DNA of 64,000 nt from assembly GCF_030246885.1 (NCBI RefSeq), contig NZ_CP126739.1, positions 1,674,001 through 1,738,000 on the forward strand. The letters run 5' to 3'. Numbering within the stretch: the first letter of the stretch is position 1; each line of letters opens with the position of its first letter. The DNA comes from Microbacterium sp. zg-B185 (GTDB lineage Bacteria > Actinomycetota > Actinomycetes > Actinomycetales > Microbacteriaceae). Under the pieces are notes generated by a model that saw only the letters and a list, made by a program, of their open reading frames with translations, did not search any database and was not told the origin of the DNA. Below, one piece after another: positions 1 to 64,000 of this stretch. Both the position numbers and the translations under genes were made by a program.

Positions 1-927
1 CTGGCAGGGCAGCCATTCATCGGCGAACTTGGTGTTGTCGGCGTAGTCCGGGGACACCGTCACGACCTTCGTTCCGCGATAGCGGACCTCGGCCATCCAG
101 TGCGCGTCCGGGGTGCGGGTCACCGGAACGTTCGAACCCCACATCATCAGGTAGGTGGCATCCCACCAGTCCCCGGATTCGGGCACGTCGGTCTGGTCGC
201 CGAACACCTGGGGGCTCGCGACCGGAAGGTCGGCGTACCAGTCGTAGAAGGACGTCATCACGCCGCCGAGCAACTGGGTGAACCGCGTGCCGATGCAGTG
301 CGACACCATCGACATCCCGGGGATGGGCGAGAAGCCGGCGACCCGGTCGGGTCCGTACTCCTTGATCGTGTGCACGTAGCCGGCGGCGACGAGCTCGACG
401 GCCTCCGCCCACGTCGCTCGCACCAGTCCCCCCTTGCCGCGAGCCTGCTGATAGCGGCGGCGGATGTCCGGATCGGTGGTGATCCGCCCGAAAGCCAGGA
501 CGGGGTCGCCGGTCTCCGCCTTCGCCTTGCGGTACTCCTCCAGGAGCACGCCGCGGACGTAGGGGTAGCGCACCCGGGTGGGGGAGTAGGTGTACCACGA
601 GAACGCGGCGCCGCGCGGGCAGCCGCGGGGCTCGTACTCGGGTCGGTCCGGTCCCACACTGGGATAGTCGGTCTGCTGCGCCTCCCACGTGATGATGCCG
701 TCCTTGACGTACACCTTCCACGAGCAGGATCCGGTGCAGTTGACGCCGTGCGTGGAGCGGACGACCTTGTCGTGGCTCCACCGATCGCGGTAGAAGGAAT
801 CGCCCTCACGGCCGCCCTGCAGGAACTCCGCCCGATGATCGGAGGTCTGCTCCCGTCTGGTGAAGAACCGTGCGACGCTCAGTAGCGCATCGGAAGCCGG
901 ACCGTCAACACCGATCGCGGGCGTCAT
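1..927 (-). CDS. narG: Respiratory nitrate reductase alpha subunit, N-terminal part (runs off the window)
   Basis: The minus strand reads 309 codons without a stop from the ATG at 927 to base 1, so the 3' part (family length about 1,200 residues) is outside the window. NarG is the molybdenum catalytic subunit that reduces nitrate to nitrite with quinol-derived electrons at the membrane. The Fe-S signature is complete: H60, C64, C68 and C103, in HGVNCTGSC and RGCPRG, with the spacing of NarG's FS0 cluster. The stretch DQTDVPESGDWW (about 244-255) is the region holding the family's Asp molybdenum ligand, followed by MMWGSNVPVTRTPDAHW. narHJI would be expected beyond the left edge. It is divergent from the BKACE operon, so regulatory DNA is expected in 928-1241. 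Identification is secure; only the missing 3' part is unknown. Confidence 0.95.
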   Translation of the reverse strand, partial: MTPAIGVDGPASDALLSVARFFTRREQTSDHRAEFLQGGREGDSFYRDRWSHDKVVRSTHGVNCTGSCSWKVYVKDGIITWEAQQTDYPSVGPDRPEYEPRGCPRGAAFSWYTYSPTRVRYPYVRGVLLEEYRKAKAETGDPVLAFGRITTDPDIRRRYQQARGKGGLVRATWAEAVELVAAGYVHTIKEYGPDRVAGFSPIPGMSMVSHCIGTRFTQLLGGVMTSFYDWYADLPVASPQVFGDQTDVPESGDWWDATYLMMWGSNVPVTRTPDAHWMAEVRYRGTKVVTVSPDYADNTKFADEWLPCQ

Positions 928-1241
928 GCCCGAAAGCTACTCGGGCCGGGTGACCCCTGCTAAGGGCTTAGGTCCCGCATCGCAATCGCGGAGATCAAGC
1001 ATCGGCTGTTGCTAATTGAGCATGATGATTGTAATGTAATCGCAGTCGACAGCAGGGACTGTCCGGTCCCGACTCAACGAGGAGACGGTTGTGACAGCAC
1101 CATCCCTCCTCCCCACGAGGTCCTGCTTCAGGGATGACCGGATCCTCTTCCCCTGACGCAGGCGAGTGTCCGTAGAACCGCAGTCCCGGCGTCTCGCCCG
1201 CCCGCCCCATACCTCCATCACACGAAAGCATGGGAGATCGC
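928..1241. other. Divergent intergenic region between narG and the BKACE operon
   Basis: About 314 bases without a convincing gene. It must hold the promoters of narG (leftward) and of the BKACE operon (rightward). An AT-rich patch around 1009-1045 is the only break in the G/C-rich sequence. A TTGCTA and a TGTAAT lie there but are 20 bases apart, so I do not call a promoter. No clear FNR-type or NarL-type site was recognised by eye. Confidence 0.5.
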
Positions 1242-2150
1242 ATGTCATCTCGGCCCGTAGTCATCGTCGTCGCTCCGACCGGGGGCATGCAGATGCCGCG
1301 TCCCGGCGTGGAGGTGCCGCTCACCGCTGACGAGATCAGCGCCGAGGCGCGCCGCTGCCGCGACGCGGGCGCGGCACTCGTGCACGTCCACGCGCGCGAC
1401 AAGAACGGCAAGAACACGATCAAGCCGGAGGCGTTCAACCGGATCATCAAGCAGATCCGGGATCAAACCGACATCCTCGTGCAGACCACGAACGGATCCG
1501 GTGTGACGCAGGATCCGAAGACGGGCGAGTGGCGCTGGCCGAACGACGACGATCGCCTCGGGCTTTTGAACCTGGACGAAGCGCCCGACGTCTACGGAAT
1601 CGCCGCGGGATCTGCTGACTTCTGGCACCCCGACGGCGGTTACTTCGACGAGGTCCCCTACATGAACTCGCCGCGCTACCTGAAGGAGACCATCCAAGAG
1701 GTCTACGGCAAGGGATCGACGCTCGAGTACGAGGTGACCGGTCTGCACGTCATGGACCGGTTGGCCCTCTACGCGGAGCAGGGGTTCCTGGACCGGAATG
1801 CGTCGAACCTGTGGTTCACGTTCGGCGGCGGGCTGTGCTTCAGCCCGGCAGATCCGGAGAGGCTCGTCCACGCTCAGTCGTACATGAAGCGGCTCTTCCC
1901 GAATGCGAAGTGGGGCGTGCTCGGTGCGGGGCTGCACCAGTACACCTGGCCGGCACTCGCTCTCGCTCTGGACTGCGACGTCATCCGCGTCGGGATGGAG
2001 GACAGCCTCTACCTGCCAGACGGCTCTCTCGCACGGACGAATCACGACATCGTCGAGGCCGTCGCCAAGATCGTCGAGGTCTTCGGACGCCGCCCCGCGA
2101 CGCCGGCCGAGGCTCGCACGATTCTCGGCCTCGATGTCGTTCCGCAGTAA
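1242..2150 (+). CDS. BKACE family (DUF849) 3-keto-acid cleavage enzyme
   Basis: 302 residues. BKACE enzymes are zinc-dependent and condense a beta-keto acid with acetyl-CoA, releasing acetoacetate and a new acyl-CoA. The TIM-barrel signatures are visible: APTGG near the N-terminus, LVHVHARD with metal-binding H48 and H50, and RVGMEDS with E253/D254, matching the family's zinc Glu and its neighbouring catalytic Asp. I chose the ATG at 1242 because GGGAG lies five bases upstream; an in-frame ATG at 1230 would add four residues. It is the first gene of an operon with an ABC importer, an FAH-family enzyme and a GntR regulator, suggesting a role in breaking down an imported organic acid. The side-chain specificity cannot be read from the sequence. 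Confidence 0.88.
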   Translation: MSSRPVVIVVAPTGGMQMPRPGVEVPLTADEISAEARRCRDAGAALVHVHARDKNGKNTIKPEAFNRIIKQIRDQTDILVQTTNGSGVTQDPKTGEWRWPNDDDRLGLLNLDEAPDVYGIAAGSADFWHPDGGYFDEVPYMNSPRYLKETIQEVYGKGSTLEYEVTGLHVMDRLALYAEQGFLDRNASNLWFTFGGGLCFSPADPERLVHAQSYMKRLFPNAKWGVLGAGLHQYTWPALALALDCDVIRVGMEDSLYLPDGSLARTNHDIVEAVAKIVEVFGRRPATPAEARTILGLDVVPQ

Positions 2151-2192
2151 CAGTTCGCAGTAAAGGGCAACAACCAACGAAAGGTAACGACT

Positions 2193-3167
2193 GTGCGCAG
2201 ATTTGTTGCATTGACAGCGGGCGCGGGAGTGGCGATGTTGGCACTCTCGGCCTGTGCTTCCGGTGGAGCTTCGGGTGCAGACCCGTCGGGAGATCCAGGG
2301 CTGACTCCCGTGCGGTTGGGCTCGACGACGATTTCCGTGACCGCGTGCCTCCAGCTCGGGATCGAACGCGGCACCTTCGAGGAGCACGGACTCGACGTCG
2401 AGTACCAGGCCAGTCAGTCCGGCGCTGCCATCATGCCGGCGGTCGCGGCCGGCCAGACGGAGTTCGGCGTCTCCGGCCCTCCCACGGTGCTTCTCGCGGC
2501 CGCGCAGGGGATCGACGTCGTCGCGGTGACGGGCATCAACTCGTCCCCGACCGAAGGACCCGACGCAGCGGCCGTGGTCGTGAGCGCCGACTCCGACATC
2601 CAGAGCTCCGCTGACCTTCCCGGGCACTCCGTCGCGGTCACGACGCTCAACGGAAGCGGTGCGCTCAACATCCGCGACTCCGTGAAGAAGGCGGGAGGAG
2701 ACGCCGAAGAGGTCTCCTTTGTCGAGATCGGCCTGCCCGACATGGGCGCACAGCTCGAGGCGGGGACCGTCGACGCGGTGTGGACTCTCGAGCCGTTCCT
2801 GGGACTGCTCGTGGAGCAAGGCAACCGCGTCGTCTCCTACCCGTCGGTCGAGGCCATCCCCGGGCAACCCGCACTCGTGACCTTCGCCGCACGCAAGTAC
2901 GCCGAAGCGAACCCCGAGGTGGTCAAGGGTTTCCAGGAGGCCGTGTTCGAGTCGGTCGCCTATTGTGAAGAGAATCCGGACGACTACAAGGACGCGATCG
3001 TGCGTTACGTGGAGATGCCGGCGGATGTGGTGGCGGCCATCCAACCCGAGATCTGGACCCCGGAGATCGATGGTGACCTTCTTCAGCAGATCGCCGACCA
3101 GATGCTCACCTATGGCGTGATCGACTCCGAACTCGACGCCGGCGACCTCTTCGTCAGCACGAAGTAG
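2193..3167 (+). CDS. ABC transporter substrate-binding lipoprotein (NMT1/SsuA-TauA type)
   Basis: 324 residues starting at a GTG (2193) preceded by AACGAAAGG. The N-terminus is a lipoprotein signal: charged MRR, hydrophobic core, lipobox LSAC with C21 as the lipidated cysteine. The rest has the type-II periplasmic fold of the nitrate/sulfonate/thiamine-precursor class (early GIERGTFEEHGLDVEY, then GQTEFGVSGPP and VDAVWTLEPF). It would capture the substrate outside the membrane for the permeases encoded directly downstream. The partner enzymes (BKACE and FAH family) suggest a carboxylated organic compound rather than a sulfonate; this is inference, and no monooxygenase typical of sulfonate operons is present. 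Confidence 0.9.
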   Translation: MRRFVALTAGAGVAMLALSACASGGASGADPSGDPGLTPVRLGSTTISVTACLQLGIERGTFEEHGLDVEYQASQSGAAIMPAVAAGQTEFGVSGPPTVLLAAAQGIDVVAVTGINSSPTEGPDAAAVVVSADSDIQSSADLPGHSVAVTTLNGSGALNIRDSVKKAGGDAEEVSFVEIGLPDMGAQLEAGTVDAVWTLEPFLGLLVEQGNRVVSYPSVEAIPGQPALVTFAARKYAEANPEVVKGFQEAVFESVAYCEENPDDYKDAIVRYVEMPADVVAAIQPEIWTPEIDGDLLQQIADQMLTYGVIDSELDAGDLFVSTK

Positions 3168-3173
3168 CGGCTT

Positions 3174-4001
3174 GTGACCAGTCCGGCCATGGCCTCGGTG
3201 CGAACGGGACGAGCACGGCTCCGCCTCCTGGGGGATTCGCGGGTCCTCCTCGGTGGGGTTGGTGTGCTCGCACTGATCGCGCTGGCGGAGATCCTGCCCA
3301 GGGTCGGACTGGTCAACCCGCGCTTCCTGCCGCCGTTCTCCGAGATAATGCCGGCCCTCGTCCAGAGGCTGCAGACGCCGGTCTTCTGGCAAGCGCTCGC
3401 CGACACGCTCATCACGTGGGGGGCGGGGGTGTCCATCGCCCTGGTCGCCGGGGTCGTGCTCGGCATGATCATCGGCTCGGTAGCAGTGCTTCGGGAAGCC
3501 ACCGCATCCACCATCGAGTTCCTGCGACCGATCCCGTCGGTGGCGTTGATCCCGCTGGCCGTCATCGTATTCGGCCCCGGACGCGCGTCGACCGTGTTCC
3601 TGATCATCTTCTCGTCGTTTTGGATGGTGATCATCCAGGTGCTTGCGGGCGTTCAAGACGTGGACCCGGTCGCGCGCGACACCGCCCGGAGTTACCGGTT
3701 CCGGCTGTTGACCGTCGGCCTGCGGGTCGTCTGGCCGACGACCCTGCCTTACGCCCTCACCGGGTTCAGACTGGCGGCGACGGTCGCTCTTCTGCTGACG
3801 ATCACAGGAGAGTTGATCATCGGGTCTCCCGGCCTCGGCAGTCTGCTCTCCCTCGCGCAGCAGTCCGGCCAAGTGGCCGGGATGTATGCCCTGGCCATCG
3901 TGTGCAGCCTTCTCGCTCTGCTGGTCAACCTCGGGATCCGGCTCCTGGAGCGCCGGGTGCTGCATTGGCATCCCTCCGTGCGACTGGAGCAGGCACTGTG
4001 A
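3174..4001 (+). CDS. ABC transporter permease (SsuC/TauC type), first copy
   Basis: 275 residues from a GTG at 3174, six bases after the binding-protein stop. It is a binding-protein-dependent transport inner-membrane component with about six membrane segments. The EAA-type cytoplasmic loop (RDTARSYRFRLL...) that docks on the ATPase is recognisable around residues 163-180. Its stop TGA (3999-4001) overlaps the next permease's GTG start. Two distinct permeases in one operon suggest a heterodimeric channel. The substrate is not determinable from sequence. Confidence 0.9.
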   Translation: MTSPAMASVRTGRARLRLLGDSRVLLGGVGVLALIALAEILPRVGLVNPRFLPPFSEIMPALVQRLQTPVFWQALADTLITWGAGVSIALVAGVVLGMIIGSVAVLREATASTIEFLRPIPSVALIPLAVIVFGPGRASTVFLIIFSSFWMVIIQVLAGVQDVDPVARDTARSYRFRLLTVGLRVVWPTTLPYALTGFRLAATVALLLTITGELIIGSPGLGSLLSLAQQSGQVAGMYALAIVCSLLALLVNLGIRLLERRVLHWHPSVRLEQAL

Positions 4002-4837
4002 GCATCCGGGACTCCGTCGATACGCCGGATTCCGTCGCACGTCGGCGACCGATCCCCGGGTCCTCGTGGCTCAGGCGCGTGTTGATGGTCTTCGGCCTGC
4101 CGACAGTGCTCGTCATCGTCTGGTGGCTTACGTCCGAACGCGCGGACAGCATCTACTTCCCGCCCCTGAGCGAGATCTTCGGGCTGTTCGGCAAGACCTG
4201 GTTCGAGTCGGACCGGATCACCCACGATGTCGTGCCGTCCATCGTCAGGCTGCTCATCGCCTACGGGCTCGCGCTCCTCATCGGCATCGCCTTGGGCATC
4301 GCCATCGGACTGTCCCGATCGCTTCGATCCATCACCGAACCGGTACTTGAGTTCTTCCGCGCAGTCCCCCCGCCGGTGCTCATCCCGGTCCTCATGCTCT
4401 TCCTCGGCATCGGCACGCCCATGAAGATCTGGGTCATCGTCTTCGGCACGGTCTGGCCCATCCTCCTCAACACGATCGAGGGCGTCCGCGCGTTCGATGA
4501 GGTGCTGCGGGACACCGTGAAGAGTTATCGCCTGGGCCCGCGACGGCGTCTCGCCATCACCCTCAGGGGCGCCTCGCCGCAGATCGTGACGGGTGCCCGC
4601 CAGGGGCTCGCGATCGCCGTGATCCTCATGGTGCTTTCGGAGATGTTCGCCGCGAACGAGGGACTCGGCTACACAGTCGTGTTCTTCCAGCGTTCGTTCG
4701 CGATTCCCGAGATGTGGAGCGGAATCATTGTGCTCGGCCTTCTCGGCGTGACCCTGTCCCTGATATTCCGACTGATCGAGCGGTGGCTGCTGTTCTGGTA
4801 CCACGGCCAGCGTCAGTCACAACGCGGAGGAAACTGA
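3998..4837 (+). CDS. ABC transporter permease (SsuC/TauC type), second copy
   Basis: 279 residues. I place the start at the GTG at 3998, which overlaps the previous stop (GTGA); the open frame extends further upstream only as antisense-like filler. It has about six predicted membrane helices and the EAA loop RDTVKSYRLGPRRRLAI, homologous to but clearly diverged from the first permease. It would form the other half of a heterodimeric channel. Its stop (4835-4837) overlaps the ATPase start codon by one base, indicating translational coupling. Confidence 0.9.
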   Translation: MSIRDSVDTPDSVARRRPIPGSSWLRRVLMVFGLPTVLVIVWWLTSERADSIYFPPLSEIFGLFGKTWFESDRITHDVVPSIVRLLIAYGLALLIGIALGIAIGLSRSLRSITEPVLEFFRAVPPPVLIPVLMLFLGIGTPMKIWVIVFGTVWPILLNTIEGVRAFDEVLRDTVKSYRLGPRRRLAITLRGASPQIVTGARQGLAIAVILMVLSEMFAANEGLGYTVVFFQRSFAIPEMWSGIIVLGLLGVTLSLIFRLIERWLLFWYHGQRQSQRGGN

Positions 4838-5697
4838 TGCCCGACCAACCCGTCCGTCGCGAAAGCGGATCGGAGATGCTCCGAGTCGAGCACCTTCAGA
4901 AGACCTATCGCTCTGCACAAGGAGAGACCGAGGCGATCCGCGACCTCACCTTCGAGGTGCGGGCCGGCGAGATGGTGTGCATCGTGGGTCCGTCAGGCGC
5001 CGGTAAGACCACACTGATGCGCTGCATCTCCGGTCTCCTGCCCGCCAGTGCCGGTCAGGTCACACTGGAGGGCCGACGGGTGTCCGGCCCGCCGGAGGGA
5101 ATCGCCGTGGTGTTCCAGGAGTACGCGCGGTCGTTGTTCCCGTGGCTCACGGTCCGTGAGAACGTCGAGCTTCCCCTCAAGGAGATGAAGCTGAAGAAGC
5201 CGGAGCGTCACCGTCGCGTGCAGGAATCGTTGGATGCCGTCAGCCTCGCCGACGTCCCCGACGCGTACCCCTGGCAGCTCTCCGGCGGCATGCAGCAGCG
5301 CGTCGCCATCGCTCGCGCTGTCGCGTGCGAGCCCCACATCCTGCTGATGGACGAACCGTTCGCTGCCGTTGACGCCCAGACCCGCGCCGATCTCGAAGAC
5401 CTGGTTCGTCAGCTCTGGCATCGGCTGGGAATCACACTGTTGTTCGTCACGCACGACATCGACGAGTCGATCTACCTCGGACAGCGCGTTCTGGTGTTGT
5501 CCGCCCGTCCCACAGTGATCCTCGAAGACGTCCAGATCGATCTGCCGGACGAGCGCGATCAGATCGTGACGCGCAGTGCGCCGGAATTCGCCCGTCTTCG
5601 TGCCCACATCTACGACCTCGTCCGGAAGGCGAAGAAGGGATACCGCCCCGAGTCCGCGGTCACCGCGCAGGCCGACACCGTGAAGGAGCTCCCGTGA
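4837..5697 (+). CDS. ABC transporter ATP-binding protein (SsuB/TauB type)
   Basis: 286 residues from the ATG at 4837, with GGAGG upstream. All nucleotide-binding motifs are present: Walker A GPSGAGKTT (51-59), Q-loop VVFQEY, signature LSGGMQQR (148-155), Walker B HILLMDEP (167-174) and the H-loop in LLFVTHDIDE. The closest type is the nitrate/sulfonate/taurine ATPase group, matching the adjacent permeases and lipoprotein. It energises the importer. The stop overlaps the GTG start of the FAH-family gene. Confidence 0.93.
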   Translation: MPDQPVRRESGSEMLRVEHLQKTYRSAQGETEAIRDLTFEVRAGEMVCIVGPSGAGKTTLMRCISGLLPASAGQVTLEGRRVSGPPEGIAVVFQEYARSLFPWLTVRENVELPLKEMKLKKPERHRRVQESLDAVSLADVPDAYPWQLSGGMQQRVAIARAVACEPHILLMDEPFAAVDAQTRADLEDLVRQLWHRLGITLLFVTHDIDESIYLGQRVLVLSARPTVILEDVQIDLPDERDQIVTRSAPEFARLRAHIYDLVRKAKKGYRPESAVTAQADTVKELP

Positions 5698-6680
5698 AGA
5701 TCGGCCGATGGGAGGGTGCTGAGGGGGGCGCCGAAGGTTTCATCCACGACGGCCGTGCGATCGAGTTCCTCGACGGATGGTCTGTCGCCGATGCCCTCGG
5801 CTCCGGGCTGCCGGACCTGCGGTCCCGTTTCGGTGCGGCGACAGCCGCCGACGCGGGCGTCCAGCTTGCGGAGGTCCGCCTGCTCGCGCCGCTGCGTCCG
5901 GCCACCGTCCGCGACTTCGTCACGTTCGAAGAGCATGTCGAGGGCATCACCGCCGGGGTCCAGGGGGCGAGCGACGTTCCCGCGGAGTGGTACCAGGCGC
6001 CGACCTTCTACTTCACGAACCCGCACACGATTCTCGGCGACGGTGAGATGCTCTCGCCCCCGGTCTCCGAGCGGCTGGACTTCGAGCTCGAGGTCGCGGT
6101 CGTCGTCGGGGGGCAGGTAGGAGGTGCGAGCAACCTGACTCCCGAGGCGGCGGCGGGTCGCATCTTCGGGTGCACCATCTTGAACGACTGGTCGGCGCGC
6201 GACCTTCAGGCCCGCGAGATGAAGGTGCACCTCGGGCCGGCGAAGGGCAAGGACTTCGGCACCTCCTTGGGCCCGTGGATCGTCACGGCGGATGAGGTCG
6301 AAGGCTATCTCGACGCTGAGGGCTTTCTCGAGCTCCGAGCCGAGACCTTCGTGAACGGCGAGCTCATCGGCACAGACCTCCTGTCGAACATGGGGTGGAC
6401 GTTCCGTGAACTCGTCGCGTACGCGTCCCGCAACTCGGTCGTGGTGCCCGGCGACGTGCTGGGCTCGGGGACGGTCGGAAACGGCGGCTGCCTGGGCGAG
6501 CTGTGGGGACGAAACGGCGGCCCGACACCCCCGCCGCTTCGAGAGGGCGACGAGGTTTGTCTCGTCGTCGAGGGCCTCGGTAAGATCGTGAACCGGGTAG
6601 GCCCGGCCGTCGCTGCGCCGCCCGTCGCGGCAGCCCGCCCGGGGGACCGCCGGCGGGCGCGGGGAGGATTGCAGAGGTGA
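5694..6680 (+). CDS. Fumarylacetoacetate hydrolase (FAH) family protein
   Basis: 328 residues from a GTG (5694) overlapping the ATPase stop. FAH-family enzymes use a divalent metal for C-C bond hydrolysis or decarboxylation of 2,4-diketo or 2-keto acids. Visible hallmarks: DFELEVAVVVG with the metal-binding Glu pair, NDWSARDLQ, KGKDFGTSLGPW, GSGTVGNGGCLGE and the terminal REGDEVCLVVEGLG. The last 30 or so residues are a basic, Ala-rich extension that may be lineage-specific. Together with the BKACE gene it implies a pathway in which a keto acid is formed and cleaved. Substrates could be aromatic meta-cleavage products or other acylpyruvates, but no ring-opening enzyme is nearby. Confidence 0.88.
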   Translation: MKIGRWEGAEGGAEGFIHDGRAIEFLDGWSVADALGSGLPDLRSRFGAATAADAGVQLAEVRLLAPLRPATVRDFVTFEEHVEGITAGVQGASDVPAEWYQAPTFYFTNPHTILGDGEMLSPPVSERLDFELEVAVVVGGQVGGASNLTPEAAAGRIFGCTILNDWSARDLQAREMKVHLGPAKGKDFGTSLGPWIVTADEVEGYLDAEGFLELRAETFVNGELIGTDLLSNMGWTFRELVAYASRNSVVVPGDVLGSGTVGNGGCLGELWGRNGGPTPPPLREGDEVCLVVEGLGKIVNRVGPAVAAPPVAAARPGDRRRARGGLQR

Positions 6681-7408
6681 GCATGAGCGATACTCGGGAG
6701 CCGGGCGAGCCCAAGTTGCGCACGGTGACATCTCGGGCTGCGGTCGCCGCCCTGTACGTCCAGGACCTGATTGCCCAACGTGAACTCGGCCCCGGCGCTT
6801 TCGTGGCGAGCAAGTCCGACCTGCAGAGCGCCACGGGGGTCGCGCGCTCGACGGTGGGCGAGGCGCTGAAGATCCTCCAGGAACGCAGGATCGTCACAGT
6901 GAAGCCGGGTCCGCGCGGGGGTGTCTTCGTGGCCGACCCTGAGGCGAATTACACGGTCAAGCGCCTGTTCCTCGTGAGCGGCAAGACCGCGGACGCGATG
7001 GCGGTGCGTGATCAGCTCGAGCCGATGGTCATCCGGGAGGCGGTGCTGTGGCGCACCGCCACTGACGTGTCCGAGCTGCGCGAACTCATCCGTCTGACCC
7101 GCGAGCGCGTGGACGACCAGATGCAGACCCTCGCGTTGATCTGGCGGCTGCACCGCAGGATCGGCGAGATCACCCCGAATGCCTTCTTGCGTGCCACCTA
7201 CGTCGACCTCATCGACTACCTCCGCGAGCACACTGCGCCCGCGCAGAGTCCTCCCGTCGCCTCGCGGGAGGACCTCGAAGCGCGGCGCGTGAAGGCTCAC
7301 GAAGCGCTGGTGGATGTCATCGAGCGGGGAGACCCCGATGCCATCGACGCCGCGATGGCGGTGCACGACGCGTTCGAGCGGTCGCCGCGCGATCGACCCG
7401 GCTCCTGA
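6677..7408 (+). CDS. GntR-family transcriptional regulator (FadR/FCD-like)
   Basis: 243 residues if started at the GTG at 6677 (overlapping the previous stop), or 241 from the ATG at 6683, which has AGAGGTG directly upstream. The N-terminal winged helix is clear: residues about 20-85 contain SKSDLQSATGVARSTVGEALKILQERRIV and GPRGGVFVAD. The C-terminal half is an all-helical effector domain of the FCD kind. As the last gene of the operon it is the natural ligand-responsive regulator of the BKACE-ABC-FAH genes. The final codons lie inside a 16-bp tandem repeat, so the C-terminus may vary between strains. Confidence 0.87.
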   Translation: MSMSDTREPGEPKLRTVTSRAAVAALYVQDLIAQRELGPGAFVASKSDLQSATGVARSTVGEALKILQERRIVTVKPGPRGGVFVADPEANYTVKRLFLVSGKTADAMAVRDQLEPMVIREAVLWRTATDVSELRELIRLTRERVDDQMQTLALIWRLHRRIGEITPNAFLRATYVDLIDYLREHTAPAQSPPVASREDLEARRVKAHEALVDVIERGDPDAIDAAMAVHDAFERSPRDRPGS

Positions 7409-7438
7409 TCGACCCGGCTCCTGATCGACCAGGCTCCT
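7391..7438. repeat. Three tandem copies of a 16-bp unit over the GntR stop codon
   Basis: The unit GATCGACCCGGCTCCT occurs at 7391-7406 and 7407-7422 identically, and at 7423-7438 with one change (C to A). The first copy carries the last codons of the GntR gene and the stop codon straddles the copy 1/copy 2 boundary. A 16-bp unit is not a multiple of three, so copy-number changes would not extend the frame simply. Confidence 0.9.
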
Positions 7439-7585
7439 GATGGAGTAGCGCACGAGGTCGCTCCCTGTCTTTGACATGATCGCTCCCGTGACGTTCCGTG
7501 CGGCGCGCGCGCGGACGGCCCGTCGGCAATGTCTTGCCGGCGTTTTACCGCGACGACTGTCGGCTGACCAGTCCCGCGAGAGCGA

Positions 7586-7622
7586 CGAAGAGCCCCCCGA
7601 GCGCGGCTCGGAGGGCTCTTCG
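7586..7622. terminator. Strong hairpin, likely bidirectional terminator
   Basis: The arms CGAAGAGCC...GGCTCTTCG enclose CCGAGC-GCG-GCTCGG, giving a long, nearly perfect G/C stem (37 bases). There is no long U-tract, which is common in actinobacterial terminators. It could end the operon from the left or a former minus-strand gene whose 3' end survives at 7632-7657. Confidence 0.75.
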
Positions 7623-7631
7623 TGACGGGGC

Positions 7632-7657
7632 GGGATCAGACCCCGTAGTACAGCTCG
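7632..7657 (-). other. Relic of a glutamine synthetase gene 3' end (candidate attachment site)
   Basis: Read on the minus strand this encodes ...E-L-Y-Y-G-V-stop, matching the C-terminus of the intact glnA (E-L-Y-F-G-V-stop at 57767-57785). Over about 24 bases the two differ at three positions. Only the last few codons are preserved; the preceding sequence is not glnA. It lies about 190 bases from an excisionase/integrase pair, as expected of an attachment-site remnant. Confidence 0.55.
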
Positions 7658-7757
7658 GCTTTAGGATCTGAGATTCGGAGGGTGTTCCACAGGATCGTAC
7701 TCCCTTGCGAACTCAGGGAAGTGCGATGCTGAGCATGGGGTGGGTCGCCGCTGCGGC

Positions 7758-7794
7758 TGTCCGAGGACCTGTCCGTTTTGCCGATTCTTGTCCG
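7758..7794. promoter_or_regulatory. TGTCCG repeats, candidate integrase/excisionase arm sites
   Basis: TGTCCG occurs at 7758, 7770 and 7789. The 22 bases 7757-7778 match 57623-57644 near the opposite edge of the accessory region at 21 of 22 positions, and the third copy is spaced similarly (19 versus 21 bases). Repeats at both ends just inside the candidate attachment sites resemble arm-type sites of a tyrosine integrase. Binding is inferred. Confidence 0.5.
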
Positions 7795-7845
7795 CCCTAC
7801 GGGTCTTCCTGGGGGTCTACGGGAGGTGCCGCCTACCTGTTTGAT

Positions 7846-8070
7846 ATGAGCGCCGACCGCCCTCGCCTCTGGACTGCCCAGGAGCTTGCCGACTATACGG
7901 GCATCCCCATCAGGACGCTCGCTGACTGGCGGACGGAGCGCGCGCGCAGCCGAGGTCTCGGATTGCCGTTCGTCGCAATCTCGGCGCACAACGTCCGCTA
8001 CCGCGATGAGGATATCGAGGCGTTCATCGCAGGGCGGATCGTGGCTCCGATGGATAGGGCGGCCGACTGA
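7846..8070 (+). CDS. Small helix-turn-helix protein, probable excisionase / AlpA-like
   Basis: 74 residues from the ATG at 7846. It carries a MerR/excisionase-like DNA-binding unit: WTAQELADYTGIPIRTLADW, then a positively charged stretch and VRYRDEDIEAFIAGR, the usual pattern of helix-turn-helix plus a recognition stretch leading to a final helix. Its stop shares a base with the integrase start at 8070, a typical xis-int arrangement. It probably controls the direction of recombination or regulates the element. Confidence 0.8.
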   Translation: MSADRPRLWTAQELADYTGIPIRTLADWRTERARSRGLGLPFVAISAHNVRYRDEDIEAFIAGRIVAPMDRAAD

Positions 8071-9392
8071 TGGCGCGGCCGAAGCGCGCGCTCGGCGAAC
8101 TCGGCAAGGTGACCTACACCGTTGAGGGGAGCGGTCTCGTCATCGCGCGAGGACGCGTCCACGACGGCAACGGGCGCGAGCGTCGTCCGAGCGGCAGCGG
8201 AGCGACCGAAGCCGAGGCGCTGGCCGCATTGCAGGAAGCGGCCGATGTTGCCGTCGGTCGAGTCCTGGCACGACGCACGCAGCTCATGACCGTCTCGGAG
8301 TTGGCGACGGCGTGGCTGAAGACGGCGTATCACGACGACGACCCGCGAGTGCTGCGCCAACGCCGCGAGCAGACCGTCGATGGCTACGCATCGGTGGTCC
8401 GAGCGCATGTCACCCCGCGCGCCGGAGCCATCCGTATCGCCGACATCACCGCTGATCGCGCCGACGGGCTGCTCATGGACATCGCACGGGAGAAGTCGGT
8501 GACGACCGCGAACAAGGTTCGTAACGTGATGTCGCTCATGTTCGATTGGGCGATCCAGCAGGGACATTTCTCGGCTGCCGGGTCGATCCAGCAGACACGG
8601 TACGGAGCGGTCGTCGTGGCGAACCCCATCCGTGCGACCCGGCGAGCGGATGAGCCGAACACGGTGTACTTCGAACTCGACGCGTTGCAGGTCAAGTACA
8701 TCCTCCACCTCATCCGCGACGTGTGGCCGGAGCGACACCGGGCGCGGTATCCGGTGGGCCGGCGGCCCAATTACAAGCTGCTCGCCGACTACATCCTCAT
8801 CACGCTCGGCACTTCCGAGAGAACCGCGGAGCCGATTGCGATCCGGTTCCAGGACGTGCGGTTCGAGGCGGTGGAGCAGCCGGATGGAAGCCTCACGATG
8901 GAGGCGCTCGTCTGGGTCGGGGGGACGATGGTTCGCACGAAGTCCCGCGGCCTGTTCCGCCAGGACTCGCCCAAGTCGGAGCGGCAGAAGCGTTGGGTTC
9001 GCGTTCCGAAGTTCGCCGCCAAGGTGCTGAGCGAGCTCGTGGCCAGCCATGTTCCCGATGCCGAACGGAATCCCGACGACTTGCTGTTCACGACCGAGCG
9101 CGGCCGGCCGCGCGACCCCAGCGCAGTCGGCGAGCTGCTACGGATGTTCCGCCGCGAGTTCAAGCCGGAGCTCTTGGCAATCGGGGTCGACGCCGAGCAC
9201 CTCACCTTCCGCAGCCTCCGCAAGGCCGTCGCCGCGGCGGTATCGAACACGGCCGGCGTCGAGGTCGCACGCGATCTGCTCGGGCACAGCGACGCGGCGA
9301 TCACCGAAGGCCACTACGCGAAGCGCCCCGACCTCATTGTCGAAATCGCCGCCGACGCGCTCGATGAGGTGTTCGCGGGCATTAACGCATGA
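8070..9392 (+). CDS. Tyrosine recombinase / integrase (440 residues)
   Basis: Full-length phage-type integrase: N-terminal arm-binding region, SAM-like core-binding domain (about 70-170) and C-terminal catalytic domain. R251 (GTSERTAEPIAIRF), R384, H406 (LLGHSD) and Y416 (GHYAKRP) fit the catalytic set. The usual His of the HxxR box appears to be Arg (R381-S-L-R384), so activity may be altered. It follows the excisionase-like gene directly and sits beside the glnA-like relic, so it is the best candidate for having mobilised the outer element. Downstream are two decayed integrase pieces. Confidence 0.88.
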   Translation: MARPKRALGELGKVTYTVEGSGLVIARGRVHDGNGRERRPSGSGATEAEALAALQEAADVAVGRVLARRTQLMTVSELATAWLKTAYHDDDPRVLRQRREQTVDGYASVVRAHVTPRAGAIRIADITADRADGLLMDIAREKSVTTANKVRNVMSLMFDWAIQQGHFSAAGSIQQTRYGAVVVANPIRATRRADEPNTVYFELDALQVKYILHLIRDVWPERHRARYPVGRRPNYKLLADYILITLGTSERTAEPIAIRFQDVRFEAVEQPDGSLTMEALVWVGGTMVRTKSRGLFRQDSPKSERQKRWVRVPKFAAKVLSELVASHVPDAERNPDDLLFTTERGRPRDPSAVGELLRMFRREFKPELLAIGVDAEHLTFRSLRKAVAAAVSNTAGVEVARDLLGHSDAAITEGHYAKRPDLIVEIAADALDEVFAGINA

Positions 9393-9422
9393 AAGGCCGG
9401 GAAGAGGGAGAACTGACAACGC

Positions 9423-9695
9423 ATGATTGTGAGCAACTACGAGCCGCTGCTGCGCACGTTCGTCGACGACAACGCTGCGGCGCTCACCGCCTGGGGTGTC
9501 GATGTGGACGACTTCACGACACACCTGTATCGACGCACGACGGCGACATTCGTCGAGCGCCCCGCCGGAATCACACTCGCTTCGCGGCTGCTCGGCCACG
9601 CGAACGAGCAGATCACGCGCGCGAGCTGCGGCGTCTGCGCCGTCGAAGTCGACCCGATCACGATCGACATCCTCGACGAAGTTCTCGGATCCTGA
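9423..9695 (+). pseudogene. C-terminal fragment of a tyrosine recombinase
   Basis: 90 residues matching only the end of an integrase catalytic domain: HLYRR (HxxR box), then ASRLLGHANEQITR. The expected catalytic Tyr segment reads ASCGVC, so the nucleophile is lost, and the first Arg box and all N-terminal domains are missing. It lies between the 440-residue integrase and an N-terminal integrase fragment, as left by repeated insertion and deletion. Confidence 0.7.
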
Positions 9696-9714
9696 CAGGC
9701 AGGGAAGGTGCAAC

Positions 9715-10353
9715 ATGCGAACAGGGCGACCGCCGCTCGAACTCGGCACACACGGCACAATCACCACCCGCTCCGTCGGCAATGGGCGCACATGCGCCAT
9801 CGCGCGACTGCGGCTGTGGGATGGAGAACTCCACCGAGTCACAGCCACCGCAGACACCGCGACGGACGCCCGCGCACGGCTGGAACTCCGAATCGCGGAG
9901 CGACTCCGGCTGTCGGAGATCGATGCCTGGCGTTATCTCACTCCCGACGACCCCTTCGACGAACTCGCCTACGTGTGGCTCGGCGACCTCGCGTGGCTCT
10001 CCGATGTGAGCGAGGCTACGTACGCGCGGTGTGAACGCGTGGTTCGAACGCTGCTCACGCCGGCGTTCGGCGATTTGACGATCGGCGAGATTACCGCGGA
10101 CCGGATCGAACATCACTTGGCTGCTCAGCGGGCCGCATCAGAGGAGGCCGCCGCCTCCTCGCGCGACGCGATCCAGTTGCTTCTCGACTTTGCGGTCGGC
10201 GAGGGCGTGATCCTCTCGAACCCGATGGAGGTTGCGGCGGCAGATCGAAAGCCTGGGCGTCTCGGCGATGTGAGCGTCTACAGGGAGCTTGTTCGTGGGC
10301 GCATAGAACTGCGCCGCGACGAGCGTCGGCGCGATATGGGACATGACCGCTGA
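9715..10353 (+). pseudogene. N-terminal half of a tyrosine recombinase (truncated)
   Basis: 212 residues from the ATG at 9715, with GGGAAGG seven bases upstream. Residues 1-170 resemble the arm-binding and core-binding domains of actinobacterial integrases (VSEATYARCERVVRTLLTPAF, GEITADRIEHHL, GVILSNPMEVA). After NPMEVA the frame goes into unrelated basic sequence and stops, with no catalytic Arg, HxxR or Tyr. Lacking the catalytic domain it cannot recombine DNA; it might still bind arm sites. It ends about 110 bases before the tRNA 3'-end fragment. Confidence 0.7.
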
Positions 10354-10462
10354 CGGAGCTCGTCGCGGAAGGAGCGGCTTCTTCGATACGGGCGCGCGCC
10401 GACCTCGGCGATGAAGCGCCAGCCGCTCCTTTAGCGCAACACGAGATTTGAACCGGCATCAA

Positions 10463-10494
10463 GGGGTCGCAGGTTCAAATCCTGTCATCCCGAC
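10463..10494 (+). repeat. tRNA 3'-end fragment, candidate attachment site (attL)
   Basis: The sequence reads as the T-arm and acceptor 3' strand of a tRNA resembling actinobacterial tRNA-Pro: GCAGG-TTCAAAT-CCTGT followed by CATCCCGAC. No matching 5' half lies upstream, so it is not a functional tRNA. Bases 10463-10484 are identical (22 of 22) to 45629-45650 in the same orientation. It is followed by a terminator and then an excisionase/integrase pair, the layout expected at the integrase end of a tRNA-targeted island. Confidence 0.65.
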
Positions 10495-10499
10495 TGGAT

Positions 10500-10529
10500 A
10501 GTCCCGGGAACCTAAGGGTTCCCGGGACT
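10500..10529 (+). terminator. Intrinsic terminator downstream of the tRNA fragment
   Basis: AGTCCCGGGAACC (10500-10512) pairs perfectly with GGTTCCCGGGACT (10517-10529) around a four-base loop, followed by TCTTAGTT. It looks like the original terminator of the tRNA whose 3' end is preserved here. A weak echo (GTTCCCGGG) lies downstream of the second repeat copy near 45683. Confidence 0.8.
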
Positions 10530-10675
10530 TCTTAGTTGGTGAGATGTGACCACGTCACCGAAAACCTACCGAATTGACGTCGCCGCGAGTGTCGTGCGCC
10601 GATTCGCCTCGATCGTTGCGGTTCCGCGGCGGTTGACCCCGGCTGGCCGGGCGGCGCTCTGCGCACCTCTTGGAT

Positions 10676-10915
10676 ATGGACGCCGAGAACAGCCTGTCGC
10701 TCGAGCAATGGGGGCTCGAGAAGCTCTTCAACATCACCGAGCTCGCGGACTATCTCCGTGTTCCGGTGTCGACCATCTACGAGTGGCGGACGAAGGGGCG
10801 TGCGCCTCGTGCGCACCACTACGGCAAGCACCTCACCTTCGCCGCTTCCGATGTGAAGGCGTGGGTCGACGCGCAGAAGGAACCCGAGCCGCTGCCACCG
10901 ACGCAACGGCGGTGA
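10676..10915 (+). CDS. Excisionase-like helix-turn-helix protein
   Basis: 79 residues from the ATG at 10676. The core FNITELADYLRVPVSTIYEW is the classic helix-turn-helix of the excisionase/AlpA family, followed by GKHLTFAASDVKAWVDAQ. It ends four bases before the next integrase gene, so the two are probably co-transcribed. The likely role is directing excision of the 10.46-45.65 kb element. Confidence 0.85.
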   Translation: MDAENSLSLEQWGLEKLFNITELADYLRVPVSTIYEWRTKGRAPRAHHYGKHLTFAASDVKAWVDAQKEPEPLPPTQRR

Positions 10916-10919
10916 TCCG

Positions 10920-12107
10920 ATGAGCCGGGAGCGTCTCGCGGTCGGCACTTTCGGCGAGATCGGGTTTCTGCCTGCGCCTGGCGGTCGGGTCATCGCACGT
11001 GCGCGCTATCGGGATTGGGATGGAAGGACGCGTCAGGTTCAGGCCACGGCGGCTTCCGAGGCTCTGGCCGAGCGGGCGTTGAAAGTGAAGTTCTCGACTC
11101 GCAGCCTCTTCCAGCCGGCGACATCGTCACTCACTCCCGACAGTCTCCTCTCTGATCTCGTTGTGTACTGGCTGGACGACCTCGACCTCGAGGGCAGACT
11201 CGCGCCGCGCACACGGCAGCTTTACGAGCGAAACATGCGCACCCTCGTGCTGCCCGCGCTTGGGAATCTGACCTTGCGCGAGATCGGCGTCGCACGGTGC
11301 GATCACTTCCTCAAGCAACTGGCACGGCAGAGCTACAGCCGCGCGAAGCACGCCCGGGTGGTTCTTCGCCTCGCGCTCAGTCTCGCGGTGCGACACGAGG
11401 TCTTGCTGCGCAATCCGATGGATCACGTCTCGCGCATGCACCGGCCGTCCAGCACACCTGATGCATTGACGCCTGTCGAAGTCACGGCGATTCGCGCGGC
11501 GATCGCCGTGTGGGAGACGGGTCGCGCAGTCTCCGGCCCCAAGCCCGACGGCCAGTTGGGTGCCATCGTCGAGGTCATGCTCGGCACCTCCGCGCGGATC
11601 GGCGAGGTGCTCGCAATCCGTCGCCGCGATGTTGACATCACGAGTTCGATGCCGTCTATTCGCATCGCGGGCACGATCATCAGCAACAAGGGCGAACCCA
11701 CCCAGCGGCAGGACCATCCGAAGACGGCGCAGTCGCGGCGGACCGTTGCCATTCCGTCGTTTACCGCCGAGGCAGTCCGACGGAGGCTGGCAAGACTCGA
11801 GGACGCATCGCTCGACGGCTTGCTGTTCAGCAGCCGAGAAGGAACTGCTCTTTCGACGAACAATGTGCGCCGGCAACTGCGCCGTGTCATGGAGATCGCC
11901 GACATGACCGGCGTGACCCCACATGCCTTCCGTCGCGCCGTGGCAACAGCGATCAACGAGCAGGCGGGGGTCGAGCTGGCCGCGGAGCTGCTGGGGCACA
12001 CCGACCCGAAGATCACCATTCAGCACTACATCCGACGCAACGAGATGGTGAACCCGGCGACGGCCGAGATGCTGGAGCGCGCGTTCCCGAAGGGTCAGCC
12101 TGAGTGA
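10920..12107 (+). CDS. Tyrosine recombinase / integrase (395 residues), intact
   Basis: Complete phage-type integrase. The catalytic residues are all visible: R226 (TSARIGEVLAIRRRDV), a basic beta-hairpin with HPKTAQSRR (about 266-274), H335 and R338 (TPHAFRRAVAT), H360 (LLGHTD) and Y370 (IQHYIRR). The core-binding domain spans about 75-170 with LAPRTRQLYERNMRTLVLPA. It follows an excisionase-like gene and sits 400 bases from the tRNA 3'-end fragment. It is probably the enzyme that inserted the island now bounded by 10463 and 45650, and appears functional. Confidence 0.92.
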   Translation: MSRERLAVGTFGEIGFLPAPGGRVIARARYRDWDGRTRQVQATAASEALAERALKVKFSTRSLFQPATSSLTPDSLLSDLVVYWLDDLDLEGRLAPRTRQLYERNMRTLVLPALGNLTLREIGVARCDHFLKQLARQSYSRAKHARVVLRLALSLAVRHEVLLRNPMDHVSRMHRPSSTPDALTPVEVTAIRAAIAVWETGRAVSGPKPDGQLGAIVEVMLGTSARIGEVLAIRRRDVDITSSMPSIRIAGTIISNKGEPTQRQDHPKTAQSRRTVAIPSFTAEAVRRRLARLEDASLDGLLFSSREGTALSTNNVRRQLRRVMEIADMTGVTPHAFRRAVATAINEQAGVELAAELLGHTDPKITIQHYIRRNEMVNPATAEMLERAFPKGQPE

Positions 12108-12239
12108 GAAGGAGGCTTGAGGTCACGGCGATTGCTCCGTCACGACCCACCTCGCACGAGCTTTTTCATTCGCGCGGCGAACCCGCGAGCGAAATCGTGC
12201 GCAGGCAGGCGTTGGGTGGGGGAGGCGCACCTTCATGCC

Positions 12240-12515
12240 ATGAGCGATCGTGAGCGCGCTGACGCCGTCCTGGAGCACGTGGCTGTGCTCGCGTTCCTGT
12301 ACTACCCCGGCATCGAGGTGGATGATCCGAGCTACAGCCTCGTCGAGGACATCGAGTGGTGCCTCGCGCGGCTCGGCGATGTGTCCGACCTCGAGCGGGA
12401 ACGGATGCGCGCGCTGTTCGCGGGAGCCATCACCGACCCCACCGCCACGCGCGAGGAGTTGTTCACCGCGCTCGCTGAGCTCGACGGTGTTCTCGCAGTG
12501 GACCACCATGAGTGA
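12240..12515 (+). CDS. Small acidic protein of unknown function
   Basis: 91 residues from the ATG at 12240, acidic (many Asp/Glu, e.g. GIEVDDPSYSLVEDIEW) and probably all-helical. No domain recognised. The next gene starts inside it (ATG at 12508, stop at 12513-12515), indicating coupled translation. It lies just downstream of the integrase, so it is probably island-borne. The longer frame starting at 12117 has unconvincing sequence before the ATG. Confidence 0.55.
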   Translation: MSDRERADAVLEHVAVLAFLYYPGIEVDDPSYSLVEDIEWCLARLGDVSDLERERMRALFAGAITDPTATREELFTALAELDGVLAVDHHE

Positions 12516-13476
12516 CGCGCAGCCGAGCCATGACGAGCGGGCAGCGCGCCTGGCCGCACAGCGGAAGGCATGGAACGACGCGCACCCGACCTACTACGCC
12601 GAGTACCGTGAGCGGAATCGCGAGGACATCCGCCGGAAGAACCGCGAGCGGGAGCGCGATCGTGCTCAGCGCGAACGGGAGGAGAAGGCGCGCCGCCAGA
12701 AAGGGATCGATCGCGCAAGAGCGTGGGCTGCCGAGCACCCGGAGGAGCGTCAGCAAGCGCGCGAGCGCTACAAGCAGAAGCACCCGGAGACTCACAAGCA
12801 GGCTCAGCGCGACTACTACCACCGCAACCGCGATGCGATCGCTGAGCGCCGGCGGGCACGTGAGGCTGCTGACCCGGAGAAGGCGAACGAGGTGCGACGC
12901 CGCGCGGTCGACCGTGGCCGAGCTGCCGGCCGCGACGCGGCATGGTCGCCAACTCCTGACCAACGCGCGACGTATCGTGAGCGGGAGAATGAAGCGAGGC
13001 GCCTGCAGCGTCGCCGCGCGCGTGCTGGGTTGCCCGAGAATCGGCTTCACCGGGTTCTAGCGCCGGAGCGACGTCACAACGATGCAGCGGCCGACGCCTT
13101 CTTCGCGCAGAAGCGGAGCGGTGAGGACATCGCGCGAGTCAGAGATCAGGACGAGCCGACTCCTCCGGATCTGGTGCACGCGTTGCAGGAGCGTTCGGAG
13201 AACCGACGTGTCGTGCGCGAGATCCTTGCGATCGCCGAGGAGTACTTCGCCGCTCATGAGGTCGCGTTGCGGGCGAGGGTCGCCGAGGTATCCCGCGCGC
13301 GTTTCCGGGGTGGGATGCTGCCTCTCGACGTGTACACGGAGCCACGCCGTCACGCTCTCGAGTTCGCGAGCCGGGGCTACCTCCGTGCCTATGCCGCTTC
13401 GCCCTCGTCATCGATGACCGTGTTTCGCTGGCTCACGACTGATCTGAAGAAGCGGGAACCCGACATCAAGCTTTGA
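12508..13476 (+). CDS. Highly charged, Arg/Glu-rich protein of unknown function
   Basis: 322 residues. Residues 1-175 are extremely rich in Arg, Glu and Lys with Trp/Tyr-containing units (KAWNDAHPTYYAEYRERN, then RYKQKHPETHKQAQRDYYHRNRDA), predicting long charged helices. Similar Tyr/Arg-rich units occur in phage-borne nucleic-acid-binding and HNH-associated proteins, but I see no HNH or other catalytic motif. The C-terminal 130 residues are more ordinary (ALQERSENRRVVREILAIAEEYF). Coupled to the small acidic gene upstream and next to an integrase, it may be a nucleic-acid-binding mobility protein; this is speculation. Confidence 0.6.
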   Translation: MSDAQPSHDERAARLAAQRKAWNDAHPTYYAEYRERNREDIRRKNRERERDRAQREREEKARRQKGIDRARAWAAEHPEERQQARERYKQKHPETHKQAQRDYYHRNRDAIAERRRAREAADPEKANEVRRRAVDRGRAAGRDAAWSPTPDQRATYRERENEARRLQRRRARAGLPENRLHRVLAPERRHNDAAADAFFAQKRSGEDIARVRDQDEPTPPDLVHALQERSENRRVVREILAIAEEYFAAHEVALRARVAEVSRARFRGGMLPLDVYTEPRRHALEFASRGYLRAYAASPSSSMTVFRWLTTDLKKREPDIKL

Positions 13477-14204
13477 TCGATCCCTGAGCGGGCGCTGGTC
13501 ACGGAATTGTTGACGATCGCCCGAAAGGGTGGCGGCCAACGATCCTCTACATTGATGGCGCCGATGTTCCGAGCCGCGCAAAGCGAGGGTTTCAGCACCG
13601 ACCGCGGTCGATTCACCGCCGGTACATTCCCGGGGCCGACACCGGAACTGCGGGCCGGTGGTCAGCAGGGATCTCGTGGACTCCGTCCGAGAGACGATCA
13701 TCGCCTCAACTCAGATACCGGGAACATGGGTCAGGCTTTATCGGTGCGTGGGGCGCTGGTCGCGAAGCCGCTGGGAGGGGTCTATCCGATGAAGGCCGCT
13801 GAGCGCAGATCGGGAAGCTTGAGAGCTCAGGGCGTGTGGCGCAGCATCTCGGACGATTGGGCCGTAACGGAGCCCCGTCCGCAGGGTCGGACATCGCCGA
13901 CGTAATCGAACCCGTCCATGGCCGACCCGAACATGTCGCCTCTGATCGCGATCTTTCCCCCCTCGGCATTCTGAGTCAGATCTTAGGGCGACGGCCGTTA
14001 CAAATGGTGGGGTGTCGTTCGACCCCATCGCCCTACCTCGTAGACCAGGTGCAGCGACTCGGTGCCGGGCAAGCGCAGGCCCACCTGGCAAACTCTGGCA
14101 ACTTTTTCCGTTTGATGTGCCGAAACATAATCTGATGAGAGTTGCCGCGCAGCCGCGGCCGTGCACCCAGCCGTTGTCCGGCAGTCAATTCAAGGAGGAA
14201 TGAA
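13477..14204. other. Long intergenic region before the CUT1 sugar importer
   Basis: About 730 bases. Short open frames here have no recognisable content. It ends with the likely promoter/operator region of the sugar importer (TGGCAAC repeats at 14086-14102, CATAAT at 14126-14131) and a good ribosome-binding site AAGGAGG before the GTG at 14205. Nothing else supportable was seen. Confidence 0.5.
14086..14102. promoter_or_regulatory. Candidate LacI-family operator (TGGCAA direct repeat)
   Basis: TGGCAAACTCTGGCAAC holds two TGGCAA units ten bases apart, one helical turn. The same arrangement (TGGCAACGGATGGCAAC) lies upstream of the LacI-type gene at 18443-18459. Shared sites upstream of importer and regulator suggest one regulon. 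Confidence 0.45.
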
Positions 14205-15572
14205 GTGCGCAAATCAACTCGCGTCGCACTGGCCGTGCTTGGCGCGGCCACAGTAGTCGGCGTTGTCACCGCATGCACGTCGCAGCAGAGCCAGGCTCCC
14301 GCGCCGGAGGGGACCTCCCTCGACGGCACGGGGAAGACTCTGCAGGTGTACATCAGCGCCAACCCGCAGTATCCCGAGGAACAGCAGGCCTGGTTCGATG
14401 AGATGACCGAGCGCTTCAAAGAGGAGACCGGAGCGGAAGTCACGTTCGAGACCTTCGCGAACGCTGCGGACCAGCTCACGCGTCTGCAGACGTCGGTGAT
14501 CTCATCCCAGGGCCCAGACATCTACGGTCTCACCACGACCTTCACGCCGACCGCGTTCGCCACAGGCGCTTTCCTGGAACTCGGCGACGCCGAGTGGAGC
14601 GCGCTTGGAGGCCGGGATAAATTCGCGCCGGCATCTTTGGGCCTTTCCGGGCCAGATGACGAGAACCAGATCGGCATTCCCTTCGTCACGCGTCCGTATC
14701 TCCTCGCTTACAACACTGAACTTCTTGCCGCAGCCGGCATCGAGGAGCCGGCGACGAGCTGGGATGAGCTAACGGAACAAGCTAAGGAACTGACGACCGG
14801 GGACCAATACGGCCTCGCGGTGGCGTACAAGGACAACCTCGACCCGTGGAAGTTCATCTGGGCGATGGCCAACCAGGCAGGCAACACCTTGATCGATGGG
14901 GACGAAGCCACCCTTGATGCGCCGGAGGTTGCTGACGCCTACGAGACCTACTTCGGATGGGTCGCTGGAGACGGCGTTGTGGACCCCGCTTCTGTCGGCT
15001 GGGCGAACGCTCAAGCGGTCGCTGCCTTCTCCGAGGGCAAGGCTGCCTACCTTCCTCTTACGACGATGGCGACGATTCCTGCGTTCGACGCGTCCGCCGT
15101 GGCCGGGAAATACGCCTACACGCTGATGCCGACGATCCCGCCAGGGTTCGACGAACGTCCCAGCGGCGGAACCGAGGCCGCCAGCATCCTCTCGGGCACC
15201 AATCTCGCGATCGCGGACTACAGTCCCAACAAGGACCTCGCCCTCGCGTTCGTGAAGATGATCACCGACGAAGACGTCCAGGCGTCCTACGCGGAGACCT
15301 TCAGCCAGATCCCGAACAACGCGGCCGCCGCGGAGGCGTTCGGTGCGGACGACCCGCTCATTGCGCCGTCCCTGGAGGCGCAACAGATGTCGGTGCCGAC
15401 GCCATTCAATGGTGCGTGGGCCGATGTGCAGCTTGCGCTCACGGATGTCGTCGTCCAGAGCATCCCGGAGCTGAGCGCCGGAGAGGTTCCCTCGTCGGCG
15501 CTCGAACAGCGACTCGCCACGGCGCAGCAGGCCGCACAAGACGCGGTCGATCGCGCCGCGGCACAGAAGTAA
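14205..15572 (+). CDS. CUT1 sugar ABC transporter substrate-binding lipoprotein
   Basis: 455 residues from a GTG at 14205 with AAGGAGG eight bases upstream. Lipoprotein signal peptide with lipobox VTAC (C24). The mature part is a family-1 extracellular solute-binding protein (KTLQVYISANPQYPEEQQAWFDEMTERFKEETG; later FVTRPYLLAYNTELLAAAGI and PATSWDELTEQAKEL). It probably binds a glucuronide or another oligosaccharide outside the cell, judged from the glucuronide-degrading operon next to it. The two permeases follow; no ATPase gene is present, as usual for actinobacterial CUT1 systems that share an MsiK-type ATPase. Confidence 0.9.
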   Translation: MRKSTRVALAVLGAATVVGVVTACTSQQSQAPAPEGTSLDGTGKTLQVYISANPQYPEEQQAWFDEMTERFKEETGAEVTFETFANAADQLTRLQTSVISSQGPDIYGLTTTFTPTAFATGAFLELGDAEWSALGGRDKFAPASLGLSGPDDENQIGIPFVTRPYLLAYNTELLAAAGIEEPATSWDELTEQAKELTTGDQYGLAVAYKDNLDPWKFIWAMANQAGNTLIDGDEATLDAPEVADAYETYFGWVAGDGVVDPASVGWANAQAVAAFSEGKAAYLPLTTMATIPAFDASAVAGKYAYTLMPTIPPGFDERPSGGTEAASILSGTNLAIADYSPNKDLALAFVKMITDEDVQASYAETFSQIPNNAAAAEAFGADDPLIAPSLEAQQMSVPTPFNGAWADVQLALTDVVVQSIPELSAGEVPSSALEQRLATAQQAAQDAVDRAAAQK

Positions 15573-15590
15573 GCGAAAGCAGGAACCAGA

Positions 15591-16544
15591 GTGGTCACCG
15601 AGACCTCGACGACGACGCGACCGGACGTGGTCGCGGCGAAGGTCCGCCGGCCAACCGGCAGGCGGAGGCGCGATCGGCCTCTCTGGTTCCTGCTACCCGG
15701 CGGTGTGATGATGATTGCGGTCGTCGTCATCCCGTTCCTCCTGGCGATCTACATATCCTTCACGGACCTCGACCAATACACGCTGAGGCAGTGGCTGGAA
15801 GCGCCGTTCGTGGGACTGCAGAACTACGTCGACGCCATAACGCAGACTGCGCTGCTGCGGTCCATCTGGATCACCGTGTCGTTCTCGCTCATCACCATGG
15901 TGCTGACGGTTCCGATCGGGGTGCTCGCCGCGCTGGTCACGCAGAACGCTTACCGAGGACGCGCGGTGATCCGGTCGCTCTTCCTTGTGCCGTACGTGCT
16001 GCCACTGTTCGTAGTGGCGAGTGTGTGGCGCACGATGCTCCAACCCGACGGTGCCGTCAACAGCATCATCGGCCTGCTCGGCGGCGATGGTGTGCTGTGG
16101 CTGAATGGACCGGCCTCGTACTGGGCGCTCATCCTCGTGCAGACGTGGAACGGCTGGCCGTTCGTGTACCTGCTCGCGCTCGCCGGCCTTCAGGCGATCA
16201 GCATCGAGGAGTACGAAGCAGCGACGCTCGATGGAGCGACGTGGTCGCAGAAACTGCGTTACGTAGTGCTGCCGCAGCTGAAAGGGCCGGTCGCGCTCGC
16301 GGCGCTCCTCGGGATCCTCAACCACATAAACAACTTCAGTCTCGCGTACGTGCTCTTCGGTGCTCCGGCGCCGGCCGACGTCAACGTTCTGCCTGTTCTG
16401 ACCTACGTGACCAGCTTCCAGAGTTTCCGGTTCGGGCTGAGCGCCGCGATGGCTGTTATCTCCCTCATCCTCATTCTGATTCCGCTGCTCATTTACCTGC
16501 GGGTCGCTCGGCTCGATGTCCACGACGAAGGAGGCCGTCGATGA
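15591..16544 (+). CDS. CUT1 sugar ABC transporter permease (MalF/UgpA type)
   Basis: 317 residues from a GTG (15591). Six membrane helices are apparent; the first is around residues 33-55 after an Arg-rich cytoplasmic head. The EAA loop reads EEYEAATLDGATWSQKLRYV, followed by LPQL, typical of MalF/UgpA permeases. Its stop overlaps the ATG of the partner permease (ATGA), so the two are made together. It forms half of the membrane channel for the adjacent lipoprotein's ligand. Confidence 0.92.
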   Translation: MVTETSTTTRPDVVAAKVRRPTGRRRRDRPLWFLLPGGVMMIAVVVIPFLLAIYISFTDLDQYTLRQWLEAPFVGLQNYVDAITQTALLRSIWITVSFSLITMVLTVPIGVLAALVTQNAYRGRAVIRSLFLVPYVLPLFVVASVWRTMLQPDGAVNSIIGLLGGDGVLWLNGPASYWALILVQTWNGWPFVYLLALAGLQAISIEEYEAATLDGATWSQKLRYVVLPQLKGPVALAALLGILNHINNFSLAYVLFGAPAPADVNVLPVLTYVTSFQSFRFGLSAAMAVISLILILIPLLIYLRVARLDVHDEGGRR

Positions 16545-17449
16545 CCATCACGACTAGCCAGGCCCGCCCGCGAGCGACGGCTCGCCGAGACGCGTCGAAG
16601 GATGTGACGCGTCTCTTGCCACGACCGTTGCTCGTGGCCGCCACGGTCTTCCTTCTCGGCATCGTGTTGATTCCGATGGCCTACATCGTTCTGGCCTCCA
16701 TGAACACCGATGCCGGCGTCGCCAGTGGCGAGATCTGGCCAAGCTCCTTCTCTCTCGAGAGCTACGTCAAGATCTGGACCACTGTCGACCTCGCATCCGC
16801 TCTTCTGAACAGCACAATCGTGGCGGTGAGCGTCGCTATAGCATCTGCGTTCCTGGGTGTCGGCACGGCGTATGTCCTGGTTCGCTACGCGTTCACCGGT
16901 CGCTTCGTGGTCCTGCGAAGCCTGTTTGCTTTCCAAAGCATCCCTGGGACGCTCATGGTGCTGCCGGTGTTTGTCGTGTTCTCGTCTGTGGGAATGTATC
17001 TGGGCGTGATGGTTGTGGGCACCCTATGGGGGCTCTTTATCGCTTATCTGAGCTTCGCGCTGCCTTTCTCCACTTGGATCATGGTCACCTATCTGCGGGG
17101 GCTCCCCGTCGAACTCGAAGAAGCAGCTCGCATCGACGGGGCTAGTCACCTTCAGGTGCTCGTGCGTATCGTGATCCCGCTGAGTTGGCCCGCTATCGTC
17201 GTCGCCGGCATCTTCGCCTTCCTCCACAGTTGGAACGACGTGATCTTCGCTTCGGTGCTCACCTCGCCTGAGACTCGCACGGTCGCCATCGCGTTGCAGA
17301 ACTTCGCTGCCTCGCAGGAGGGCGGCCCACTCCCACTGCTGAGTCAGCTGATGGCCGTCTCGCTCATTTCCGCGGCGCCAGTCGTCATCCTCTACTTGGT
17401 TTTTCAGAGGTATCTCGTCGGTGGCCTCACTGCGGGTGCGGTCAAGTAG
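16541..17449 (+). CDS. CUT1 sugar ABC transporter permease (MalG/UgpE type)
   Basis: 302 residues from the ATG at 16541. It has six membrane segments, with the EAA loop VELEEAARIDGASHLQVLVR followed by the conserved IPLSWPAI, as in MalG-type permeases. It completes the importer with the MalF-like subunit. Its 3' end overlaps the 3' end of the convergent LacI gene by eight bases, so there is no room for a terminator between them. Confidence 0.92.
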   Translation: MTITTSQARPRATARRDASKDVTRLLPRPLLVAATVFLLGIVLIPMAYIVLASMNTDAGVASGEIWPSSFSLESYVKIWTTVDLASALLNSTIVAVSVAIASAFLGVGTAYVLVRYAFTGRFVVLRSLFAFQSIPGTLMVLPVFVVFSSVGMYLGVMVVGTLWGLFIAYLSFALPFSTWIMVTYLRGLPVELEEAARIDGASHLQVLVRIVIPLSWPAIVVAGIFAFLHSWNDVIFASVLTSPETRTVAIALQNFAASQEGGPLPLLSQLMAVSLISAAPVVILYLVFQRYLVGGLTAGAVK

Positions 17450-18425
17450 CCAAGGGAGCCGGGCCCGTCGATTCCCTTACCAGGAGGCGTGTGGGGATCG
17501 CGGTCACAGGATGGCCATCGACAGCGTGCCCAGCGAGAAGTGCGAGCAGTTTCGCCGTCGCGATACGGCCGGCCTGCGCGGCGTCCCCGGAGATGGTCGT
17601 GAGCGGTGGGGTGCAGAACGACGCTCCGAAGATGTCGTCGCAGCCGACGACGCTCATCCGGCCCGGTACGGCCACGCCGCGTTGCTCGAGGCGCTGGAGT
17701 ATCCCGATCGCGAGAAGGTCGTTGAATGCGACGCATGCGGTCGCGCTCGTCATCATTAGGGCATCCGCCGCCAATGCTCCGAACTCCAGCTGCGGGGGAT
17801 ACGGTCCCAGAGAATGGACGGTCATCTCCCGTTCACGCGCCAACGACTCCAGTTCCCGCCAGCGCCAGGAGTTCTGCCACGATCCCGTCGGACCCGCGAC
17901 GAATGCGATGTTCCGATGACTCAGGCTTCGAAGGTGATCGAGCGCCTGCTGCAGACCGATTCGCGTGTCGAGCAGGGCACCGGGGACTTCGTCTGAGACG
18001 CGGTTGATGGCGGTGAGCGGTATTTTGGCCGCGAGCGCCAGAAGAGTCTCGCTGTCCAGGCGAGTCGCGGTCAGGATGATGCCGTCCACCATCGGCAGCA
18101 GGCGGTTCAGCAGATCGCGTTCTGTGCCCGCCGCCTCGCCCGTATCGATCAGCATCTGCAGGAAACCCGCCGCCTGCAGGTGCCCCTGCGTTCCACGGAT
18201 GATGTCGAAGTAGAACGGGTTGGTGACGTCAGGAACCATGAGGGCGATGACGCCCTTGCGCTGCTTCAGATCCGAACGCCGTGACACATAACCCAACTCC
18301 TCGGCCGCTTGTATCACCTTTGCGCGTGTGGCCTCCGCGATGCGATCCGGGCGGGTCAGAGCGCGCGAGACCGTGGATGTCGCGACACCGGCACGTGCTG
18401 CCACCTCGCGGATCGTCACCGACAT
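17442..18425 (-). CDS. LacI-family transcriptional repressor of the glucuronide genes
   Basis: 327 residues; I take the ATG at 18425 because the protein then begins with the canonical MSVTIREVAARAGVATSTVS helix-turn-helix. The hinge helix and a ribose-binding-protein-like effector domain follow (GVIALMVPDVTNPFYFDIIRG, GCDDIFGASFCTPPLTTI). It lies between the convergent importer and the divergent catabolic operon, and TGGCAAC repeats lie in front of both. The likely effector is a glucuronide or uronate intermediate. Confidence 0.9.
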   Translation of the reverse strand: MSVTIREVAARAGVATSTVSRALTRPDRIAEATRAKVIQAAEELGYVSRRSDLKQRKGVIALMVPDVTNPFYFDIIRGTQGHLQAAGFLQMLIDTGEAAGTERDLLNRLLPMVDGIILTATRLDSETLLALAAKIPLTAINRVSDEVPGALLDTRIGLQQALDHLRSLSHRNIAFVAGPTGSWQNSWRWRELESLAREREMTVHSLGPYPPQLEFGALAADALMMTSATACVAFNDLLAIGILQRLEQRGVAVPGRMSVVGCDDIFGASFCTPPLTTISGDAAQAGRIATAKLLALLAGHAVDGHPVTAIPTRLLVRESTGPAPLAT

Positions 18426-18441
18426 GGACGTCCTCCTCAGA

Positions 18442-18480
18442 GTGGCAACGGATGGCAACAACTGCGCACTGATTTGCCAC
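18442..18480. promoter_or_regulatory. Candidate operator cluster between the LacI gene and the glucuronide operon
   Basis: GTGGCAAC (18442-18449) and TGGCAAC (18453-18459) are direct repeats, and TTGCCAC (18474-18480) is their inverse, so a GTGGCAA...TTGCCAC palindrome with a long spacer also exists. The location, between divergent regulator and target operon, suits auto-repression plus operon control. Confidence 0.5.
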
Positions 18481-18548
18481 GCGGTTAGCATACCCATGCG
18501 GCAGCGACGCTCAACGTGGGGTCCTGCGATTTGGCGGTAAGGGAGCGA

Positions 18549-21997
<3,449 letters not shown>

Positions 21998-22046
21998 GCC
22001 GCTCGGCCCAGAGGCGCACGACAACCGGGTACGGAGCGGTGCATCA

Positions 22047-23441
22047 ATGAGCCTTGCTGTGTCTTCGCGACTATTTCCCGCCGAGCCTCGCGTACGCGAC
22101 CTCACGAGGGGCATCTACGCGCTCACGGCCGCCCTGCCGATCATCTCGCCGCACGGGCACGTCAGTCCGACGCTGTTCATCGAAAATCGTGCCTTCCCCG
22201 ACCCGGTGGCGATGTTCATCCGCGACGATCACTACGTGACGCGCCTGATGCACGCGGACGGGGTGAGCCTGGACGCGTTCGGATTCGACGATCCGAACGC
22301 TGGAGCTGATCCCCGCGATCTGTGGCGCATGTTCTGCCAGCGCTGGCACGTCTTCGCCGGAACGGCGAGCGGGTACTGGCTTCGCTCCACCTTGACGGAC
22401 GTGCTGGGTATCGATCGCCCGATCTCCCGGGAGACGGCCGACCTCCTATTCGATGAGATATCCCATGCCCTGAGCGAACCGGAGATGCGCCCGCTGGCTC
22501 TTCTCGAACGGTTCCGCATCGACGTGCTTGCCACCACCGATGACCCGCTGGATTCACTTGCCGAGCACTGCCGACTCGCTGAGGACTCGACGATAACCAC
22601 TGTCATAAGACCGACTTTCCGGCCGGACGCCTACATCGATCCCGCGCATCCGCACTGGCGAACGCGCGTCGCCGCCCTGCTGGAGGAAGCGGGCGAATCG
22701 GGCTTCGACGGCTATCTTCGCGCTCTCGCCGCTCAGCGCGTGAGATTCGTCAATGCGGGTGCGACTTCCGCCGACTTCGGAGTCGTTTCCCCTGATACGA
22801 CCCCGCTCTCCGCTACCGAGGCGGCGTCGCTGTTCGAACGCGCGCGAAACGGCGACGCGAGCGCGGCAGACGCGACGTCATTCCTCGCGCACATGCTCTT
22901 CGAAAGCGCTCGCATGTCCGCGGTAGACGGGCTCGTTATGACCATTCATGCCGGCGTACTGCGAAATCACCATGCGCCCTCCTTCGCAGCGTACGGATCC
23001 GACCGCGGTCACGATATCCCCGCGCCGACCACCTTCGCGCAGGGGTTGCGACCCTTGCTCGACGAGTTCGGAACCGCACCCGGTTTTCAGCTCATCCTAT
23101 TCACCGTGGATGAGACGACCTACTCCCGGGAGATTGCGCCGCTCGCCGGCTTCTACCCGAGTGTGTACATCGGCGCGCCGTGGTGGTTCCTCGACGCACC
23201 CGAGAGCGCTCAGCGCTTTCGAGCCGCGACCGTCGAGACCGCCGGGTTCTATCGCGGGTCGGGGTTCGTCGACGACACCCGCGCGTTCCTGTCCATACCG
23301 GCTCGCCATGACATGGCGCGCCGGGTGGATGCAGGATTCCTGGCTCGAATGGTCGCCGATGAGCGACTCTCGCTCGACGAAGCTGAGGCCATCGCCGTGG
23401 ATCTCACCGATGCCATCCCCCGAAGAGCATTCAAACTGTGA
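22047..23441 (+). CDS. uxaC: Glucuronate isomerase (uronate isomerase)
   Basis: 464 residues from the ATG at 22047. It isomerises D-glucuronate to D-fructuronate. The amidohydrolase-fold signature is clear: ISPHGHVSP with the HxH metal pair early, FRIDVLATTDDP, and the late VDDTRAFLSIPARHDMARR segment. The preceding gene ends 49 bases upstream; the next starts at a GTG overlapping this stop. It is the second step of the pathway encoded by the operon. Confidence 0.95.
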   Translation: MSLAVSSRLFPAEPRVRDLTRGIYALTAALPIISPHGHVSPTLFIENRAFPDPVAMFIRDDHYVTRLMHADGVSLDAFGFDDPNAGADPRDLWRMFCQRWHVFAGTASGYWLRSTLTDVLGIDRPISRETADLLFDEISHALSEPEMRPLALLERFRIDVLATTDDPLDSLAEHCRLAEDSTITTVIRPTFRPDAYIDPAHPHWRTRVAALLEEAGESGFDGYLRALAAQRVRFVNAGATSADFGVVSPDTTPLSATEAASLFERARNGDASAADATSFLAHMLFESARMSAVDGLVMTIHAGVLRNHHAPSFAAYGSDRGHDIPAPTTFAQGLRPLLDEFGTAPGFQLILFTVDETTYSREIAPLAGFYPSVYIGAPWWFLDAPESAQRFRAATVETAGFYRGSGFVDDTRAFLSIPARHDMARRVDAGFLARMVADERLSLDEAEAIAVDLTDAIPRRAFKL

Positions 23442-24904
23442 TCCTGCACACCGCCGAGCGGGGCCGCGTACAGGATGTCCCGCTGCTCACGGCCGCCACC
23501 GCGGCCGAACTCATCGGGCATCCTGTGGAGCGCCCGCCGGTACGAATCGTCCACATCGGTCTGGGCGCGTTTCACCGCGCGCATCAGCTCTGGTACACCG
23601 CGGCGGTGGATGACGAGAATCAATGGGGCGTCCTGGCTTTCACCGGGCGCTCGCCGGACGCAGCGCGCACTCTCGCCGCACAGGATGGTCTGTTCACCCT
23701 CGTCGAGCGATCCGAGGAGAAAGACACCCCGGCAATCATCCCCAACCTCGTGGGAGCGTGCGACGGGAACGACCTCGACGCGCTCGCGACGGCGGTCTCG
23801 TCCCCGGAGGTGGTGATCGTCACGTTGACGATCACCGAGTCGGGGTACCGGCTCGACCCCCACGGGGATCTCGACGACACCGACGAGCAGACCCGGCGAG
23901 ACCTCGACGCGTGGACCCGGGGGAGCGATCGAGGGTTCGTTCCGCCTCTTGCGACACCTCTCGCCCGCCTCGCCTACGCGCTGGACCGACGTCGGCTCGA
24001 TTCGGGGGCGCCCATCGCGATCGTTCCCTGTGACAACCTGCCGGACAACGGCCGCACCGTTCGTGCGGCGATGATCGCGCTCACTTCGGGCATCGCCCCG
24101 GAACTCGCGGCGTGGCTTGCACGCTCGGTCTCCTTCGTGTCGACGGTGGTGGATCGCATCACGCCGGCCACCACTGCGGAGGATATCGAGCTTCTGGAAC
24201 GCTCCGTCGGATACCGCGACCGGTCGATGGTGGTGACCGAGCCATTCTCGGAATGGATCCTCAGCGGGTCCTTCCCCGCGGGCCGCCCCTGGTGGGAGCG
24301 CGCCGGGGCGCGCATCGTCGAGGATGTGGGCCCCTACGAGAGACGCAAACTGTGGTTCCTCAACGGCGCACACACGCTGCTCGCGACGACAGCGCGACAG
24401 CGAGGCCACACGACCGTGGCAGACGCCATGGCGGATCCCATCGTGCGGCACTGGGTGGATGCATATTGGGACCAGGCGAGCGAGGGTTTGCGCGAGGACG
24501 ACATCGATCTCCGCCACTACAGACACGACCTCCTGCAGCGATTCGGGAACAGCCGGATCGTCCACCGCCTGGACCAGATCGCGACGGGCACGCTCGCCAA
24601 GCTGAGGATCCGAGCCGTTCCCGTGGTTCGGATCCTCTCGGCCGCGGGACCCCCGCCGGACAGCATCTTGCTGGCGATCTCCGGCTGGATCGCCGGTGTC
24701 CTCAGCGGCCGGGTGGACGCCGATCCGGAATCCGACGCGATCGCGAGCGCCGCGTCTTCTCGCGAGCCCGCTGCCGCGCTGCTGCGCCTGCTTGACCCGC
24801 ATCTCGCTGACGATCCCGCGAACGCCGCCGTCATCGCCAGGCAGGTCGCCGCGTGCCTCGCCGGCCATGACCCTAACCCCGCTTCATTGAAGGAGCAGAC
24901 ATGA
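23438..24904 (+). CDS. uxuB: Fructuronate reductase (mannitol dehydrogenase family)
   Basis: 488 residues from a GTG at 23438, overlapping the uxaC stop. NAD-dependent polyol dehydrogenase family: N-terminal Rossmann start [14 protein letters not shown], and the catalytic K-x4-N-x2-H motif in [15 protein letters not shown]. In this context it reduces D-fructuronate to D-mannonate. A tagaturonate reductase or mannitol dehydrogenase would look similar, but the uxaC and mannonate-dehydratase neighbours support fructuronate. Its stop overlaps the start of the next gene (ATGA). Confidence 0.9.
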
Positions 24905-26139
24905 GAATCGACAAAGCCGAAGTCATCGTCACGAGCCCCGACCGCAACTTCGTGACCCTCAAGCTCACGACGGTCGATGGTTTGACCGGTCTGGGCGACG
25001 CGACGCTCAACGGGCGCGAGCTCGCGGTCGTCGCCTATCTCAAGGAGCACGTCGTCCCCCTCCTGTTCGGCGCGGATGCCTCGCGGATCGAGGACACTTG
25101 GCAGTTGCTCTACCGCTCCGCATACTGGCGGCGCGGCCCGGTCACGATGGCGGCGATCGCGTCGGTCGACATGGCGCTGTGGGATATCAAGGGCAAAGCG
25201 GCCGGGATGCCGGTGTACCAGCTCTTGGGGGGCGCTTCACGCAACGGCTTGATGGCGTATGGCCACGCGTCCGGGAAGGAGCTGCCCGAGCTGTTCGACT
25301 CGATCCGTGCGCACCAAGAAGAGGGCTTCAAGGCCATTCGCGTGCAGACGGGTGTGCCGACGCTCAAGGCGATCTACGGCATCGCCGCTCAGGGAGCCGA
25401 TGTCGGCGACGCAACGGTGCGGTACGACCACGAGCCGGCTCGCCGCGGTACCAAACCCGTCGAGGAGGACTGGGACACCCGGGCATACCTGAATCACCTA
25501 CCTGGCGTCTTCGAGCAGGTACGCAACGAGTTCGGTCCAGACCTGCCCCTGCTGCATGACGGGCATCACCGGATGACCCCCATCCAGGCCGCTCGCCTCG
25601 GTAAAGATCTCGAGCCCTATGACCTCTTCTGGCTCGAGGACTGCACGCCGGCCGAGAATCAGGAGTCGCTTCGACTCGTCCGGCAGCACACCACCACCCC
25701 GCTCGCGATCGGGGAGATATTCAACACGATCTGGGATTTCAAGGACATCATCCGCGATCAGCTCATCGACTACGTCCGTGGCGCGGTCACGCACATGGGT
25801 GGCATCAGTCCGCTGAAGAAGACGCTCGACTACGCAGCCATGTACCAGATCAAGTCAGGCATGCACGGACCCACCGACATCTCGCCCGTCGGCATGGCAG
25901 CTGCCATGCACTTGGGGCTGTCGATCCACAACTTCGGCATCCAGGAGTACATGCGCCACGGCGCGCGGACCGACCAGGTCTTCCAACAGTCGTTCACCTG
26001 GACTGACGGGTACCTGCACCCCGGTGATGCACCCGGCCTGGGCGTCGAGCTCGACGTGGACGAATCGGGCAAGTATCCCTACGCGCAGGCCTACCTGCCC
26101 TACAACCGCCTGCTCGACGGCACGGTGCACGACTGGTGA
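24901..26139 (+). CDS. manD: D-mannonate dehydratase, ManD type (enolase superfamily)
   Basis: 412 residues. It dehydrates D-mannonate to 2-keto-3-deoxygluconate (KDG). Enolase-superfamily features: [40 protein letters not shown], metal ligands in LLHDGHH, WLEDCTP and AIGEIFN, and MHGPTDISP near the C-terminal end of the barrel. This is the ManD family, not the unrelated UxuA family found in E. coli. It overlaps both neighbours by four bases. Some ManD-like proteins are poorly active or specific for other acid sugars, but the operon supports mannonate. Confidence 0.92.
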
Positions 26140-26678
26140 CCGATCTGCAGCCGAAGACTCCGATCATAGTCATGGGCGTCTCCGGGAGCGGAAAGTCCAC
26201 TGTCGGCCGACTCCTGGCCGACAGGATGGGGCGGTTCTTCTACGATGCGGACGACCTGCACTCGGCTGATGCCGTGGAACGGATGACGCGAGGCGAATCG
26301 CTGACCGATGACGATCGATGGCCGTGGCTCGACCGAGTGGCAGACCAGATCGCGGGGAGCTGTCGCCGTGGCTCGCCACCCGTCGTCGCCTGCTCCGCGC
26401 TGCGACGTGCCTATCGCGAGCGACTGCAGGCGAGATCACCAGCTTCGATCTTCTTCGTGCACCTCTCTGGCGGGGCGGAGGTTCTGGCACGTCGGATGGC
26501 GACGAGGGCTGAACACTTCATGCCGACGTCCTTGCTGACGAGCCAGCTGGACACGCTTGAACCCCTCGAGGACGACGAGCACGGCGCAAGCGTTTTAGTC
26601 ACTGATCCACCGGAACATGTAGTGACCAACATCCTCCGGAAGCTCGGTGCCGGCGAATTTCCTCCTGGCCGCCCGTAA
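26136..26678 (+). CDS. gntK: Gluconokinase-family sugar-acid kinase
   Basis: 180 residues; P-loop GVSGSGKST (about 14-22), [28 protein letters not shown] and [15 protein letters not shown] are diagnostic of thermoresistant gluconokinase. The expected next enzyme for KDG would be a PfkB-type KDG kinase, absent here. This protein may phosphorylate gluconate from another source, or act on a related acid sugar. No KDPG aldolase gene lies in the window. It is the last gene of the run and starts inside the manD stop. Confidence 0.9.
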
Positions 26679-27526
26679 GTGCCGACAGCAACTGATCGCG
26701 CGGACAGCCCGCAGCGCCGCTCATATCCTCGTTGCGGCGACGTTCTTTTCGAGCGGCTTCGTGGCAATCGCTTCACCGTCCGGGGAAGGACCGCGACCCC
26801 CACACGATCTTCAATGATGATGTCTCGTGAACGGACGACCACACGGCCGATCGCGACGGGATCGTCAGCCGAAAACGGTCGCCTTCTATGCGGCCCGGGG
26901 GCACCTCACCCGCGACACTCGGGCGAGAACGTCGGGATAGTGTTGCGAGCGCCGCACGGGCGGGAAGGTCAGCCGATCCGCGGGCAAACGATCGAGAAGG
27001 AACGCATCGCATCGGATACGACATGCGTATGTACTACCGAGGTGTCGAGTTCTCCCAGGATTGCGACACACCGGACTCAATCGGTGTCGAGTACTTCGGG
27101 GCGGCTGGTCGCCCGCTCAATGGCCCTGGCGTCGCGACTTGGTGAGCGTGGGTCTAACCCTATGAGCACCAACCCGACTGCTCCATCGCGCGCGCGGAAG
27201 CGGTTGTGCGCGGGGCGCGGCAGCGGTCTCCATCCGTGAACGACGGGCTCTCGATCCTGTAGTGAGCCTGCGCCAGATCAACCTCGCCATGAACATCGCC
27301 GGTGGGCCGGTCGTCCGCCCGTCTACCGCACGACGACAACGCCAAGAGAGATCAAGTAACGGTCGGGCTCGTCACGGCGGGCGCGGCTGGAACTGGTGCG
27401 GCTCGCAGACGTGAATCATACTGCGCTCTAAGGCAGCCGGTGTTGCGCCACGCGACCGGACGCCGGCATTTACGCCCAGCCCGCGGTGGCGTCGCTGAAA
27501 TGATCACTGTGCGGGGCCGAGTTGCG
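26679..27526. other. 848-bp region without a recognisable gene
   Basis: Both strands carry only short frames without recognisable motifs. The sequence between the end of the glucuronide operon and the end of the convergent nitrilase gene may be decayed coding DNA: composition is coding-like but interrupted. No repeat, tRNA or hairpin strong enough to report. Confidence 0.5.
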
Positions 27527-28507
27527 CTAATCGTCGGCGTCAAGGGGTGGGTATGAGCGTGTGTCCGCTGTCACGAGTTCCTCGAACGCCGCCTTGCGGC
27601 GGCGGTCGATCGTCACCTGAAAGATGTCCGGACGTGAATAGTGCCCAACCGGATCGAAGAAGTGGTTGGCGATATCGATGAAGCCAAGATCGATGTCGGC
27701 ATACACGATTCCTTCCTGATCCGGCGGGAGCGTGTCGCTCAACAGCGTCGTGTCGGGACCGAAGATCCGGGCGTAACCGCCACCCCGGAATGGCGGGGCT
27801 TCGCCGCCCGCCTCTGAGCTGAATACCGCGACGCCCTTCTCAGTGACGATCTGCGAGGACATCAGGACGAACTCGCTCGCCTCCATGGCATTCGACTGAT
27901 TTAGCGCGATCGTGCCCTCTGCGCTGAGCATCGCCCCACCAAAGTAGTTGAGCGGCGGCCATGATGCGATGCGGATCTGCTCGTCTTGAGCGATCAGTGC
28001 GAACTTGGACAGCGGCTGCATGTTCTCCGCGCAGTTCAAGGCTCCGATCCTTCCCACGCTCGTCTGCACCACCTGCAAGTCGCTCCCGTCGCCTTGACCG
28101 AAGAGTATGCGCTCCACGTGGGTCGGCTTGAGCTTTCGCCGGTGCAAGACGATCGCTCCGTGTTCATCGACGACGCATTGAGACATGTATAGGGTGCTCG
28201 CGCCACGTTCTGCGAACCCGAAACCTACGATGATTCCCAGATCCCGCGCCGCAGCCCGAATTCGCAGCATCTCCGGTCCGTCGACGGCCAGTGCTTCTGC
28301 CCGGTATCGGGCGACGTAGGGAAGCTCTTCGAAGGCGTTCGTGCTCAGAAGGAAGACGGGATAGCCGGGCAGCCATAGTTCAGGAAAAGCGACCAGGCGG
28401 GCGCCCTGTGACTCGGCTTCGGCCATCAGCGCGATCGTCTTGTCGGTCGTAGCGGTGAGATCCATCCATTCCGGCTCCGCCTGCACGGCAGCGACTCGTG
28501 TGCTCAT
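27527..28507 (-). CDS. Nitrilase (carbon-nitrogen hydrolase family)
   Basis: 326 residues from the ATG at 28507. Nitrilases convert nitriles to carboxylic acids plus ammonia through a Glu-Lys-Cys triad: E43 in FPELWLPGYP, K127 in KLKPTHVER and C159 in GALNCAENMQPL. FPELWLPGYP and KPTHVER place it among true nitrilases rather than amidases. The cysteine neighbourhood reads CAEN where many nitrilases have CWEH or CWEN, a possible specificity marker. An AraC-type regulator lies 35 bases upstream on the same strand. No aldoxime dehydratase is adjacent. Confidence 0.9.
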   Translation of the reverse strand: MSTRVAAVQAEPEWMDLTATTDKTIALMAEAESQGARLVAFPELWLPGYPVFLLSTNAFEELPYVARYRAEALAVDGPEMLRIRAAARDLGIIVGFGFAERGASTLYMSQCVVDEHGAIVLHRRKLKPTHVERILFGQGDGSDLQVVQTSVGRIGALNCAENMQPLSKFALIAQDEQIRIASWPPLNYFGGAMLSAEGTIALNQSNAMEASEFVLMSSQIVTEKGVAVFSSEAGGEAPPFRGGGYARIFGPDTTLLSDTLPPDQEGIVYADIDLGFIDIANHFFDPVGHYSRPDIFQVTIDRRRKAAFEELVTADTRSYPPLDADD

Positions 28508-28542
28508 TGTCTTCCTTCATGTCGGTTGATCGTGACCACACC

Positions 28543-29541
28543 CTATGGGGGCTCGTTTTGACCCATCGAGGCATTCAGTGCACCCAATCCGGGCGATTCC
28601 TGCAATTCCCGAGGAGGCGCCTCCCGGCTCCGCCGATAGACACTTGGCGTCGTCGCGATGGCGCGGCGAAAGGCGCGCACGAATGTGCTAGTTTCCGCGA
28701 AGCCGCATGCAGCCGAAATGTCGACGATTGAAATGTCCGTGCCGCGAAGCAAGCCACAGGCGCGGCGAATTCTCATCGCGCGGATGAACGCTGCCGGAGT
28801 GGTTCCTCTCGTCGTAAAGGCCGAGTGAACCGTCCGAACAGAGACGCTGTGAACGGTGGCGAGGAAACCCACCGACAGGTCGGGATTGGGAAGTTCCCGA
28901 ATGACTGTGCGCCGCAAGTCAGCGAAGAGCGCGACCGACCGCGCGCTGTCACCGTCACCTCCTTGGCCCGCGATCGTGCGGGCAATGGAGATCGCGAGCT
29001 GACCGAGCGTGTCCGCCACGAGAGTGCGAACCGTCCCATCTTCTGACGGGAGGCTATAGCGAAGTCCGACCTGAAGGTACTCGCGCATCAGAGCCCACTG
29101 AGGAACTCGGTGATCGATAGGCGTTGTCATCGCAGAGGACAGGCCGCGTTCCGACAATGCCAAGTGGTCGCGCTGAATCTGCACCAGCACCGAGTCGATC
29201 GCTTCTGGGAACGCCAATTCGTATGGCTGCCTCGTGTCATACATCGTCGCCTCGCCAGCCGCAACGGCTACCGACCGGCCGTGCTGCTGCGCGGACGACG
29301 TGCCGGCTAAATTGAACTGGAGCAGGATCCCGGAGTCGGCCGATCCGTCAATGAGGGGTGCCGTTCTCGAGAGTCGATGGGGTGATGATCGCGCGCGGAC
29401 CAGCGCGAAGGCACCGCTCAGGTCCTCTCTCGCGAGAGATCCACGAAAGTCTCCGCCGAGCGCGTCCGCACGAAGCGACACAACAGCACGCTTCGATGCC
29501 TCCTCCCACTCGTCGGGCGAATTGGCCGTCAGCTCCAGCAT
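28543..29541 (-). CDS. AraC-family transcriptional regulator
   Basis: 332 residues. The N-terminal part is an AraC-type sensor domain (SAQQHGRSVAVAAGEATMYD then TRQPYELAFPEAID), and the C-terminal 110 residues hold two helix-turn-helix units: LSVGFLATVHSVSVRTVHSAF and DISAACGFAETSTFVRAF, with the usual RRAIATTPSVYRR end. It is immediately upstream of the nitrilase gene on the same strand, so activation of the nitrilase in response to a nitrile or its product is likely. Both genes could share one promoter upstream of 29541. Confidence 0.9.
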   Translation of the reverse strand: MLELTANSPDEWEEASKRAVVSLRADALGGDFRGSLAREDLSGAFALVRARSSPHRLSRTAPLIDGSADSGILLQFNLAGTSSAQQHGRSVAVAAGEATMYDTRQPYELAFPEAIDSVLVQIQRDHLALSERGLSSAMTTPIDHRVPQWALMREYLQVGLRYSLPSEDGTVRTLVADTLGQLAISIARTIAGQGGDGDSARSVALFADLRRTVIRELPNPDLSVGFLATVHSVSVRTVHSAFTTRGTTPAAFIRAMRIRRACGLLRGTDISIVDISAACGFAETSTFVRAFRRAIATTPSVYRRSREAPPRELQESPGLGALNASMGQNEPP

Positions 29542-29843
29542 GAGGCCATTATGTGGGACCAGTTCCTGGAGCGGTTCAATACTGATCGAACGTCGTCGGT
29601 CGATGGCCTAGCCGCTTCAGGCGCGCCACCCGCAACCCTTGTTGCCGGGTGCGCCCGCAGGGGCGTCCTCCTGCGCGTCGCCGTCAGTGCCCGGGCTGCC
29701 GAAGCTGAGGTCGGTGCCCACATCTTGAAGTAGCGGTCCATGGCTTCACGCCTTGCGACCGCCTCCGGGGGTGGCGCAGAGCTTCTCGACCACGTTCATG
29801 GCTCGCAGGGTCTCCATCGCGTCGCCGCGGTACGTCGGCATAC
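29542..29843. other. Intergenic region with possible minus-strand gene relic
   Basis: About 300 bases without an intact gene. Read on the minus strand, 29750-29990 contains short coding-like stretches that end in stops (for instance one ending VVEKLCATPGGGRKA), suggesting the 3' end of a lost gene. I cannot name the family. Confidence 0.35.
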
Positions 29844-30941
29844 TTGGCGGGTCACCATGGGCGGCAAGCAGCTCGGCAAGCTCGGGGGAAACATTTGTCT
29901 TTAGGAGTACAGCCCGAGCGCTGCCAGCACTTCGGCCAGCTCTTGCGACTGCTTCCGCATCTTTGCCTGCTCATCCTGCGCCGTGGACGAGCCGAACGAA
30001 GCATCACCTACGCGGCGATCACGATCGCCGTCGCCATGACAATCAATGTTGATGCGGTCTATCGGCCCCTCGATGCACTCCTCGATGGCTCGAATGTTGC
30101 GACACTCATCGGGGATTGCGCGCTGATGATCGGGATCTTTTTTCTTGGCCGGGGGATCATGAAAGCGGGGGAGTATCAGCCCAGCCCTGTCCGCGTTGCG
30201 CTCGGCCCCACAACCCTCCTTGTTGCTCTGGGTGGCGTCGTGGTCGCCTTCTTACTCATCGACCGTGGCGATACGACAACCAACTTCATGATCGATCTCG
30301 GAGCGCAACCTGCGGCCGCTGCATATTCGATGATCCAGTTCAGCTACTACGGGATCGTCGTTGGGACCATGGCAGTTCTCGCGAGTCGCCAGTATGGGCT
30401 CAGTACTGGTGTCCAGCGTTTGCCAGCCGGCTCTCTCGTCGTCGGCGCGCTCCTCGGAGTCGTCTTCTGTGTCGTGGTCCTCGTCATGGACGTCGCGCAC
30501 CTTGTCGGGCGAGTCGACGTGATGGGTGCTGTCTCGATCGCGTATAGCCCGCTCTACCTCCTGACCTTCCTCTTCCTCTGCGTCGGACTCGCTGGGCAGC
30601 CGACAGTGCGCTACCTGAGCGCGCGCCGGAGGGCGGCGCGAACACGCACGCTCATCAACGAACTGTCGCCCGCATGGCGAGCGGCGACGATCGTCCGGCC
30701 GGGATTGAGCCAATCGGATGCCGCACCCGTGCGTACGGAGGATCTCGAGGCGCAGTTGCATCGGAAAGTCGTCGAGATTCGCGACGCGATGATCGACCCG
30801 CGAGTGTCGTTCTCTCTGAGCGCGAACGATCGACTCGTTCTCGAGAGTGCAGAGCGGCATCTCCTCGGGGCCGACGGAGCTGGACTTGACGCGTCGGGGG
30901 AGCACGCCTCCCGGCACGAGTCGCAGCAAGGTGCGGCGTGA
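29844..30941 (+). CDS. Membrane protein resembling the MAB_1171c / DUF6545 family (5' end uncertain)
   Basis: Up to 365 residues from a TTG at 29844; the first ~50 residues are basic and unlike a protein N-terminus, so the gene may be 5'-truncated or start later. Residues about 55-255 hold five or six membrane segments (e.g. IGDCALMIGIFFLGRGIM, VALGGVVVAFLLI, LVVGALLGVVFCVVVLVMDVA). The C-terminal 110 residues are cytoplasmic, with TLINELSPAWRAATIVRPGL and EDLEAQLHRKVVEIRDAMIDPR, a pattern I associate with MAB_1171c-like proteins. It is coupled (GTGA) to the hydrolase downstream. Function unknown; a signalling or membrane-stress role is a guess. Confidence 0.6.
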   Translation: MAGHHGRQAARQARGKHLSLGVQPERCQHFGQLLRLLPHLCLLILRRGRAERSITYAAITIAVAMTINVDAVYRPLDALLDGSNVATLIGDCALMIGIFFLGRGIMKAGEYQPSPVRVALGPTTLLVALGGVVVAFLLIDRGDTTTNFMIDLGAQPAAAAYSMIQFSYYGIVVGTMAVLASRQYGLSTGVQRLPAGSLVVGALLGVVFCVVVLVMDVAHLVGRVDVMGAVSIAYSPLYLLTFLFLCVGLAGQPTVRYLSARRRAARTRTLINELSPAWRAATIVRPGLSQSDAAPVRTEDLEAQLHRKVVEIRDAMIDPRVSFSLSANDRLVLESAERHLLGADGAGLDASGEHASRHESQQGAA

Positions 30942-32083
30942 GAGGCCCGATCGCGCTGGCAGGCGCGGTGGCTGTCGTGACATCTTCGGCATTGGGCCTT
31001 GGACTGGTGATCGGGCGCCGACTGACCGCCCCTCCGAGCTCGCGCAGATTCGATCTGCCCATCCGTGGCGTCGAACAGGATGGCGACCGGCAAGCGATCG
31101 TGCTCGACCGAACCGACCAAACTGAGTCCTCGGGTGTGTTTACCCTGTTGTTCCTAGGCGGCGGCTGGCTACAACTATCTGATGAGGTTCTTGATCGCGG
31201 ACCTGGGCGCGTCGCACGCGTTGTCACGGGGACCGCACCGGGCTTTAGCCCGTCAATACACGGGCGCGCGTCGTGGAGCGGAATCTGCTTCATGACGCCA
31301 GCCGATGCAGGTCTCACCGCTCACGACGTGGGCATCCCCACTCCGTCTGGCGTCGCACCGGCGTGGCGCGTCGATGGCAACGGTGAGCACCCGGCGACCT
31401 GGGCAATCCATATCCACGGGCTCGGCAGCCCGCGAGCGGGAACGCTGCGCGGAGTGCAGGTCACCTCCGAGCAGGGCTACACGTCGCTCGTCGCCACCTA
31501 CCGGAATGACGGCGAAGGCCCGAGGAACGGAAGTGGTCGGTCAACGCTCGGCGCCGCTGAAGTGGACGACGTCGACGCTGCGATCCAGTACGCCATCGAT
31601 CAGGGCGCGCGTCAGCTCGTTCTCTTCGGCTGGTCGATGGGAGCGCAGGTCGCACTCCAGCTCGCTGCACGGCCGCGTTACGGGCGGCTGATAGCCGGGC
31701 TCGTGCTTGAGTCGCCCGTTCTCGACTGGGTCGCGACGATCAAGGCGAACTGCGCTCGTGCCGGGCTGCCGGCCGCGGCGGGGCTCCTTGCGCTCCCGTG
31801 GCTCACATCGCCCCTGCTTGCTCGTGCAATCGGTCTGCCTGGCAGCATCCCTCTCCGGGATCTCGACTGGATCCAACGGGCATATGAGCTCGTCGTCCCA
31901 ACTCTGATCCTCCACGGAGAGAACGACGACTCGGCGCCGCCTGCCGTCTCTCGCCAGCTTGCAGCGCTGCGTGCAGATCTCGTTCAGCTCGAACTCTTCG
32001 ACGCGGATCACACGATGACGTGGAACTCCGATCATGAGCGCTGGCGATCCACTGTCGCCGCCTGGCTATCCCACCGATCCTGA
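30938..32083 (+). CDS. Membrane-anchored alpha/beta hydrolase
   Basis: 381 residues from a GTG at 30938 overlapping the previous stop. An N-terminal hydrophobic helix (about 4-25) probably anchors it. From about residue 150 there is an alpha/beta-hydrolase fold: HIHGLGSPR oxyanion segment, nucleophile Ser in FGWSMGAQ, Asp after LILHGEND, and the final His in FDADHTMTW. Substrate unknown; the fold fits a serine esterase or peptidase acting near the membrane. It is paired with the MAB_1171c-like membrane protein. Confidence 0.85.
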   Translation: MRGPIALAGAVAVVTSSALGLGLVIGRRLTAPPSSRRFDLPIRGVEQDGDRQAIVLDRTDQTESSGVFTLLFLGGGWLQLSDEVLDRGPGRVARVVTGTAPGFSPSIHGRASWSGICFMTPADAGLTAHDVGIPTPSGVAPAWRVDGNGEHPATWAIHIHGLGSPRAGTLRGVQVTSEQGYTSLVATYRNDGEGPRNGSGRSTLGAAEVDDVDAAIQYAIDQGARQLVLFGWSMGAQVALQLAARPRYGRLIAGLVLESPVLDWVATIKANCARAGLPAAAGLLALPWLTSPLLARAIGLPGSIPLRDLDWIQRAYELVVPTLILHGENDDSAPPAVSRQLAALRADLVQLELFDADHTMTWNSDHERWRSTVAAWLSHRS

Positions 32084-32393
32084 GCCCCATCGCGCGAACG
32101 GAGTTCGGATGCCTCTGAGCCGTGAAGTCCTGAGCCCCAGATCTCCAGATATCCGCCGTCGGCCAGGGCAATCTGATGGCCCGGATTCCCCGTGATTCCG
32201 GGGTATCGGCCTCGCCGAGGCGTGAGCGAAGCGGGAACAGCGGTAGTTCACACTTCCTTCACGCTCAGGCCAGGTGCGGTGCCCTTGAGACGGAGGCCAT
32301 GGCTCTCGTCCCGCGGAATTGCGGGCAGTCGTCGTAGCCAATGCGCTGGATTTACCGTGGGATTCTCGCCCACCGTCGGTATTCCGGGGAGTC
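32084..32393. other. Convergent intergenic region with a small hairpin
   Basis: About 310 bases between two converging genes. A short hairpin CCCCG-TGATTC-CGGGG lies at 32188-32203 and could contribute to termination. No gene seen. Just to the right, inside the 3' end of the next gene, is a tRNA T-arm-like sequence (32416-32432). Confidence 0.45.
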
Positions 32394-33047
32394 TCAGAGC
32401 GGGTCGAGCTGTATAGGGTCAGGGTTCGAGTCGCCGCTATCGCGGAACGAAGCAAGCCACGCACGTGCATCGTGCGCGGAGGTCAGGGCTGTACCGCTAA
32501 CTATCCAGTTTGCGCCATGAGCTCGAGCGGCTCGGCCCCTTTCGTGGTCCACGCTTCCATCGATGCCGCGTAGGGGATAGTCAACGAGCTCATCGAGCAA
32601 CCGGAGCCTCTCCTCAAGAAAGCCCGTCCCGGCATTTCCGGGCTCGACGGTCATTACGAGAACTGCCAGGTCGCTGGCGAGATCGGCCGGCAAGGCGCTG
32701 CCGGGGGATACTGCGACGCCCGCCCGCACCCCGGATGCCGTGATCCGATCGACCGACTCGCGCCAATGTGGACTCTCTACGTGCACGACAACGAGTTCGG
32801 CGAATGCCGTCCAGGCATAGAGCTCGGGCCTTGGGTCTGCAAGCATCAAATGAGCTTCAGAGCGGATTCCTGTTGCCTCGCCAATCTCGCGGGCGAGCTC
32901 GGCGGCGAATCCGCCTGCCGGACCGATGGTTCCGTCGGAACGATCCCAGTGCCACACGTCGAGGCCGGCGGCGACGAGCCGATCCGCTTCGCTGCGGACG
33001 CGTTCGTGGGGAACCGACCATAGCGATCCGCCGATCCTGAGACTCAT
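32394..33047 (-). CDS. Ribulose-phosphate 3-epimerase-like protein
   Basis: 217 residues from the ATG at 33047, overlapping the SorC-type regulator stop (ATGA). RPE-type barrel with the metal-binding set preserved: H and D in VWHWDRSDG, H in SEAHLM, the VMTVEPGNAGTGF loop, and the catalytic Asp in GIDGSV. Compared with typical RPE (HVDVMDG, HLM, PGFGGQ, DGG) the motifs are diverged, as in allulose-6-phosphate epimerases, so the substrate may be a ketohexose or ketopentose phosphate. The last ~12 codons overlap a tRNA-like sequence, so the C-terminus may have been replaced. It is divergent from the sugar operon at 34170. Confidence 0.8.
   Translation of the reverse strand: MSLRIGGSLWSVPHERVRSEADRLVAAGLDVWHWDRSDGTIGPAGGFAAELAREIGEATGIRSEAHLMLADPRPELYAWTAFAELVVVHVESPHWRESVDRITASGVRAGVAVSPGSALPADLASDLAVLVMTVEPGNAGTGFLEERLRLLDELVDYPLRGIDGSVDHERGRAARAHGANWIVSGTALTSAHDARAWLASFRDSGDSNPDPIQLDPL
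32416..32432 (+). repeat. tRNA T-arm-like sequence, candidate attachment relic
   Basis: GGGTCAGGGTTCGAGTC resembles the variable-loop/T-arm of tRNA-Ala. The same segment occurs, same orientation, at 45783-45799 (one extra G) and in the tRNA-Ala at 52015-52031 (two changes). No tRNA body surrounds this copy, so it may be a left-over integration boundary at the end of the epimerase gene. Confidence 0.4.
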
Positions 33048-34072
33048 GCGCTCCCCCCCGGGCGGGGCGACGCTGCCGCGAGTGCCTCGATGGCAAGTGT
33101 GTGGTCGGTCACGAGCCCTGTGATCAGCCCGGCACGGGCAACGGCGGCAACAGCTACCGCTTTCCGAGCGCCGGCAGCGACGGCGAGGACGCGGGGGATC
33201 GCACGTAGCTGAGCGGAAGACACGGCGATTGTCCGGTCGACGAAATCGTCTGCGATCTCGGCGCCGTCCGCGGCCAGCAGCGTCGCCGACACTTCCGCTA
33301 CTACCCCTCTTGCAACGAGGTCTTCTCGCTCGCCCTGCGGTAGGAACTCGTAGAGCTGCGAGTCCGGCGGGTTCCAAGAGCCGACCGATACGAGCGCGGT
33401 CGTCACATCTGCGAACATCGCGAACGCCCGCGCGATATCCGGCTGCTGGCGGAGCGAGCGCGCGGTCTCGGCGGTCTCGACGACGAGCGGGGCGAAGATC
33501 GGATGTGCCGACCCGCCGGAGTTCTGGGCGATGAGGCGTACGAGCTCGACGGGCGACTGACCGACATCAGATCCGGCGGCGCCGGTCAGTTGGACGATCG
33601 ACATTCGTGGAAGGCGGGGCAGCGACGTCGTCAGCGCGCTCAGCGTGCGCCCCCACGCCATGCCAAGCACTTCGCCGTCGCGGAGGGTCGAGCTGAGGAA
33701 TTCTGCGGCGGCCGCGGCGACTCGCTTGCGCACCTGTTCCGTGTCGCCGTTGGCATGTACGACGATAACTTCAGCAAGCCCGAGGTGCTGCGCGAGTTGC
33801 TGGGAGAGGTCCCAGTCGACGGCTCCGTCGTCATTGAGGGATATCGTGACCAGCCCTTGCGCGCGGGCGAGTTCGAGCATTCTCGCGACCTTGAAACGCG
33901 AGATTTGGAACTCCGCGGCGATCTGGATCTTGCTCTGATCCTCGAGGTAAAAGCGGCGTGCTACGGCGAGCAACTTGCTGCGCTCTTCCACCGTCAGCTC
34001 GTCGGATTGGTTCGACCGTGCACGCGCCAACAGGGGGCTTCCGTTCTTGAGAGGTTGCGGTTTCGTCTTCAT
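33044..34072 (-). CDS. SorC/DeoR-type sugar-responsive transcriptional regulator
   Basis: 342 residues; the ATG at 34072 is chosen because upstream codons in the same frame are antisense to the permease gene. The N-terminal helix-turn-helix is clear (LLAVARRFYLEDQSKIQIAAEF then QISRFKVARMLELARAQGLV), followed by the SorC sugar-phosphate-binding domain (GMAWGRTLSALTTSLP, VELVRLIAQNSGGSAHPIFAPLV, and the late GLITGLVTDHTLA). It is co-transcribed with the epimerase-like gene and divergent from the ABC/kinase operon, which it most probably controls in response to a phosphorylated sugar. Confidence 0.9.
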   Translation of the reverse strand: MKTKPQPLKNGSPLLARARSNQSDELTVEERSKLLAVARRFYLEDQSKIQIAAEFQISRFKVARMLELARAQGLVTISLNDDGAVDWDLSQQLAQHLGLAEVIVVHANGDTEQVRKRVAAAAAEFLSSTLRDGEVLGMAWGRTLSALTTSLPRLPRMSIVQLTGAAGSDVGQSPVELVRLIAQNSGGSAHPIFAPLVVETAETARSLRQQPDIARAFAMFADVTTALVSVGSWNPPDSQLYEFLPQGEREDLVARGVVAEVSATLLAADGAEIADDFVDRTIAVSSAQLRAIPRVLAVAAGARKAVAVAAVARAGLITGLVTDHTLAIEALAAASPRPGGSA

Positions 34073-34093
34073 GACTCTACTATCGCACATATG

Positions 34094-34105
34094 GGCAGCG
34101 CTGCC
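34094..34105. promoter_or_regulatory. Palindrome GGCAGCGCTGCC in the divergent promoter region
   Basis: A perfect 12-bp palindrome 22 bases upstream of the SorC-type start codon and 64 bases upstream of the permease start. Its position between divergent regulator and operon makes it a candidate operator. Confidence 0.4.
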
Positions 34106-34169
34106 GCTCATCTGAGCGAATGAAATCCCACAGATATGCCGGGGACCGGCTGCAAGGAGGCAGAGGACG

Positions 34170-35249
34170 ATGCGTCGACGTATACCGAATGAGGTGGGCA
34201 TCGCGGCTGTGCTGGTGCTGGTCGTGATCGCGTTCGGCTTCCTGTCACCGAATTTCCGCACGCTGGAGAACGCGCAGGTCCTTCTCCTCAACGGCGCGGT
34301 GATCGCATTCCTGGCACTCGGGCAGACGTTCGTGCTGCTCACAGGTGGCATTGACCTTTCCACTGGCTCGAACGTCGCGCTGACCGGCATGATCGCCGCC
34401 CTTTCCATGCAAGCGGGTCTGCCCTGGTGGGCGGCTGTGCTTATCGCCATCGCAACCGGCTTGTTCGTCGGTTCGATCAACGGCGCGTTGATCTACTACC
34501 TGAAACTTCCGCCCTTCATCGTGACCTTCGCGACCTTCGGCGTCGCCGCGAGCATCCCGCTCATCCTCACCGGCGGCGGCTCCGTGAACGTCGCAGACCC
34601 GTTCTTCGCCATCATCGGTCGAGGTGCGCTTTGGGGCATCCCGATGCCGGTCATCCTCGCTACTGTGGCCGCGATCATCTTCGGCTTCGTGCTGCGGTTC
34701 ACCGCCACCGGCGTACACATCTACGCAGTCGGGGGCAACGCCGAGACGAGCCGCCTGGCGGGCGTCAACAGCGGCCGCGTCATCCTCCTCGCCTACGCAC
34801 TCAGTGGACTGTGCGCGGCGATGGGCGGCCTGATCGTGACGAGCCGGCTCATGGTCGGATACCCCAGCGCCGGATCCGGCAACGAACTCTTCTACTCCAT
34901 CGCTGCCGCCGTCGTCGGCGGTGTGAGCCTGTTCGGCGGCATCGGATCCATCAGCGGCGCACTGCTCGGGGCGCTCCTCATTGCGACCGTCTCCAACGGC
35001 ATGAACGTCGTCGGCGTGCAGAGCTACTGGCAGCCGCTCGTCATCGGCCTGATCATCCTCGGCGGCGTCATCATCGACACCCATCGACGTCAGCTCTCTT
35101 TCGCCGCCCTCCTGGGCCGGTTCCGGCGTTCGCCGGGTCAGGAGTCGAATCGCGGCAGCGGGACGACCGGGACGGGGCTCGCAGCTCCCTCGGCCGGATC
35201 GACGGTACCCGCAGGCGGATCAGCCGGACCCGCACCGTCCACCCATTGA
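34170..35249 (+). CDS. Ribose-type sugar ABC transporter permease
   Basis: 359 residues from the ATG at 34170 (CAAGGAGG upstream). RbsC/CUT2 permease with about eight to ten membrane helices; typical segments are TFVLLTGGIDLSTGSNVALTG, NGALIYYLKLPPFIVT and RFTATGVHIYAVGGNAETSRLAG. The C-terminal 35 residues are a Gly/Ser/Pro-rich tail. It is the first gene of a seven-gene operon (permease, lipoprotein, ATPase, SIS isomerase, kinase, aldolase, oxidoreductase). CUT2 importers usually take up monosaccharides, so a pentose, hexose or polyol is likely. Confidence 0.92.
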   Translation: MRRRIPNEVGIAAVLVLVVIAFGFLSPNFRTLENAQVLLLNGAVIAFLALGQTFVLLTGGIDLSTGSNVALTGMIAALSMQAGLPWWAAVLIAIATGLFVGSINGALIYYLKLPPFIVTFATFGVAASIPLILTGGGSVNVADPFFAIIGRGALWGIPMPVILATVAAIIFGFVLRFTATGVHIYAVGGNAETSRLAGVNSGRVILLAYALSGLCAAMGGLIVTSRLMVGYPSAGSGNELFYSIAAAVVGGVSLFGGIGSISGALLGALLIATVSNGMNVVGVQSYWQPLVIGLIILGGVIIDTHRRQLSFAALLGRFRRSPGQESNRGSGTTGTGLAAPSAGSTVPAGGSAGPAPSTH

Positions 35250-35344
35250 CCAGACCCGGCGAGAAGGGCCGACTCGCCACGGATACCACCAGGCTCACCA
35301 TGTCACCACCGAAAGAACGTCACCACTGCAACTAAGGAGCAATC

Positions 35345-36343
35345 ATGCGACGACGCATCACACTGACAGCCGCGGCAGCGGGGATCCTCCTCCTGCTCAC
35401 CGGCTGTTCCGGCGCCATCGACACCGGCACGGGCACAGCGCCCACAGCATCAGATGGGTCGATTCCTCGACCTGCCGCGTGCGACGAGGACACCCCCTAT
35501 ATCGCTGTCGCCCTTCCCAACCTGACCAATCCCTACTACATCGCGATGAAGCAGGGCTTCGAGGAGCAGGGCGAAGAGCAGGGGTTCGAGGTTGAGGTTC
35601 AGGTCGCGAACGACGACGACGCTGCGCAGCTGTCCCAGGTGCAGTCGATGCTGCAGAAGAACCCGTGCGCCCTTGCGCTGAACGCTGTGAAGTCGGAGCC
35701 GGCCGCGGCGATCGTCAAGGCCGCGAACGACGCGGGCGTTCCGGTATTCACGGTCAACGTGATCGTCTCGCCGGAGTCTCTTGAGGCGCAAGGCGCTTCG
35801 ATCGTTCAGTACCTCGGCGCAGACAACGCCGCCGGTGGCACGCAGATGGCCGAGCAGGTGCTGACCGACCTGGGTGCTGACGCGACACTCAACGTCGGTT
35901 TCGTCACCGAACCCGACGAGGTTCCGACGGTCCTGCGCGATGAGGGCTTCGAAGCCGGCATCGCCTCCAACCCGAACGCGAAGGTCGTCGCAAAGGTCGA
36001 CGGCAACGTGAAGCCCGATGACAGCCTGGCCGCGACGACGGAGATGCTCAGCGGCAACCCTGACATCAACGTCATCTTCGCCAGCACCGGCCCGGGTACG
36101 TACGGCGCCCTGCAAGGTCTTGGGGGGCATCCCGATGTGCAGCTGTATGGCTTCTGCGCCTCGGAAGAGCCGCTCACCGGTCAGTACATGGGCTGTGTCG
36201 CTCAGGAACCGGAATCGTACGGTCAGCAGGTCATCGACCAGATCCGCGGTTGGGTCGACGGTGACACCCCTGAGCCCGAGATCCTGCTCCCGCTGAAGAT
36301 GTTCGTCTCCGGCGAGACCCCCGCACCGGGCGAGGTCGGCTGA
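35345..36343 (+). CDS. Sugar ABC transporter substrate-binding lipoprotein (RbsB type)
   Basis: 332 residues from the ATG at 35345 with AAGGAG upstream. Signal peptide with lipobox LTGC (C21). The mature protein is a ribose-binding-type fold: IAVALPNLTNPYYIAMKQGF at the start, DDDAAQLSQVQSMLQ, then PVFTVNVIV, and TGPGTYGALQGLG. Asn and Asp positions typical of monosaccharide contacts are present, but the ligand cannot be deduced. It is the extracellular receptor for the CUT2 permease and the double-domain ATPase that flank it. Confidence 0.92.
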   Translation: MRRRITLTAAAAGILLLLTGCSGAIDTGTGTAPTASDGSIPRPAACDEDTPYIAVALPNLTNPYYIAMKQGFEEQGEEQGFEVEVQVANDDDAAQLSQVQSMLQKNPCALALNAVKSEPAAAIVKAANDAGVPVFTVNVIVSPESLEAQGASIVQYLGADNAAGGTQMAEQVLTDLGADATLNVGFVTEPDEVPTVLRDEGFEAGIASNPNAKVVAKVDGNVKPDDSLAATTEMLSGNPDINVIFASTGPGTYGALQGLGGHPDVQLYGFCASEEPLTGQYMGCVAQEPESYGQQVIDQIRGWVDGDTPEPEILLPLKMFVSGETPAPGEVG

Positions 36344-36344
36344 C

Positions 36345-37895
36345 ATGACGGCGATGGATGCGGCCACCGGTGCCGCGATGGACGGAGCGGCCGGTTCGGG
36401 CCTCGAGGTCCGGGATGTCGCCATGAGCTACTCGGGCGTGACGGTGCTGAAAGGCGTGTCCATCGCCGTCAGACCCGGTGAGGTGATCGGCCTGGTCGGC
36501 CATAACGGCGCAGGCAAATCCACCCTCATGCGTGTCATCTCCGGAGCGATCAAACCGGTCTCCGGAGCGGTCCTTCTCGATGGGGAGCCGAAGACCCTCG
36601 GCTCCCCGATCGATGCCCTGGATGCCGGCATCGCGACGGTGTACCAGGAACTCTCGCTCCTACCGAACCTCACCGTCTCGCAGAACGCGTTCCTCGGACA
36701 TGAACGGACCCGCGCCGGCCTTCTCAGCAAGGACCAGATGCGCGAGCGGACCCGGGCGCTGACGACCGAGTTCGGTCTCGACGTCGATCCCGATGCCAAG
36801 GTCGGCAGCTATCCGGTCGCCACCCGGCAGTTGCTGGAGATCGCGATCGCGACGCACCGGAACGCACGCTTTCTGCTACTCGATGAGCCGACCACAAGCC
36901 TGGAGGGCGCTCAAGTCGACCGGTTCCTTGAGATCGTGAAGTCGCTTTCGTCTCGCGGCATCGGCATCATCCTCGTTGACCACAAGCTCGAGGAGCTGTA
37001 TGCCGTGGCCTCGCGGGTCGTGGCGCTCGTCGACGGAGAGGTCCGGATCAATGCCAACGTGAGTGAAGTCTCGCGGCAGGACGTCATCACGGCGATCGCC
37101 GGGGAGGACGCCCTTGAGCTCATCGGACGTCAGGCGCGTGTCCCTCAGGAGGCGGTCGAGTCCACTCGCCCGGTGACTGTGGCCATTGAAGGGCTCCGCA
37201 CCGGCGCCCTCTCCGACGTGACGCTGCGTGCTCACGAGGGGCGGGTGCTCGGAATCTACGGACTCGTCGGATCGGGGCGGACCGAGCTGCTTCGAACGCT
37301 CGTCGGCCTCGACCCGATCAGAGGCGGAAACGTCACGCTGTTCGATAAGCCGTTCGCCCCGCGCGGACCGCACGAAGCGAGGAAGGCGGGCGTGGTGTAT
37401 GTCACCGAAGAGCGCAAGGTCGACGGCATCATCCCGCAACTCGACTCGTCCATCAACGCTCTCCTGCCTGTGCTGCGCCGCGCCTATCGGTGGGGGAGGC
37501 TCGACCGCTCGCGGCTCAAAGGCATCGCTGCGGAGTACATGGACCAGCTCAAAGTCAAAGGCGATCGCAACGGGCCCATCGAGAGGCTCTCCGGCGGCAA
37601 TCAGCAGAAGGTCCTGCTCGCCCGAGCGCTGGCCCAGAACCCGAAGGTGCTGCTCCTGGACGAGCCCACCAAAGGCGTTGACCTTGGGGTGAAGGCCGAC
37701 ATCCATCACATGGTTCGCCGCCTTGCCCACGAGAACGGACTGACAGTCATCGTGGTCTCAAGCGAGGAGGAGGAGATCTGCGAGGTCTCCGATGACGTCC
37801 TCGTGATGAGCAATGGAACCGCCGACGGCACCCTCCTCAACCCCGCCTCCCTGACTCCGGCCTCGCTCCGCCACGCGGCGTGGGACGCCGCGTAA
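36345..37895 (+). CDS. Sugar ABC transporter ATP-binding protein, two ABC domains (RbsA type)
   Basis: 516 residues from the ATG at 36345, two bases after the lipoprotein stop. Two tandem nucleotide-binding domains: the first with GHNGAGKST, FLLLDEPTTSL and IGIILVDHKLEEL, the second with GLVGSGRTEL in place of a classic Walker A, LSGGNQQKVLLARAL and VLLLDEPTKGVDLG. The degenerate second P-loop is normal for RbsA-like proteins. It powers the CUT2 importer. Confidence 0.94.
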   Translation: MTAMDAATGAAMDGAAGSGLEVRDVAMSYSGVTVLKGVSIAVRPGEVIGLVGHNGAGKSTLMRVISGAIKPVSGAVLLDGEPKTLGSPIDALDAGIATVYQELSLLPNLTVSQNAFLGHERTRAGLLSKDQMRERTRALTTEFGLDVDPDAKVGSYPVATRQLLEIAIATHRNARFLLLDEPTTSLEGAQVDRFLEIVKSLSSRGIGIILVDHKLEELYAVASRVVALVDGEVRINANVSEVSRQDVITAIAGEDALELIGRQARVPQEAVESTRPVTVAIEGLRTGALSDVTLRAHEGRVLGIYGLVGSGRTELLRTLVGLDPIRGGNVTLFDKPFAPRGPHEARKAGVVYVTEERKVDGIIPQLDSSINALLPVLRRAYRWGRLDRSRLKGIAAEYMDQLKVKGDRNGPIERLSGGNQQKVLLARALAQNPKVLLLDEPTKGVDLGVKADIHHMVRRLAHENGLTVIVVSSEEEEICEVSDDVLVMSNGTADGTLLNPASLTPASLRHAAWDAA

Positions 37896-37911
37896 CCGAA
37901 AGGACTCAATC

Positions 37912-38550
37912 ATGTCCACGAATTCGACCATTCTCGATGCCGCCCGGCTCATCGTGCGCAACGAAGGCGCCGCAGTACTCGCCGTCGCGGACCAGATCGA
38001 TGACACGTTCATCGAGGTCGTCGACCTGCTGCAGGACTGCAGCGGCAAGGTCTTCGTCACCGGTTCGGGTACCTCTGGTGCTATCGCGCGGCGCATGGCT
38101 CACTTGCTCGCCGTCTGCGGGACACCGTCCGTGTTCATCAATCCCATGGACGCCCTCCACGGCACGATGGGCGCCCTCGCCCCCGGCGATGTACTCATCT
38201 CGATCTCCCGGGGCGGCGAGTCGAGCGAGATCAATGACTTCTCCACCCGGGCACAGCGTCGCTCCGTCAAGGTGGTCGCGATCACGGCGGCGCCTTCGTC
38301 CAGCCTCGGCCGCCTGGCGGACCTGACGGTCACGCTGACCACCGAAGGCGACGGCGACCCGGGCGGGGTGATCGCGATGGGAAGCACACTCGTGACCGCT
38401 GCGTGGGGGGATGCCCTCGCCAACATCCTGATGCGCCGCCGCGGGTACGGGTGGGACCAGGTTCTGGAGACGCACCCGGCGGGGGCAGTCGGGCTGATCA
38501 CTGACCTTCCCGATCCACTGGATCGCATCGACGCTCCCACGTCGGCCTGA
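37912..38550 (+). CDS. SIS-domain sugar-phosphate isomerase (PHI / KdsD-like)
   Basis: 212 residues from the ATG at 37912. The sugar isomerase fold is evident: KVFVTGSGTSGAIARRMAHLL, DVLISISRGGESSEI, VKVVAITAAPSSSLGRLADLTV and a late MGSTLVTAAWGDALA. Such single-SIS proteins include 6-phospho-3-hexuloisomerase and arabinose-5-phosphate isomerase; here it would interconvert a phosphorylated aldose/ketose made by the kinase encoded next. A CBS domain, as in KdsD, is absent, which slightly favours the hexuloisomerase type. The exact substrate is unknown. Confidence 0.85.
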   Translation: MSTNSTILDAARLIVRNEGAAVLAVADQIDDTFIEVVDLLQDCSGKVFVTGSGTSGAIARRMAHLLAVCGTPSVFINPMDALHGTMGALAPGDVLISISRGGESSEINDFSTRAQRRSVKVVAITAAPSSSLGRLADLTVTLTTEGDGDPGGVIAMGSTLVTAAWGDALANILMRRRGYGWDQVLETHPAGAVGLITDLPDPLDRIDAPTSA

Positions 38551-38569
38551 TTCCGCGCAGGATGAGCAG

Positions 38570-40075
38570 ATGAGCTTCGTTGCCGGCGTGGACAGTTCCA
38601 CGCAGTCCTGCACGGTCGAGCTTCGCGACGCCGACAGCGGCGAGCTTCGCGGAACGGGCCGCGCGCCGCATCCTGTCACGTTCCCCCCCGTGAGCGAACA
38701 GCACCCCGACGACTGGTGGAGCGCGTTCGAGAGCGCACTCGGCCGTGCCGTCGAAGATGCCGGGGTGTCGGCACGGGAGATCATGGCCATCAGCGTCGCG
38801 GCGCAGTGCCACGGACTCGTTCTGCTCGGCAGCAACGGACGGCCGTTGCGCCGCGCGAAGCTCTGGAACGATACCGAGTCAGCGCCGCAGGCGAAGCAGA
38901 TGCTCGAAGAGCTGGGCAGCAGCGGGTGGGCTGATGCCATCGGTTCCGTGCCGACGGCGGCGTTCACGATCACCAAGTTGGCCTGGGTCGCGGACAACGA
39001 GCCGTACTTGCTCGACATGGTGAGCAAGATCCTCGTGCCGCACGATTACCTCACGTACCGTCTTGCCGGCCGCGCGGTCACGGACCGATCTGATGCATCG
39101 GGTACGGGATACTACGCGGCCCATCAGGGGCGGTGGCGTGTGGATCTGCTTGACGAATTCGTCGCCCGTGGCCTCGACTGGGCGGCCTTGCTCCCCGAGG
39201 TTCTCGGACCGGACGAGCTCGCAGGCCGGATCCTTCCGGAAATCGCGGCGTCGCTGGGCCTGCGTTCCGACGTCATCGTCGGTCCTGGAGCCGGCGATCA
39301 GCACGCCGGGGCCCTCGGGGTGGGAGTGCGTGAAGGAGATGTTGTCTACAGTCTCGGCACCTCCGGCGTGGTCTTCACGGAATCGTCCTCGCCGGTGTTC
39401 GACCATCGCGGCGACGTCGACGGCGTGGCCGACGCTGCGGGCGGGTACCTGCCGCTCGCCTGCACGCTCAACTCGACCAAAGTGACCGATTCCGTCGCCA
39501 GGTGGCTCGGGGTATCACTCGACGACCTTGCCGCACTCGCGCTCGAGGCGCCAGACAGTGACGACCGACCGGCGTTCCTGGCGTACCTCGATGGCGAGCG
39601 GACACCGAACCGCCCGGACGCCACCGGTGTGCTGGGCGGATTGACGACCGCGACAACCCGCGGAGATATCGCGCGCGCATCATTCGAAGGCGTTCTGTTC
39701 GGGATCGTCAGCGGGCACGACGCGATCCGGTCGGCAGGCGCGCCCGCCGACGGCTCTGTGACGGTCGTCGGCGGGGGAGCGAAATCGCTCGCCTACCGAC
39801 AGTTCCTCGCCGACATCCTGCAGACCCCAGTGCTCACGAAGGACCTCTCGGAGGCGACCGCCCGCGGCGCCTGCGTCCAGGCGGCCGCCGTGCTCGCTGC
39901 GGGTGACGTCACCGAGGTGCGCGACGCGTGGGCGCCCGCCACCACCACCTCAACCCCACCACGTGAAGACCGATACGCAATTGCGCGCGCGCGATACCGC
40001 GCACTTGTCGACGGACCGGGCCTTCCAAGGGAACAGCCGGACCGCCCCCACCGCCTGCCGGAAGGAACCGCGTGA
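38570..40075 (+). CDS. xylB: FGGY-family carbohydrate kinase, xylulokinase-like
   Basis: 501 residues from the ATG at 38570. The N-terminal phosphate-binding motif GVDSSTQSCTVELRDADSG is typical of actinobacterial xylulokinases, and the catalytic Asp lies in RSDASGTGYY. The second ATPase motif is VGPGAGDQHAGALGVGV, and the adenosine motif is TVVGGGAKSLAYRQFLADIL. It phosphorylates a ketose, plausibly D-xylulose, but FGGY specificity drifts and the SIS and epimerase partners point to a less usual sugar. No xylose isomerase is nearby. It overlaps the aldolase start (GTG at 40072). Confidence 0.88.
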   Translation: MSFVAGVDSSTQSCTVELRDADSGELRGTGRAPHPVTFPPVSEQHPDDWWSAFESALGRAVEDAGVSAREIMAISVAAQCHGLVLLGSNGRPLRRAKLWNDTESAPQAKQMLEELGSSGWADAIGSVPTAAFTITKLAWVADNEPYLLDMVSKILVPHDYLTYRLAGRAVTDRSDASGTGYYAAHQGRWRVDLLDEFVARGLDWAALLPEVLGPDELAGRILPEIAASLGLRSDVIVGPGAGDQHAGALGVGVREGDVVYSLGTSGVVFTESSSPVFDHRGDVDGVADAAGGYLPLACTLNSTKVTDSVARWLGVSLDDLAALALEAPDSDDRPAFLAYLDGERTPNRPDATGVLGGLTTATTRGDIARASFEGVLFGIVSGHDAIRSAGAPADGSVTVVGGGAKSLAYRQFLADILQTPVLTKDLSEATARGACVQAAAVLAAGDVTEVRDAWAPATTTSTPPREDRYAIARARYRALVDGPGLPREQPDRPHRLPEGTA

Positions 40076-40710
40076 AGCTCTACGCCGACAGCGCCGACAT
40101 CGACGCTGTGACTGCCCTCCTGAAGGATCGCATCATCACCGGCGTGACCACGAACCCCACCATCCTTCACAAGGACGGGCATCGGCCATGCGATATCGCG
40201 GAGCTGCATAAGCGGTTCACGGACGCCGGCGCTGAGGAGATCTTCTTCCAGGCGACCGGTGCAACCCGAGCGCAGATACACGCAAATGCGGTGAAGATTC
40301 GTGAGCTCGGGGAGCGCGTCATCGTGAAAATCCCGGCGACAGCGACAGGCTTTCGTGTTGCGGCAGAATGCGCCCGTGCTGGTACCCCGGTTCTGATGAC
40401 TGCGGTGTACACGATCGCACAGGCGGTGGCGGCTGCGTCAATCGGCGCCCGCTACATCGCCCCCTACTTCGGAAGGCTCAGCGACTCTGGCCTCGACGCA
40501 CTCGACCTCGTGGGCAGCATGCACCGTGCGATAGCAGAGTCCGGCACGAATGTGCTCGTCGCGAGCGTCCGCACCCCCGCAGTCGCCGCCGACCTTGCTC
40601 TCGTCGGGATCAGGCACATCACTGCTCACCCATCCGTCCTCGAGGCAATGCTCGTCGACCCGGCCAGCGACGCCGCGGCCGTCGAATTCGAAGCCGCAGC
40701 CGCTCGATAG
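40072..40710 (+). CDS. Transaldolase-like / fructose-6-phosphate-aldolase-type enzyme
   Basis: 212 residues from a GTG at 40072, overlapping the kinase stop. Short transaldolase (FSA/TalC class): MKLYADSADIDAV, GVTTNPTILHKDG, and the Schiff-base lysine K86 in RVIVKIPAT; also TAVYTIAQAVAAASIGARYIAPYFGR. At this length it is more like fructose-6-phosphate aldolase or a class V transaldolase than the 300-plus-residue classical enzyme. It could split the phosphorylated ketose formed by kinase, isomerase and epimerase into triose units. Confidence 0.9.
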   Translation: MKLYADSADIDAVTALLKDRIITGVTTNPTILHKDGHRPCDIAELHKRFTDAGAEEIFFQATGATRAQIHANAVKIRELGERVIVKIPATATGFRVAAECARAGTPVLMTAVYTIAQAVAAASIGARYIAPYFGRLSDSGLDALDLVGSMHRAIAESGTNVLVASVRTPAVAADLALVGIRHITAHPSVLEAMLVDPASDAAAVEFEAAAAR

Positions 40711-40712
40711 CC

Positions 40713-41711
40713 ATGCTCAGTGGCGCGCGTGGACTCCGGGTCGGAGTGATCGGGACAGGACCGATCGCGCAGCTGTTCGCCGACGCGGTGCGTGAAGTAG
40801 ATGGCGTACACCTTTCCGTCGTCTATTCCAGAGACTCAGAACGCGGAGCGTTCGCGGCGGACCGGCTGGGTGCGTCGGGGTCAGTGACCAGCCTCGCGGC
40901 GCTCCTCGAGTCGGATGTCGTGGACGCGGTGTACATCGCATCGCCGAACGCCGTCCACGCAGACCAAGTACGCAACGCCATCGACGCCGGCAAACACGTG
41001 CTCGTCGAAAAGCCCGCAGTCGACACCGCGGCACGATGGCGGCAATTTGTCGAGCTTGCTGCAGAACGCAACGTCGTGCTACTCGAGGCGATGCGGACCG
41101 CCTACGATCCGGGGACGGCGCTTCTCAAAGAACTCCTCCCGCAGGTCGGACCGATTCGTCAGGTGACTCTTCGGCACATCTCACGATCAGCCCGCTACGA
41201 CCTCGTCCTCGCCGGAGACCAGGTGAATATCTTCGATCCGGAGATGGGCGGCGGCGCACTGCGTGATCTCGGCGTGTACTGCGTGCACGCCATGACAAGC
41301 CTGTTCGGGATGCCCCGGCGGATCAGCGGAACATCGGTCATCGTCCGCTCAGGCGCTGACGGAGCCGGGGTCGCGCTGGCGACATACGACGGGTTTGTAG
41401 TGTCGCTCGAATACTCGAAGATCACGACGTCGCGCGTGCCGAGTCAGATCAGCGGCGAGGCGGGCACGCTCTCCATCGACCACATCGCAAGCCCGCGGCT
41501 GATCGAGTTTGAGCGCCACGATGATGAGGTCGCTCGGCATGTGGTGTCCGCGCCGCAGCACACCTTGGTTGGCGAGGTCGAGAGGTTTGTCAGACTCGTG
41601 ACGGACGGCGCCGACGCCACTCTCGATCAGCAGTCCACCGACATCTGTCTTGGCGTGATGGAAGCGATCGAATGGTCTGCACAGGCCGGGCGCACATTCA
41701 CCATCACGTGA
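40713..41711 (+). CDS. Gfo/Idh/MocA-family NAD(P)-dependent sugar oxidoreductase
   Basis: 332 residues from the ATG at 40713. N-terminal Rossmann fold (LRVGVIGTGPIAQLFADAV), the EKPA signature in HVLVEKPAVDTAARW, and the C-terminal substrate domain with GGGALRDLGVYCVHAM. Such enzymes oxidise or epimerise sugars, inositols and their derivatives. As the last gene of the operon it may convert the imported compound to the ketose used by the kinase. It is followed by a decayed SDR gene and an IS remnant, so the operon may be truncated here. Confidence 0.88.
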   Translation: MLSGARGLRVGVIGTGPIAQLFADAVREVDGVHLSVVYSRDSERGAFAADRLGASGSVTSLAALLESDVVDAVYIASPNAVHADQVRNAIDAGKHVLVEKPAVDTAARWRQFVELAAERNVVLLEAMRTAYDPGTALLKELLPQVGPIRQVTLRHISRSARYDLVLAGDQVNIFDPEMGGGALRDLGVYCVHAMTSLFGMPRRISGTSVIVRSGADGAGVALATYDGFVVSLEYSKITTSRVPSQISGEAGTLSIDHIASPRLIEFERHDDEVARHVVSAPQHTLVGEVERFVRLVTDGADATLDQQSTDICLGVMEAIEWSAQAGRTFTIT

Positions 41712-41995
41712 GGCATTTTCGCCGCCGCACCGGTCGCGCGGGGTGCGATGTTGCCGGGGAAGATCGTGGTGATCTCGACACTCGTGCCGTGCAGCCGAGC
41801 GTCAAGGCCCCGCTGAGTTGCTTGACCGCACCCTTGCTGGTTCCGTATAGCGTCTGTCCTGCGATGGGGATCAGAGCGGACAGGCGTGACATATTGCTCG
41901 ACGCCGCGATCGGCCGGGGCTCAGGGATGCCAGGAACGTCCTGCACATGTTCACGGACCCCAGAAGTTCACGTTCATGATCCGCTCGGTGGTCAT
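41712..41995 (-). pseudogene. Frameshifted fragment of a short-chain dehydrogenase (SDR)
   Basis: Minus-strand pieces in different frames match consecutive SDR segments: ERIMNVNFWG near 41970, SSNMSRLSALIPIAGQTLYG with TSKGAVKQL near 41840 (equivalent to the catalytic YxxxK), and SVEITTIFPGNI near 41770. No single frame joins them and the N-terminal cofactor domain is missing. The remains lie against the left edge of the IS3-like element, which probably truncated it. Confidence 0.7.
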
Positions 41996-41999
41996 GCCC

Positions 42000-42735
42000 C
42001 GGTTTCCCGGAACGATTGGTTGAGAGGATGTGGCTGCTTCTTAAAGGACAAGTGGTCGTATGCCAAGACCGTATCCGTCCGAGTTCCGTGAACGTGCGCT
42101 CGAGTTGGTGAGGTCGGGACGCACCGTCGTCGACGTTGCCGCGGCACTCGGGATCGCGCAGTCCTGTCTCTACCGCTGGAAACAGCAAGATCTTGTGGAC
42201 CGCGACGTGAGACCGCCGTCCCGGCGCGCGCCGTCGGCTGAGCTGGTTTCCGCGAATAGGCGTATCCGTGAGTTGGAAGAGGAGAACAAGATCCTCCGGA
42301 AGGCGGCCGCCGCCGTGGAGCAGGTGGTGCCCCCAAAAGACCGGTTCCGTCTCGTGGGCGAGCTCCACGCTGACGGAGTCCGCATCCGGAAGGCCTGCCT
42401 CGCGTTGGGCGTTTCCACATCGGGATACTACGAGTGGAAATCGCGAGCCCCGTCGACGAGATCGATCCGGCACGCGTGGCTGACCGACCTGATCGGCCAG
42501 ATCCACGAGGCGTCCTACGGCACCTACGGCCGGATGCGGGTACGCGCAGAGTTGCAGCGGTCACACGAGGTCACCGTCGGTCAGAACACCGTCGGGCTGT
42601 TGATGCGGCGATCCGGGCTGGCTGGGCTGCCTTTGCGACGACGGTCCAAGCGTGTCCCCAATCAGGTCACTGTCACCGACCGGGTCCGTCGCCGTTTCCA
42701 CGCAGATGGGCCCGACCGGCTCTGGGTGACCGACA
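42000..42735 (+). mobile_element. Truncated IS3-family insertion sequence
   Basis: Only the left part of an IS3-type element is present: its transposase reads normally up to LWVTDI, the start of the catalytic rve domain, and then changes at about 42735 into sequence that is the methyltransferase gene on the other strand. The right end and right terminal repeat are missing. The left terminus lies between the SDR relic and the transposase start, but I cannot place it exactly. Confidence 0.75.
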
Positions 42736-42770
42736 TATCGACCTTCTGGATGTCGCCAGCGATCACGTAG
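42060..42770 (+). pseudogene. IS3-family transposase, 3'-truncated
   Basis: 236 residues, versus roughly 400 in full-length fused IS3 transposases. N-terminal helix-turn-helix (YPSEFRERALELVRSGRTVV then AALGIAQSCLYRWKQQD), a leucine-zipper-like helix (RRIRELEEENKILRKAAA), then the OrfB part SYGTYGRMRVRAEL and HADGPDRLWVTDI. The first catalytic Asp is reached but the remaining DDE residues are lost, so it is not an active transposase. OrfA and OrfB parts are in one frame here. The last ~12 residues come from the neighbouring gene's antisense strand. Ribosome-binding site AAAGGA precedes the ATG. Confidence 0.85.
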
Positions 42771-43976
42771 TTGATCGTCCAGAGTCCGGTAGCGCGGCTC
42801 TTCGTACCAACCTTCGCATACCCCCGCTCGACGAGCTTCTGGAGAGCGTCGGGTCCGACTGACCACCTTCCGTCGGCTCCGTTCGATCGCATGGGCAACA
42901 CTGTGTCAAGTCCCGACACGCTCGGGGCCGTCGATCTGTGCTGATCCAAAGGGAGTGGTGAACCGATCCGGGCGATTGTGCGGCGCACGGGGTCCACATA
43001 GATCGGATAAAAGAGTGCAGGTCGATCTGAACGAGCAGAACCCGATCCGCGTCGCATGAGCTGGTTCCAGATGTCGGGTAGTCGCTCTTTACTTATCCCC
43101 GACCCCAGACCGATCACGTCGATGCTGGTCGGCACGATCTCGGCTGTCCCTAGCCGGACGTAGTACAGATACTCGTCGACCCGAGAAAACCCACCGGCGC
43201 GCGCTGAACCCTTTCGGTTCGTCACAGTGCTCACCATCTGAATCTCGGCTTCGGGGAACGTTTGCTCCAGCAGCAGCCCGAGCCGCAGGTACTCCTTCTC
43301 GTCGATCGTGACGATCAGCACTGAGTCCTTGGGGTTCAGGAGCCGCTTCGCGATCTTCAGGCGGCGCTCAATGAACGCCAGCCATTTTGAGTGCCGATAG
43401 AGATCGTCGCCCTCGACGTAGTCGTTGTTGTAGCGCCAATCACGTGCACCGGTGTTATATGGCGGGTCGATATATATCGCGTCGACGGCCTTCGCGTGGG
43501 TGAATGTCAGCTGCTTCAGAACGTGGAAATTCTCGCCGCTGATGACGGTGTGGAACGGCTTGCCTCCGCCGCGCTTGACAGCGCCGTCAGGGCGAAGACC
43601 CGGGTAGATCCGGTCGCGGAACTCCGCGACTAGGACGAGGTCGTCGACTGGCACGGTGGCGGTCTCGGACTCCGCAGAATCGAGGAGCGCTACCTCGGCA
43701 ACCTCGCCGGCTATGGACTCGACCCGCCACAGGCGCTGATCGCCGCGCGCAGTCGACCCGCGAGGCGGAAGCACTCGGACTTTGCTCGTCTTCCGAATCT
43801 TGTGGCCGGGGAGCTCGACAGCTTCCGGGGGCGTGGCGTTCGAAGTGGAGGCCGAAGGGGAGACGCCTCTGGAGCGGCTTGAGCTCCTCCTCAAGATCAG
43901 CCCCGAGCTGCGGATCCAGCTGCTTCGCAGCGCGCAGGAGATCAGTAAGCCGCGACATCGCATCCCCTATCGTCAT
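42735..43976 (-). pseudogene. Site-specific DNA methyltransferase (type III Mod-like), frameshifted and 3'-truncated
   Basis: Adenine-type methyltransferase with the catalytic motif DPPYNTGARDWRYNND, then RHSKWLAFIERRLKIAKRLL and SVLIVTIDEKEYLRL. The N-terminus (MSRLTDLLRAAKQLDPQLGA, ATG at 43958 or 43976) is in a different frame: at the G-run 43827-43831 (five G) the frame shifts by one, and removing one base restores ...FERHAP-EAVELPGHK. At the other end the gene stops where the IS fragment begins, so the C-terminal specificity/partner region is missing. No restriction subunit survives. It is probably the wreck of a restriction-modification or other defence locus. Confidence 0.8.
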
Positions 43977-43980
43977 AGAC

Positions 43981-44021
43981 AAGAGCCCGCTTCCCCGCAC
44001 AGCAGCGGGGCGCGAGCTCTT
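43981..44021. terminator. Hairpin upstream of the methyltransferase relic
   Basis: AAGAGC (43981-43986) pairs with GCTCTT (44016-44021) and CCCCGC (43993-43998) with GCGGGG (44005-44010). It lies between the start of the methyltransferase relic and the next plus-strand gene, so it may end transcription of a former upstream minus-strand gene. Confidence 0.5.
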
Positions 44022-44210
44022 TCCAGATCGTATCGAGCGAGAGTTCGACGCGCCAAAAGGCCCGTGCTGAAGCGACGTAGTCTGCGAGAGCGCGCAACCC
44101 TAGGATCAGCGGATAGGACGCGGTCAGACGCTGCAGGGCGACACAAGGTCGAGCGCTGACTGCCCGCACGTCGCGATACGGATGTCGGTACCCGCCGATA
44201 CATTCCACTC

Positions 44211-45407
44211 ATGGCACAGACCCAGATCGAGCGGTATCGACAGCACGAGGTGTGGGGGCTGATCGAGCTCAAGCGTGCGGCACTTGAAACGGTCAAGTAC
44301 TCCCAGCAGCCCTATGAGGAGTCCCGACTCCAGGTCATCACCTTGCTGGAGGCGGCGACGCGGTCGAAGACGAACGCGCAGCCTGCTCTGTATGACGACA
44401 CGCTCAATGCCATTCGAGACATCCTGAACCAGCTCTCGGCGGACGAGCAGTCATTCTCGGTCTGGTCGCAGCAGTCGTACATGAACGATTTTCGATCGCG
44501 GGTGCGCGAACTGCCCGGGCCACCGCCGCGGCAGGTGAACGACAGCTACGTCGCAGCCCTCGATACTGCTGTCGCAGCTCGTCAGCAGGAGCTTGAGGAG
44601 CTTCGGGCATCGGTCGCCGCCCTGAATGAGGAGGTCGTCGCAAAGACGCGCGAATTCGCGCAACTCACCAATGAGGTGGACGCTCAGCGAGTCAAGCTCA
44701 CGGCAGACGCGGCGACCATCAGCCAGGCGGTCGCCACCGCAGACGAGCAATTGCGCCGAGAGTGGGCGAATGCGCTTGCCAGCTGGGAGCAAGAACGGGA
44801 GATGCGTGATGGCGCCCTCGATGCAGAGATGACGGCGCACATCCAGCTACTGTCGACGGCGGCACTGGCCGGTCGCCGCCTGGTCGAACAAGCAGCGGGC
44901 CACCTCACCGCCGCAGATTGGGCCGGGCGGGCGAAGCGCGAACGGTGGAACGCTCACGGGTTGCGATGGGCTTCCTTCGTCTTCTTCGCGTTCGCCGTCG
45001 TCGTTGGCGGCTGGGTGCTATGGGTGGCGATCGATAAGGACCTCACGCTGACAGTTGGCGACGGCATTCTCCGGGGCGCCCTCGTGCTGGCTCTTGCAGG
45101 CGTCGGCTCATTCCTCACGATCGAGGCACGCAGACACTTTCGGGAGGCCGACAGCGCGGAAGACGTCAAGCTCGCGCTCGCCGCTCTCGAACCCTTCTAC
45201 GCCGGCGCGGATGACGGCGAGCGCAAAGAGGTGCGTCGCGTTCTTGGTGACACGGTCTTTATCAAGAACACGTTGTCGCGCTTCAGCAACCGGGACGCGG
45301 CGAAACACGCGGGACCCACGAACGAACAGCTGAATCAAATCGTGGATCTCATCGCGAAGGGCACCGATGCAACGTCGAAGGCCGCCAAGGGCGCTACTGC
45401 CAATTGA
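44211..45407 (+). CDS. Coiled-coil protein with two membrane helices, unknown function
   Basis: 398 residues from the ATG at 44211. Residues about 115-235 are a long Ala/Glu-rich coiled coil (AARQQELEELRASVAALNEE, DAATISQAVATADEQLRREW). Two hydrophobic helices follow, about 252-274 and 286-304, then a ~90-residue soluble tail (KLALAALEPFYAGADDGERKEV). No enzyme motif. It sits between a ruined methyltransferase gene and a tRNA-like boundary, a place where phage-defence or accessory proteins accumulate, so a membrane-linked defence role is possible but unproven. Confidence 0.65.
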   Translation: MAQTQIERYRQHEVWGLIELKRAALETVKYSQQPYEESRLQVITLLEAATRSKTNAQPALYDDTLNAIRDILNQLSADEQSFSVWSQQSYMNDFRSRVRELPGPPPRQVNDSYVAALDTAVAARQQELEELRASVAALNEEVVAKTREFAQLTNEVDAQRVKLTADAATISQAVATADEQLRREWANALASWEQEREMRDGALDAEMTAHIQLLSTAALAGRRLVEQAAGHLTAADWAGRAKRERWNAHGLRWASFVFFAFAVVVGGWVLWVAIDKDLTLTVGDGILRGALVLALAGVGSFLTIEARRHFREADSAEDVKLALAALEPFYAGADDGERKEVRRVLGDTVFIKNTLSRFSNRDAAKHAGPTNEQLNQIVDLIAKGTDATSKAAKGATAN

Positions 45408-45628
45408 TCGGGATGGCAGACGCAACGTCAGGGTAGCTTCCACCGACGGCGTCGTCGACCTGCCTGAGGCGTGAAGGTCATCACTTTCCCACCTCAATCA
45501 CCCAGGGACGACCGCGGCTAACCCGATACAATCGGAGCATTCGAACCGTCCGGTTCCCTGCAAGCACAAGGGAACACGAGGGTTCTCAAGACATCCGGTG
45601 AGATTCGGAAATCGCCCGAATCCTCCAG

Positions 45629-45650
45629 GGGGTCGCAGGTTCAAATCCTG
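45629..45650 (+). repeat. Direct repeat of the tRNA T-arm core (candidate attR of the 35-kb island)
   Basis: Twenty-two bases identical to 10463-10484, containing GCAGGTTCAAATCCTG. The surrounding sequence is not a complete tRNA. With the integrase next to the left copy, the pair could mark the ends of a 35.2-kb integrated element. Confidence 0.6.
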
Positions 45651-45773
45651 CCAAGCTCACCCGAGACTGTTGGAATCTCAAGCGTTCCCGGGCGTCGTTG
45701 CGGTGTCCGGACGGATCCAGCCATCGAATAGTCATCGCGACGGCGTGGTTGCTTAGCGTGACAATGTGAATCC

Positions 45774-45799
45774 CATGCAGGGGGTCAGGGGTTCGAGTC
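45774..45799 (+). repeat. tRNA-Ala-like 3' segment (candidate attachment relic)
   Basis: CATGCAGGGGGTCAGGG (45774-45790) is identical to 52006-52022 inside the tRNA-Ala, continuing GTTCGAGTC. Only the anticodon-stem 3' strand and T-arm are present, so this is a displaced fragment, as left at the far end of a tRNA-targeted insertion. Confidence 0.6.
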
Positions 45800-45959
45800 T
45801 CAACGACTTGGATTACCACCGTGCCGGGTCCATCGACGTGGCACCTCACCTCGCAGGCGGCCGCGGCGCACAACCGCTGGACTACGTCGCCTCTAGCGAA
45901 GTTGGCCGCGCAAGCGGCTTAACTCGAGTCAGCACTGCTGACTGCGCGGACAGGACCCG

Positions 45960-46832
45960 TTACGGGCGGCGAACGCTGCGACGCGCTCTCGTCCGCGGTG
46001 CACCGAAGAGGTGCGAGTTGAACACGTCCGTGATGTCCTGCATGGGCCTGGTGAAATAGTGCCTGAAGTGCAGCCGGCGGACCAGCGGCTGGATGCATGG
46101 AGAAACCTCGACGAGCTTCGTGCCTTCGCGAATATCCCAGCCACGCGCTTCCCACAGACCGACAAGGCGGTTGAGCCAACTCTCAATGTCCTCGAACTTC
46201 GCGACAACAGTTGCCCGGTCCTCTCCAAGGAGATCGGCTTGATCGAACTGCCGCTTCTTCGCCTCGTATCCCAACTGAAGCTCGTTCAAACGTCCCATCT
46301 GCTCCTGGAATCCGACAACCTGCTCGCGCGTAAGCTCCACGGCTCGCCCAACCACTTCCAGCTCCTTGACGCCCTGGCAACTCTCCGGCTCGTAGTAGCG
46401 CTCGTCCGCCGCCATGTTCTTCTTGACCCTTTCCGGATCCAGATGGAGCTTCGCGTCGAGCCCCAAGGCACGGAGCGCACGGCGAACGGACTTGACGCCG
46501 TTGTAAAGGACGATGAGCTCCGTGAACTCAGCACGGAGCTTGTCCTTGACGAACGCCTCCTCTTCGCGCCGCTTCTCGATCGCTCTCCATGAGAAAGCGA
46601 GGGCGCCACCAACCATGCCGACCGCGACGACTCCGACCCCAGCGCCAGCGACGTCAGACCACAGGTCTGACCAGGGTTCCGACGTCTTGGAGGCGAGTAG
46701 GGTGCCGAGGCCAGCCCCGACTACCCCAATAACGACTCCAGCGCCGAGCCACCAGAACGGCTCGCGCCCCAGCCGGTATCGCAGCGTCTTCGCTGGCTCC
46801 ACATGCTGAATGTACTCTCGTTTCACAGCCAA
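45960..46832 (-). CDS. Membrane protein of unknown function
   Basis: 290 residues from a TTG at 46832 (GTG at 46826 also possible). Two hydrophobic helices near the N-terminus (about 28-48, WWLGAGVVIGVVGAGLGTLL; about 61-82, DVAGAGVGVVAVGMVGGALA) are followed by a charged, helical cytoplasmic part with coiled-coil character (RREEEAFVKDKLRAEFTEL, QEQMGRLNELQLGYEAKKRQ). No known domain. The start lies inside the preceding small frame (46986 leftward), so it may be a separate gene or the continuation of a frameshifted one. Same-strand neighbours suggest a three-gene unit reading leftward from 49658. Confidence 0.55.
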   Translation of the reverse strand: MAVKREYIQHVEPAKTLRYRLGREPFWWLGAGVVIGVVGAGLGTLLASKTSEPWSDLWSDVAGAGVGVVAVGMVGGALAFSWRAIEKRREEEAFVKDKLRAEFTELIVLYNGVKSVRRALRALGLDAKLHLDPERVKKNMAADERYYEPESCQGVKELEVVGRAVELTREQVVGFQEQMGRLNELQLGYEAKKRQFDQADLLGEDRATVVAKFEDIESWLNRLVGLWEARGWDIREGTKLVEVSPCIQPLVRRLHFRHYFTRPMQDITDVFNSHLFGAPRTRARRSVRRP

Positions 46833-46986
46833 GGTGGCCCGTGATCACGATGGCATGGGCCGTTCCCTGGGCCGTGTCGAGTGCCTTGGCCACGGCACCG
46901 AAGTACGACTCTCCCTCGATGTGCGCGATCACGTCCGACGCGATGGCATTCGTATAGTCTTTCTGCCACCGATCGGGATCGACCAT
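46654..46986 (-). CDS. Possible N-terminal fragment of a phospholipase-D-like protein (frame uncertain)
   Basis: The ATG at 46986 is two bases past the stop of the 889-residue gene, so it is positioned for coupled translation. The first ~55 residues look real (ASDVIAHIEGESYFGAVAKA then TAHAIVITGHLG), recalling the start of phospholipase-D-like domains, where a 'YF..' strand precedes a hydrophobic 'hhhhGW' strand. After that the frame becomes unconvincing and overlaps the membrane-protein gene in another frame. Either a frameshift/deletion joined two genes here or this is a degenerate fragment. Confidence 0.35.
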   Translation of the reverse strand: MVDPDRWQKDYTNAIASDVIAHIEGESYFGAVAKALDTAQGTAHAIVITGHLGCETRVHSACGASEDAAIPAGARAVLVARRWSRYWGSRGWPRHPTRLQDVGTLVRPVV

Positions 46987-46988
46987 CT

Positions 46989-49658
46989 TCAGATCATTCT
47001 TCCAGTCAGCGGGTCATAGGCGACGGCTACGGGCACGATCTGGTCGGTTGGCAGGACCTCGACCCATTGGTCGACGATGGGGAACTGGTCATCATTGGGA
47101 AGTGAGAAGCCGCCTTGTAGTGGGTTGAATCCGTACTCGAAGACTCGATCCACGGGCCTTGCTCGAACCGAGTTGTTGTCGCCCAGGTCGTACTCGACGA
47201 TCTCTTGCGCCGCTTCGTGCTTGTGTCTGATCCGAGCCGCCAGGTCTTCGAGGACCTCGCCGATCGTCAGGTCGTTGTAGGGCGTCCCATCCAGCGTCAC
47301 CTCGGAGGGATCGCCGGAGTATGCGGCGTCGAGCCCGTCAGCGCCTTCGACCCCCGCGCTGGTCAACCACTTGAGGGCGGCTTCCTCCTGCTCCGGGCGG
47401 ATCGGGATGACCGCCTTCACCCAGGGCGCGTTCAAGAAGGCATTGCGCATGTTGTCACCGTCGAGCTGAAGCAGCCAACCCAGGGACGAGCCGAGCCGAC
47501 TCGGCTCGGACTCCTCGGTGATCATGTAGTTATCGCGGCCGACCTCCCGCGTGCCGCCCCACCCGACGAGCGGCAATGTCGTCGCACCGTGACCCTGGGG
47601 GGCATAGTCCTGGGTCGAGCGATGGAGGCGGGGGCGCCACCATTCGGGCGCAACGTAGTACAGCATCTTCTCGACGTCGAAGATGGCGTTGATGACTTCC
47701 GCCGCGAGATGACGGGTGCGATCGTCGGGCAGGTTGAGCTTGGCCATCAACATGTCCTGGACGAGCCTGCGGTAGACGACGATCCGTTCCTCTTCGCGAA
47801 GGTCGGTCGACGGCCTCCGGACGATCTTGCTGATGGCGGTGGTCCGCTCCTTGACCGCCTCGACGAACGCCTTCTCCGTCTCTGCCCGCATCGCATTGGT
47901 CCGGTTGGTCTCGATCTCCTTGATCGTCGCATCGATCTCGGCGTTGGCATTGTCGTTGGGCGCCCAATGGAGCACCATCGGCACGTTCAGCTGCGGCTGG
48001 CCGTTGAAGCTGACCAGGTCCAGATGAACCCGGAACGTCGCCCTGCTTTCCGCGCCGGGCAGGTTGACGAGGTCGTGCACTGACAGCTGGACGGCATCGG
48101 TCGGACGCAGCTCGACGGCTGCCAAGGTGTGGTTCGGCTTCGCGCAGATGACAGTTTGCGGAAAGTCTGCCTGGATCTTCTCGAGGCTGCCCCATAACTC
48201 TTCGTCGTTCTCTTCGACCCCGTCGCGATAGACCTCACCGCGATTGTCCGCCCCGCCGTCGACGGGCAGGAACGGGATGGTCAGCGCCCTGTCGCTCTCG
48301 GCGAACGGCTCGTGCCGGGCGGGCAGCTCCGGATCGGGAATGGAGTCGAAGGAGGCCGGCTTGGCGACATGGACGAGGGTCGAGACGCCGAGCTCGCGAC
48401 CGGGATCGTCGACATAGGTCTGCCAGGAGAGATAGGACCCGATGTCTTGGACCTGGACCGCCACCTGACGCATCTTGCGTCGCAGCTCGAAGTTCTGAAG
48501 ATCATCTCCTGGGTTGTTGAAGACGTGCCGGATTGACGAGGTGTCAGTGAACTCGGTGGTTGACCGGAACACGGACTGGAAATTGTTGCGGATCGACGTC
48601 GCGATCTTGGTCGACTGCTCGCGCAACTGCGTGTGGATGACTTCGCGCGATCGTGCCTGGCTGCGCGACATGTCGAAGTTTGCGGTTGCGGAGACCTTGG
48701 GATAGGACGCGGTGACAGAGGCGCCGAGGCTCAGATCGTTGGACGAGTCCTCCTTGGACGACTCAGACAGCTCGTCTCGCATCGTGGTGGTCTGCTCCGA
48801 CGTCCGGACGGATTCGGTCAAGCGCGACAAGAGGCGATCTGTGACTTCGCGACGCGTATGGATCTCGTACAACTCGACGGTGGCGCCCGGTGCCAGCCAG
48901 ACGTGTTGGACCGGGCTTCCAAGGAAACTGTCGAGCTCGAAGTAGTACTGCCGGTACAAGTGAATGATCCCGAGCGGTGAGATGACGCCGCCGGACAACT
49001 GGTCGTGGTTTACGGGATCCAGGCCCGGCACGACTACGTCGGAGCCCGAGCGCAGATCCTCGAGACTCTTGCTCATCTGGGCCTTGACGTCCGCGAAGTA
49101 GAAGATGCCGCTGAGGATCCTCTCCTCATTTGACTCGACGAGCCTGAGTAAGGCAGCGGCCAGACGGGACTCGCTCTCCGCGAGGGCCAGCGCCTGCGAC
49201 GCGAAGTTCCGAATCCTCGCGAACCTCTTCAGCTCGACCTCGAGCTCCTTCTCTTCCTCTTCGAGCGCTCGGCCCAAGAAGTCTGGATTGATGAAGTCGC
49301 TCCAGGCGCGCCCTATCTCGGGTGGCGGCTCAGGCGGAAGGGAACGGGCGACGATCGTAAGCAGCCGGCTTCCCCCCTGCGCTCTCAATCTCGAGGGGAC
49401 CTTGCCGACATTGAGCCCGATGGGATCGCCTGCCTGACCATCATCGGCGCGGTCCGGCATGGCGACATCGGGCTCGAAGCTCTGCGCGAACCGGTTCAGC
49501 AATGTGCGTGCCTCGCGTGCGGCAGCCGCGTTGAAGCGATCTGCTGAGCGTTTGCCCTTCCAGCCGATCATCGGTTGGAACGTCCCGGTCAGCTCGCTCG
49601 CATAAGGCAAAACGCCGACATAGCCTGAGAAGTCCAGCAGGGCCTTTGGTGCGGGCAT
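46989..49658 (-). CDS. 889-residue protein of unknown function
   Basis: Start ATG at 49658 with a strong AAAGGGGG upstream. No domain recognised and no signal peptide. Residues about 135-190 are a charged helix (ALEEEEKELEVELKRFARIR). Residues about 285-400 are Ser/Thr-rich with alternating polar/apolar pattern (LSLGASVTASYPKVSATANF), resembling amphipathic beta-hairpins, between helical stretches (REQSTKIATSIRNNFQSVFR). A second half contains VLHWAPNDNANAEIDATIKE and a long helix rich in Glu/Arg, then RIRHKHEAAQEIVEYDLGDN. It is divergent from a candidate peptidase gene. The pattern could fit a membrane-inserting effector, but this is speculative. Confidence 0.7.
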   Translation of the reverse strand: MPAPKALLDFSGYVGVLPYASELTGTFQPMIGWKGKRSADRFNAAAAREARTLLNRFAQSFEPDVAMPDRADDGQAGDPIGLNVGKVPSRLRAQGGSRLLTIVARSLPPEPPPEIGRAWSDFINPDFLGRALEEEEKELEVELKRFARIRNFASQALALAESESRLAAALLRLVESNEERILSGIFYFADVKAQMSKSLEDLRSGSDVVVPGLDPVNHDQLSGGVISPLGIIHLYRQYYFELDSFLGSPVQHVWLAPGATVELYEIHTRREVTDRLLSRLTESVRTSEQTTTMRDELSESSKEDSSNDLSLGASVTASYPKVSATANFDMSRSQARSREVIHTQLREQSTKIATSIRNNFQSVFRSTTEFTDTSSIRHVFNNPGDDLQNFELRRKMRQVAVQVQDIGSYLSWQTYVDDPGRELGVSTLVHVAKPASFDSIPDPELPARHEPFAESDRALTIPFLPVDGGADNRGEVYRDGVEENDEELWGSLEKIQADFPQTVICAKPNHTLAAVELRPTDAVQLSVHDLVNLPGAESRATFRVHLDLVSFNGQPQLNVPMVLHWAPNDNANAEIDATIKEIETNRTNAMRAETEKAFVEAVKERTTAISKIVRRPSTDLREEERIVVYRRLVQDMLMAKLNLPDDRTRHLAAEVINAIFDVEKMLYYVAPEWWRPRLHRSTQDYAPQGHGATTLPLVGWGGTREVGRDNYMITEESEPSRLGSSLGWLLQLDGDNMRNAFLNAPWVKAVIPIRPEQEEAALKWLTSAGVEGADGLDAAYSGDPSEVTLDGTPYNDLTIGEVLEDLAARIRHKHEAAQEIVEYDLGDNNSVRARPVDRVFEYGFNPLQGGFSLPNDDQFPIVDQWVEVLPTDQIVPVAVAYDPLTGRMI

Positions 49659-50189
49659 TCGGCTACCCCCTTTTGGGAACAGAGTTGGCCCACTGCAATC
49701 AGATCCGTCTGGGCCTCTGTTGTCCTCGACACTATCGGCATGCGTTCCCCCCGTCGAGATGCTGCGTTCACGCCCAAGCCAGTCCTTGGCGAGCTCGAAT
49801 TCTGTCCGTCTCGTCGGCCCCGATGGTCAGGTGCGGAACTGCACGCACTGTCGACGGGGCTCGAAAACTGCACAGTAGCGGCGCGGCGAAATCGTTCAGA
49901 GTTCGGGCGCCGCCGACACGCGCCGTATATATACCGCCGAGCGTGCTTCTTGGCCTCGGTCCCCCGTAGGGCGCTGCACGGAGCGATCCGCCGCAGTGAC
50001 CACAGCGGTAACACCGCTGCCCAACCACTTCAGGCGGCGGGGGCGTTGCAGCTCCCCGGGGCCCGACATGTTGAGACGATTCCGCGCGGATGCGTACACT
50101 TCCCGCTCGTGCCTAGCAACACGTGCGCGAGCGTGGCATGCTCGGCGCGAGTACAACCTCGTCAATGGGCGCCAAGAGAGGCGGGCGGG
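49659..50189. other. Intergenic region upstream of the 889-residue gene
   Basis: About 530 bases with no convincing gene on either strand. It should hold the promoter of the leftward gene. Frames crossing it are Arg/Pro/Ala-rich filler. Confidence 0.45.
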
Positions 50190-50345
50190 ATGAGTGAGCG
50201 ACCGTGGTCCAGCCGTGGAGCGCAGGACGGAAGCAGCGAGCCAGCCGGCGTCCCGGACGACATTGGAGAATACTTAAGTTCGCTAGTGTACGGTTCCCGG
50301 TCCAACGAGGCCGGCGGGAAGCTGGTCTCGCAGATGCGGTGGTGA
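50190..50345 (+). CDS. Possible 51-residue peptide
   Basis: ATG at 50190 preceded by GAGGCGGGCGGG. The peptide MSERPWSSRGAQDGSSEPAG... is hydrophilic, with a short helical part (VPDDIGEYLSSLVYGSRSNE). No homology recognised. It lies upstream of the candidate peptidase gene but is 278 bases away, with a palindrome between. It may be a small regulatory protein or a chance frame. Confidence 0.25.
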   Translation: MSERPWSSRGAQDGSSEPAGVPDDIGEYLSSLVYGSRSNEAGGKLVSQMRW

Positions 50346-50385
50346 AGAATGGCGAATCAATCGGAACGGTTCGGATCGCGGATCG

Positions 50386-50401
50386 TTAACCGAACGGTTA
50401 A
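50386..50401. promoter_or_regulatory. Perfect palindrome TTAACCGAACGGTTAA
   Basis: A 16-bp perfect inverted repeat in the long divergent region between the 889-residue gene and the candidate peptidase gene. A related GGAACGGTT lies 22 bases to the left (50363-50371). Size and symmetry suit a dimeric repressor site. No regulator gene is adjacent. Confidence 0.45.
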
Positions 50402-50623
50402 GCGCCCACCGGATGGAGCCAGAACCGACGGGTCCGCTCACGTATCCATAAACGCGCCATACGGGATCTTTGCGGCCATAAACGGAAGCCGCTAACCCCC
50501 GGCTGAGGCAACACGAATGTTGCGACAACGCCTGCTGACATTTGCAGCTGTTGTCGCAGCACCAGACCAGGAGCACGTTGGTGCCAAGCTCAGAATTGAG
50601 ACCTGAATGCGTAGGAGGTTCAA
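50402..50623. other. Leader region of the candidate peptidase gene
   Basis: About 220 bases. CCATAAACG occurs twice (near 50447 and 50476). A ribosome-binding site AGGAGG lies nine bases before the ATG at 50624. Nothing else stands out. Confidence 0.4.
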
Positions 50624-51481
50624 ATGTCGATCGTGATCTACATTCGTGGACGGGACAACTCGCTGGAGTGGCCCTGGTACTTCGCACACCCGCGCAAGAG
50701 GCGTGTTGGCACGGATCTTTACTACTTCGACTACGAAGACCTTGAGCTCCGGGAGTACAAGGACTGGAACGGATCGCTGCCGCCGAAAAGTACACCGGAT
50801 CGCGTGTCTTCCATCGCCGGGATTCTTGATCTGTACTCATTCATCGGGCACCAGCGCGCAGGTGCAATCGAGGAACTCCACTTCTTCACCCACGGTTGGT
50901 CGGGCGGCCCCGTGCTGCGGAATACCTACGACCACTTTGCTACGGCTAGCGACCGCGATCCCAATGACATGGACCCACGAATATACGACTTTAGGTTGAC
51001 CACGGTGCTCGGTGGTGCAGCGCGTGGCGACTTTGCCAAGGCGTTCTCAAGGAGTGCTCTCGTCAAGCTCTGGGGCTGCAACCACGAAGAGGACCATCGC
51101 CAGTTCATCAAACTGAAGTTCTTCGGCGCGACAACTGACGCTGAGCGGGATGCGGCGAAGAATGAGTACCGATTCCATATCCGCGAAGGCACCTATCCCT
51201 ATGCGCTTGCCATGGCTATCCGACTACCCGTCTATGCCGCGCCGCTCGGTTGGGGAACGAGCCCATTCCTGCCGTTCGGCATCGAAGGCCGAGCTGCGGT
51301 CCGAACAAAAGCAAAGCGACGGGGCATCTTCCCACCTGCGAAGGGCGATATGTGGTGGCGTGTCAGTCCGTTCTTTCGTCCCGAGCGTGGCGATCAGTTC
51401 TATCGCCGCGAACTGAAAGCCCGAACCGACATTCTCGATTACGTCGCGTACACAGAGTCCATGGCTCGTCACGTTCCATGA
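50624..51481 (+). CDS. Candidate caspase/CHAT-like cysteine peptidase (unassigned)
   Basis: 285 residues from the ATG at 50624 with AGGAGG upstream. Two segments match the active-site strands of caspase-fold peptidases: a hydrophobic strand ending in His-Gly, IEELHFFTHGW (H90), and a second ending in Cys, ALVKLWGCNHEE (C152), 62 residues apart. H90/C152 would be the dyad. The alternative is an alpha/beta hydrolase, because GWSGG after H90 fits G-x-S-x-G, but the rest does not resemble that fold. No signal peptide or membrane segment. It is divergent from the 889-residue gene and lies between tRNA-Ala-type repeats. Family assignment is inference from motif pattern only. Confidence 0.5.
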   Translation: MSIVIYIRGRDNSLEWPWYFAHPRKRRVGTDLYYFDYEDLELREYKDWNGSLPPKSTPDRVSSIAGILDLYSFIGHQRAGAIEELHFFTHGWSGGPVLRNTYDHFATASDRDPNDMDPRIYDFRLTTVLGGAARGDFAKAFSRSALVKLWGCNHEEDHRQFIKLKFFGATTDAERDAAKNEYRFHIREGTYPYALAMAIRLPVYAAPLGWGTSPFLPFGIEGRAAVRTKAKRRGIFPPAKGDMWWRVSPFFRPERGDQFYRRELKARTDILDYVAYTESMARHVP

Positions 51482-51970
51482 GGCGAATGGCCCGCAGGAT
51501 CGCTCACCGCTCGATGTCCAGCACGCTCGTTGGGGCCGAGTCGCGACGGTCCGTATGCGGCGAGTGACCACGAACACATCCGGCAGCCCCTCGACTGGGA
51601 TCACGCCGACGACGGCCATGAAGGATTCCTGAAGCAGAATCGATCCAGGGGGCGAGCCCGTGGAGCGCCTATCAGGACACGCAACGGGCGATCCCGTGCG
51701 GAGCCGACAACTATCCGAATCGGTCGGCGGCCCCACCTTGACGCATTCCGTGCCGACGCCACCCGCGATGACCGAGTCTCTCGCGGTCGAGTTGGTGTTA
51801 CGCCGGGGGACTCGAGATGTAGTCGTCTACTGGACGGTTCAGATTCGCCGAGAGCCCTCGAGTACCATCCAGAACCCTCGAATACCGATCGCGTATGCTG
51901 GTTCACATCACCACTGGAGTGAAGCCGAAGGGCCAGATTCCGGGGTTCTGGTTACGACGCGAGACCATCC
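51482..51970. other. Intergenic region upstream of tRNA-Ala
   Basis: About 490 bases without a gene I can support. It should contain the tRNA promoter near its right end, but no clear -35/-10 pair was identified. Confidence 0.45.
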
Positions 51971-52042
51971 GGGCCTGTGGCGCAGCTGGTAGCGCACCTG
52001 CATGGCATGCAGGGGGTCAGGGATTCAAGTCCCTCAGGTTCA
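51971..52042 (+). tRNA. tRNA-Ala (anticodon GGC), T-arm one base short
   Basis: Cloverleaf: acceptor GGGCCTG (51971-51977) with CAGGTTC (52035-52041, two G-U pairs), D-arm GCGC-AGCTGGTA-GCGC, anticodon arm CCTGC-ATGGCAT-GCAGG giving anticodon GGC, variable GGGTC. The T-arm reads AGGGATTCAAGTCCCT, 16 rather than 17 bases, so either the stem is 4 bp or the loop is 6 bases. CCA is not encoded. A strong hairpin follows. Because integration relics share its 3' half, it may be a mutated, possibly inactive target gene. Confidence 0.65.
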
Positions 52043-52044
52043 TA

Positions 52045-52064
52045 CGACGACTCGAGAGTCGTCG
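52045..52064 (+). terminator. Hairpin terminator of the tRNA-Ala
   Basis: CGACGACTCGAGAGTCGTCG is a perfect 20-bp palindrome directly after the tRNA 3' end, expected to stop tRNA transcription. Confidence 0.7.
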
Positions 52065-52503
52065 CATGACATCGGCTACCGCGACGCGAGTCGCAGTACC
52101 TCACGTCTTCTCTCACGCGAGCGTTGGACTGCGCCGGGTGAGTGGGCTGACGCCGACGGCACTCTAGGGGCCGACATCATCGAGTACCTGCCCGCAGAAC
52201 GTGTCGTGCCGAGTGCCCGTCCTGGGAGCTGCACGATTGGCACCGTGAGGAGCGGGAATCGCGGACGGGGGACGCCAAGCGCCATGAAGGACTGGCTACC
52301 CGCGGGGTTCCGGGTCGCCTTTAGCTGTGATGCCCTGCTCGACTACGCGCCGGCCTGCCCGTCCCGAGGGACTTCGAGCGACTGATGAAGACACTTGAGG
52401 CGGTCAGCGCCGATGGCCACGGACGAGGCTGAGCTCCGAGGGAAGGGGACCGACCGGTGCGGCAGCGGCCGTGGTTGTCTGTTCGCGCGGATACGATCCA
52501 ATC
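52065..52503. other. Intergenic region after tRNA-Ala
   Basis: About 440 bases without a recognisable gene, repeat or strong hairpin. Transcription of the next plus-strand gene would start here. Confidence 0.45.
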
Positions 52504-54204
52504 ATGCCGGAGACCGTTCTGCCCGCCGACTTCGCTCTCTTCTTAGCCGCGAATCCGGACGCGCCGGATGCGCTGAGGGCGTTGGGGGAGCGGTACTGGG
52601 AGTACGAGGGACTCTCCGCCGACACTGGCGACATCGTCTGGGCCCGAGCTGTCTCCGATCTCGACTACGCCTCGTGGTCGGGCACGCCGTACTACGCGGC
52701 AGCGGCCGGCGTTATCGCCACTGCGCCGGAGTTCCACTGTGCAGATTGCGGTGCGCCGCTCACCCTGAGCTCTCGTCAGACCCTCACTGAGGCGCGCCGG
52801 GGCAACTATGTCCGGTGCCGCGCCTGCAACGGAACGCTCGAAGAGCGCGCCGCGGGAGTCCTGGATCCAGCCGCCCGCGCAAACCGCGAACGCAAGGCCG
52901 AACGCGAAGCCAGCGCCCGTGCGGCGGAAGAACTTCGGCGTGCCAGCGCGGCGGATCTCGATGCCGCACGCCGCCTGGCAATCGAGACGAGGTATCCGGG
53001 CGCGACCGAGGACGACGGCGGGTACGCGCTGGACCAGGCACCCGTGGCAACGCGCGTCGCAGCTCTGGCAGTGATCCACGCCGCCGGCCAACCGTCAGGT
53101 CTCATTCATCCCGTCCGCTACGGCGACGGATCGATCGCACCGAACTCTGAAACCGCTCGGGAGTTCTTCGTCGACGCCTGGCACTCCGATCTTCTGGCGG
53201 TCCATCCGTCGTCTCCCACGAATGCCTTCGTGTGGGACGACGACGAGCCGGCGACGCTCGGAAGCGGTCTCTATGCGGACCGCGCCCATTTCGCCGCGCG
53301 CGGCGAGGGGCCGGTCGCCCGCCGGCTCGAGACCTTCGCGGCGGATCTCCGTCGCGGGCTGTCGCTTGAGCGGCTCTGGTCGACGGAACGCGCCGAGGGC
53401 AGGGGCCTCTCGCGCCGGCTGGTGGCGGAGGAAGCCATCCGCTACCTCTCCTACGAGTTCGCGGTCCACGACCTGCCCGACCCCGCCGCGCAGCACCAGG
53501 AGCGCCTGCGCGCCCACGCGGCGAAGGCGGCCGACTCCTTTGCGCTCGGGCACATCTACCGGATGGCCTGGATGGCAGCGCGGGACGCGATCTCGGCGTA
53601 CAAGCGCATCCAAGGGATGAACCGCGAGAAGGCGGCAACGCACGGGCTGAACAAGTTCGTCTCCTACATCCAGCGCGGCCTCGACGAGCCGGAGACGCTC
53701 GGCGAGGCGTTCGACGAACGCTCCGACCTGCCGCTGAGCGCGGTCACCGACGTCGTGTTCCGGATCGTGTTCGGCCTGAACCCGATGACCGCGACGCCGG
53801 CGGACGTCGCCGAAAGGGCGGCCGGCTCGACCGACCGGGAGCTCCGAAAGGCCTGCGACGCCCGCATCCCCGATCACTCGACGGTGATGGAGTGGCTGCG
53901 CACGTCCGAATCGTGGGAGCCGGCGGAATTCCGGAAGGCGCTCTCGCGGGCGGTTGACGAGGAGGACGAGCTCTGCGGACCGCGCTGCGCCCACCACAAC
54001 GCCCCGATGGTCGCCTACGAGGCGGGCCGCGTCTATGACCGCATCGTCAGCCGCGTCGGCGAGCGCGACGCGGCGATCGTGACCGCTGGGGCGCTGTCGA
54101 TCGGCAACGAGTCGCCTTACGAGGGCAGATCGGGCGACCTGGTGCTGGCGGCGCTCGCGCGCGAGCTCGGGTGGGAACCGGCGGATGCCGAAGAGGACGA
54201 TTGA
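52504..54204 (+). CDS. Zinc-ribbon protein of unknown function (566 residues)
   Basis: Start ATG at 52504. Residues about 77-108 form a zinc ribbon: CADCGAPL ... VRCRACN. A strongly charged helix follows (ARANRERKAEREASARAAEE). The rest (about 170-566) is largely helical, with AAKAADSFALGHIYRMAWMA and VRYGDGSIAPNSETAREFF, and no catalytic motif I recognise. A Cys/His cluster, CGPRCAHH, lies near residue 490. Its GC-rich synonymous codon use is more like the core genes than that of the 46-51 kb module. Defence or nucleic-acid binding is possible; no assignment made. Confidence 0.7.
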   Translation: MPETVLPADFALFLAANPDAPDALRALGERYWEYEGLSADTGDIVWARAVSDLDYASWSGTPYYAAAAGVIATAPEFHCADCGAPLTLSSRQTLTEARRGNYVRCRACNGTLEERAAGVLDPAARANRERKAEREASARAAEELRRASAADLDAARRLAIETRYPGATEDDGGYALDQAPVATRVAALAVIHAAGQPSGLIHPVRYGDGSIAPNSETAREFFVDAWHSDLLAVHPSSPTNAFVWDDDEPATLGSGLYADRAHFAARGEGPVARRLETFAADLRRGLSLERLWSTERAEGRGLSRRLVAEEAIRYLSYEFAVHDLPDPAAQHQERLRAHAAKAADSFALGHIYRMAWMAARDAISAYKRIQGMNREKAATHGLNKFVSYIQRGLDEPETLGEAFDERSDLPLSAVTDVVFRIVFGLNPMTATPADVAERAAGSTDRELRKACDARIPDHSTVMEWLRTSESWEPAEFRKALSRAVDEEDELCGPRCAHHNAPMVAYEAGRVYDRIVSRVGERDAAIVTAGALSIGNESPYEGRSGDLVLAALARELGWEPADAEEDD

Positions 54205-54231
54205 GTCGTCGGCGTCCGAGCAGTCCGGCGT

Positions 54232-54459
54232 CTACGCGTCCCCCACCGTTGTCGGCGAATCGGGGACCGGTACCCGTCGGGCCGTCGTGCGTAGGCCGTG
54301 GAAGTCGACGCGGATCGGCCCGTCCTCACCCGGGACATCGAAGTCGAAAGGCTGCCCGAGCCTCGCCTTCGCCTGAAACAGCAACGCGGCATCGCCCTCC
54401 AGAGTGAACTCCCGGCCCGGCATGCGGACGTCGAGGAACTGCCTTGTGGTGGTCATCAT
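54232..54459 (-). CDS. Small protein of unknown function (75 residues)
   Basis: From an ATG at 54459 (or 54456). The sequence REFTLEGDAALLFQAKARLG and QPFDFDVPGEDGPIRVDFHG looks like a compact beta-rich domain. No family recognised. It is convergent with the zinc-ribbon gene and on the same strand as the coiled-coil gene that ends 88 bases upstream, so it may be part of that leftward transcription unit. Confidence 0.5.
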   Translation of the reverse strand: MMTTTRQFLDVRMPGREFTLEGDAALLFQAKARLGQPFDFDVPGEDGPIRVDFHGLRTTARRVPVPDSPTTVGDA

Positions 54460-54547
54460 CTGAACTCCAATCGTGTGGAGCCCCGCAGTCTAGGTGACGA
54501 TTTCGGACCACGGACCCGCTTCTCACGTCCAATCCGGAGCCGCGGGC

Positions 54548-55756
54548 TCACCGTGCGGGTACGTTCCCGGGCCAAATCTCCCAACGGCTGAATCGGCCCT
54601 TCCTGACGACGGCGTCCGGATGCTCGGCTCGAAGCTCCGAGAGTCTCTCAATGACCTCGGCGATCGGGAGCTCGCCTGGCAGCGTCGCGAGCGGCTGCGG
54701 CTTGGGCGGTTCCGGTACCGTCGGTGACTTCCGCTCTGCCACCGATCGCAGGATCTCCCGCACCCGTTCCATCCGGGCCGCGTTCATGGGCCAATTCGGG
54801 CAGGGCCGCGTCTCGTAGATGTGGCCTCCCGAGGTGTGCTGGAATGCCGGCGTGTAGCAGTCCGCGCACATCTGCTCGGCCTCGAGCCGGGGGACGGCCA
54901 GCAGCGTCTCCATCCGGCGCTGATCGGACCCTAGATGGACGCGCAGCGTAGACTTCTCTTTTCGGTCCTTCGTGCCGGCGATCTTCAGCTGCTGCGCCGC
55001 GATTGATTCCTTGAGCTCACCGACCCATTCGATCCGCAGGTGCCGGTACCAGATGACGTTCCACCGGCGGCGGTCGGCCGGGAGCTTGCCGTCTGCGTCG
55101 ACAACCTCCTCGCGGTCTCCGACGATGATCGAGAGTCGTTGGAGTTCGGCGGCACAGTGCTCGCGCTTCGCCTCGAGCTCGAGGATCGCCTTGGTTCGTC
55201 GGTCGCCCGACATCGCTGGGAACAGGGCGCCCGACCGGTGGCCGGCGAGTTCGCGTTCGAGGTTCGCCTTGGTTCGTCGGTCGCCCGACATCGCTGGGAA
55301 CAGGGCGCCCGACCGGTGGCCGGCGAGTTCGCGTTCGAGGTTCGCCTGGATGGCCTCCCGCTCGAGCAGCGCGTACCGCGCCCTCTCGCGTTCGGCATCG
55401 TAGCGGACCTTGTCCCGCTCCCAGCGGGCCTCGTTCTTATCTCCCTCGACCCGGACTCGGCGCTTGATCGCGGCGATGCGCGCGCTCACCTGCCGCTTGG
55501 TCAGCGGTCGGAAGTCCGGCTCCGCCCGCTCCCACTCCTCGCCGACCTGGTCGGCGCGGGCCATCTGCGGCGCCAACTCTTCCTTCCGCCACGGGTTCCA
55601 GTCCGTCTCCTGGAAGAGCTCGAGCCAGTGCTCACGGAAGTGGAGGAACTCCGCGAAGCTCGAGGTCGCGCCCGGCTTCCGTCGCCACAGCGTCCCGCAG
55701 TCCTCGTGGACGATGTCGCCGATGTCGCCGATGTCGCCGATGTCCTGCAGAGTCAT
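54548..55756 (-). CDS. Charged coiled-coil protein with an internal 26-residue duplication
   Basis: 402 residues from the ATG at 55756, which overlaps the stop of the CHAT-domain relic upstream (ATGA). The N-terminus starts with a DIG triplet repeat from a 9-bp tandem repeat. Residues about 80-240 are highly charged and helical, and the segment beginning ANLERELAGHRSGALFPAMS (26 residues) occurs twice back to back from a perfect 78-bp duplication. Near residue 300 a CADC...C pattern (EQMCADCYTPAFQH) may bind zinc. No family recognised. Its coupling to a CHAT-type protein suggests a peptidase-linked partner or substrate. Confidence 0.6.
   Translation of the reverse strand: MTLQDIGDIGDIGDIVHEDCGTLWRRKPGATSSFAEFLHFREHWLELFQETDWNPWRKEELAPQMARADQVGEEWERAEPDFRPLTKRQVSARIAAIKRRVRVEGDKNEARWERDKVRYDAERERARYALLEREAIQANLERELAGHRSGALFPAMSGDRRTKANLERELAGHRSGALFPAMSGDRRTKAILELEAKREHCAAELQRLSIIVGDREEVVDADGKLPADRRRWNVIWYRHLRIEWVGELKESIAAQQLKIAGTKDRKEKSTLRVHLGSDQRRMETLLAVPRLEAEQMCADCYTPAFQHTSGGHIYETRPCPNWPMNAARMERVREILRSVAERKSPTVPEPPKPQPLATLPGELPIAEVIERLSELRAEHPDAVVRKGRFSRWEIWPGNVPAR
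55186..55341. repeat. Perfect 78-bp tandem duplication inside a gene
   Basis: Copy 1 is 55186-55263, copy 2 is 55264-55341; they read identically base for base, and six further bases match beyond copy 2. The length is divisible by three, so the frame is preserved and 26 residues are doubled. Perfect identity suggests a recent event. Confidence 0.9.
55712..55744. repeat. 9-bp tandem repeat (GATGTCGCC)
   Basis: Three full units at 55712-55738 plus GATGTC at 55739-55744. On the minus strand it encodes D-I-G repeats right after the start codon of the coiled-coil gene. Slippage would add or remove three residues. Confidence 0.9.
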
Positions 55757-56165
55757 ACAAGCAACGATCCGCCGCTGCCGTGATGAGCGCCAGTGAACAT
55801 TTCGGCCCTAAGCATGCAGCCGGCATCAGCGGCCTCAGCAATCACGTCGTACAGAGTCGTCAGAGACAGCCGCGTCGCCCGATCGTCGGCCGGCCAAAGG
55901 CTGGCGTTCACCGCGCTGGCTCCGGCGAGTGCCGCCGTCGGGGCGATGCCGTTGAGGCCCTCGCCGTCCTGAGGGCCGCCCACCGGGGTGGTGCAGCCGG
56001 ACAGGACGACGAGATCGGCGGCCGAGCCGAGATCGGCGAGCTCGCGCAGCGAAACCCGGCGCGGGCGCTCGTCGGCGTTCGCGAACAACAGGCTTGCGCG
56101 GGCCGCCTGACGGCAAGCGCGTGCATCTGGTCGTTCGCGGTCACGCCGACGTGACCCACCACCCC
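55753..56165 (-). pseudogene. CHAT-domain protein, C-terminal fragment
   Basis: The readable frame 55753-56088 matches the end of a CHAT (caspase-like) domain: RELADLGSAADLVVLSGCTT with the catalytic Cys, GEGLNGIAPTAALAGASAVN and ASLWPADDRATRLSLTTLYD. The expected preceding His-Gly strand seems present just upstream in another frame (VVGHVGVTAND near 56150), implying a frameshift. Everything N-terminal of the CHAT domain is missing. It is directly upstream of, and coupled to, the coiled-coil gene. It is probably a broken peptidase of a defence-type pair. Confidence 0.65.
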
Positions 56166-56202
56166 TGTGGCACGGTGGCCCGTCCGCGGAGAGTTCAGCG
56201 GG

Positions 56203-57534
56203 TCAGTCGAAGGCGCTGGTGTCCCTCACCGCGCAGGCAAGCACCGAGGTCGCGAGCATGATCGCGATGGTGGCGTTGATGCGGTTGTACTGCCGCTCGG
56301 TCACCGCGTGAACGGTGGCGTTGCGGCGGAAGCCCGTGCCGGTGTGGTCGGCGTCGAACTGGCCCCGCATGACCGTCTCGAGCGGCAGCAACGACAGCGC
56401 GAGGCGCCACCCGTCCGCGAGCAGCTTATGATTCCACGTCGGATTCACCAACGTGCTTCGCGGCACCCCGAGCGCGGGGGCGATGAAGTGGCCGACGAGC
56501 GTGTCGAGGATGTTGGTCGCAAGCGCCTGCGCGGCGTCGGTGTGACCGTCGCGCAGCGCAGCGGTGGCTCGACGAAGCTTGTCGGCGTATCTCATTGCGC
56601 GGGGTGCCGGCAGCGCGCCGAGCACCTCGTCGCAGTCATTGAGGATTCCACGCCGGTTGTTGGTGATGATCCCTCGACGCGCACGCGCATCCGGCGCGTT
56701 CAGCAGGAGCTGCACCACCCGTTCGCTTGGCACCCAGCCGAGCGGGATGCCGTCGGCGAGCACCGCGCGGATGGACTCTTTCGCGTCGTCAGGATCGAGG
56801 TCAATGTCCACCCAGTTCGACGGAACTCGCTGCAGCTTCAGCGACCTGAGGAGCGGCTCGACATCGAAGTCGGTGATGAACGACGGCAAGCCGATGTGCA
56901 AGCCGAGATCCGGCATCACGATCGCCGGGAGTATCGCCTGCATCTGCGCGTCCGTGAACAGGTTGCCAGTGATCGACCCGACACCGGTGAGTCCGGGCAG
57001 GTCTTTCATCCAGCCGGTGTCGATGAGTGGCGGAATGTTCTCCATCCGTGCGGCGCCGGCGAGCCCCTCGTAGTCCTTCACCCACGCGGAAGGGTCGATC
57101 GCCGAGGAGATCAACTGCGATGTCGACGCATTCATTTCGGGCGAGAAGAAGGCGTTGCTAGTAAGGCCTGTGACCTTCAGCCCGTCGGACCCGAAGGCAC
57201 CGGGGTCGGACGTCTGGCCGAGGAGCCTTATCAGGGAGTCGCTGAGCTTCAGCGTCTCGATCTGCTGCATGAACGGGCTGGTCACAGACCGCATGAAGTC
57301 GTCGTCGAAGATTCGTCCCAGCGAACCCGAGGGGAGTGCCCCCTTGAACGCGGTCAGATCCTTCGGGTCCAGCGGCTCGCCGTCGTCGCCACGAATCGTG
57401 AAACGGATGCGCGTGTGCTGCGGGGTCTCTCCCGAAGTGTCGTCGGCCGGCACGTCGCCCTCGTCGGCGGACGCCTCTTCTTCGCCCTCGTCGAAGGGTT
57501 CGTCGTCGTCAGATAGGGCGATCACGGCGGCCAT
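56203..57534 (-). CDS. Protein of unknown function (443 residues), acidic N-terminus
   Basis: ATG at 57534 chosen; a GTG at 57552 would add six residues. The first ~45 residues are very acidic (DDDEPFDEGEEEASADEGDV), followed by a globular part. The C-terminal 180 residues have a recurring actinobacterial pattern: GIPLGWVPSERVVQLLLNAP, DARARRGIITNNRRGILNDC, GHTDAAQALATNILDTLVGH, and a hydrophobic end (IMLATSVLACAV). I cannot name the domain. It lies next to the right candidate attachment site, so it is probably the last gene of the accessory region. Confidence 0.65.
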   Translation of the reverse strand: MAAVIALSDDDEPFDEGEEEASADEGDVPADDTSGETPQHTRIRFTIRGDDGEPLDPKDLTAFKGALPSGSLGRIFDDDFMRSVTSPFMQQIETLKLSDSLIRLLGQTSDPGAFGSDGLKVTGLTSNAFFSPEMNASTSQLISSAIDPSAWVKDYEGLAGAARMENIPPLIDTGWMKDLPGLTGVGSITGNLFTDAQMQAILPAIVMPDLGLHIGLPSFITDFDVEPLLRSLKLQRVPSNWVDIDLDPDDAKESIRAVLADGIPLGWVPSERVVQLLLNAPDARARRGIITNNRRGILNDCDEVLGALPAPRAMRYADKLRRATAALRDGHTDAAQALATNILDTLVGHFIAPALGVPRSTLVNPTWNHKLLADGWRLALSLLPLETVMRGQFDADHTGTGFRRNATVHAVTERQYNRINATIAIMLATSVLACAVRDTSAFD

Positions 57535-57623
57535 CCGAGCAGCGAACCACACGCTGCGGGCCCGCCGCGTCTCGCCTGTGCCTCTTGCCGTCGCTGCGCG
57601 TGCGCGGAAGCGGTCATCCGCAC

Positions 57624-57662
57624 TGTCCGAGAACCTGTCCGTTTACTCCCCGTAGCCGTCCG
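57624..57662. promoter_or_regulatory. TGTCCG repeats near the right edge, candidate recombinase arm sites
   Basis: TGTCCG at 57624 and 57636 and CGTCCG at 57657. Bases 57623-57644 match 7757-7778 at 21 of 22 positions, including the 12-base spacing of the first two units. Both clusters are in the same orientation, 110-140 bases inside the glnA-type sites. Confidence 0.5.
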
Positions 57663-57680
57663 TAAACGCCCAGAGATAGA

Positions 57681-57715
57681 CTGAGCCCCAGACGGCATCT
57701 GCTGTCTGGGGCTCA
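57681..57715 (-). terminator. glnA terminator hairpin
   Basis: CTGAGCCCCAGAC pairs perfectly with GTCTGGGGCTCAG around a nine-base loop, about 50 bases past the glnA stop on the minus strand. A strong 13-bp stem. Confidence 0.85.
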
Positions 57716-57763
57716 GTAAATTGCTGGCCTCGGAACCGGGAGTGCGGTCCCTAAGACCCCTCG

Positions 57764-57787
57764 GAATCAGACTCCGAAGTACAGCTC
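57764..57787 (-). other. 3' end of glnA, candidate integration target (right attachment site)
   Basis: The last codons and stop of glnA correspond to the relic at 7634-7657 in the same orientation, with three mismatches in 24 bases. If both derive from integration at glnA, the accessory region 7.6-57.7 kb is one outer element. The mismatches argue for an old event or a carried-in end from another species. Confidence 0.45.
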
Positions 57788-59191
57788 GAACTCGAACGGG
57801 TGCGGGCGAGCCGAGAGCGGCTTGATCTCGTTCTCGATCTTGTACTCGATCCACGTCTCGATCAGTTCCGGCGTGAACACGCCTCCGGCGAGCAGGAACT
57901 CGTGGTCGGCCGCCAGAGCATCCAGCGAGTCCAGCAGCGAGTTCGGCACCTGCGGGATGTTCTTCGCCTCCTCGGGGGGAAGCTCGTACAGGTCCTTGTC
58001 CACGGGCTCGTGCGGCTCGATGCGGTTCTTGATGCCGTCCAGGCCCGCCATCATCTGCGCGGCGAAGGCCAGATACGGGTTGCTCGACGCGTCCGGCGCG
58101 CGGAACTCGATGCGCTTGGCCTTCGGGTTGGATCCGGTGATCGGAATGCGGATCGCCGCCGAGCGGTTGCCCGCCGAGTACACGAGGTTGACCGGCGCCT
58201 CGTAGCCCTTGACGAGACGCTTGTAGCTGTTCATCGTCGGGTTCGTGAAGGCGAGCACGGCCGGGGCGTGGGCGAGCAGGCCGCCGATGTACCAGCGCGC
58301 CAGATCCGACAGTCCGCCGTAGCCGGCCTCGTCGTAGAACAGCGGCTTGCCGTCGAGCCACAGCGACTGGTGGGTGTGCATTCCCGAACCGTTGTCGCCG
58401 AACAAGGGCTTCGGCATGAACGTCGCCGTCTTGCCCCACTGCTCGGCGGTGTTCTTGACGATGTACTTGAACTTCAGGATGTCATCCGCCGCGTGCACCA
58501 TGGTGTCGAAGCGGTAGTTGATCTCGGCCTGGCCGCCGGTGCCCACCTCGTGGTGAGCGCGCTCCAGGATGAGTCCCGCCTCGATCAGCTTCAGGCTGAT
58601 GTCGTCACGCAGATCGGCCTGCTTGTCGACGGGGGAGACCGGGAAGTAGCCGCCCTTGTAGGGGGTCTTGTTGGCGAGGTTTCCGCCTTCTTCCTCGCGT
58701 CCGGTGTTCCAGGCACCCTCCTCGGAGTCGACGCTGTAGAAGCTCGAGTTCTGCTTCACCTCGTAGCGCACGTCGTCGAAGATGTAGAACTCCGCCTCGG
58801 GCGCGAAGAATGCGGTGTCGGCGATACCGGTCGAGGCGAGGTACTTCTCCGCCTTCTTGGCGACCTGGCGGGGATCCTTCGAGTAGATCTCGCCGGTGCG
58901 CGGGTTGTAGATGTCGAAGATCATGATCAGGGTCTTCGCCTCACGGAACTGGTCGACGTACGCCGTCGACACGTCCGGGATGAGCTGCATGTCGGACTCG
59001 TGAATGCTCGCGAACCCGCGGATGGAGGAGCCGTCGAACAGCTGACCCACGGTGAAGAACTCTTCATCGACCGTGGATGCGGGGATGTTGAAGTGCTGCT
59101 GGACGCCAGGAAGGTCCGTGAAACGGATGTCGAGGAACTTGATGTCCTCGTCCTTGATGAACTTCAGCACCTCGGATGAATCACTGAACAT
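57767..59191 (-). CDS. glnA: Glutamine synthetase type I
   Basis: 474 residues from the ATG at 59191. It condenses glutamate and ammonia to glutamine using ATP and is the main nitrogen-assimilation enzyme, a cytoplasmic dodecamer. GSI motifs: [60 protein letters not shown], and NRSAAIRIP. The Tyr in [10 protein letters not shown] is the adenylylation site of GSI-beta enzymes, so GlnE-type control is expected. The C-terminal ELYFGV is intact. It begins the conserved right-hand block; its 3' end appears to be an insertion target. Confidence 0.97.
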
Positions 59192-59324
59192 GGAGACTCC
59201 AGAGGTAGGGCATCGGGACTGCCGCCCGCAGCGCGGGCGTCATTGGCACCGTACCCGGGGGGCATTGCCCGCCAGTTCCACCTATGTTTCCGGCATGTTA
59301 CGAACGGCTGGTTACGCTGGGGGA

Positions 59325-59717
59325 GTGACTCACGAAGCGCAGAGCTATCCCGGCGAACGGCTGGGCCGTCCACCGGCCGGAAGCGGCTCGATCGCACGCC
59401 TCGGGCGCCGCGTCGGCGCGCTGTTCATCGATTACGGCGCGGCCTACCTGATCTCCGGGTTCTTCGGGTGGGACCCGCTCGCGATCCTGGCCATCTTCGC
59501 GGCGATCCAGATCGTCTTCATCCCGACGATCCAAGGCAGCCCGGGGCACCGGATCCTCGGGATGAGGGTGGTCCGGGTGGACGGATCGTGGGTCGGGCTG
59601 TGGCGTCCGATCATCCGGACCGCGCTGCTGATCGTGGTGATCCCCGCGGTCATCTGGGACGCCGATCAGCGCGGACTGCACGACAAGGTCGCCGGTACCG
59701 TCCTCATTCGCGCGTAG
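59325..59717 (+). CDS. RDD-family membrane protein
   Basis: 130 residues from a GTG at 59325 with GGGGGA upstream. The RDD signature is present (LGRRVGALFIDYGAAYLISG with the R-D pair, then PTIQGSPGHRILGMRVVRVD and DADQRGLHDKVAGTVLI), with two to three membrane helices. It is divergent from glnA. Next to glnA it is common in Actinobacteria; its role is not established. Confidence 0.9.
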   Translation: MTHEAQSYPGERLGRPPAGSGSIARLGRRVGALFIDYGAAYLISGFFGWDPLAILAIFAAIQIVFIPTIQGSPGHRILGMRVVRVDGSWVGLWRPIIRTALLIVVIPAVIWDADQRGLHDKVAGTVLIRA

Positions 59718-59730
59718 CGCTCAGGAGGCG

Positions 59731-60441
59731 TCAGCGTGGGCGGGGAGCGCGCGCCTTGGTGGGGTCGATGCCCTTCGGGATCGGCAGGGACGCCAGCGAC
59801 TGCGACACCGAACTGAGTCGCTTGATGACCGCGGCCATGGTGGCCCGGTCGATCTTGGTCGGCAGCGACTTGATCGTGGAGGCGAGTTTCGCGATGGGGA
59901 CCTCGTCCTGGCCGTGGCCCACGTAGAACACATGCACCGGCACTCCGGTGGCCACGCGCTGGGCCTTCGAGCGCTCATCGTTGATGAGGCGCGTCAGTCT
60001 GCCGCGGGAGCCCTCGCCGACGATGACGATGCCGCCACGGCCGACCGCGCGGTACACCGCGTCCTGGGTCTTGGGGTTCACACCCACCGGCATCTCGCTG
60101 GACTGCCACTTGCGTCCCAGTGACGTCGACAGCACGTGACCGGCGGCACCCGGCATCCCGTCGATCTGCTTGTACATGGCGTTGGTGGAGAGCCGGGTCA
60201 TCGTCATCAGCGACCCGAGCACGCCGAGCATCAGGCCCGTCAGACTCCACAGGATGATGCTCCAGATCGCCACCGGAGGCAGCAGGAAGCCTACGAGCAC
60301 ACCCACGCCGATCCCGGTGAGCAGGATCGCCGCCAGGAGCCAGGGGAGCCACGGATAGGCCTTCTGCGTGAACGTGAACAGAGTGCGGATCTGGGAGAAG
60401 AATCCGGGCCGTTTCTCGGGCGAGGTACTGCGTGCTGCCAT
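59731..60441 (-). CDS. DUF4191 membrane protein
   Basis: 236 residues from the ATG at 60441. Two membrane helices (about 33-51 and 57-80: WLPWLLAAILLTGIGVGVLV, VAIWSIILWSLTGLMLGVLG), then a soluble domain with GMPGAAGHVLSTSLGRKWQS, VGRGGIVIVGEGSRGRLTRL and GHGQDEVPIAKL. This is the conserved actinobacterial DUF4191 family, usually found near lipoate/2-oxoacid-dehydrogenase genes, as here near sucB. Function unknown. Confidence 0.88.
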   Translation of the reverse strand: MAARSTSPEKRPGFFSQIRTLFTFTQKAYPWLPWLLAAILLTGIGVGVLVGFLLPPVAIWSIILWSLTGLMLGVLGSLMTMTRLSTNAMYKQIDGMPGAAGHVLSTSLGRKWQSSEMPVGVNPKTQDAVYRAVGRGGIVIVGEGSRGRLTRLINDERSKAQRVATGVPVHVFYVGHGQDEVPIAKLASTIKSLPTKIDRATMAAVIKRLSSVSQSLASLPIPKGIDPTKARAPRPR

Positions 60442-60564
60442 GAGCACAGCCTACCTTTCCGCGCGGGGGTGTTCGGCTCCTCCCCAGCGCCGGAGGCCGC
60501 CGGGTGCTGCACAGACGGCCCCTGCCGGCCGAGACGGTTCCGCTGCGCGGATCAGGCTCGAGTG

Positions 60565-61875
60565 GTGACCGACAGTGCGCAGGATCGGCTGAGTCGCGGA
60601 TACCGGGTGATCCGCGCCCTGCAGAGCGGGAAGGACTCCGCGTGGCCCGGCTCGCTGGTGTCCGGCCCGGGCGGGGAGATGGGCGTCGCGGTGGATGCCG
60701 AGACGCTCGGAGCGGACTGGCCGGGGTGGAGCGCCGGGGCGGACGGTCATGTGCTCGCCCCGTTGGATGTGCTGCGCCGGCCGGACGGCCATGACGTCCT
60801 GCTGCCCGTGTGCACGGAGCGCATCGAGGATTTCCTCGCACGACGTGGTCCGGGCAACGAGGAGCTGTCGCCGCCGGAGGCGGTGACGCTCGGCGTGAGT
60901 CTTCTTCGAGGCCTCGCCGAGCTGCCGGAGTCGGCCGACGCACGCGGCTCGTGGTGGCTCACCGATGTGGGGCGTCCCGTGTTCGCGTGCGGGAGCCGCG
61001 ACAGTCCCGCCGCAGAGGCCACGATAGGCCTGCTCGGCGACCTGGCGCACAGCGTGCCGGCGGTGGCCGATGCCCTCGCCGACGTGGTCGTCGTCGCGGA
61101 CGATCCCCGCCGCCTGCGTCGTGAACTCGAGCGGGCGGAGGAGCGCCTCTTCGCCGTGGCCGCACCGGCGGCGCTGGCGACCACGAGCTTCGGGCCGAGG
61201 CGGGCGCGCAGCGTCGCGGCACGCCCGCAACAGGGCGCCACGGCGCCGGAAGCCGCCGACCCCGTCGCCGCGTGGCCGTTCACGCTGGCGCGGCATGTCG
61301 ACTCGGACTGGGCGGACCTGGTCTCGCGCGTCACGACCGGACTGTGGCGCACGCTGCGGGCTCGCCGTCCGACCGGCCGCCGGAAGTGGCTGGTCGCCGG
61401 GGGACTGGCCTGCGCCGTCGTGGTGGCCGGCGTGCTCTGGCCGGGAACAGCGGACGGTCCATCGGCCGCTGATCCGGCAGCCGGCACGGCCGTCCCCGGC
61501 CCGTCGCCCGGCCCGACTCCGCAGCCGACGTCGGGCGCGGATGTCCCGTCCGCCGAGGAGACGCCGCCGCCGCCGGTGGTGGACGGCGGCGGCGACGACC
61601 TGACGTCGATCGCGGATTCTCTGCTCACCGCCCGCGTCGCGTGCAACGGCGAGCCCGACTGCCTGGGCGCGGTGCTCGAGGCGCCAGGAGCATCCTTCCC
61701 GCCGGGCGTGGTGGACCTGCCGTCCGGGGAGCGATCGGTCACGCTGCTGGATGAGTTCGGCGGCGCGGCGGTGCTGCGGGCCGAGGCCACCGGCACGCCG
61801 CCGCAGCTGGTGGTGCTGGTGCACTCCGACGGGGGCTGGCTGCTGCGCGACGTCTACGACGTCGCGCAGCAGTGA
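60565..61875 (+). CDS. Single-pass membrane protein with cytoplasmic kinase-like remnant, unknown function
   Basis: 436 residues from a GTG at 60565. Residues 1-190 are soluble and loosely resemble a degraded protein-kinase-like fold (SRGYRVIRALQ, EAVTLGVSLLRGLAELPES, GSWWLTDVGRPVFACG), without catalytic residues. A basic linker precedes one membrane helix (about 275-295, KWLVAGGLACAVVVAGVLWP). A Pro/Ser-rich extracellular linker follows, then a domain with a cysteine pair (ARVACNGEPDCLGAVLE) that could form a disulfide. It lies between conserved genes and is convergent with sucB, so it is probably core rather than acquired. Confidence 0.75.
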   Translation: MTDSAQDRLSRGYRVIRALQSGKDSAWPGSLVSGPGGEMGVAVDAETLGADWPGWSAGADGHVLAPLDVLRRPDGHDVLLPVCTERIEDFLARRGPGNEELSPPEAVTLGVSLLRGLAELPESADARGSWWLTDVGRPVFACGSRDSPAAEATIGLLGDLAHSVPAVADALADVVVVADDPRRLRRELERAEERLFAVAAPAALATTSFGPRRARSVAARPQQGATAPEAADPVAAWPFTLARHVDSDWADLVSRVTTGLWRTLRARRPTGRRKWLVAGGLACAVVVAGVLWPGTADGPSAADPAAGTAVPGPSPGPTPQPTSGADVPSAEETPPPPVVDGGGDDLTSIADSLLTARVACNGEPDCLGAVLEAPGASFPPGVVDLPSGERSVTLLDEFGGAAVLRAEATGTPPQLVVLVHSDGGWLLRDVYDVAQQ

Positions 61876-61880
61876 CTACC

Positions 61881-63656
61881 TCAGATGCCGAGCTGACCTT
61901 CGAAGGCGGCGTCCTGGAGGCGCGCCTTAACGGCAGCAAGGAATCGCGCGGCGTCGGCTCCGTCGATGATGCGGTGGTCGTACGAGAGCGCGAGGTACAC
62001 GTACGAGCGGATGGCGATCGCATCCTTGCCGTCGACGGAGACCAGGCCGGGACGCTTGACGACCACGCCGGTGCCGAGGATCGCCGACTGCGGCAGGAAC
62101 ACCACGGGGGTGTCGAACAGCGCGCCGCGCGAGCCCGTGTTCGTCAGCGTGAACGTCCCGCCGGCGAGCTCGTCGGGCTTGAGCTTGTTGCTGCGCGTGC
62201 GGGCGGCCAGGTCGGCGATCTCGTGCGCGATCTGGGCGATGTTCTTGGATGCCGCATCCCGCAGGACCGGTGTCAGCAGTCCACGCTCGGTGTCGACCGC
62301 GATCGAGAGGTTCTCGGACGGCGGGTAGACGATCTGATCGCCGTCCACCGTTGCGTTGACGACGGGGTTCGCCTGGAGCGCTTCGGCCGCAGCCAACGCG
62401 AAGAAGGGCAGGAACGAGAGCTTGTCGCCGGTCTTGGCCTGGAAGTCCGCCTTGACGGCGTCACGCAGGGAGGCGAGCTTCGTGACGTCCACCTCCACGA
62501 CGGTCGTCAGCTGCGCGGTGGACTGCATCGACGCCACGGCGCGCTCGGCGAGCACCTTGCGCAGACGCGACATCGGCTGAGTCGTGCCGCGGAGCGGCGA
62601 GATCTCGACGGTGGCCGGGGCCGGGGCCGGGGCCGAGGGCGCCGGCGCCGCAGCCGCGGGGGCAGCCGCGGTCTCGGCGGCCTTGAGCACGTCTTCCTTG
62701 CGGATGCGTCCGCCGACGCCGGTGCCGGTGACCGTGGAAAGATCGACGCCCTGCTGCTGGGCCAGTCGGCGAACGAGTGGCGTGACGTAAGCCGTCACGT
62801 CCGAGTCGTCCGCGGCAGCCGGTGCGGATACCGCCGGTGCGGCTGCCGGCGGCTCAGGGGCAGGGGCTGTCGGTGCGGCTGCGGGCGCCGCCGGGGCAGG
62901 CGCTGCCGGTGCAGGGGCGGGCGCTGCCGGTGCCGGTGCCGGGGCAGGCGCTGCCTGTGCAGGGGCAGGAGCCTCAGCCGGCGCGGGAGTCTCAGCCGGC
63001 GCGGGCGCGACCTCTTCGGCCGCGGGTGCGCTGTCGCCGATGCGGGCGAGCGGCGAACCGACGGCCACCGTCTCGTCCTCCTGCACCAGGATCTCCTGGA
63101 GGACTCCGGCGTACGGTGAGGGGATCTCGGTGTCGACCTTGTCGGTGGAGATCTCCAGAAGAGCCTCGTCCACCGCGACACTGTCACCGACGTTCTTCAG
63201 CCACCGCGTCACGGTGCCTTCGGTCACGCTTTCGCCGAGCTCGGGCAGTACCACGTCCTTGCCTCCCGCGGCAGGCGCGGCTGCTGCGGCCGCGGGGGGA
63301 GCTTCGGCATCGGCAGCGGCAGCGGGAGCGTCGGCGGCCGGAGCGGCCGCGGGTGCAGCAGCCGGCTCGGCAGGCTGTTCGGCGTCCGCCGGGGTGGCGT
63401 CCGGTGCGGGCGCGGACCCGGGCTCGCCGATCTTGGCCAGGATGGCGCCGACCTCGACGGTCTCGTCCTCCTGCACCAGGATCTCTTCGATCACACCGCT
63501 GACCGGGGAGGGGATCTCGGTGTCGACCTTGTCGGTCGAGATCTCCAGCAGTCCCTCGTCCGCCTCGACGGTGTCGCCGACGTTCTTGAGCCAGCGGGTG
63601 ACCGTTCCCTCGGTGACGCTCTCGCCGAGCGCGGGGAGGACGACGGAAGTGCTCAT
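61881..63656 (-). CDS. sucB: 2-oxoglutarate dehydrogenase E2 (dihydrolipoyl succinyltransferase)
   Basis: 591 residues from the ATG at 63656. Two N-terminal lipoyl domains, each with the lipoylated Lys in [14 protein letters not shown] (K43 and the equivalent about 140 residues later), joined by long Ala/Pro linkers. Then the peripheral-subunit-binding domain ([20 protein letters not shown]) and the catalytic domain ending with the active-site [15 protein letters not shown]. It transfers the succinyl group to CoA in the TCA cycle; in Actinobacteria such a protein may serve several 2-oxo-acid complexes. lpdA (E3) is immediately upstream. Confidence 0.95.
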
Positions 63657-63729
63657 GTGCAGGACTCCTTCAGAATGCCGATGTCGTTCCTAGCTTAGTG
63701 ATGCGGTGGTGTGCTCGCGCCGCGAGCGG

Positions 63730-64000
63730 TCAGAGCGCGTGCAGGGGCTTGCCGGCCAGGGCGAGGAACGCCTCGCCGAGGGCCTCGCTCTGGGTCGGAT
63801 GCGCGTGGATGAACGGCGCGATGTCTTCGGGGTGCGCCTCCCAGCCGACGGCCAGCTGCCCCTCGGTGATGAGCTCGCCGACCCGGTCGCCCACCAGGTG
63901 GACGCCGATCACGGGCCCGTCCTTGCGCCGGACCACCTTGACCAGCCCGGCCGTGCCGAGGATCTCGCTCTTGCCGTTGCCGGCCAGGTTGTACTCGTAG
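63730..64000 (-). CDS. lpdA: Dihydrolipoyl dehydrogenase, C-terminal part (runs off the window)
   Basis: The last 89 codons plus stop (frame starting at 63999). The E3 dimerisation domain is recognisable: LVKVVRRKDGPVIGVHLVGD, GWEAHPEDIAPFIHAHPTQS with the catalytic His of the active-site base in HAHPT, and ALGEAFLALAG at the end. It reoxidises dihydrolipoyl groups with FAD and NAD in the 2-oxo-acid dehydrogenase complexes. The gene lies upstream of sucB on the same strand, 73 bases away. Confidence 0.95.
   Translation of the reverse strand, partial: YEYNLAGNGKSEILGTAGLVKVVRRKDGPVIGVHLVGDRVGELITEGQLAVGWEAHPEDIAPFIHAHPTQSEALGEAFLALAGKPLHAL

Follow-up and report, generated by a model that had tools for sequence, protein, structure and literature searches.

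In the genome of Microbacterium sp. zg-B185, a single contig of 3.57 Mb, the gene of a 285-residue protein with caspase-like features is transcribed away from that of an 889-residue protein. The question raised by this locus is whether the two proteins belong together and, if so, what kind of system they form. We analyzed the locus within a stretch of 64,000 nucleotides, hereafter the window, to which all coordinates refer.

The locus and its edges

Both genes are present in the list of open reading frames (ORFs) and in the output of a simple gene caller. The 285-residue protein is encoded at 50624–51481 on the plus strand and the 889-residue protein at 46989–49658 on the minus strand, leaving a divergent gap of 965 bp in the window. 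Within this gap resides an inverted repeat, TTAACCG-AA-CGGTTAA (50386–50401), for which 0.02 chance matches are expected at up to 2 mismatches and which, judged from its sequence, is possibly an operator. The original prediction had described a 16-bp palindrome in the divergent promoter region; an inverted repeat is indeed there, but it consists of two 7-bp arms around 2 nt and is not a perfect palindrome.

At the right edge of the region, a tRNA-Ala (ggc) gene is located at 51971–52042 on the plus strand, the sole tRNA found there, with copies at 93%–95% identity in two other sites of the genome and weaker copies elsewhere. A 33-nt partial repeat of the 3' part of this tRNA (45767–45799, 85% to 51999–52031) may mark where an inserted island ends on the left, and a second repeat resembling the tRNA 3' end (45626–45648, 78% to 52010–52032) lies at the same edge. 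The module had been placed between tRNA-Ala-type repeats, which is correct for the one tRNA-Ala at the right, but the left repeats are only partial copies resembling the tRNA 3' end. The G+C content is 63%–65% at 40–43 kb, 60%–64% at 43–52 kb and 67%–70% at 52–55 kb; given that it shifts at the right edge and not at the left, only the right edge is marked by composition. A flank search for an empty site matched little besides the tRNA itself; two further matches span 32–33 nt. The region is likely an inserted island.

Two more ORFs on the minus strand lie to the left of the large gene. The first (45960–46832) encodes a 290-residue protein with two hydrophobic segments at residues 29–47 and 61–79, in agreement with the predicted two-helix membrane protein. 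As a conserved part of the system, this membrane partner found no support: among 197 genomes of the class the 290-residue protein matched only itself, no relative was found in plasmids, and BLAST gave no match to a 130-residue membrane protein of the Ensifer locus (see below) or to the neighbors of the other pairs. The second ORF (46654–46986, 110 residues) overlaps the start of the 290-residue gene and was passed over by the simple gene caller. It shows a sub-threshold Pfam match to SGNH (E = 0.0013), no match in plasmids even with its first 51 residues as the query, and one weak match (E = 5.6e-4) in 57 other genomes; it is probably either a gene remnant or no gene at all. A PLD-like N-terminal piece coupled to the large protein had been proposed here, yet Pfam detects no PLD domain at E ≤ 1, and these searches gave no sign that the stretch 46654–46986 is conserved.

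The caspase-like protein and its pairing with the large protein

In the 285-residue protein, a His and a Cys had been noticed with the spacing of a caspase-fold dyad. These residues, His90 and Cys152 (codons at 50891–50893 and 51077–51079, both on the plus strand within the ORF), are invariant in 15 of 15 sequences in the alignment of the family, as are the motif R111-x-P-x-D115-x-D117-x-R119 and the residues W150-G151 (15 of 15). We looked for the caspase-haemoglobinase fold in the predicted structure, a weak model with a pLDDT of 59, in which His90 directly follows the predicted strand 82–89 and Cys152 follows strand 141–150. The modeled strand-end positions and the complete invariance both speak for the dyad, and the 285-residue protein is probably a candidate caspase-like (clan CD-type) cysteine peptidase.

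Family libraries and structure databases gave little more. Scanning 12 relatives of the protein against Pfam at E ≤ 5 returned only three weak, unrelated matches; the window protein itself has no match in NCBIfam and no family in PADLOC. A missing family model does not rule out a fold. Against the PDB, the best E-value for the family was 0.63 from a single sequence, and profiles gave no match. The caspase-like family is patchily distributed, occurring in 3 of 394 genomes of the class and in 1 of 296 in a second set (own genome counted); viral contigs searched with the caspase alignment contained no match. Scanning genome contigs with the window protein alone found no loci, and with the alignment 11 loci. 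The closest relatives of the window protein are from Pseudoxanthomonas, at 36% identity versus 24%–28% to others.

A check set beforehand, the co-occurrence of the pair elsewhere, turned out positive, with 14 further distinct loci. For this analysis, the hidden Markov model (HMM) of the large family was built from 13 large proteins without a caspase neighbor, chosen to avoid circularity, and searched against 3654 stop-to-stop frames, each 80 residues or longer, from the fetched loci. In each of the 15 distinct loci, it matches a frame that adjoins the caspase-like gene or lies no more than 1 kb away; the E-value is 5e-130 in the window, and every locus contains one or more pieces at E ≤ 6e-75. 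Conversely, within the stretches fetched, the caspase HMM has no match in any of the 18 other loci of the large family. Two records on the same contig (L019 and L023) were counted once, and three records that also matched (Sinorhizobium K101, M103 and a second Ensifer plasmid record) were left out of the locus set. In 13 of 15 loci the two genes form a tight operon on the same strand, the large gene followed by the caspase-like gene, with gaps of 3–55 bp. The exceptions are the window, where they diverge, and Ensifer, where the caspase-like gene is followed by that of the 130-residue protein with hydrophobic segments and then by the large gene. In two loci (L018 and L029) the large gene is split over two frames. 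The pair is present in three Microbacterium loci, and neither family was found in 11 other listed genomes assigned to the genus of the window's genome. Judged by these sequence comparisons, the pairing of the two families is real and recurrent across distant bacteria.

The large proteins themselves fall into two subfamilies. Comparing the window-type and caspase-adjacent profiles by hhalign gave 97.4% with an E-value of 9e-12 over 419 columns, and on this profile evidence the two are homologous, although a genome search with the caspase-adjacent profile missed the large protein of the window. The latter shares 29%–44% identity with five large proteins that have other partners, 14%–16% with the six compared caspase-partnered ones and 13%–16% with eight further caspase-free ones. 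Its nearest relatives are thus partnered with something other than a caspase, while its caspase-like neighbor is nearest to Pseudoxanthomonas proteins; from this discrepancy we infer a partner swap.

The large family and the genes beside it

The 889-residue protein is, by sequence, a member of an unnamed family with representatives in five bacterial phyla (Actinomycetota, Bacillota, Pseudomonadota, Bacteroidota and Cyanobacteria) and in one haloarchaeon (Natronorubrum), with a core recognizable across members. Genomes of the class contain it in 5 of 394 cases (own genome counted), and the profile of the caspase-adjacent large proteins matches in 5 of 296 genomes, the window's own not among them. 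Pfam gave nothing above cut-off for 7 members, NCBIfam only two weak matches among 21 members (each in a single member), PHROGs no family for 9 caspase-adjacent large proteins, and PADLOC none for those of the window and Ensifer. Sequence and profile searches of the PDB reached a best E-value of 0.057, to an unrelated chain, and gave no meaningful match; for the large protein, AlphaFold2 gave a model at pLDDT 35.6, which was left out of every search. A phage origin was considered for the large protein and rejected: phage sequences searched with two large-protein queries gave no match, no PHROG was found, and a single viral contig (L034) carries a relative.

The conserved core of the large protein includes a segment rich in Ser/Thr and poor in hydrophobic residues (48504–48857 on the minus strand, residues 268–385), in which Ser and Thr account for 31% of residues versus 12% for the whole protein. 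The enrichment of the central segment goes in the same direction in 20 of 20 aligned large proteins, including that of the window. The segment had been called amphipathic as well as Ser/Thr-rich, and only the second description fits: the beta-type hydrophobic moment of the window segment is matched or surpassed by 35% of same-sized stretches in the same protein, and across the 20 proteins this figure ranges from 3% to 76%, falling below 10% in just four, the window's not among them. A membrane-inserting hairpin in the large protein was dropped as a candidate, the beta moment being mostly ordinary. Furthermore, hydropathy scanning of eight large proteins found a hydrophobic segment of the membrane-spanning type in none.

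These results bear on the idea, drawn by analogy, of a gasdermin–protease suicide system, in which the peptidase would cut the large protein and thereby generate membrane pores. A protease-like protein adjoining a larger partner fits such a system. However, the 889-residue protein, roughly threefold longer than bacterial gasdermins, has no gasdermin match in PADLOC, Pfam or NCBIfam, libraries that should contain gasdermin models; it lacks a membrane segment, and its family is also coupled to unrelated enzymes (see below). A membrane-inserting partner, suggested in the original prediction by analogy with gasdermin systems although no part matched a gasdermin, was not borne out by the segment scan, the family and PDB searches or the range of partners, and we consider this explanation highly improbable.

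In the 18 caspase-free loci, the large gene is accompanied by genes for patatin, PhoD, VWA, Tlde1-like, AstE-like or unnamed proteins. Pfam assigned a VWA protein beside the large gene in one locus (L014) and PhoD in another (L017). A patatin is encoded upstream of the large gene in Chryseobacterium, with an M15 peptidase two genes away, and downstream of it in Natronorubrum. The Tlde1-like neighbor in Nonomuraea (E = 1.5e-5, 25.9 bits) is below the cut-off of 30.1 bits, as is the AstE-like neighbor on the viral contig L034 (E = 0.0045, below the Pfam cut-off), which has a BLAST relative in L055. In Cupriavidus (L044), a DUF6895 protein is encoded directly upstream. BLAST also revealed recurring sets of unnamed neighbors, namely L015/L016/L022 (L022 at E = 3e-5 to 5e-5), L043/L057 and L044/L056. 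No family above cut-off was found for neighbors in L015, L022, L039, L042, L043, L044 (705 residues) and L045 or for the downstream gene in L040; the family scan covered the neighbors outside L016, L047, L056 and L057. This variety suggests, at the level of sequence, that the large family provides a common control protein whose enzyme partners can be exchanged, a claim whose reach is limited because much of the neighborhood matches no named family.

The same loci bear on a second explanation, that of a maturation pair, in which the caspase-like enzyme would process the large protein and the latter would itself be the active agent, either structural or pore-forming. This accords with the close operon spacing seen in 13 of 15 loci, with the conserved Ser/Thr-rich center of the large protein and with the available text of Zhang et al. 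(2012, PMC3482391), which assigns caspase-like peptidases of toxin proteins a role as releasing peptidases. On the other hand, the caspase is absent from the fetched stretches of all 18 other large-family loci, where the neighbors are mostly non-peptidase or unnamed; in addition, none of the eight scanned large proteins has a membrane segment, and their amphipathicity is mostly unremarkable. We regard a maturation pair as improbable, albeit less so than a gasdermin-type system.

In search of a conserved third gene, we compared 78 predicted neighbors from 14 loci (none were predicted for Ensifer, and none upstream in L030 and L033). BLAST found genes in common only within Tsukamurella, Microbacterium and Pseudoxanthomonas, and none across genera save one, an 82-residue match at 30% between L018 and L027. 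This result matters for a third explanation, in which the large protein would act as a carrier for export or delivery, and the neighboring enzyme as a toxin against other cells, as in polymorphic toxins without a known secretion apparatus. Such antagonism is fitted by the effector-like neighbors, that is, the below-cut-off Tlde1-like protein (E = 1.5e-5), the M15 peptidase two genes away and the patatins. The unnamed neighbors in L044 and L056 also align in the mid-region only (248–501 with 282–510, E = 4e-8) and differ at their C-termini, as in polymorphic toxins. Moreover, the patatin encoded near the large gene of the haloarchaeon would hardly act on ether lipids. Yet Pfam finds no secretion domain in seven large proteins, and no immunity-like third gene is shared across genera, though a non-conserved one, for example that of the 290-residue membrane protein, could play this part. 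The contractile sheath (PF04984) also argues against it, since of 20 genomes that contain the large family only 2 have it (above cut-off in 1), and the window's genome lacks it; for this reason, cargo of a contractile injection system (eCIS/T6SS) was rejected as a candidate. An antagonism module of this kind is unlikely, but the least so of the three explanations.

The genomic surroundings were scanned with PADLOC for two of the 15 caspase loci, those of the window and Ensifer. The Ensifer copy starts ~0.5 kb downstream of the DISARM genes DrmMI, DrmA and DrmB; after it come a gene weakly matching ThsA (E = 4.5e-4) and an LmuB-like gene (E = 5.5e-34). In the window, a type III methyltransferase-like ORF lies ~2 kb left of the 290-residue gene. 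The annotated neighbors in Tsukamurella are ordinary genes, and the two Tsukamurella loci have an epoxide hydrolase gene in common, which the pair flanks on one side in the first locus and on the other side in the second. The setting is compatible with a conflict system, as exemplified by the DISARM/LmuB-like context in Ensifer.

Proposed mechanism and known systems

The linkage of the two families, the conservation of the dyad and the variety of neighbors, all directly visible in the sequences, enable us to propose a putative model. We tentatively favor, at somewhat less than even confidence, a laterally spread two-gene module of the conflict type, in which a constant soluble protein of ~900 residues is combined with an interchangeable enzyme that is gated and whose attack could go in either direction. 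In the window copy, the enzyme would be the caspase-like cysteine peptidase with His90 and Cys152. The large protein would bind the enzyme, hold it inactive and/or bring it to its site of action. A trigger, either infection or contact with a rival, would then free the enzyme, which in this case would cut specific proteins. The invariant R-x-P-x-D-x-D-x-R loop between the His and the Cys is a candidate contact with the substrate or the partner. Gating by the large protein is favored over a separate immunity protein because 13 of 15 loci are two-gene operons and no third gene is conserved across genera; likewise, a unit of two genes that lacks a shared immunity gene fits a gated effector better than a free toxin. 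Complex formation, gating and proteolysis as the output are, like the partner swap, what we infer, and the module would serve defence, antagonism or another function.

With slightly greater reserve, these loci may represent an undescribed conflict system of bacteria and archaea, with one soluble control or carrier protein of ~900 residues and separate genes for several unrelated enzymes, including a new caspase-like family; a single switch protein would then drive a range of different effectors. If so, the large family would mark effector modules so far unrecorded, in at least one archaeon as well as across bacteria, and the caspase-like family would be a new branch in prokaryotic conflict biology. 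The large protein would also provide a search handle for new enzymes encoded beside it, and in the two-gene unit one inactivating mutation, C152A, would be enough to probe the function.

No paper on this pair was found in the literature, where the families, being nameless, are not searchable by name. Closest in their logic are the EACC1–caspase system, canu and polymorphic toxins, and in the text available none of the three is described with the present large protein. Bacterial gasdermin systems share with the pair only the logic of a protease plus a partner, no gasdermin-like part having been found here. Peptidase C80 is the cysteine-protease domain of large clostridial toxins and MARTX; in contrast, the 285-residue protein stands alone, its structural match is weak, and a search of the window's genome for PF11713 (Peptidase C80) gave no match at E ≤ 10. 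The canu (CanABC) anti-phage loci, which are reported in defence islands, encode a caspase-family protease with a partner protein; as far as the accessible text describes them (PMC12799240), their nuclease is gated and they include a MALT1-like Ig fold, whereas no nuclease was recognized here. Polymorphic toxins, according to the portion of Zhang et al. (2012, PMC3482391) available, have a constant carrier with many exchangeable enzymes, including caspase-like and LD-peptidase types; there, the toxin is mostly the C-terminal domain of the carrier, accompanied by immunity genes and known export routes, whereas here the enzyme is encoded by a separate gene beside the large one, and neither a cross-genus immunity gene nor an export route was found. 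The present pair is also reminiscent of the EACC1–caspase system, a two-gene conflict system of actinobacteria and some proteobacteria that, in the available text of Kaur et al. (2020, PMC7159879), combines a caspase-superfamily peptidase with a constant partner under a swappable-effector logic. In that system, EACC1 is a short protein with a single transmembrane segment, and the caspase is constant and carries the variable domains as fusions, whereas here the constant partner comprises ~900 residues without a membrane segment and the caspase is the exchanged part.

Defence-like genes near the pair and a relative

On the Ensifer adhaerens plasmid pCasidaAB, DISARM genes (DrmMI, DrmA and DrmB) are followed by a cassette encoding the caspase-like protein, a 130-residue membrane protein and the large protein, and then by a gene weakly matching ThsA and an LmuB-like gene. 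This stretch (L021, 1–19701) looks like a compact defence island. To the left of the pair in the window lies an ORF of 433 residues resembling Type III DNA methyltransferases (42662–43963; PADLOC E-value 6.5e-123), which covers positions 42–412 of the 709-residue PADLOC model, apparently a partial length, and is possibly a restriction-system remnant. A neighboring 398-residue protein (44211–45407) has hydrophobic segments around residues 256–304 and weak coiled-coil-type matches, with no family match above the cut-off.

Integrity and mobility

The large gene is split over two frames in three loci (L018, L029 and L056), reflecting either real decay or sequencing error; two TGA stops are reported in the copy of genome G241. 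In two Tsukamurella records (L020, 3825–9086, and L023, 6100–11926), the pair is found next to the same epoxide hydrolase gene, but on a different side of it in each record, which hints that the pair or its neighbor has moved. Within the window, an integrase catalytic domain is found in two genes (440 and 395 residues), accompanied by a shorter integrase-like gene (212 residues) nearby; this region (8070–12107) is a mobile region of its own, apart from the pair.

Large-family members with other neighbors

On a haloarchaeal plasmid of Natronorubrum bangense (L041, 4321–9376), a patatin gene lies close to a large-family member; the lipids of this host itself are ether-linked. The neighbors of the large-family genes in L044 (8155–10272) and L056 (9723–12122) can be aligned with each other over a central part, and their C-termini do not match; this pattern resembles that of polymorphic toxins.
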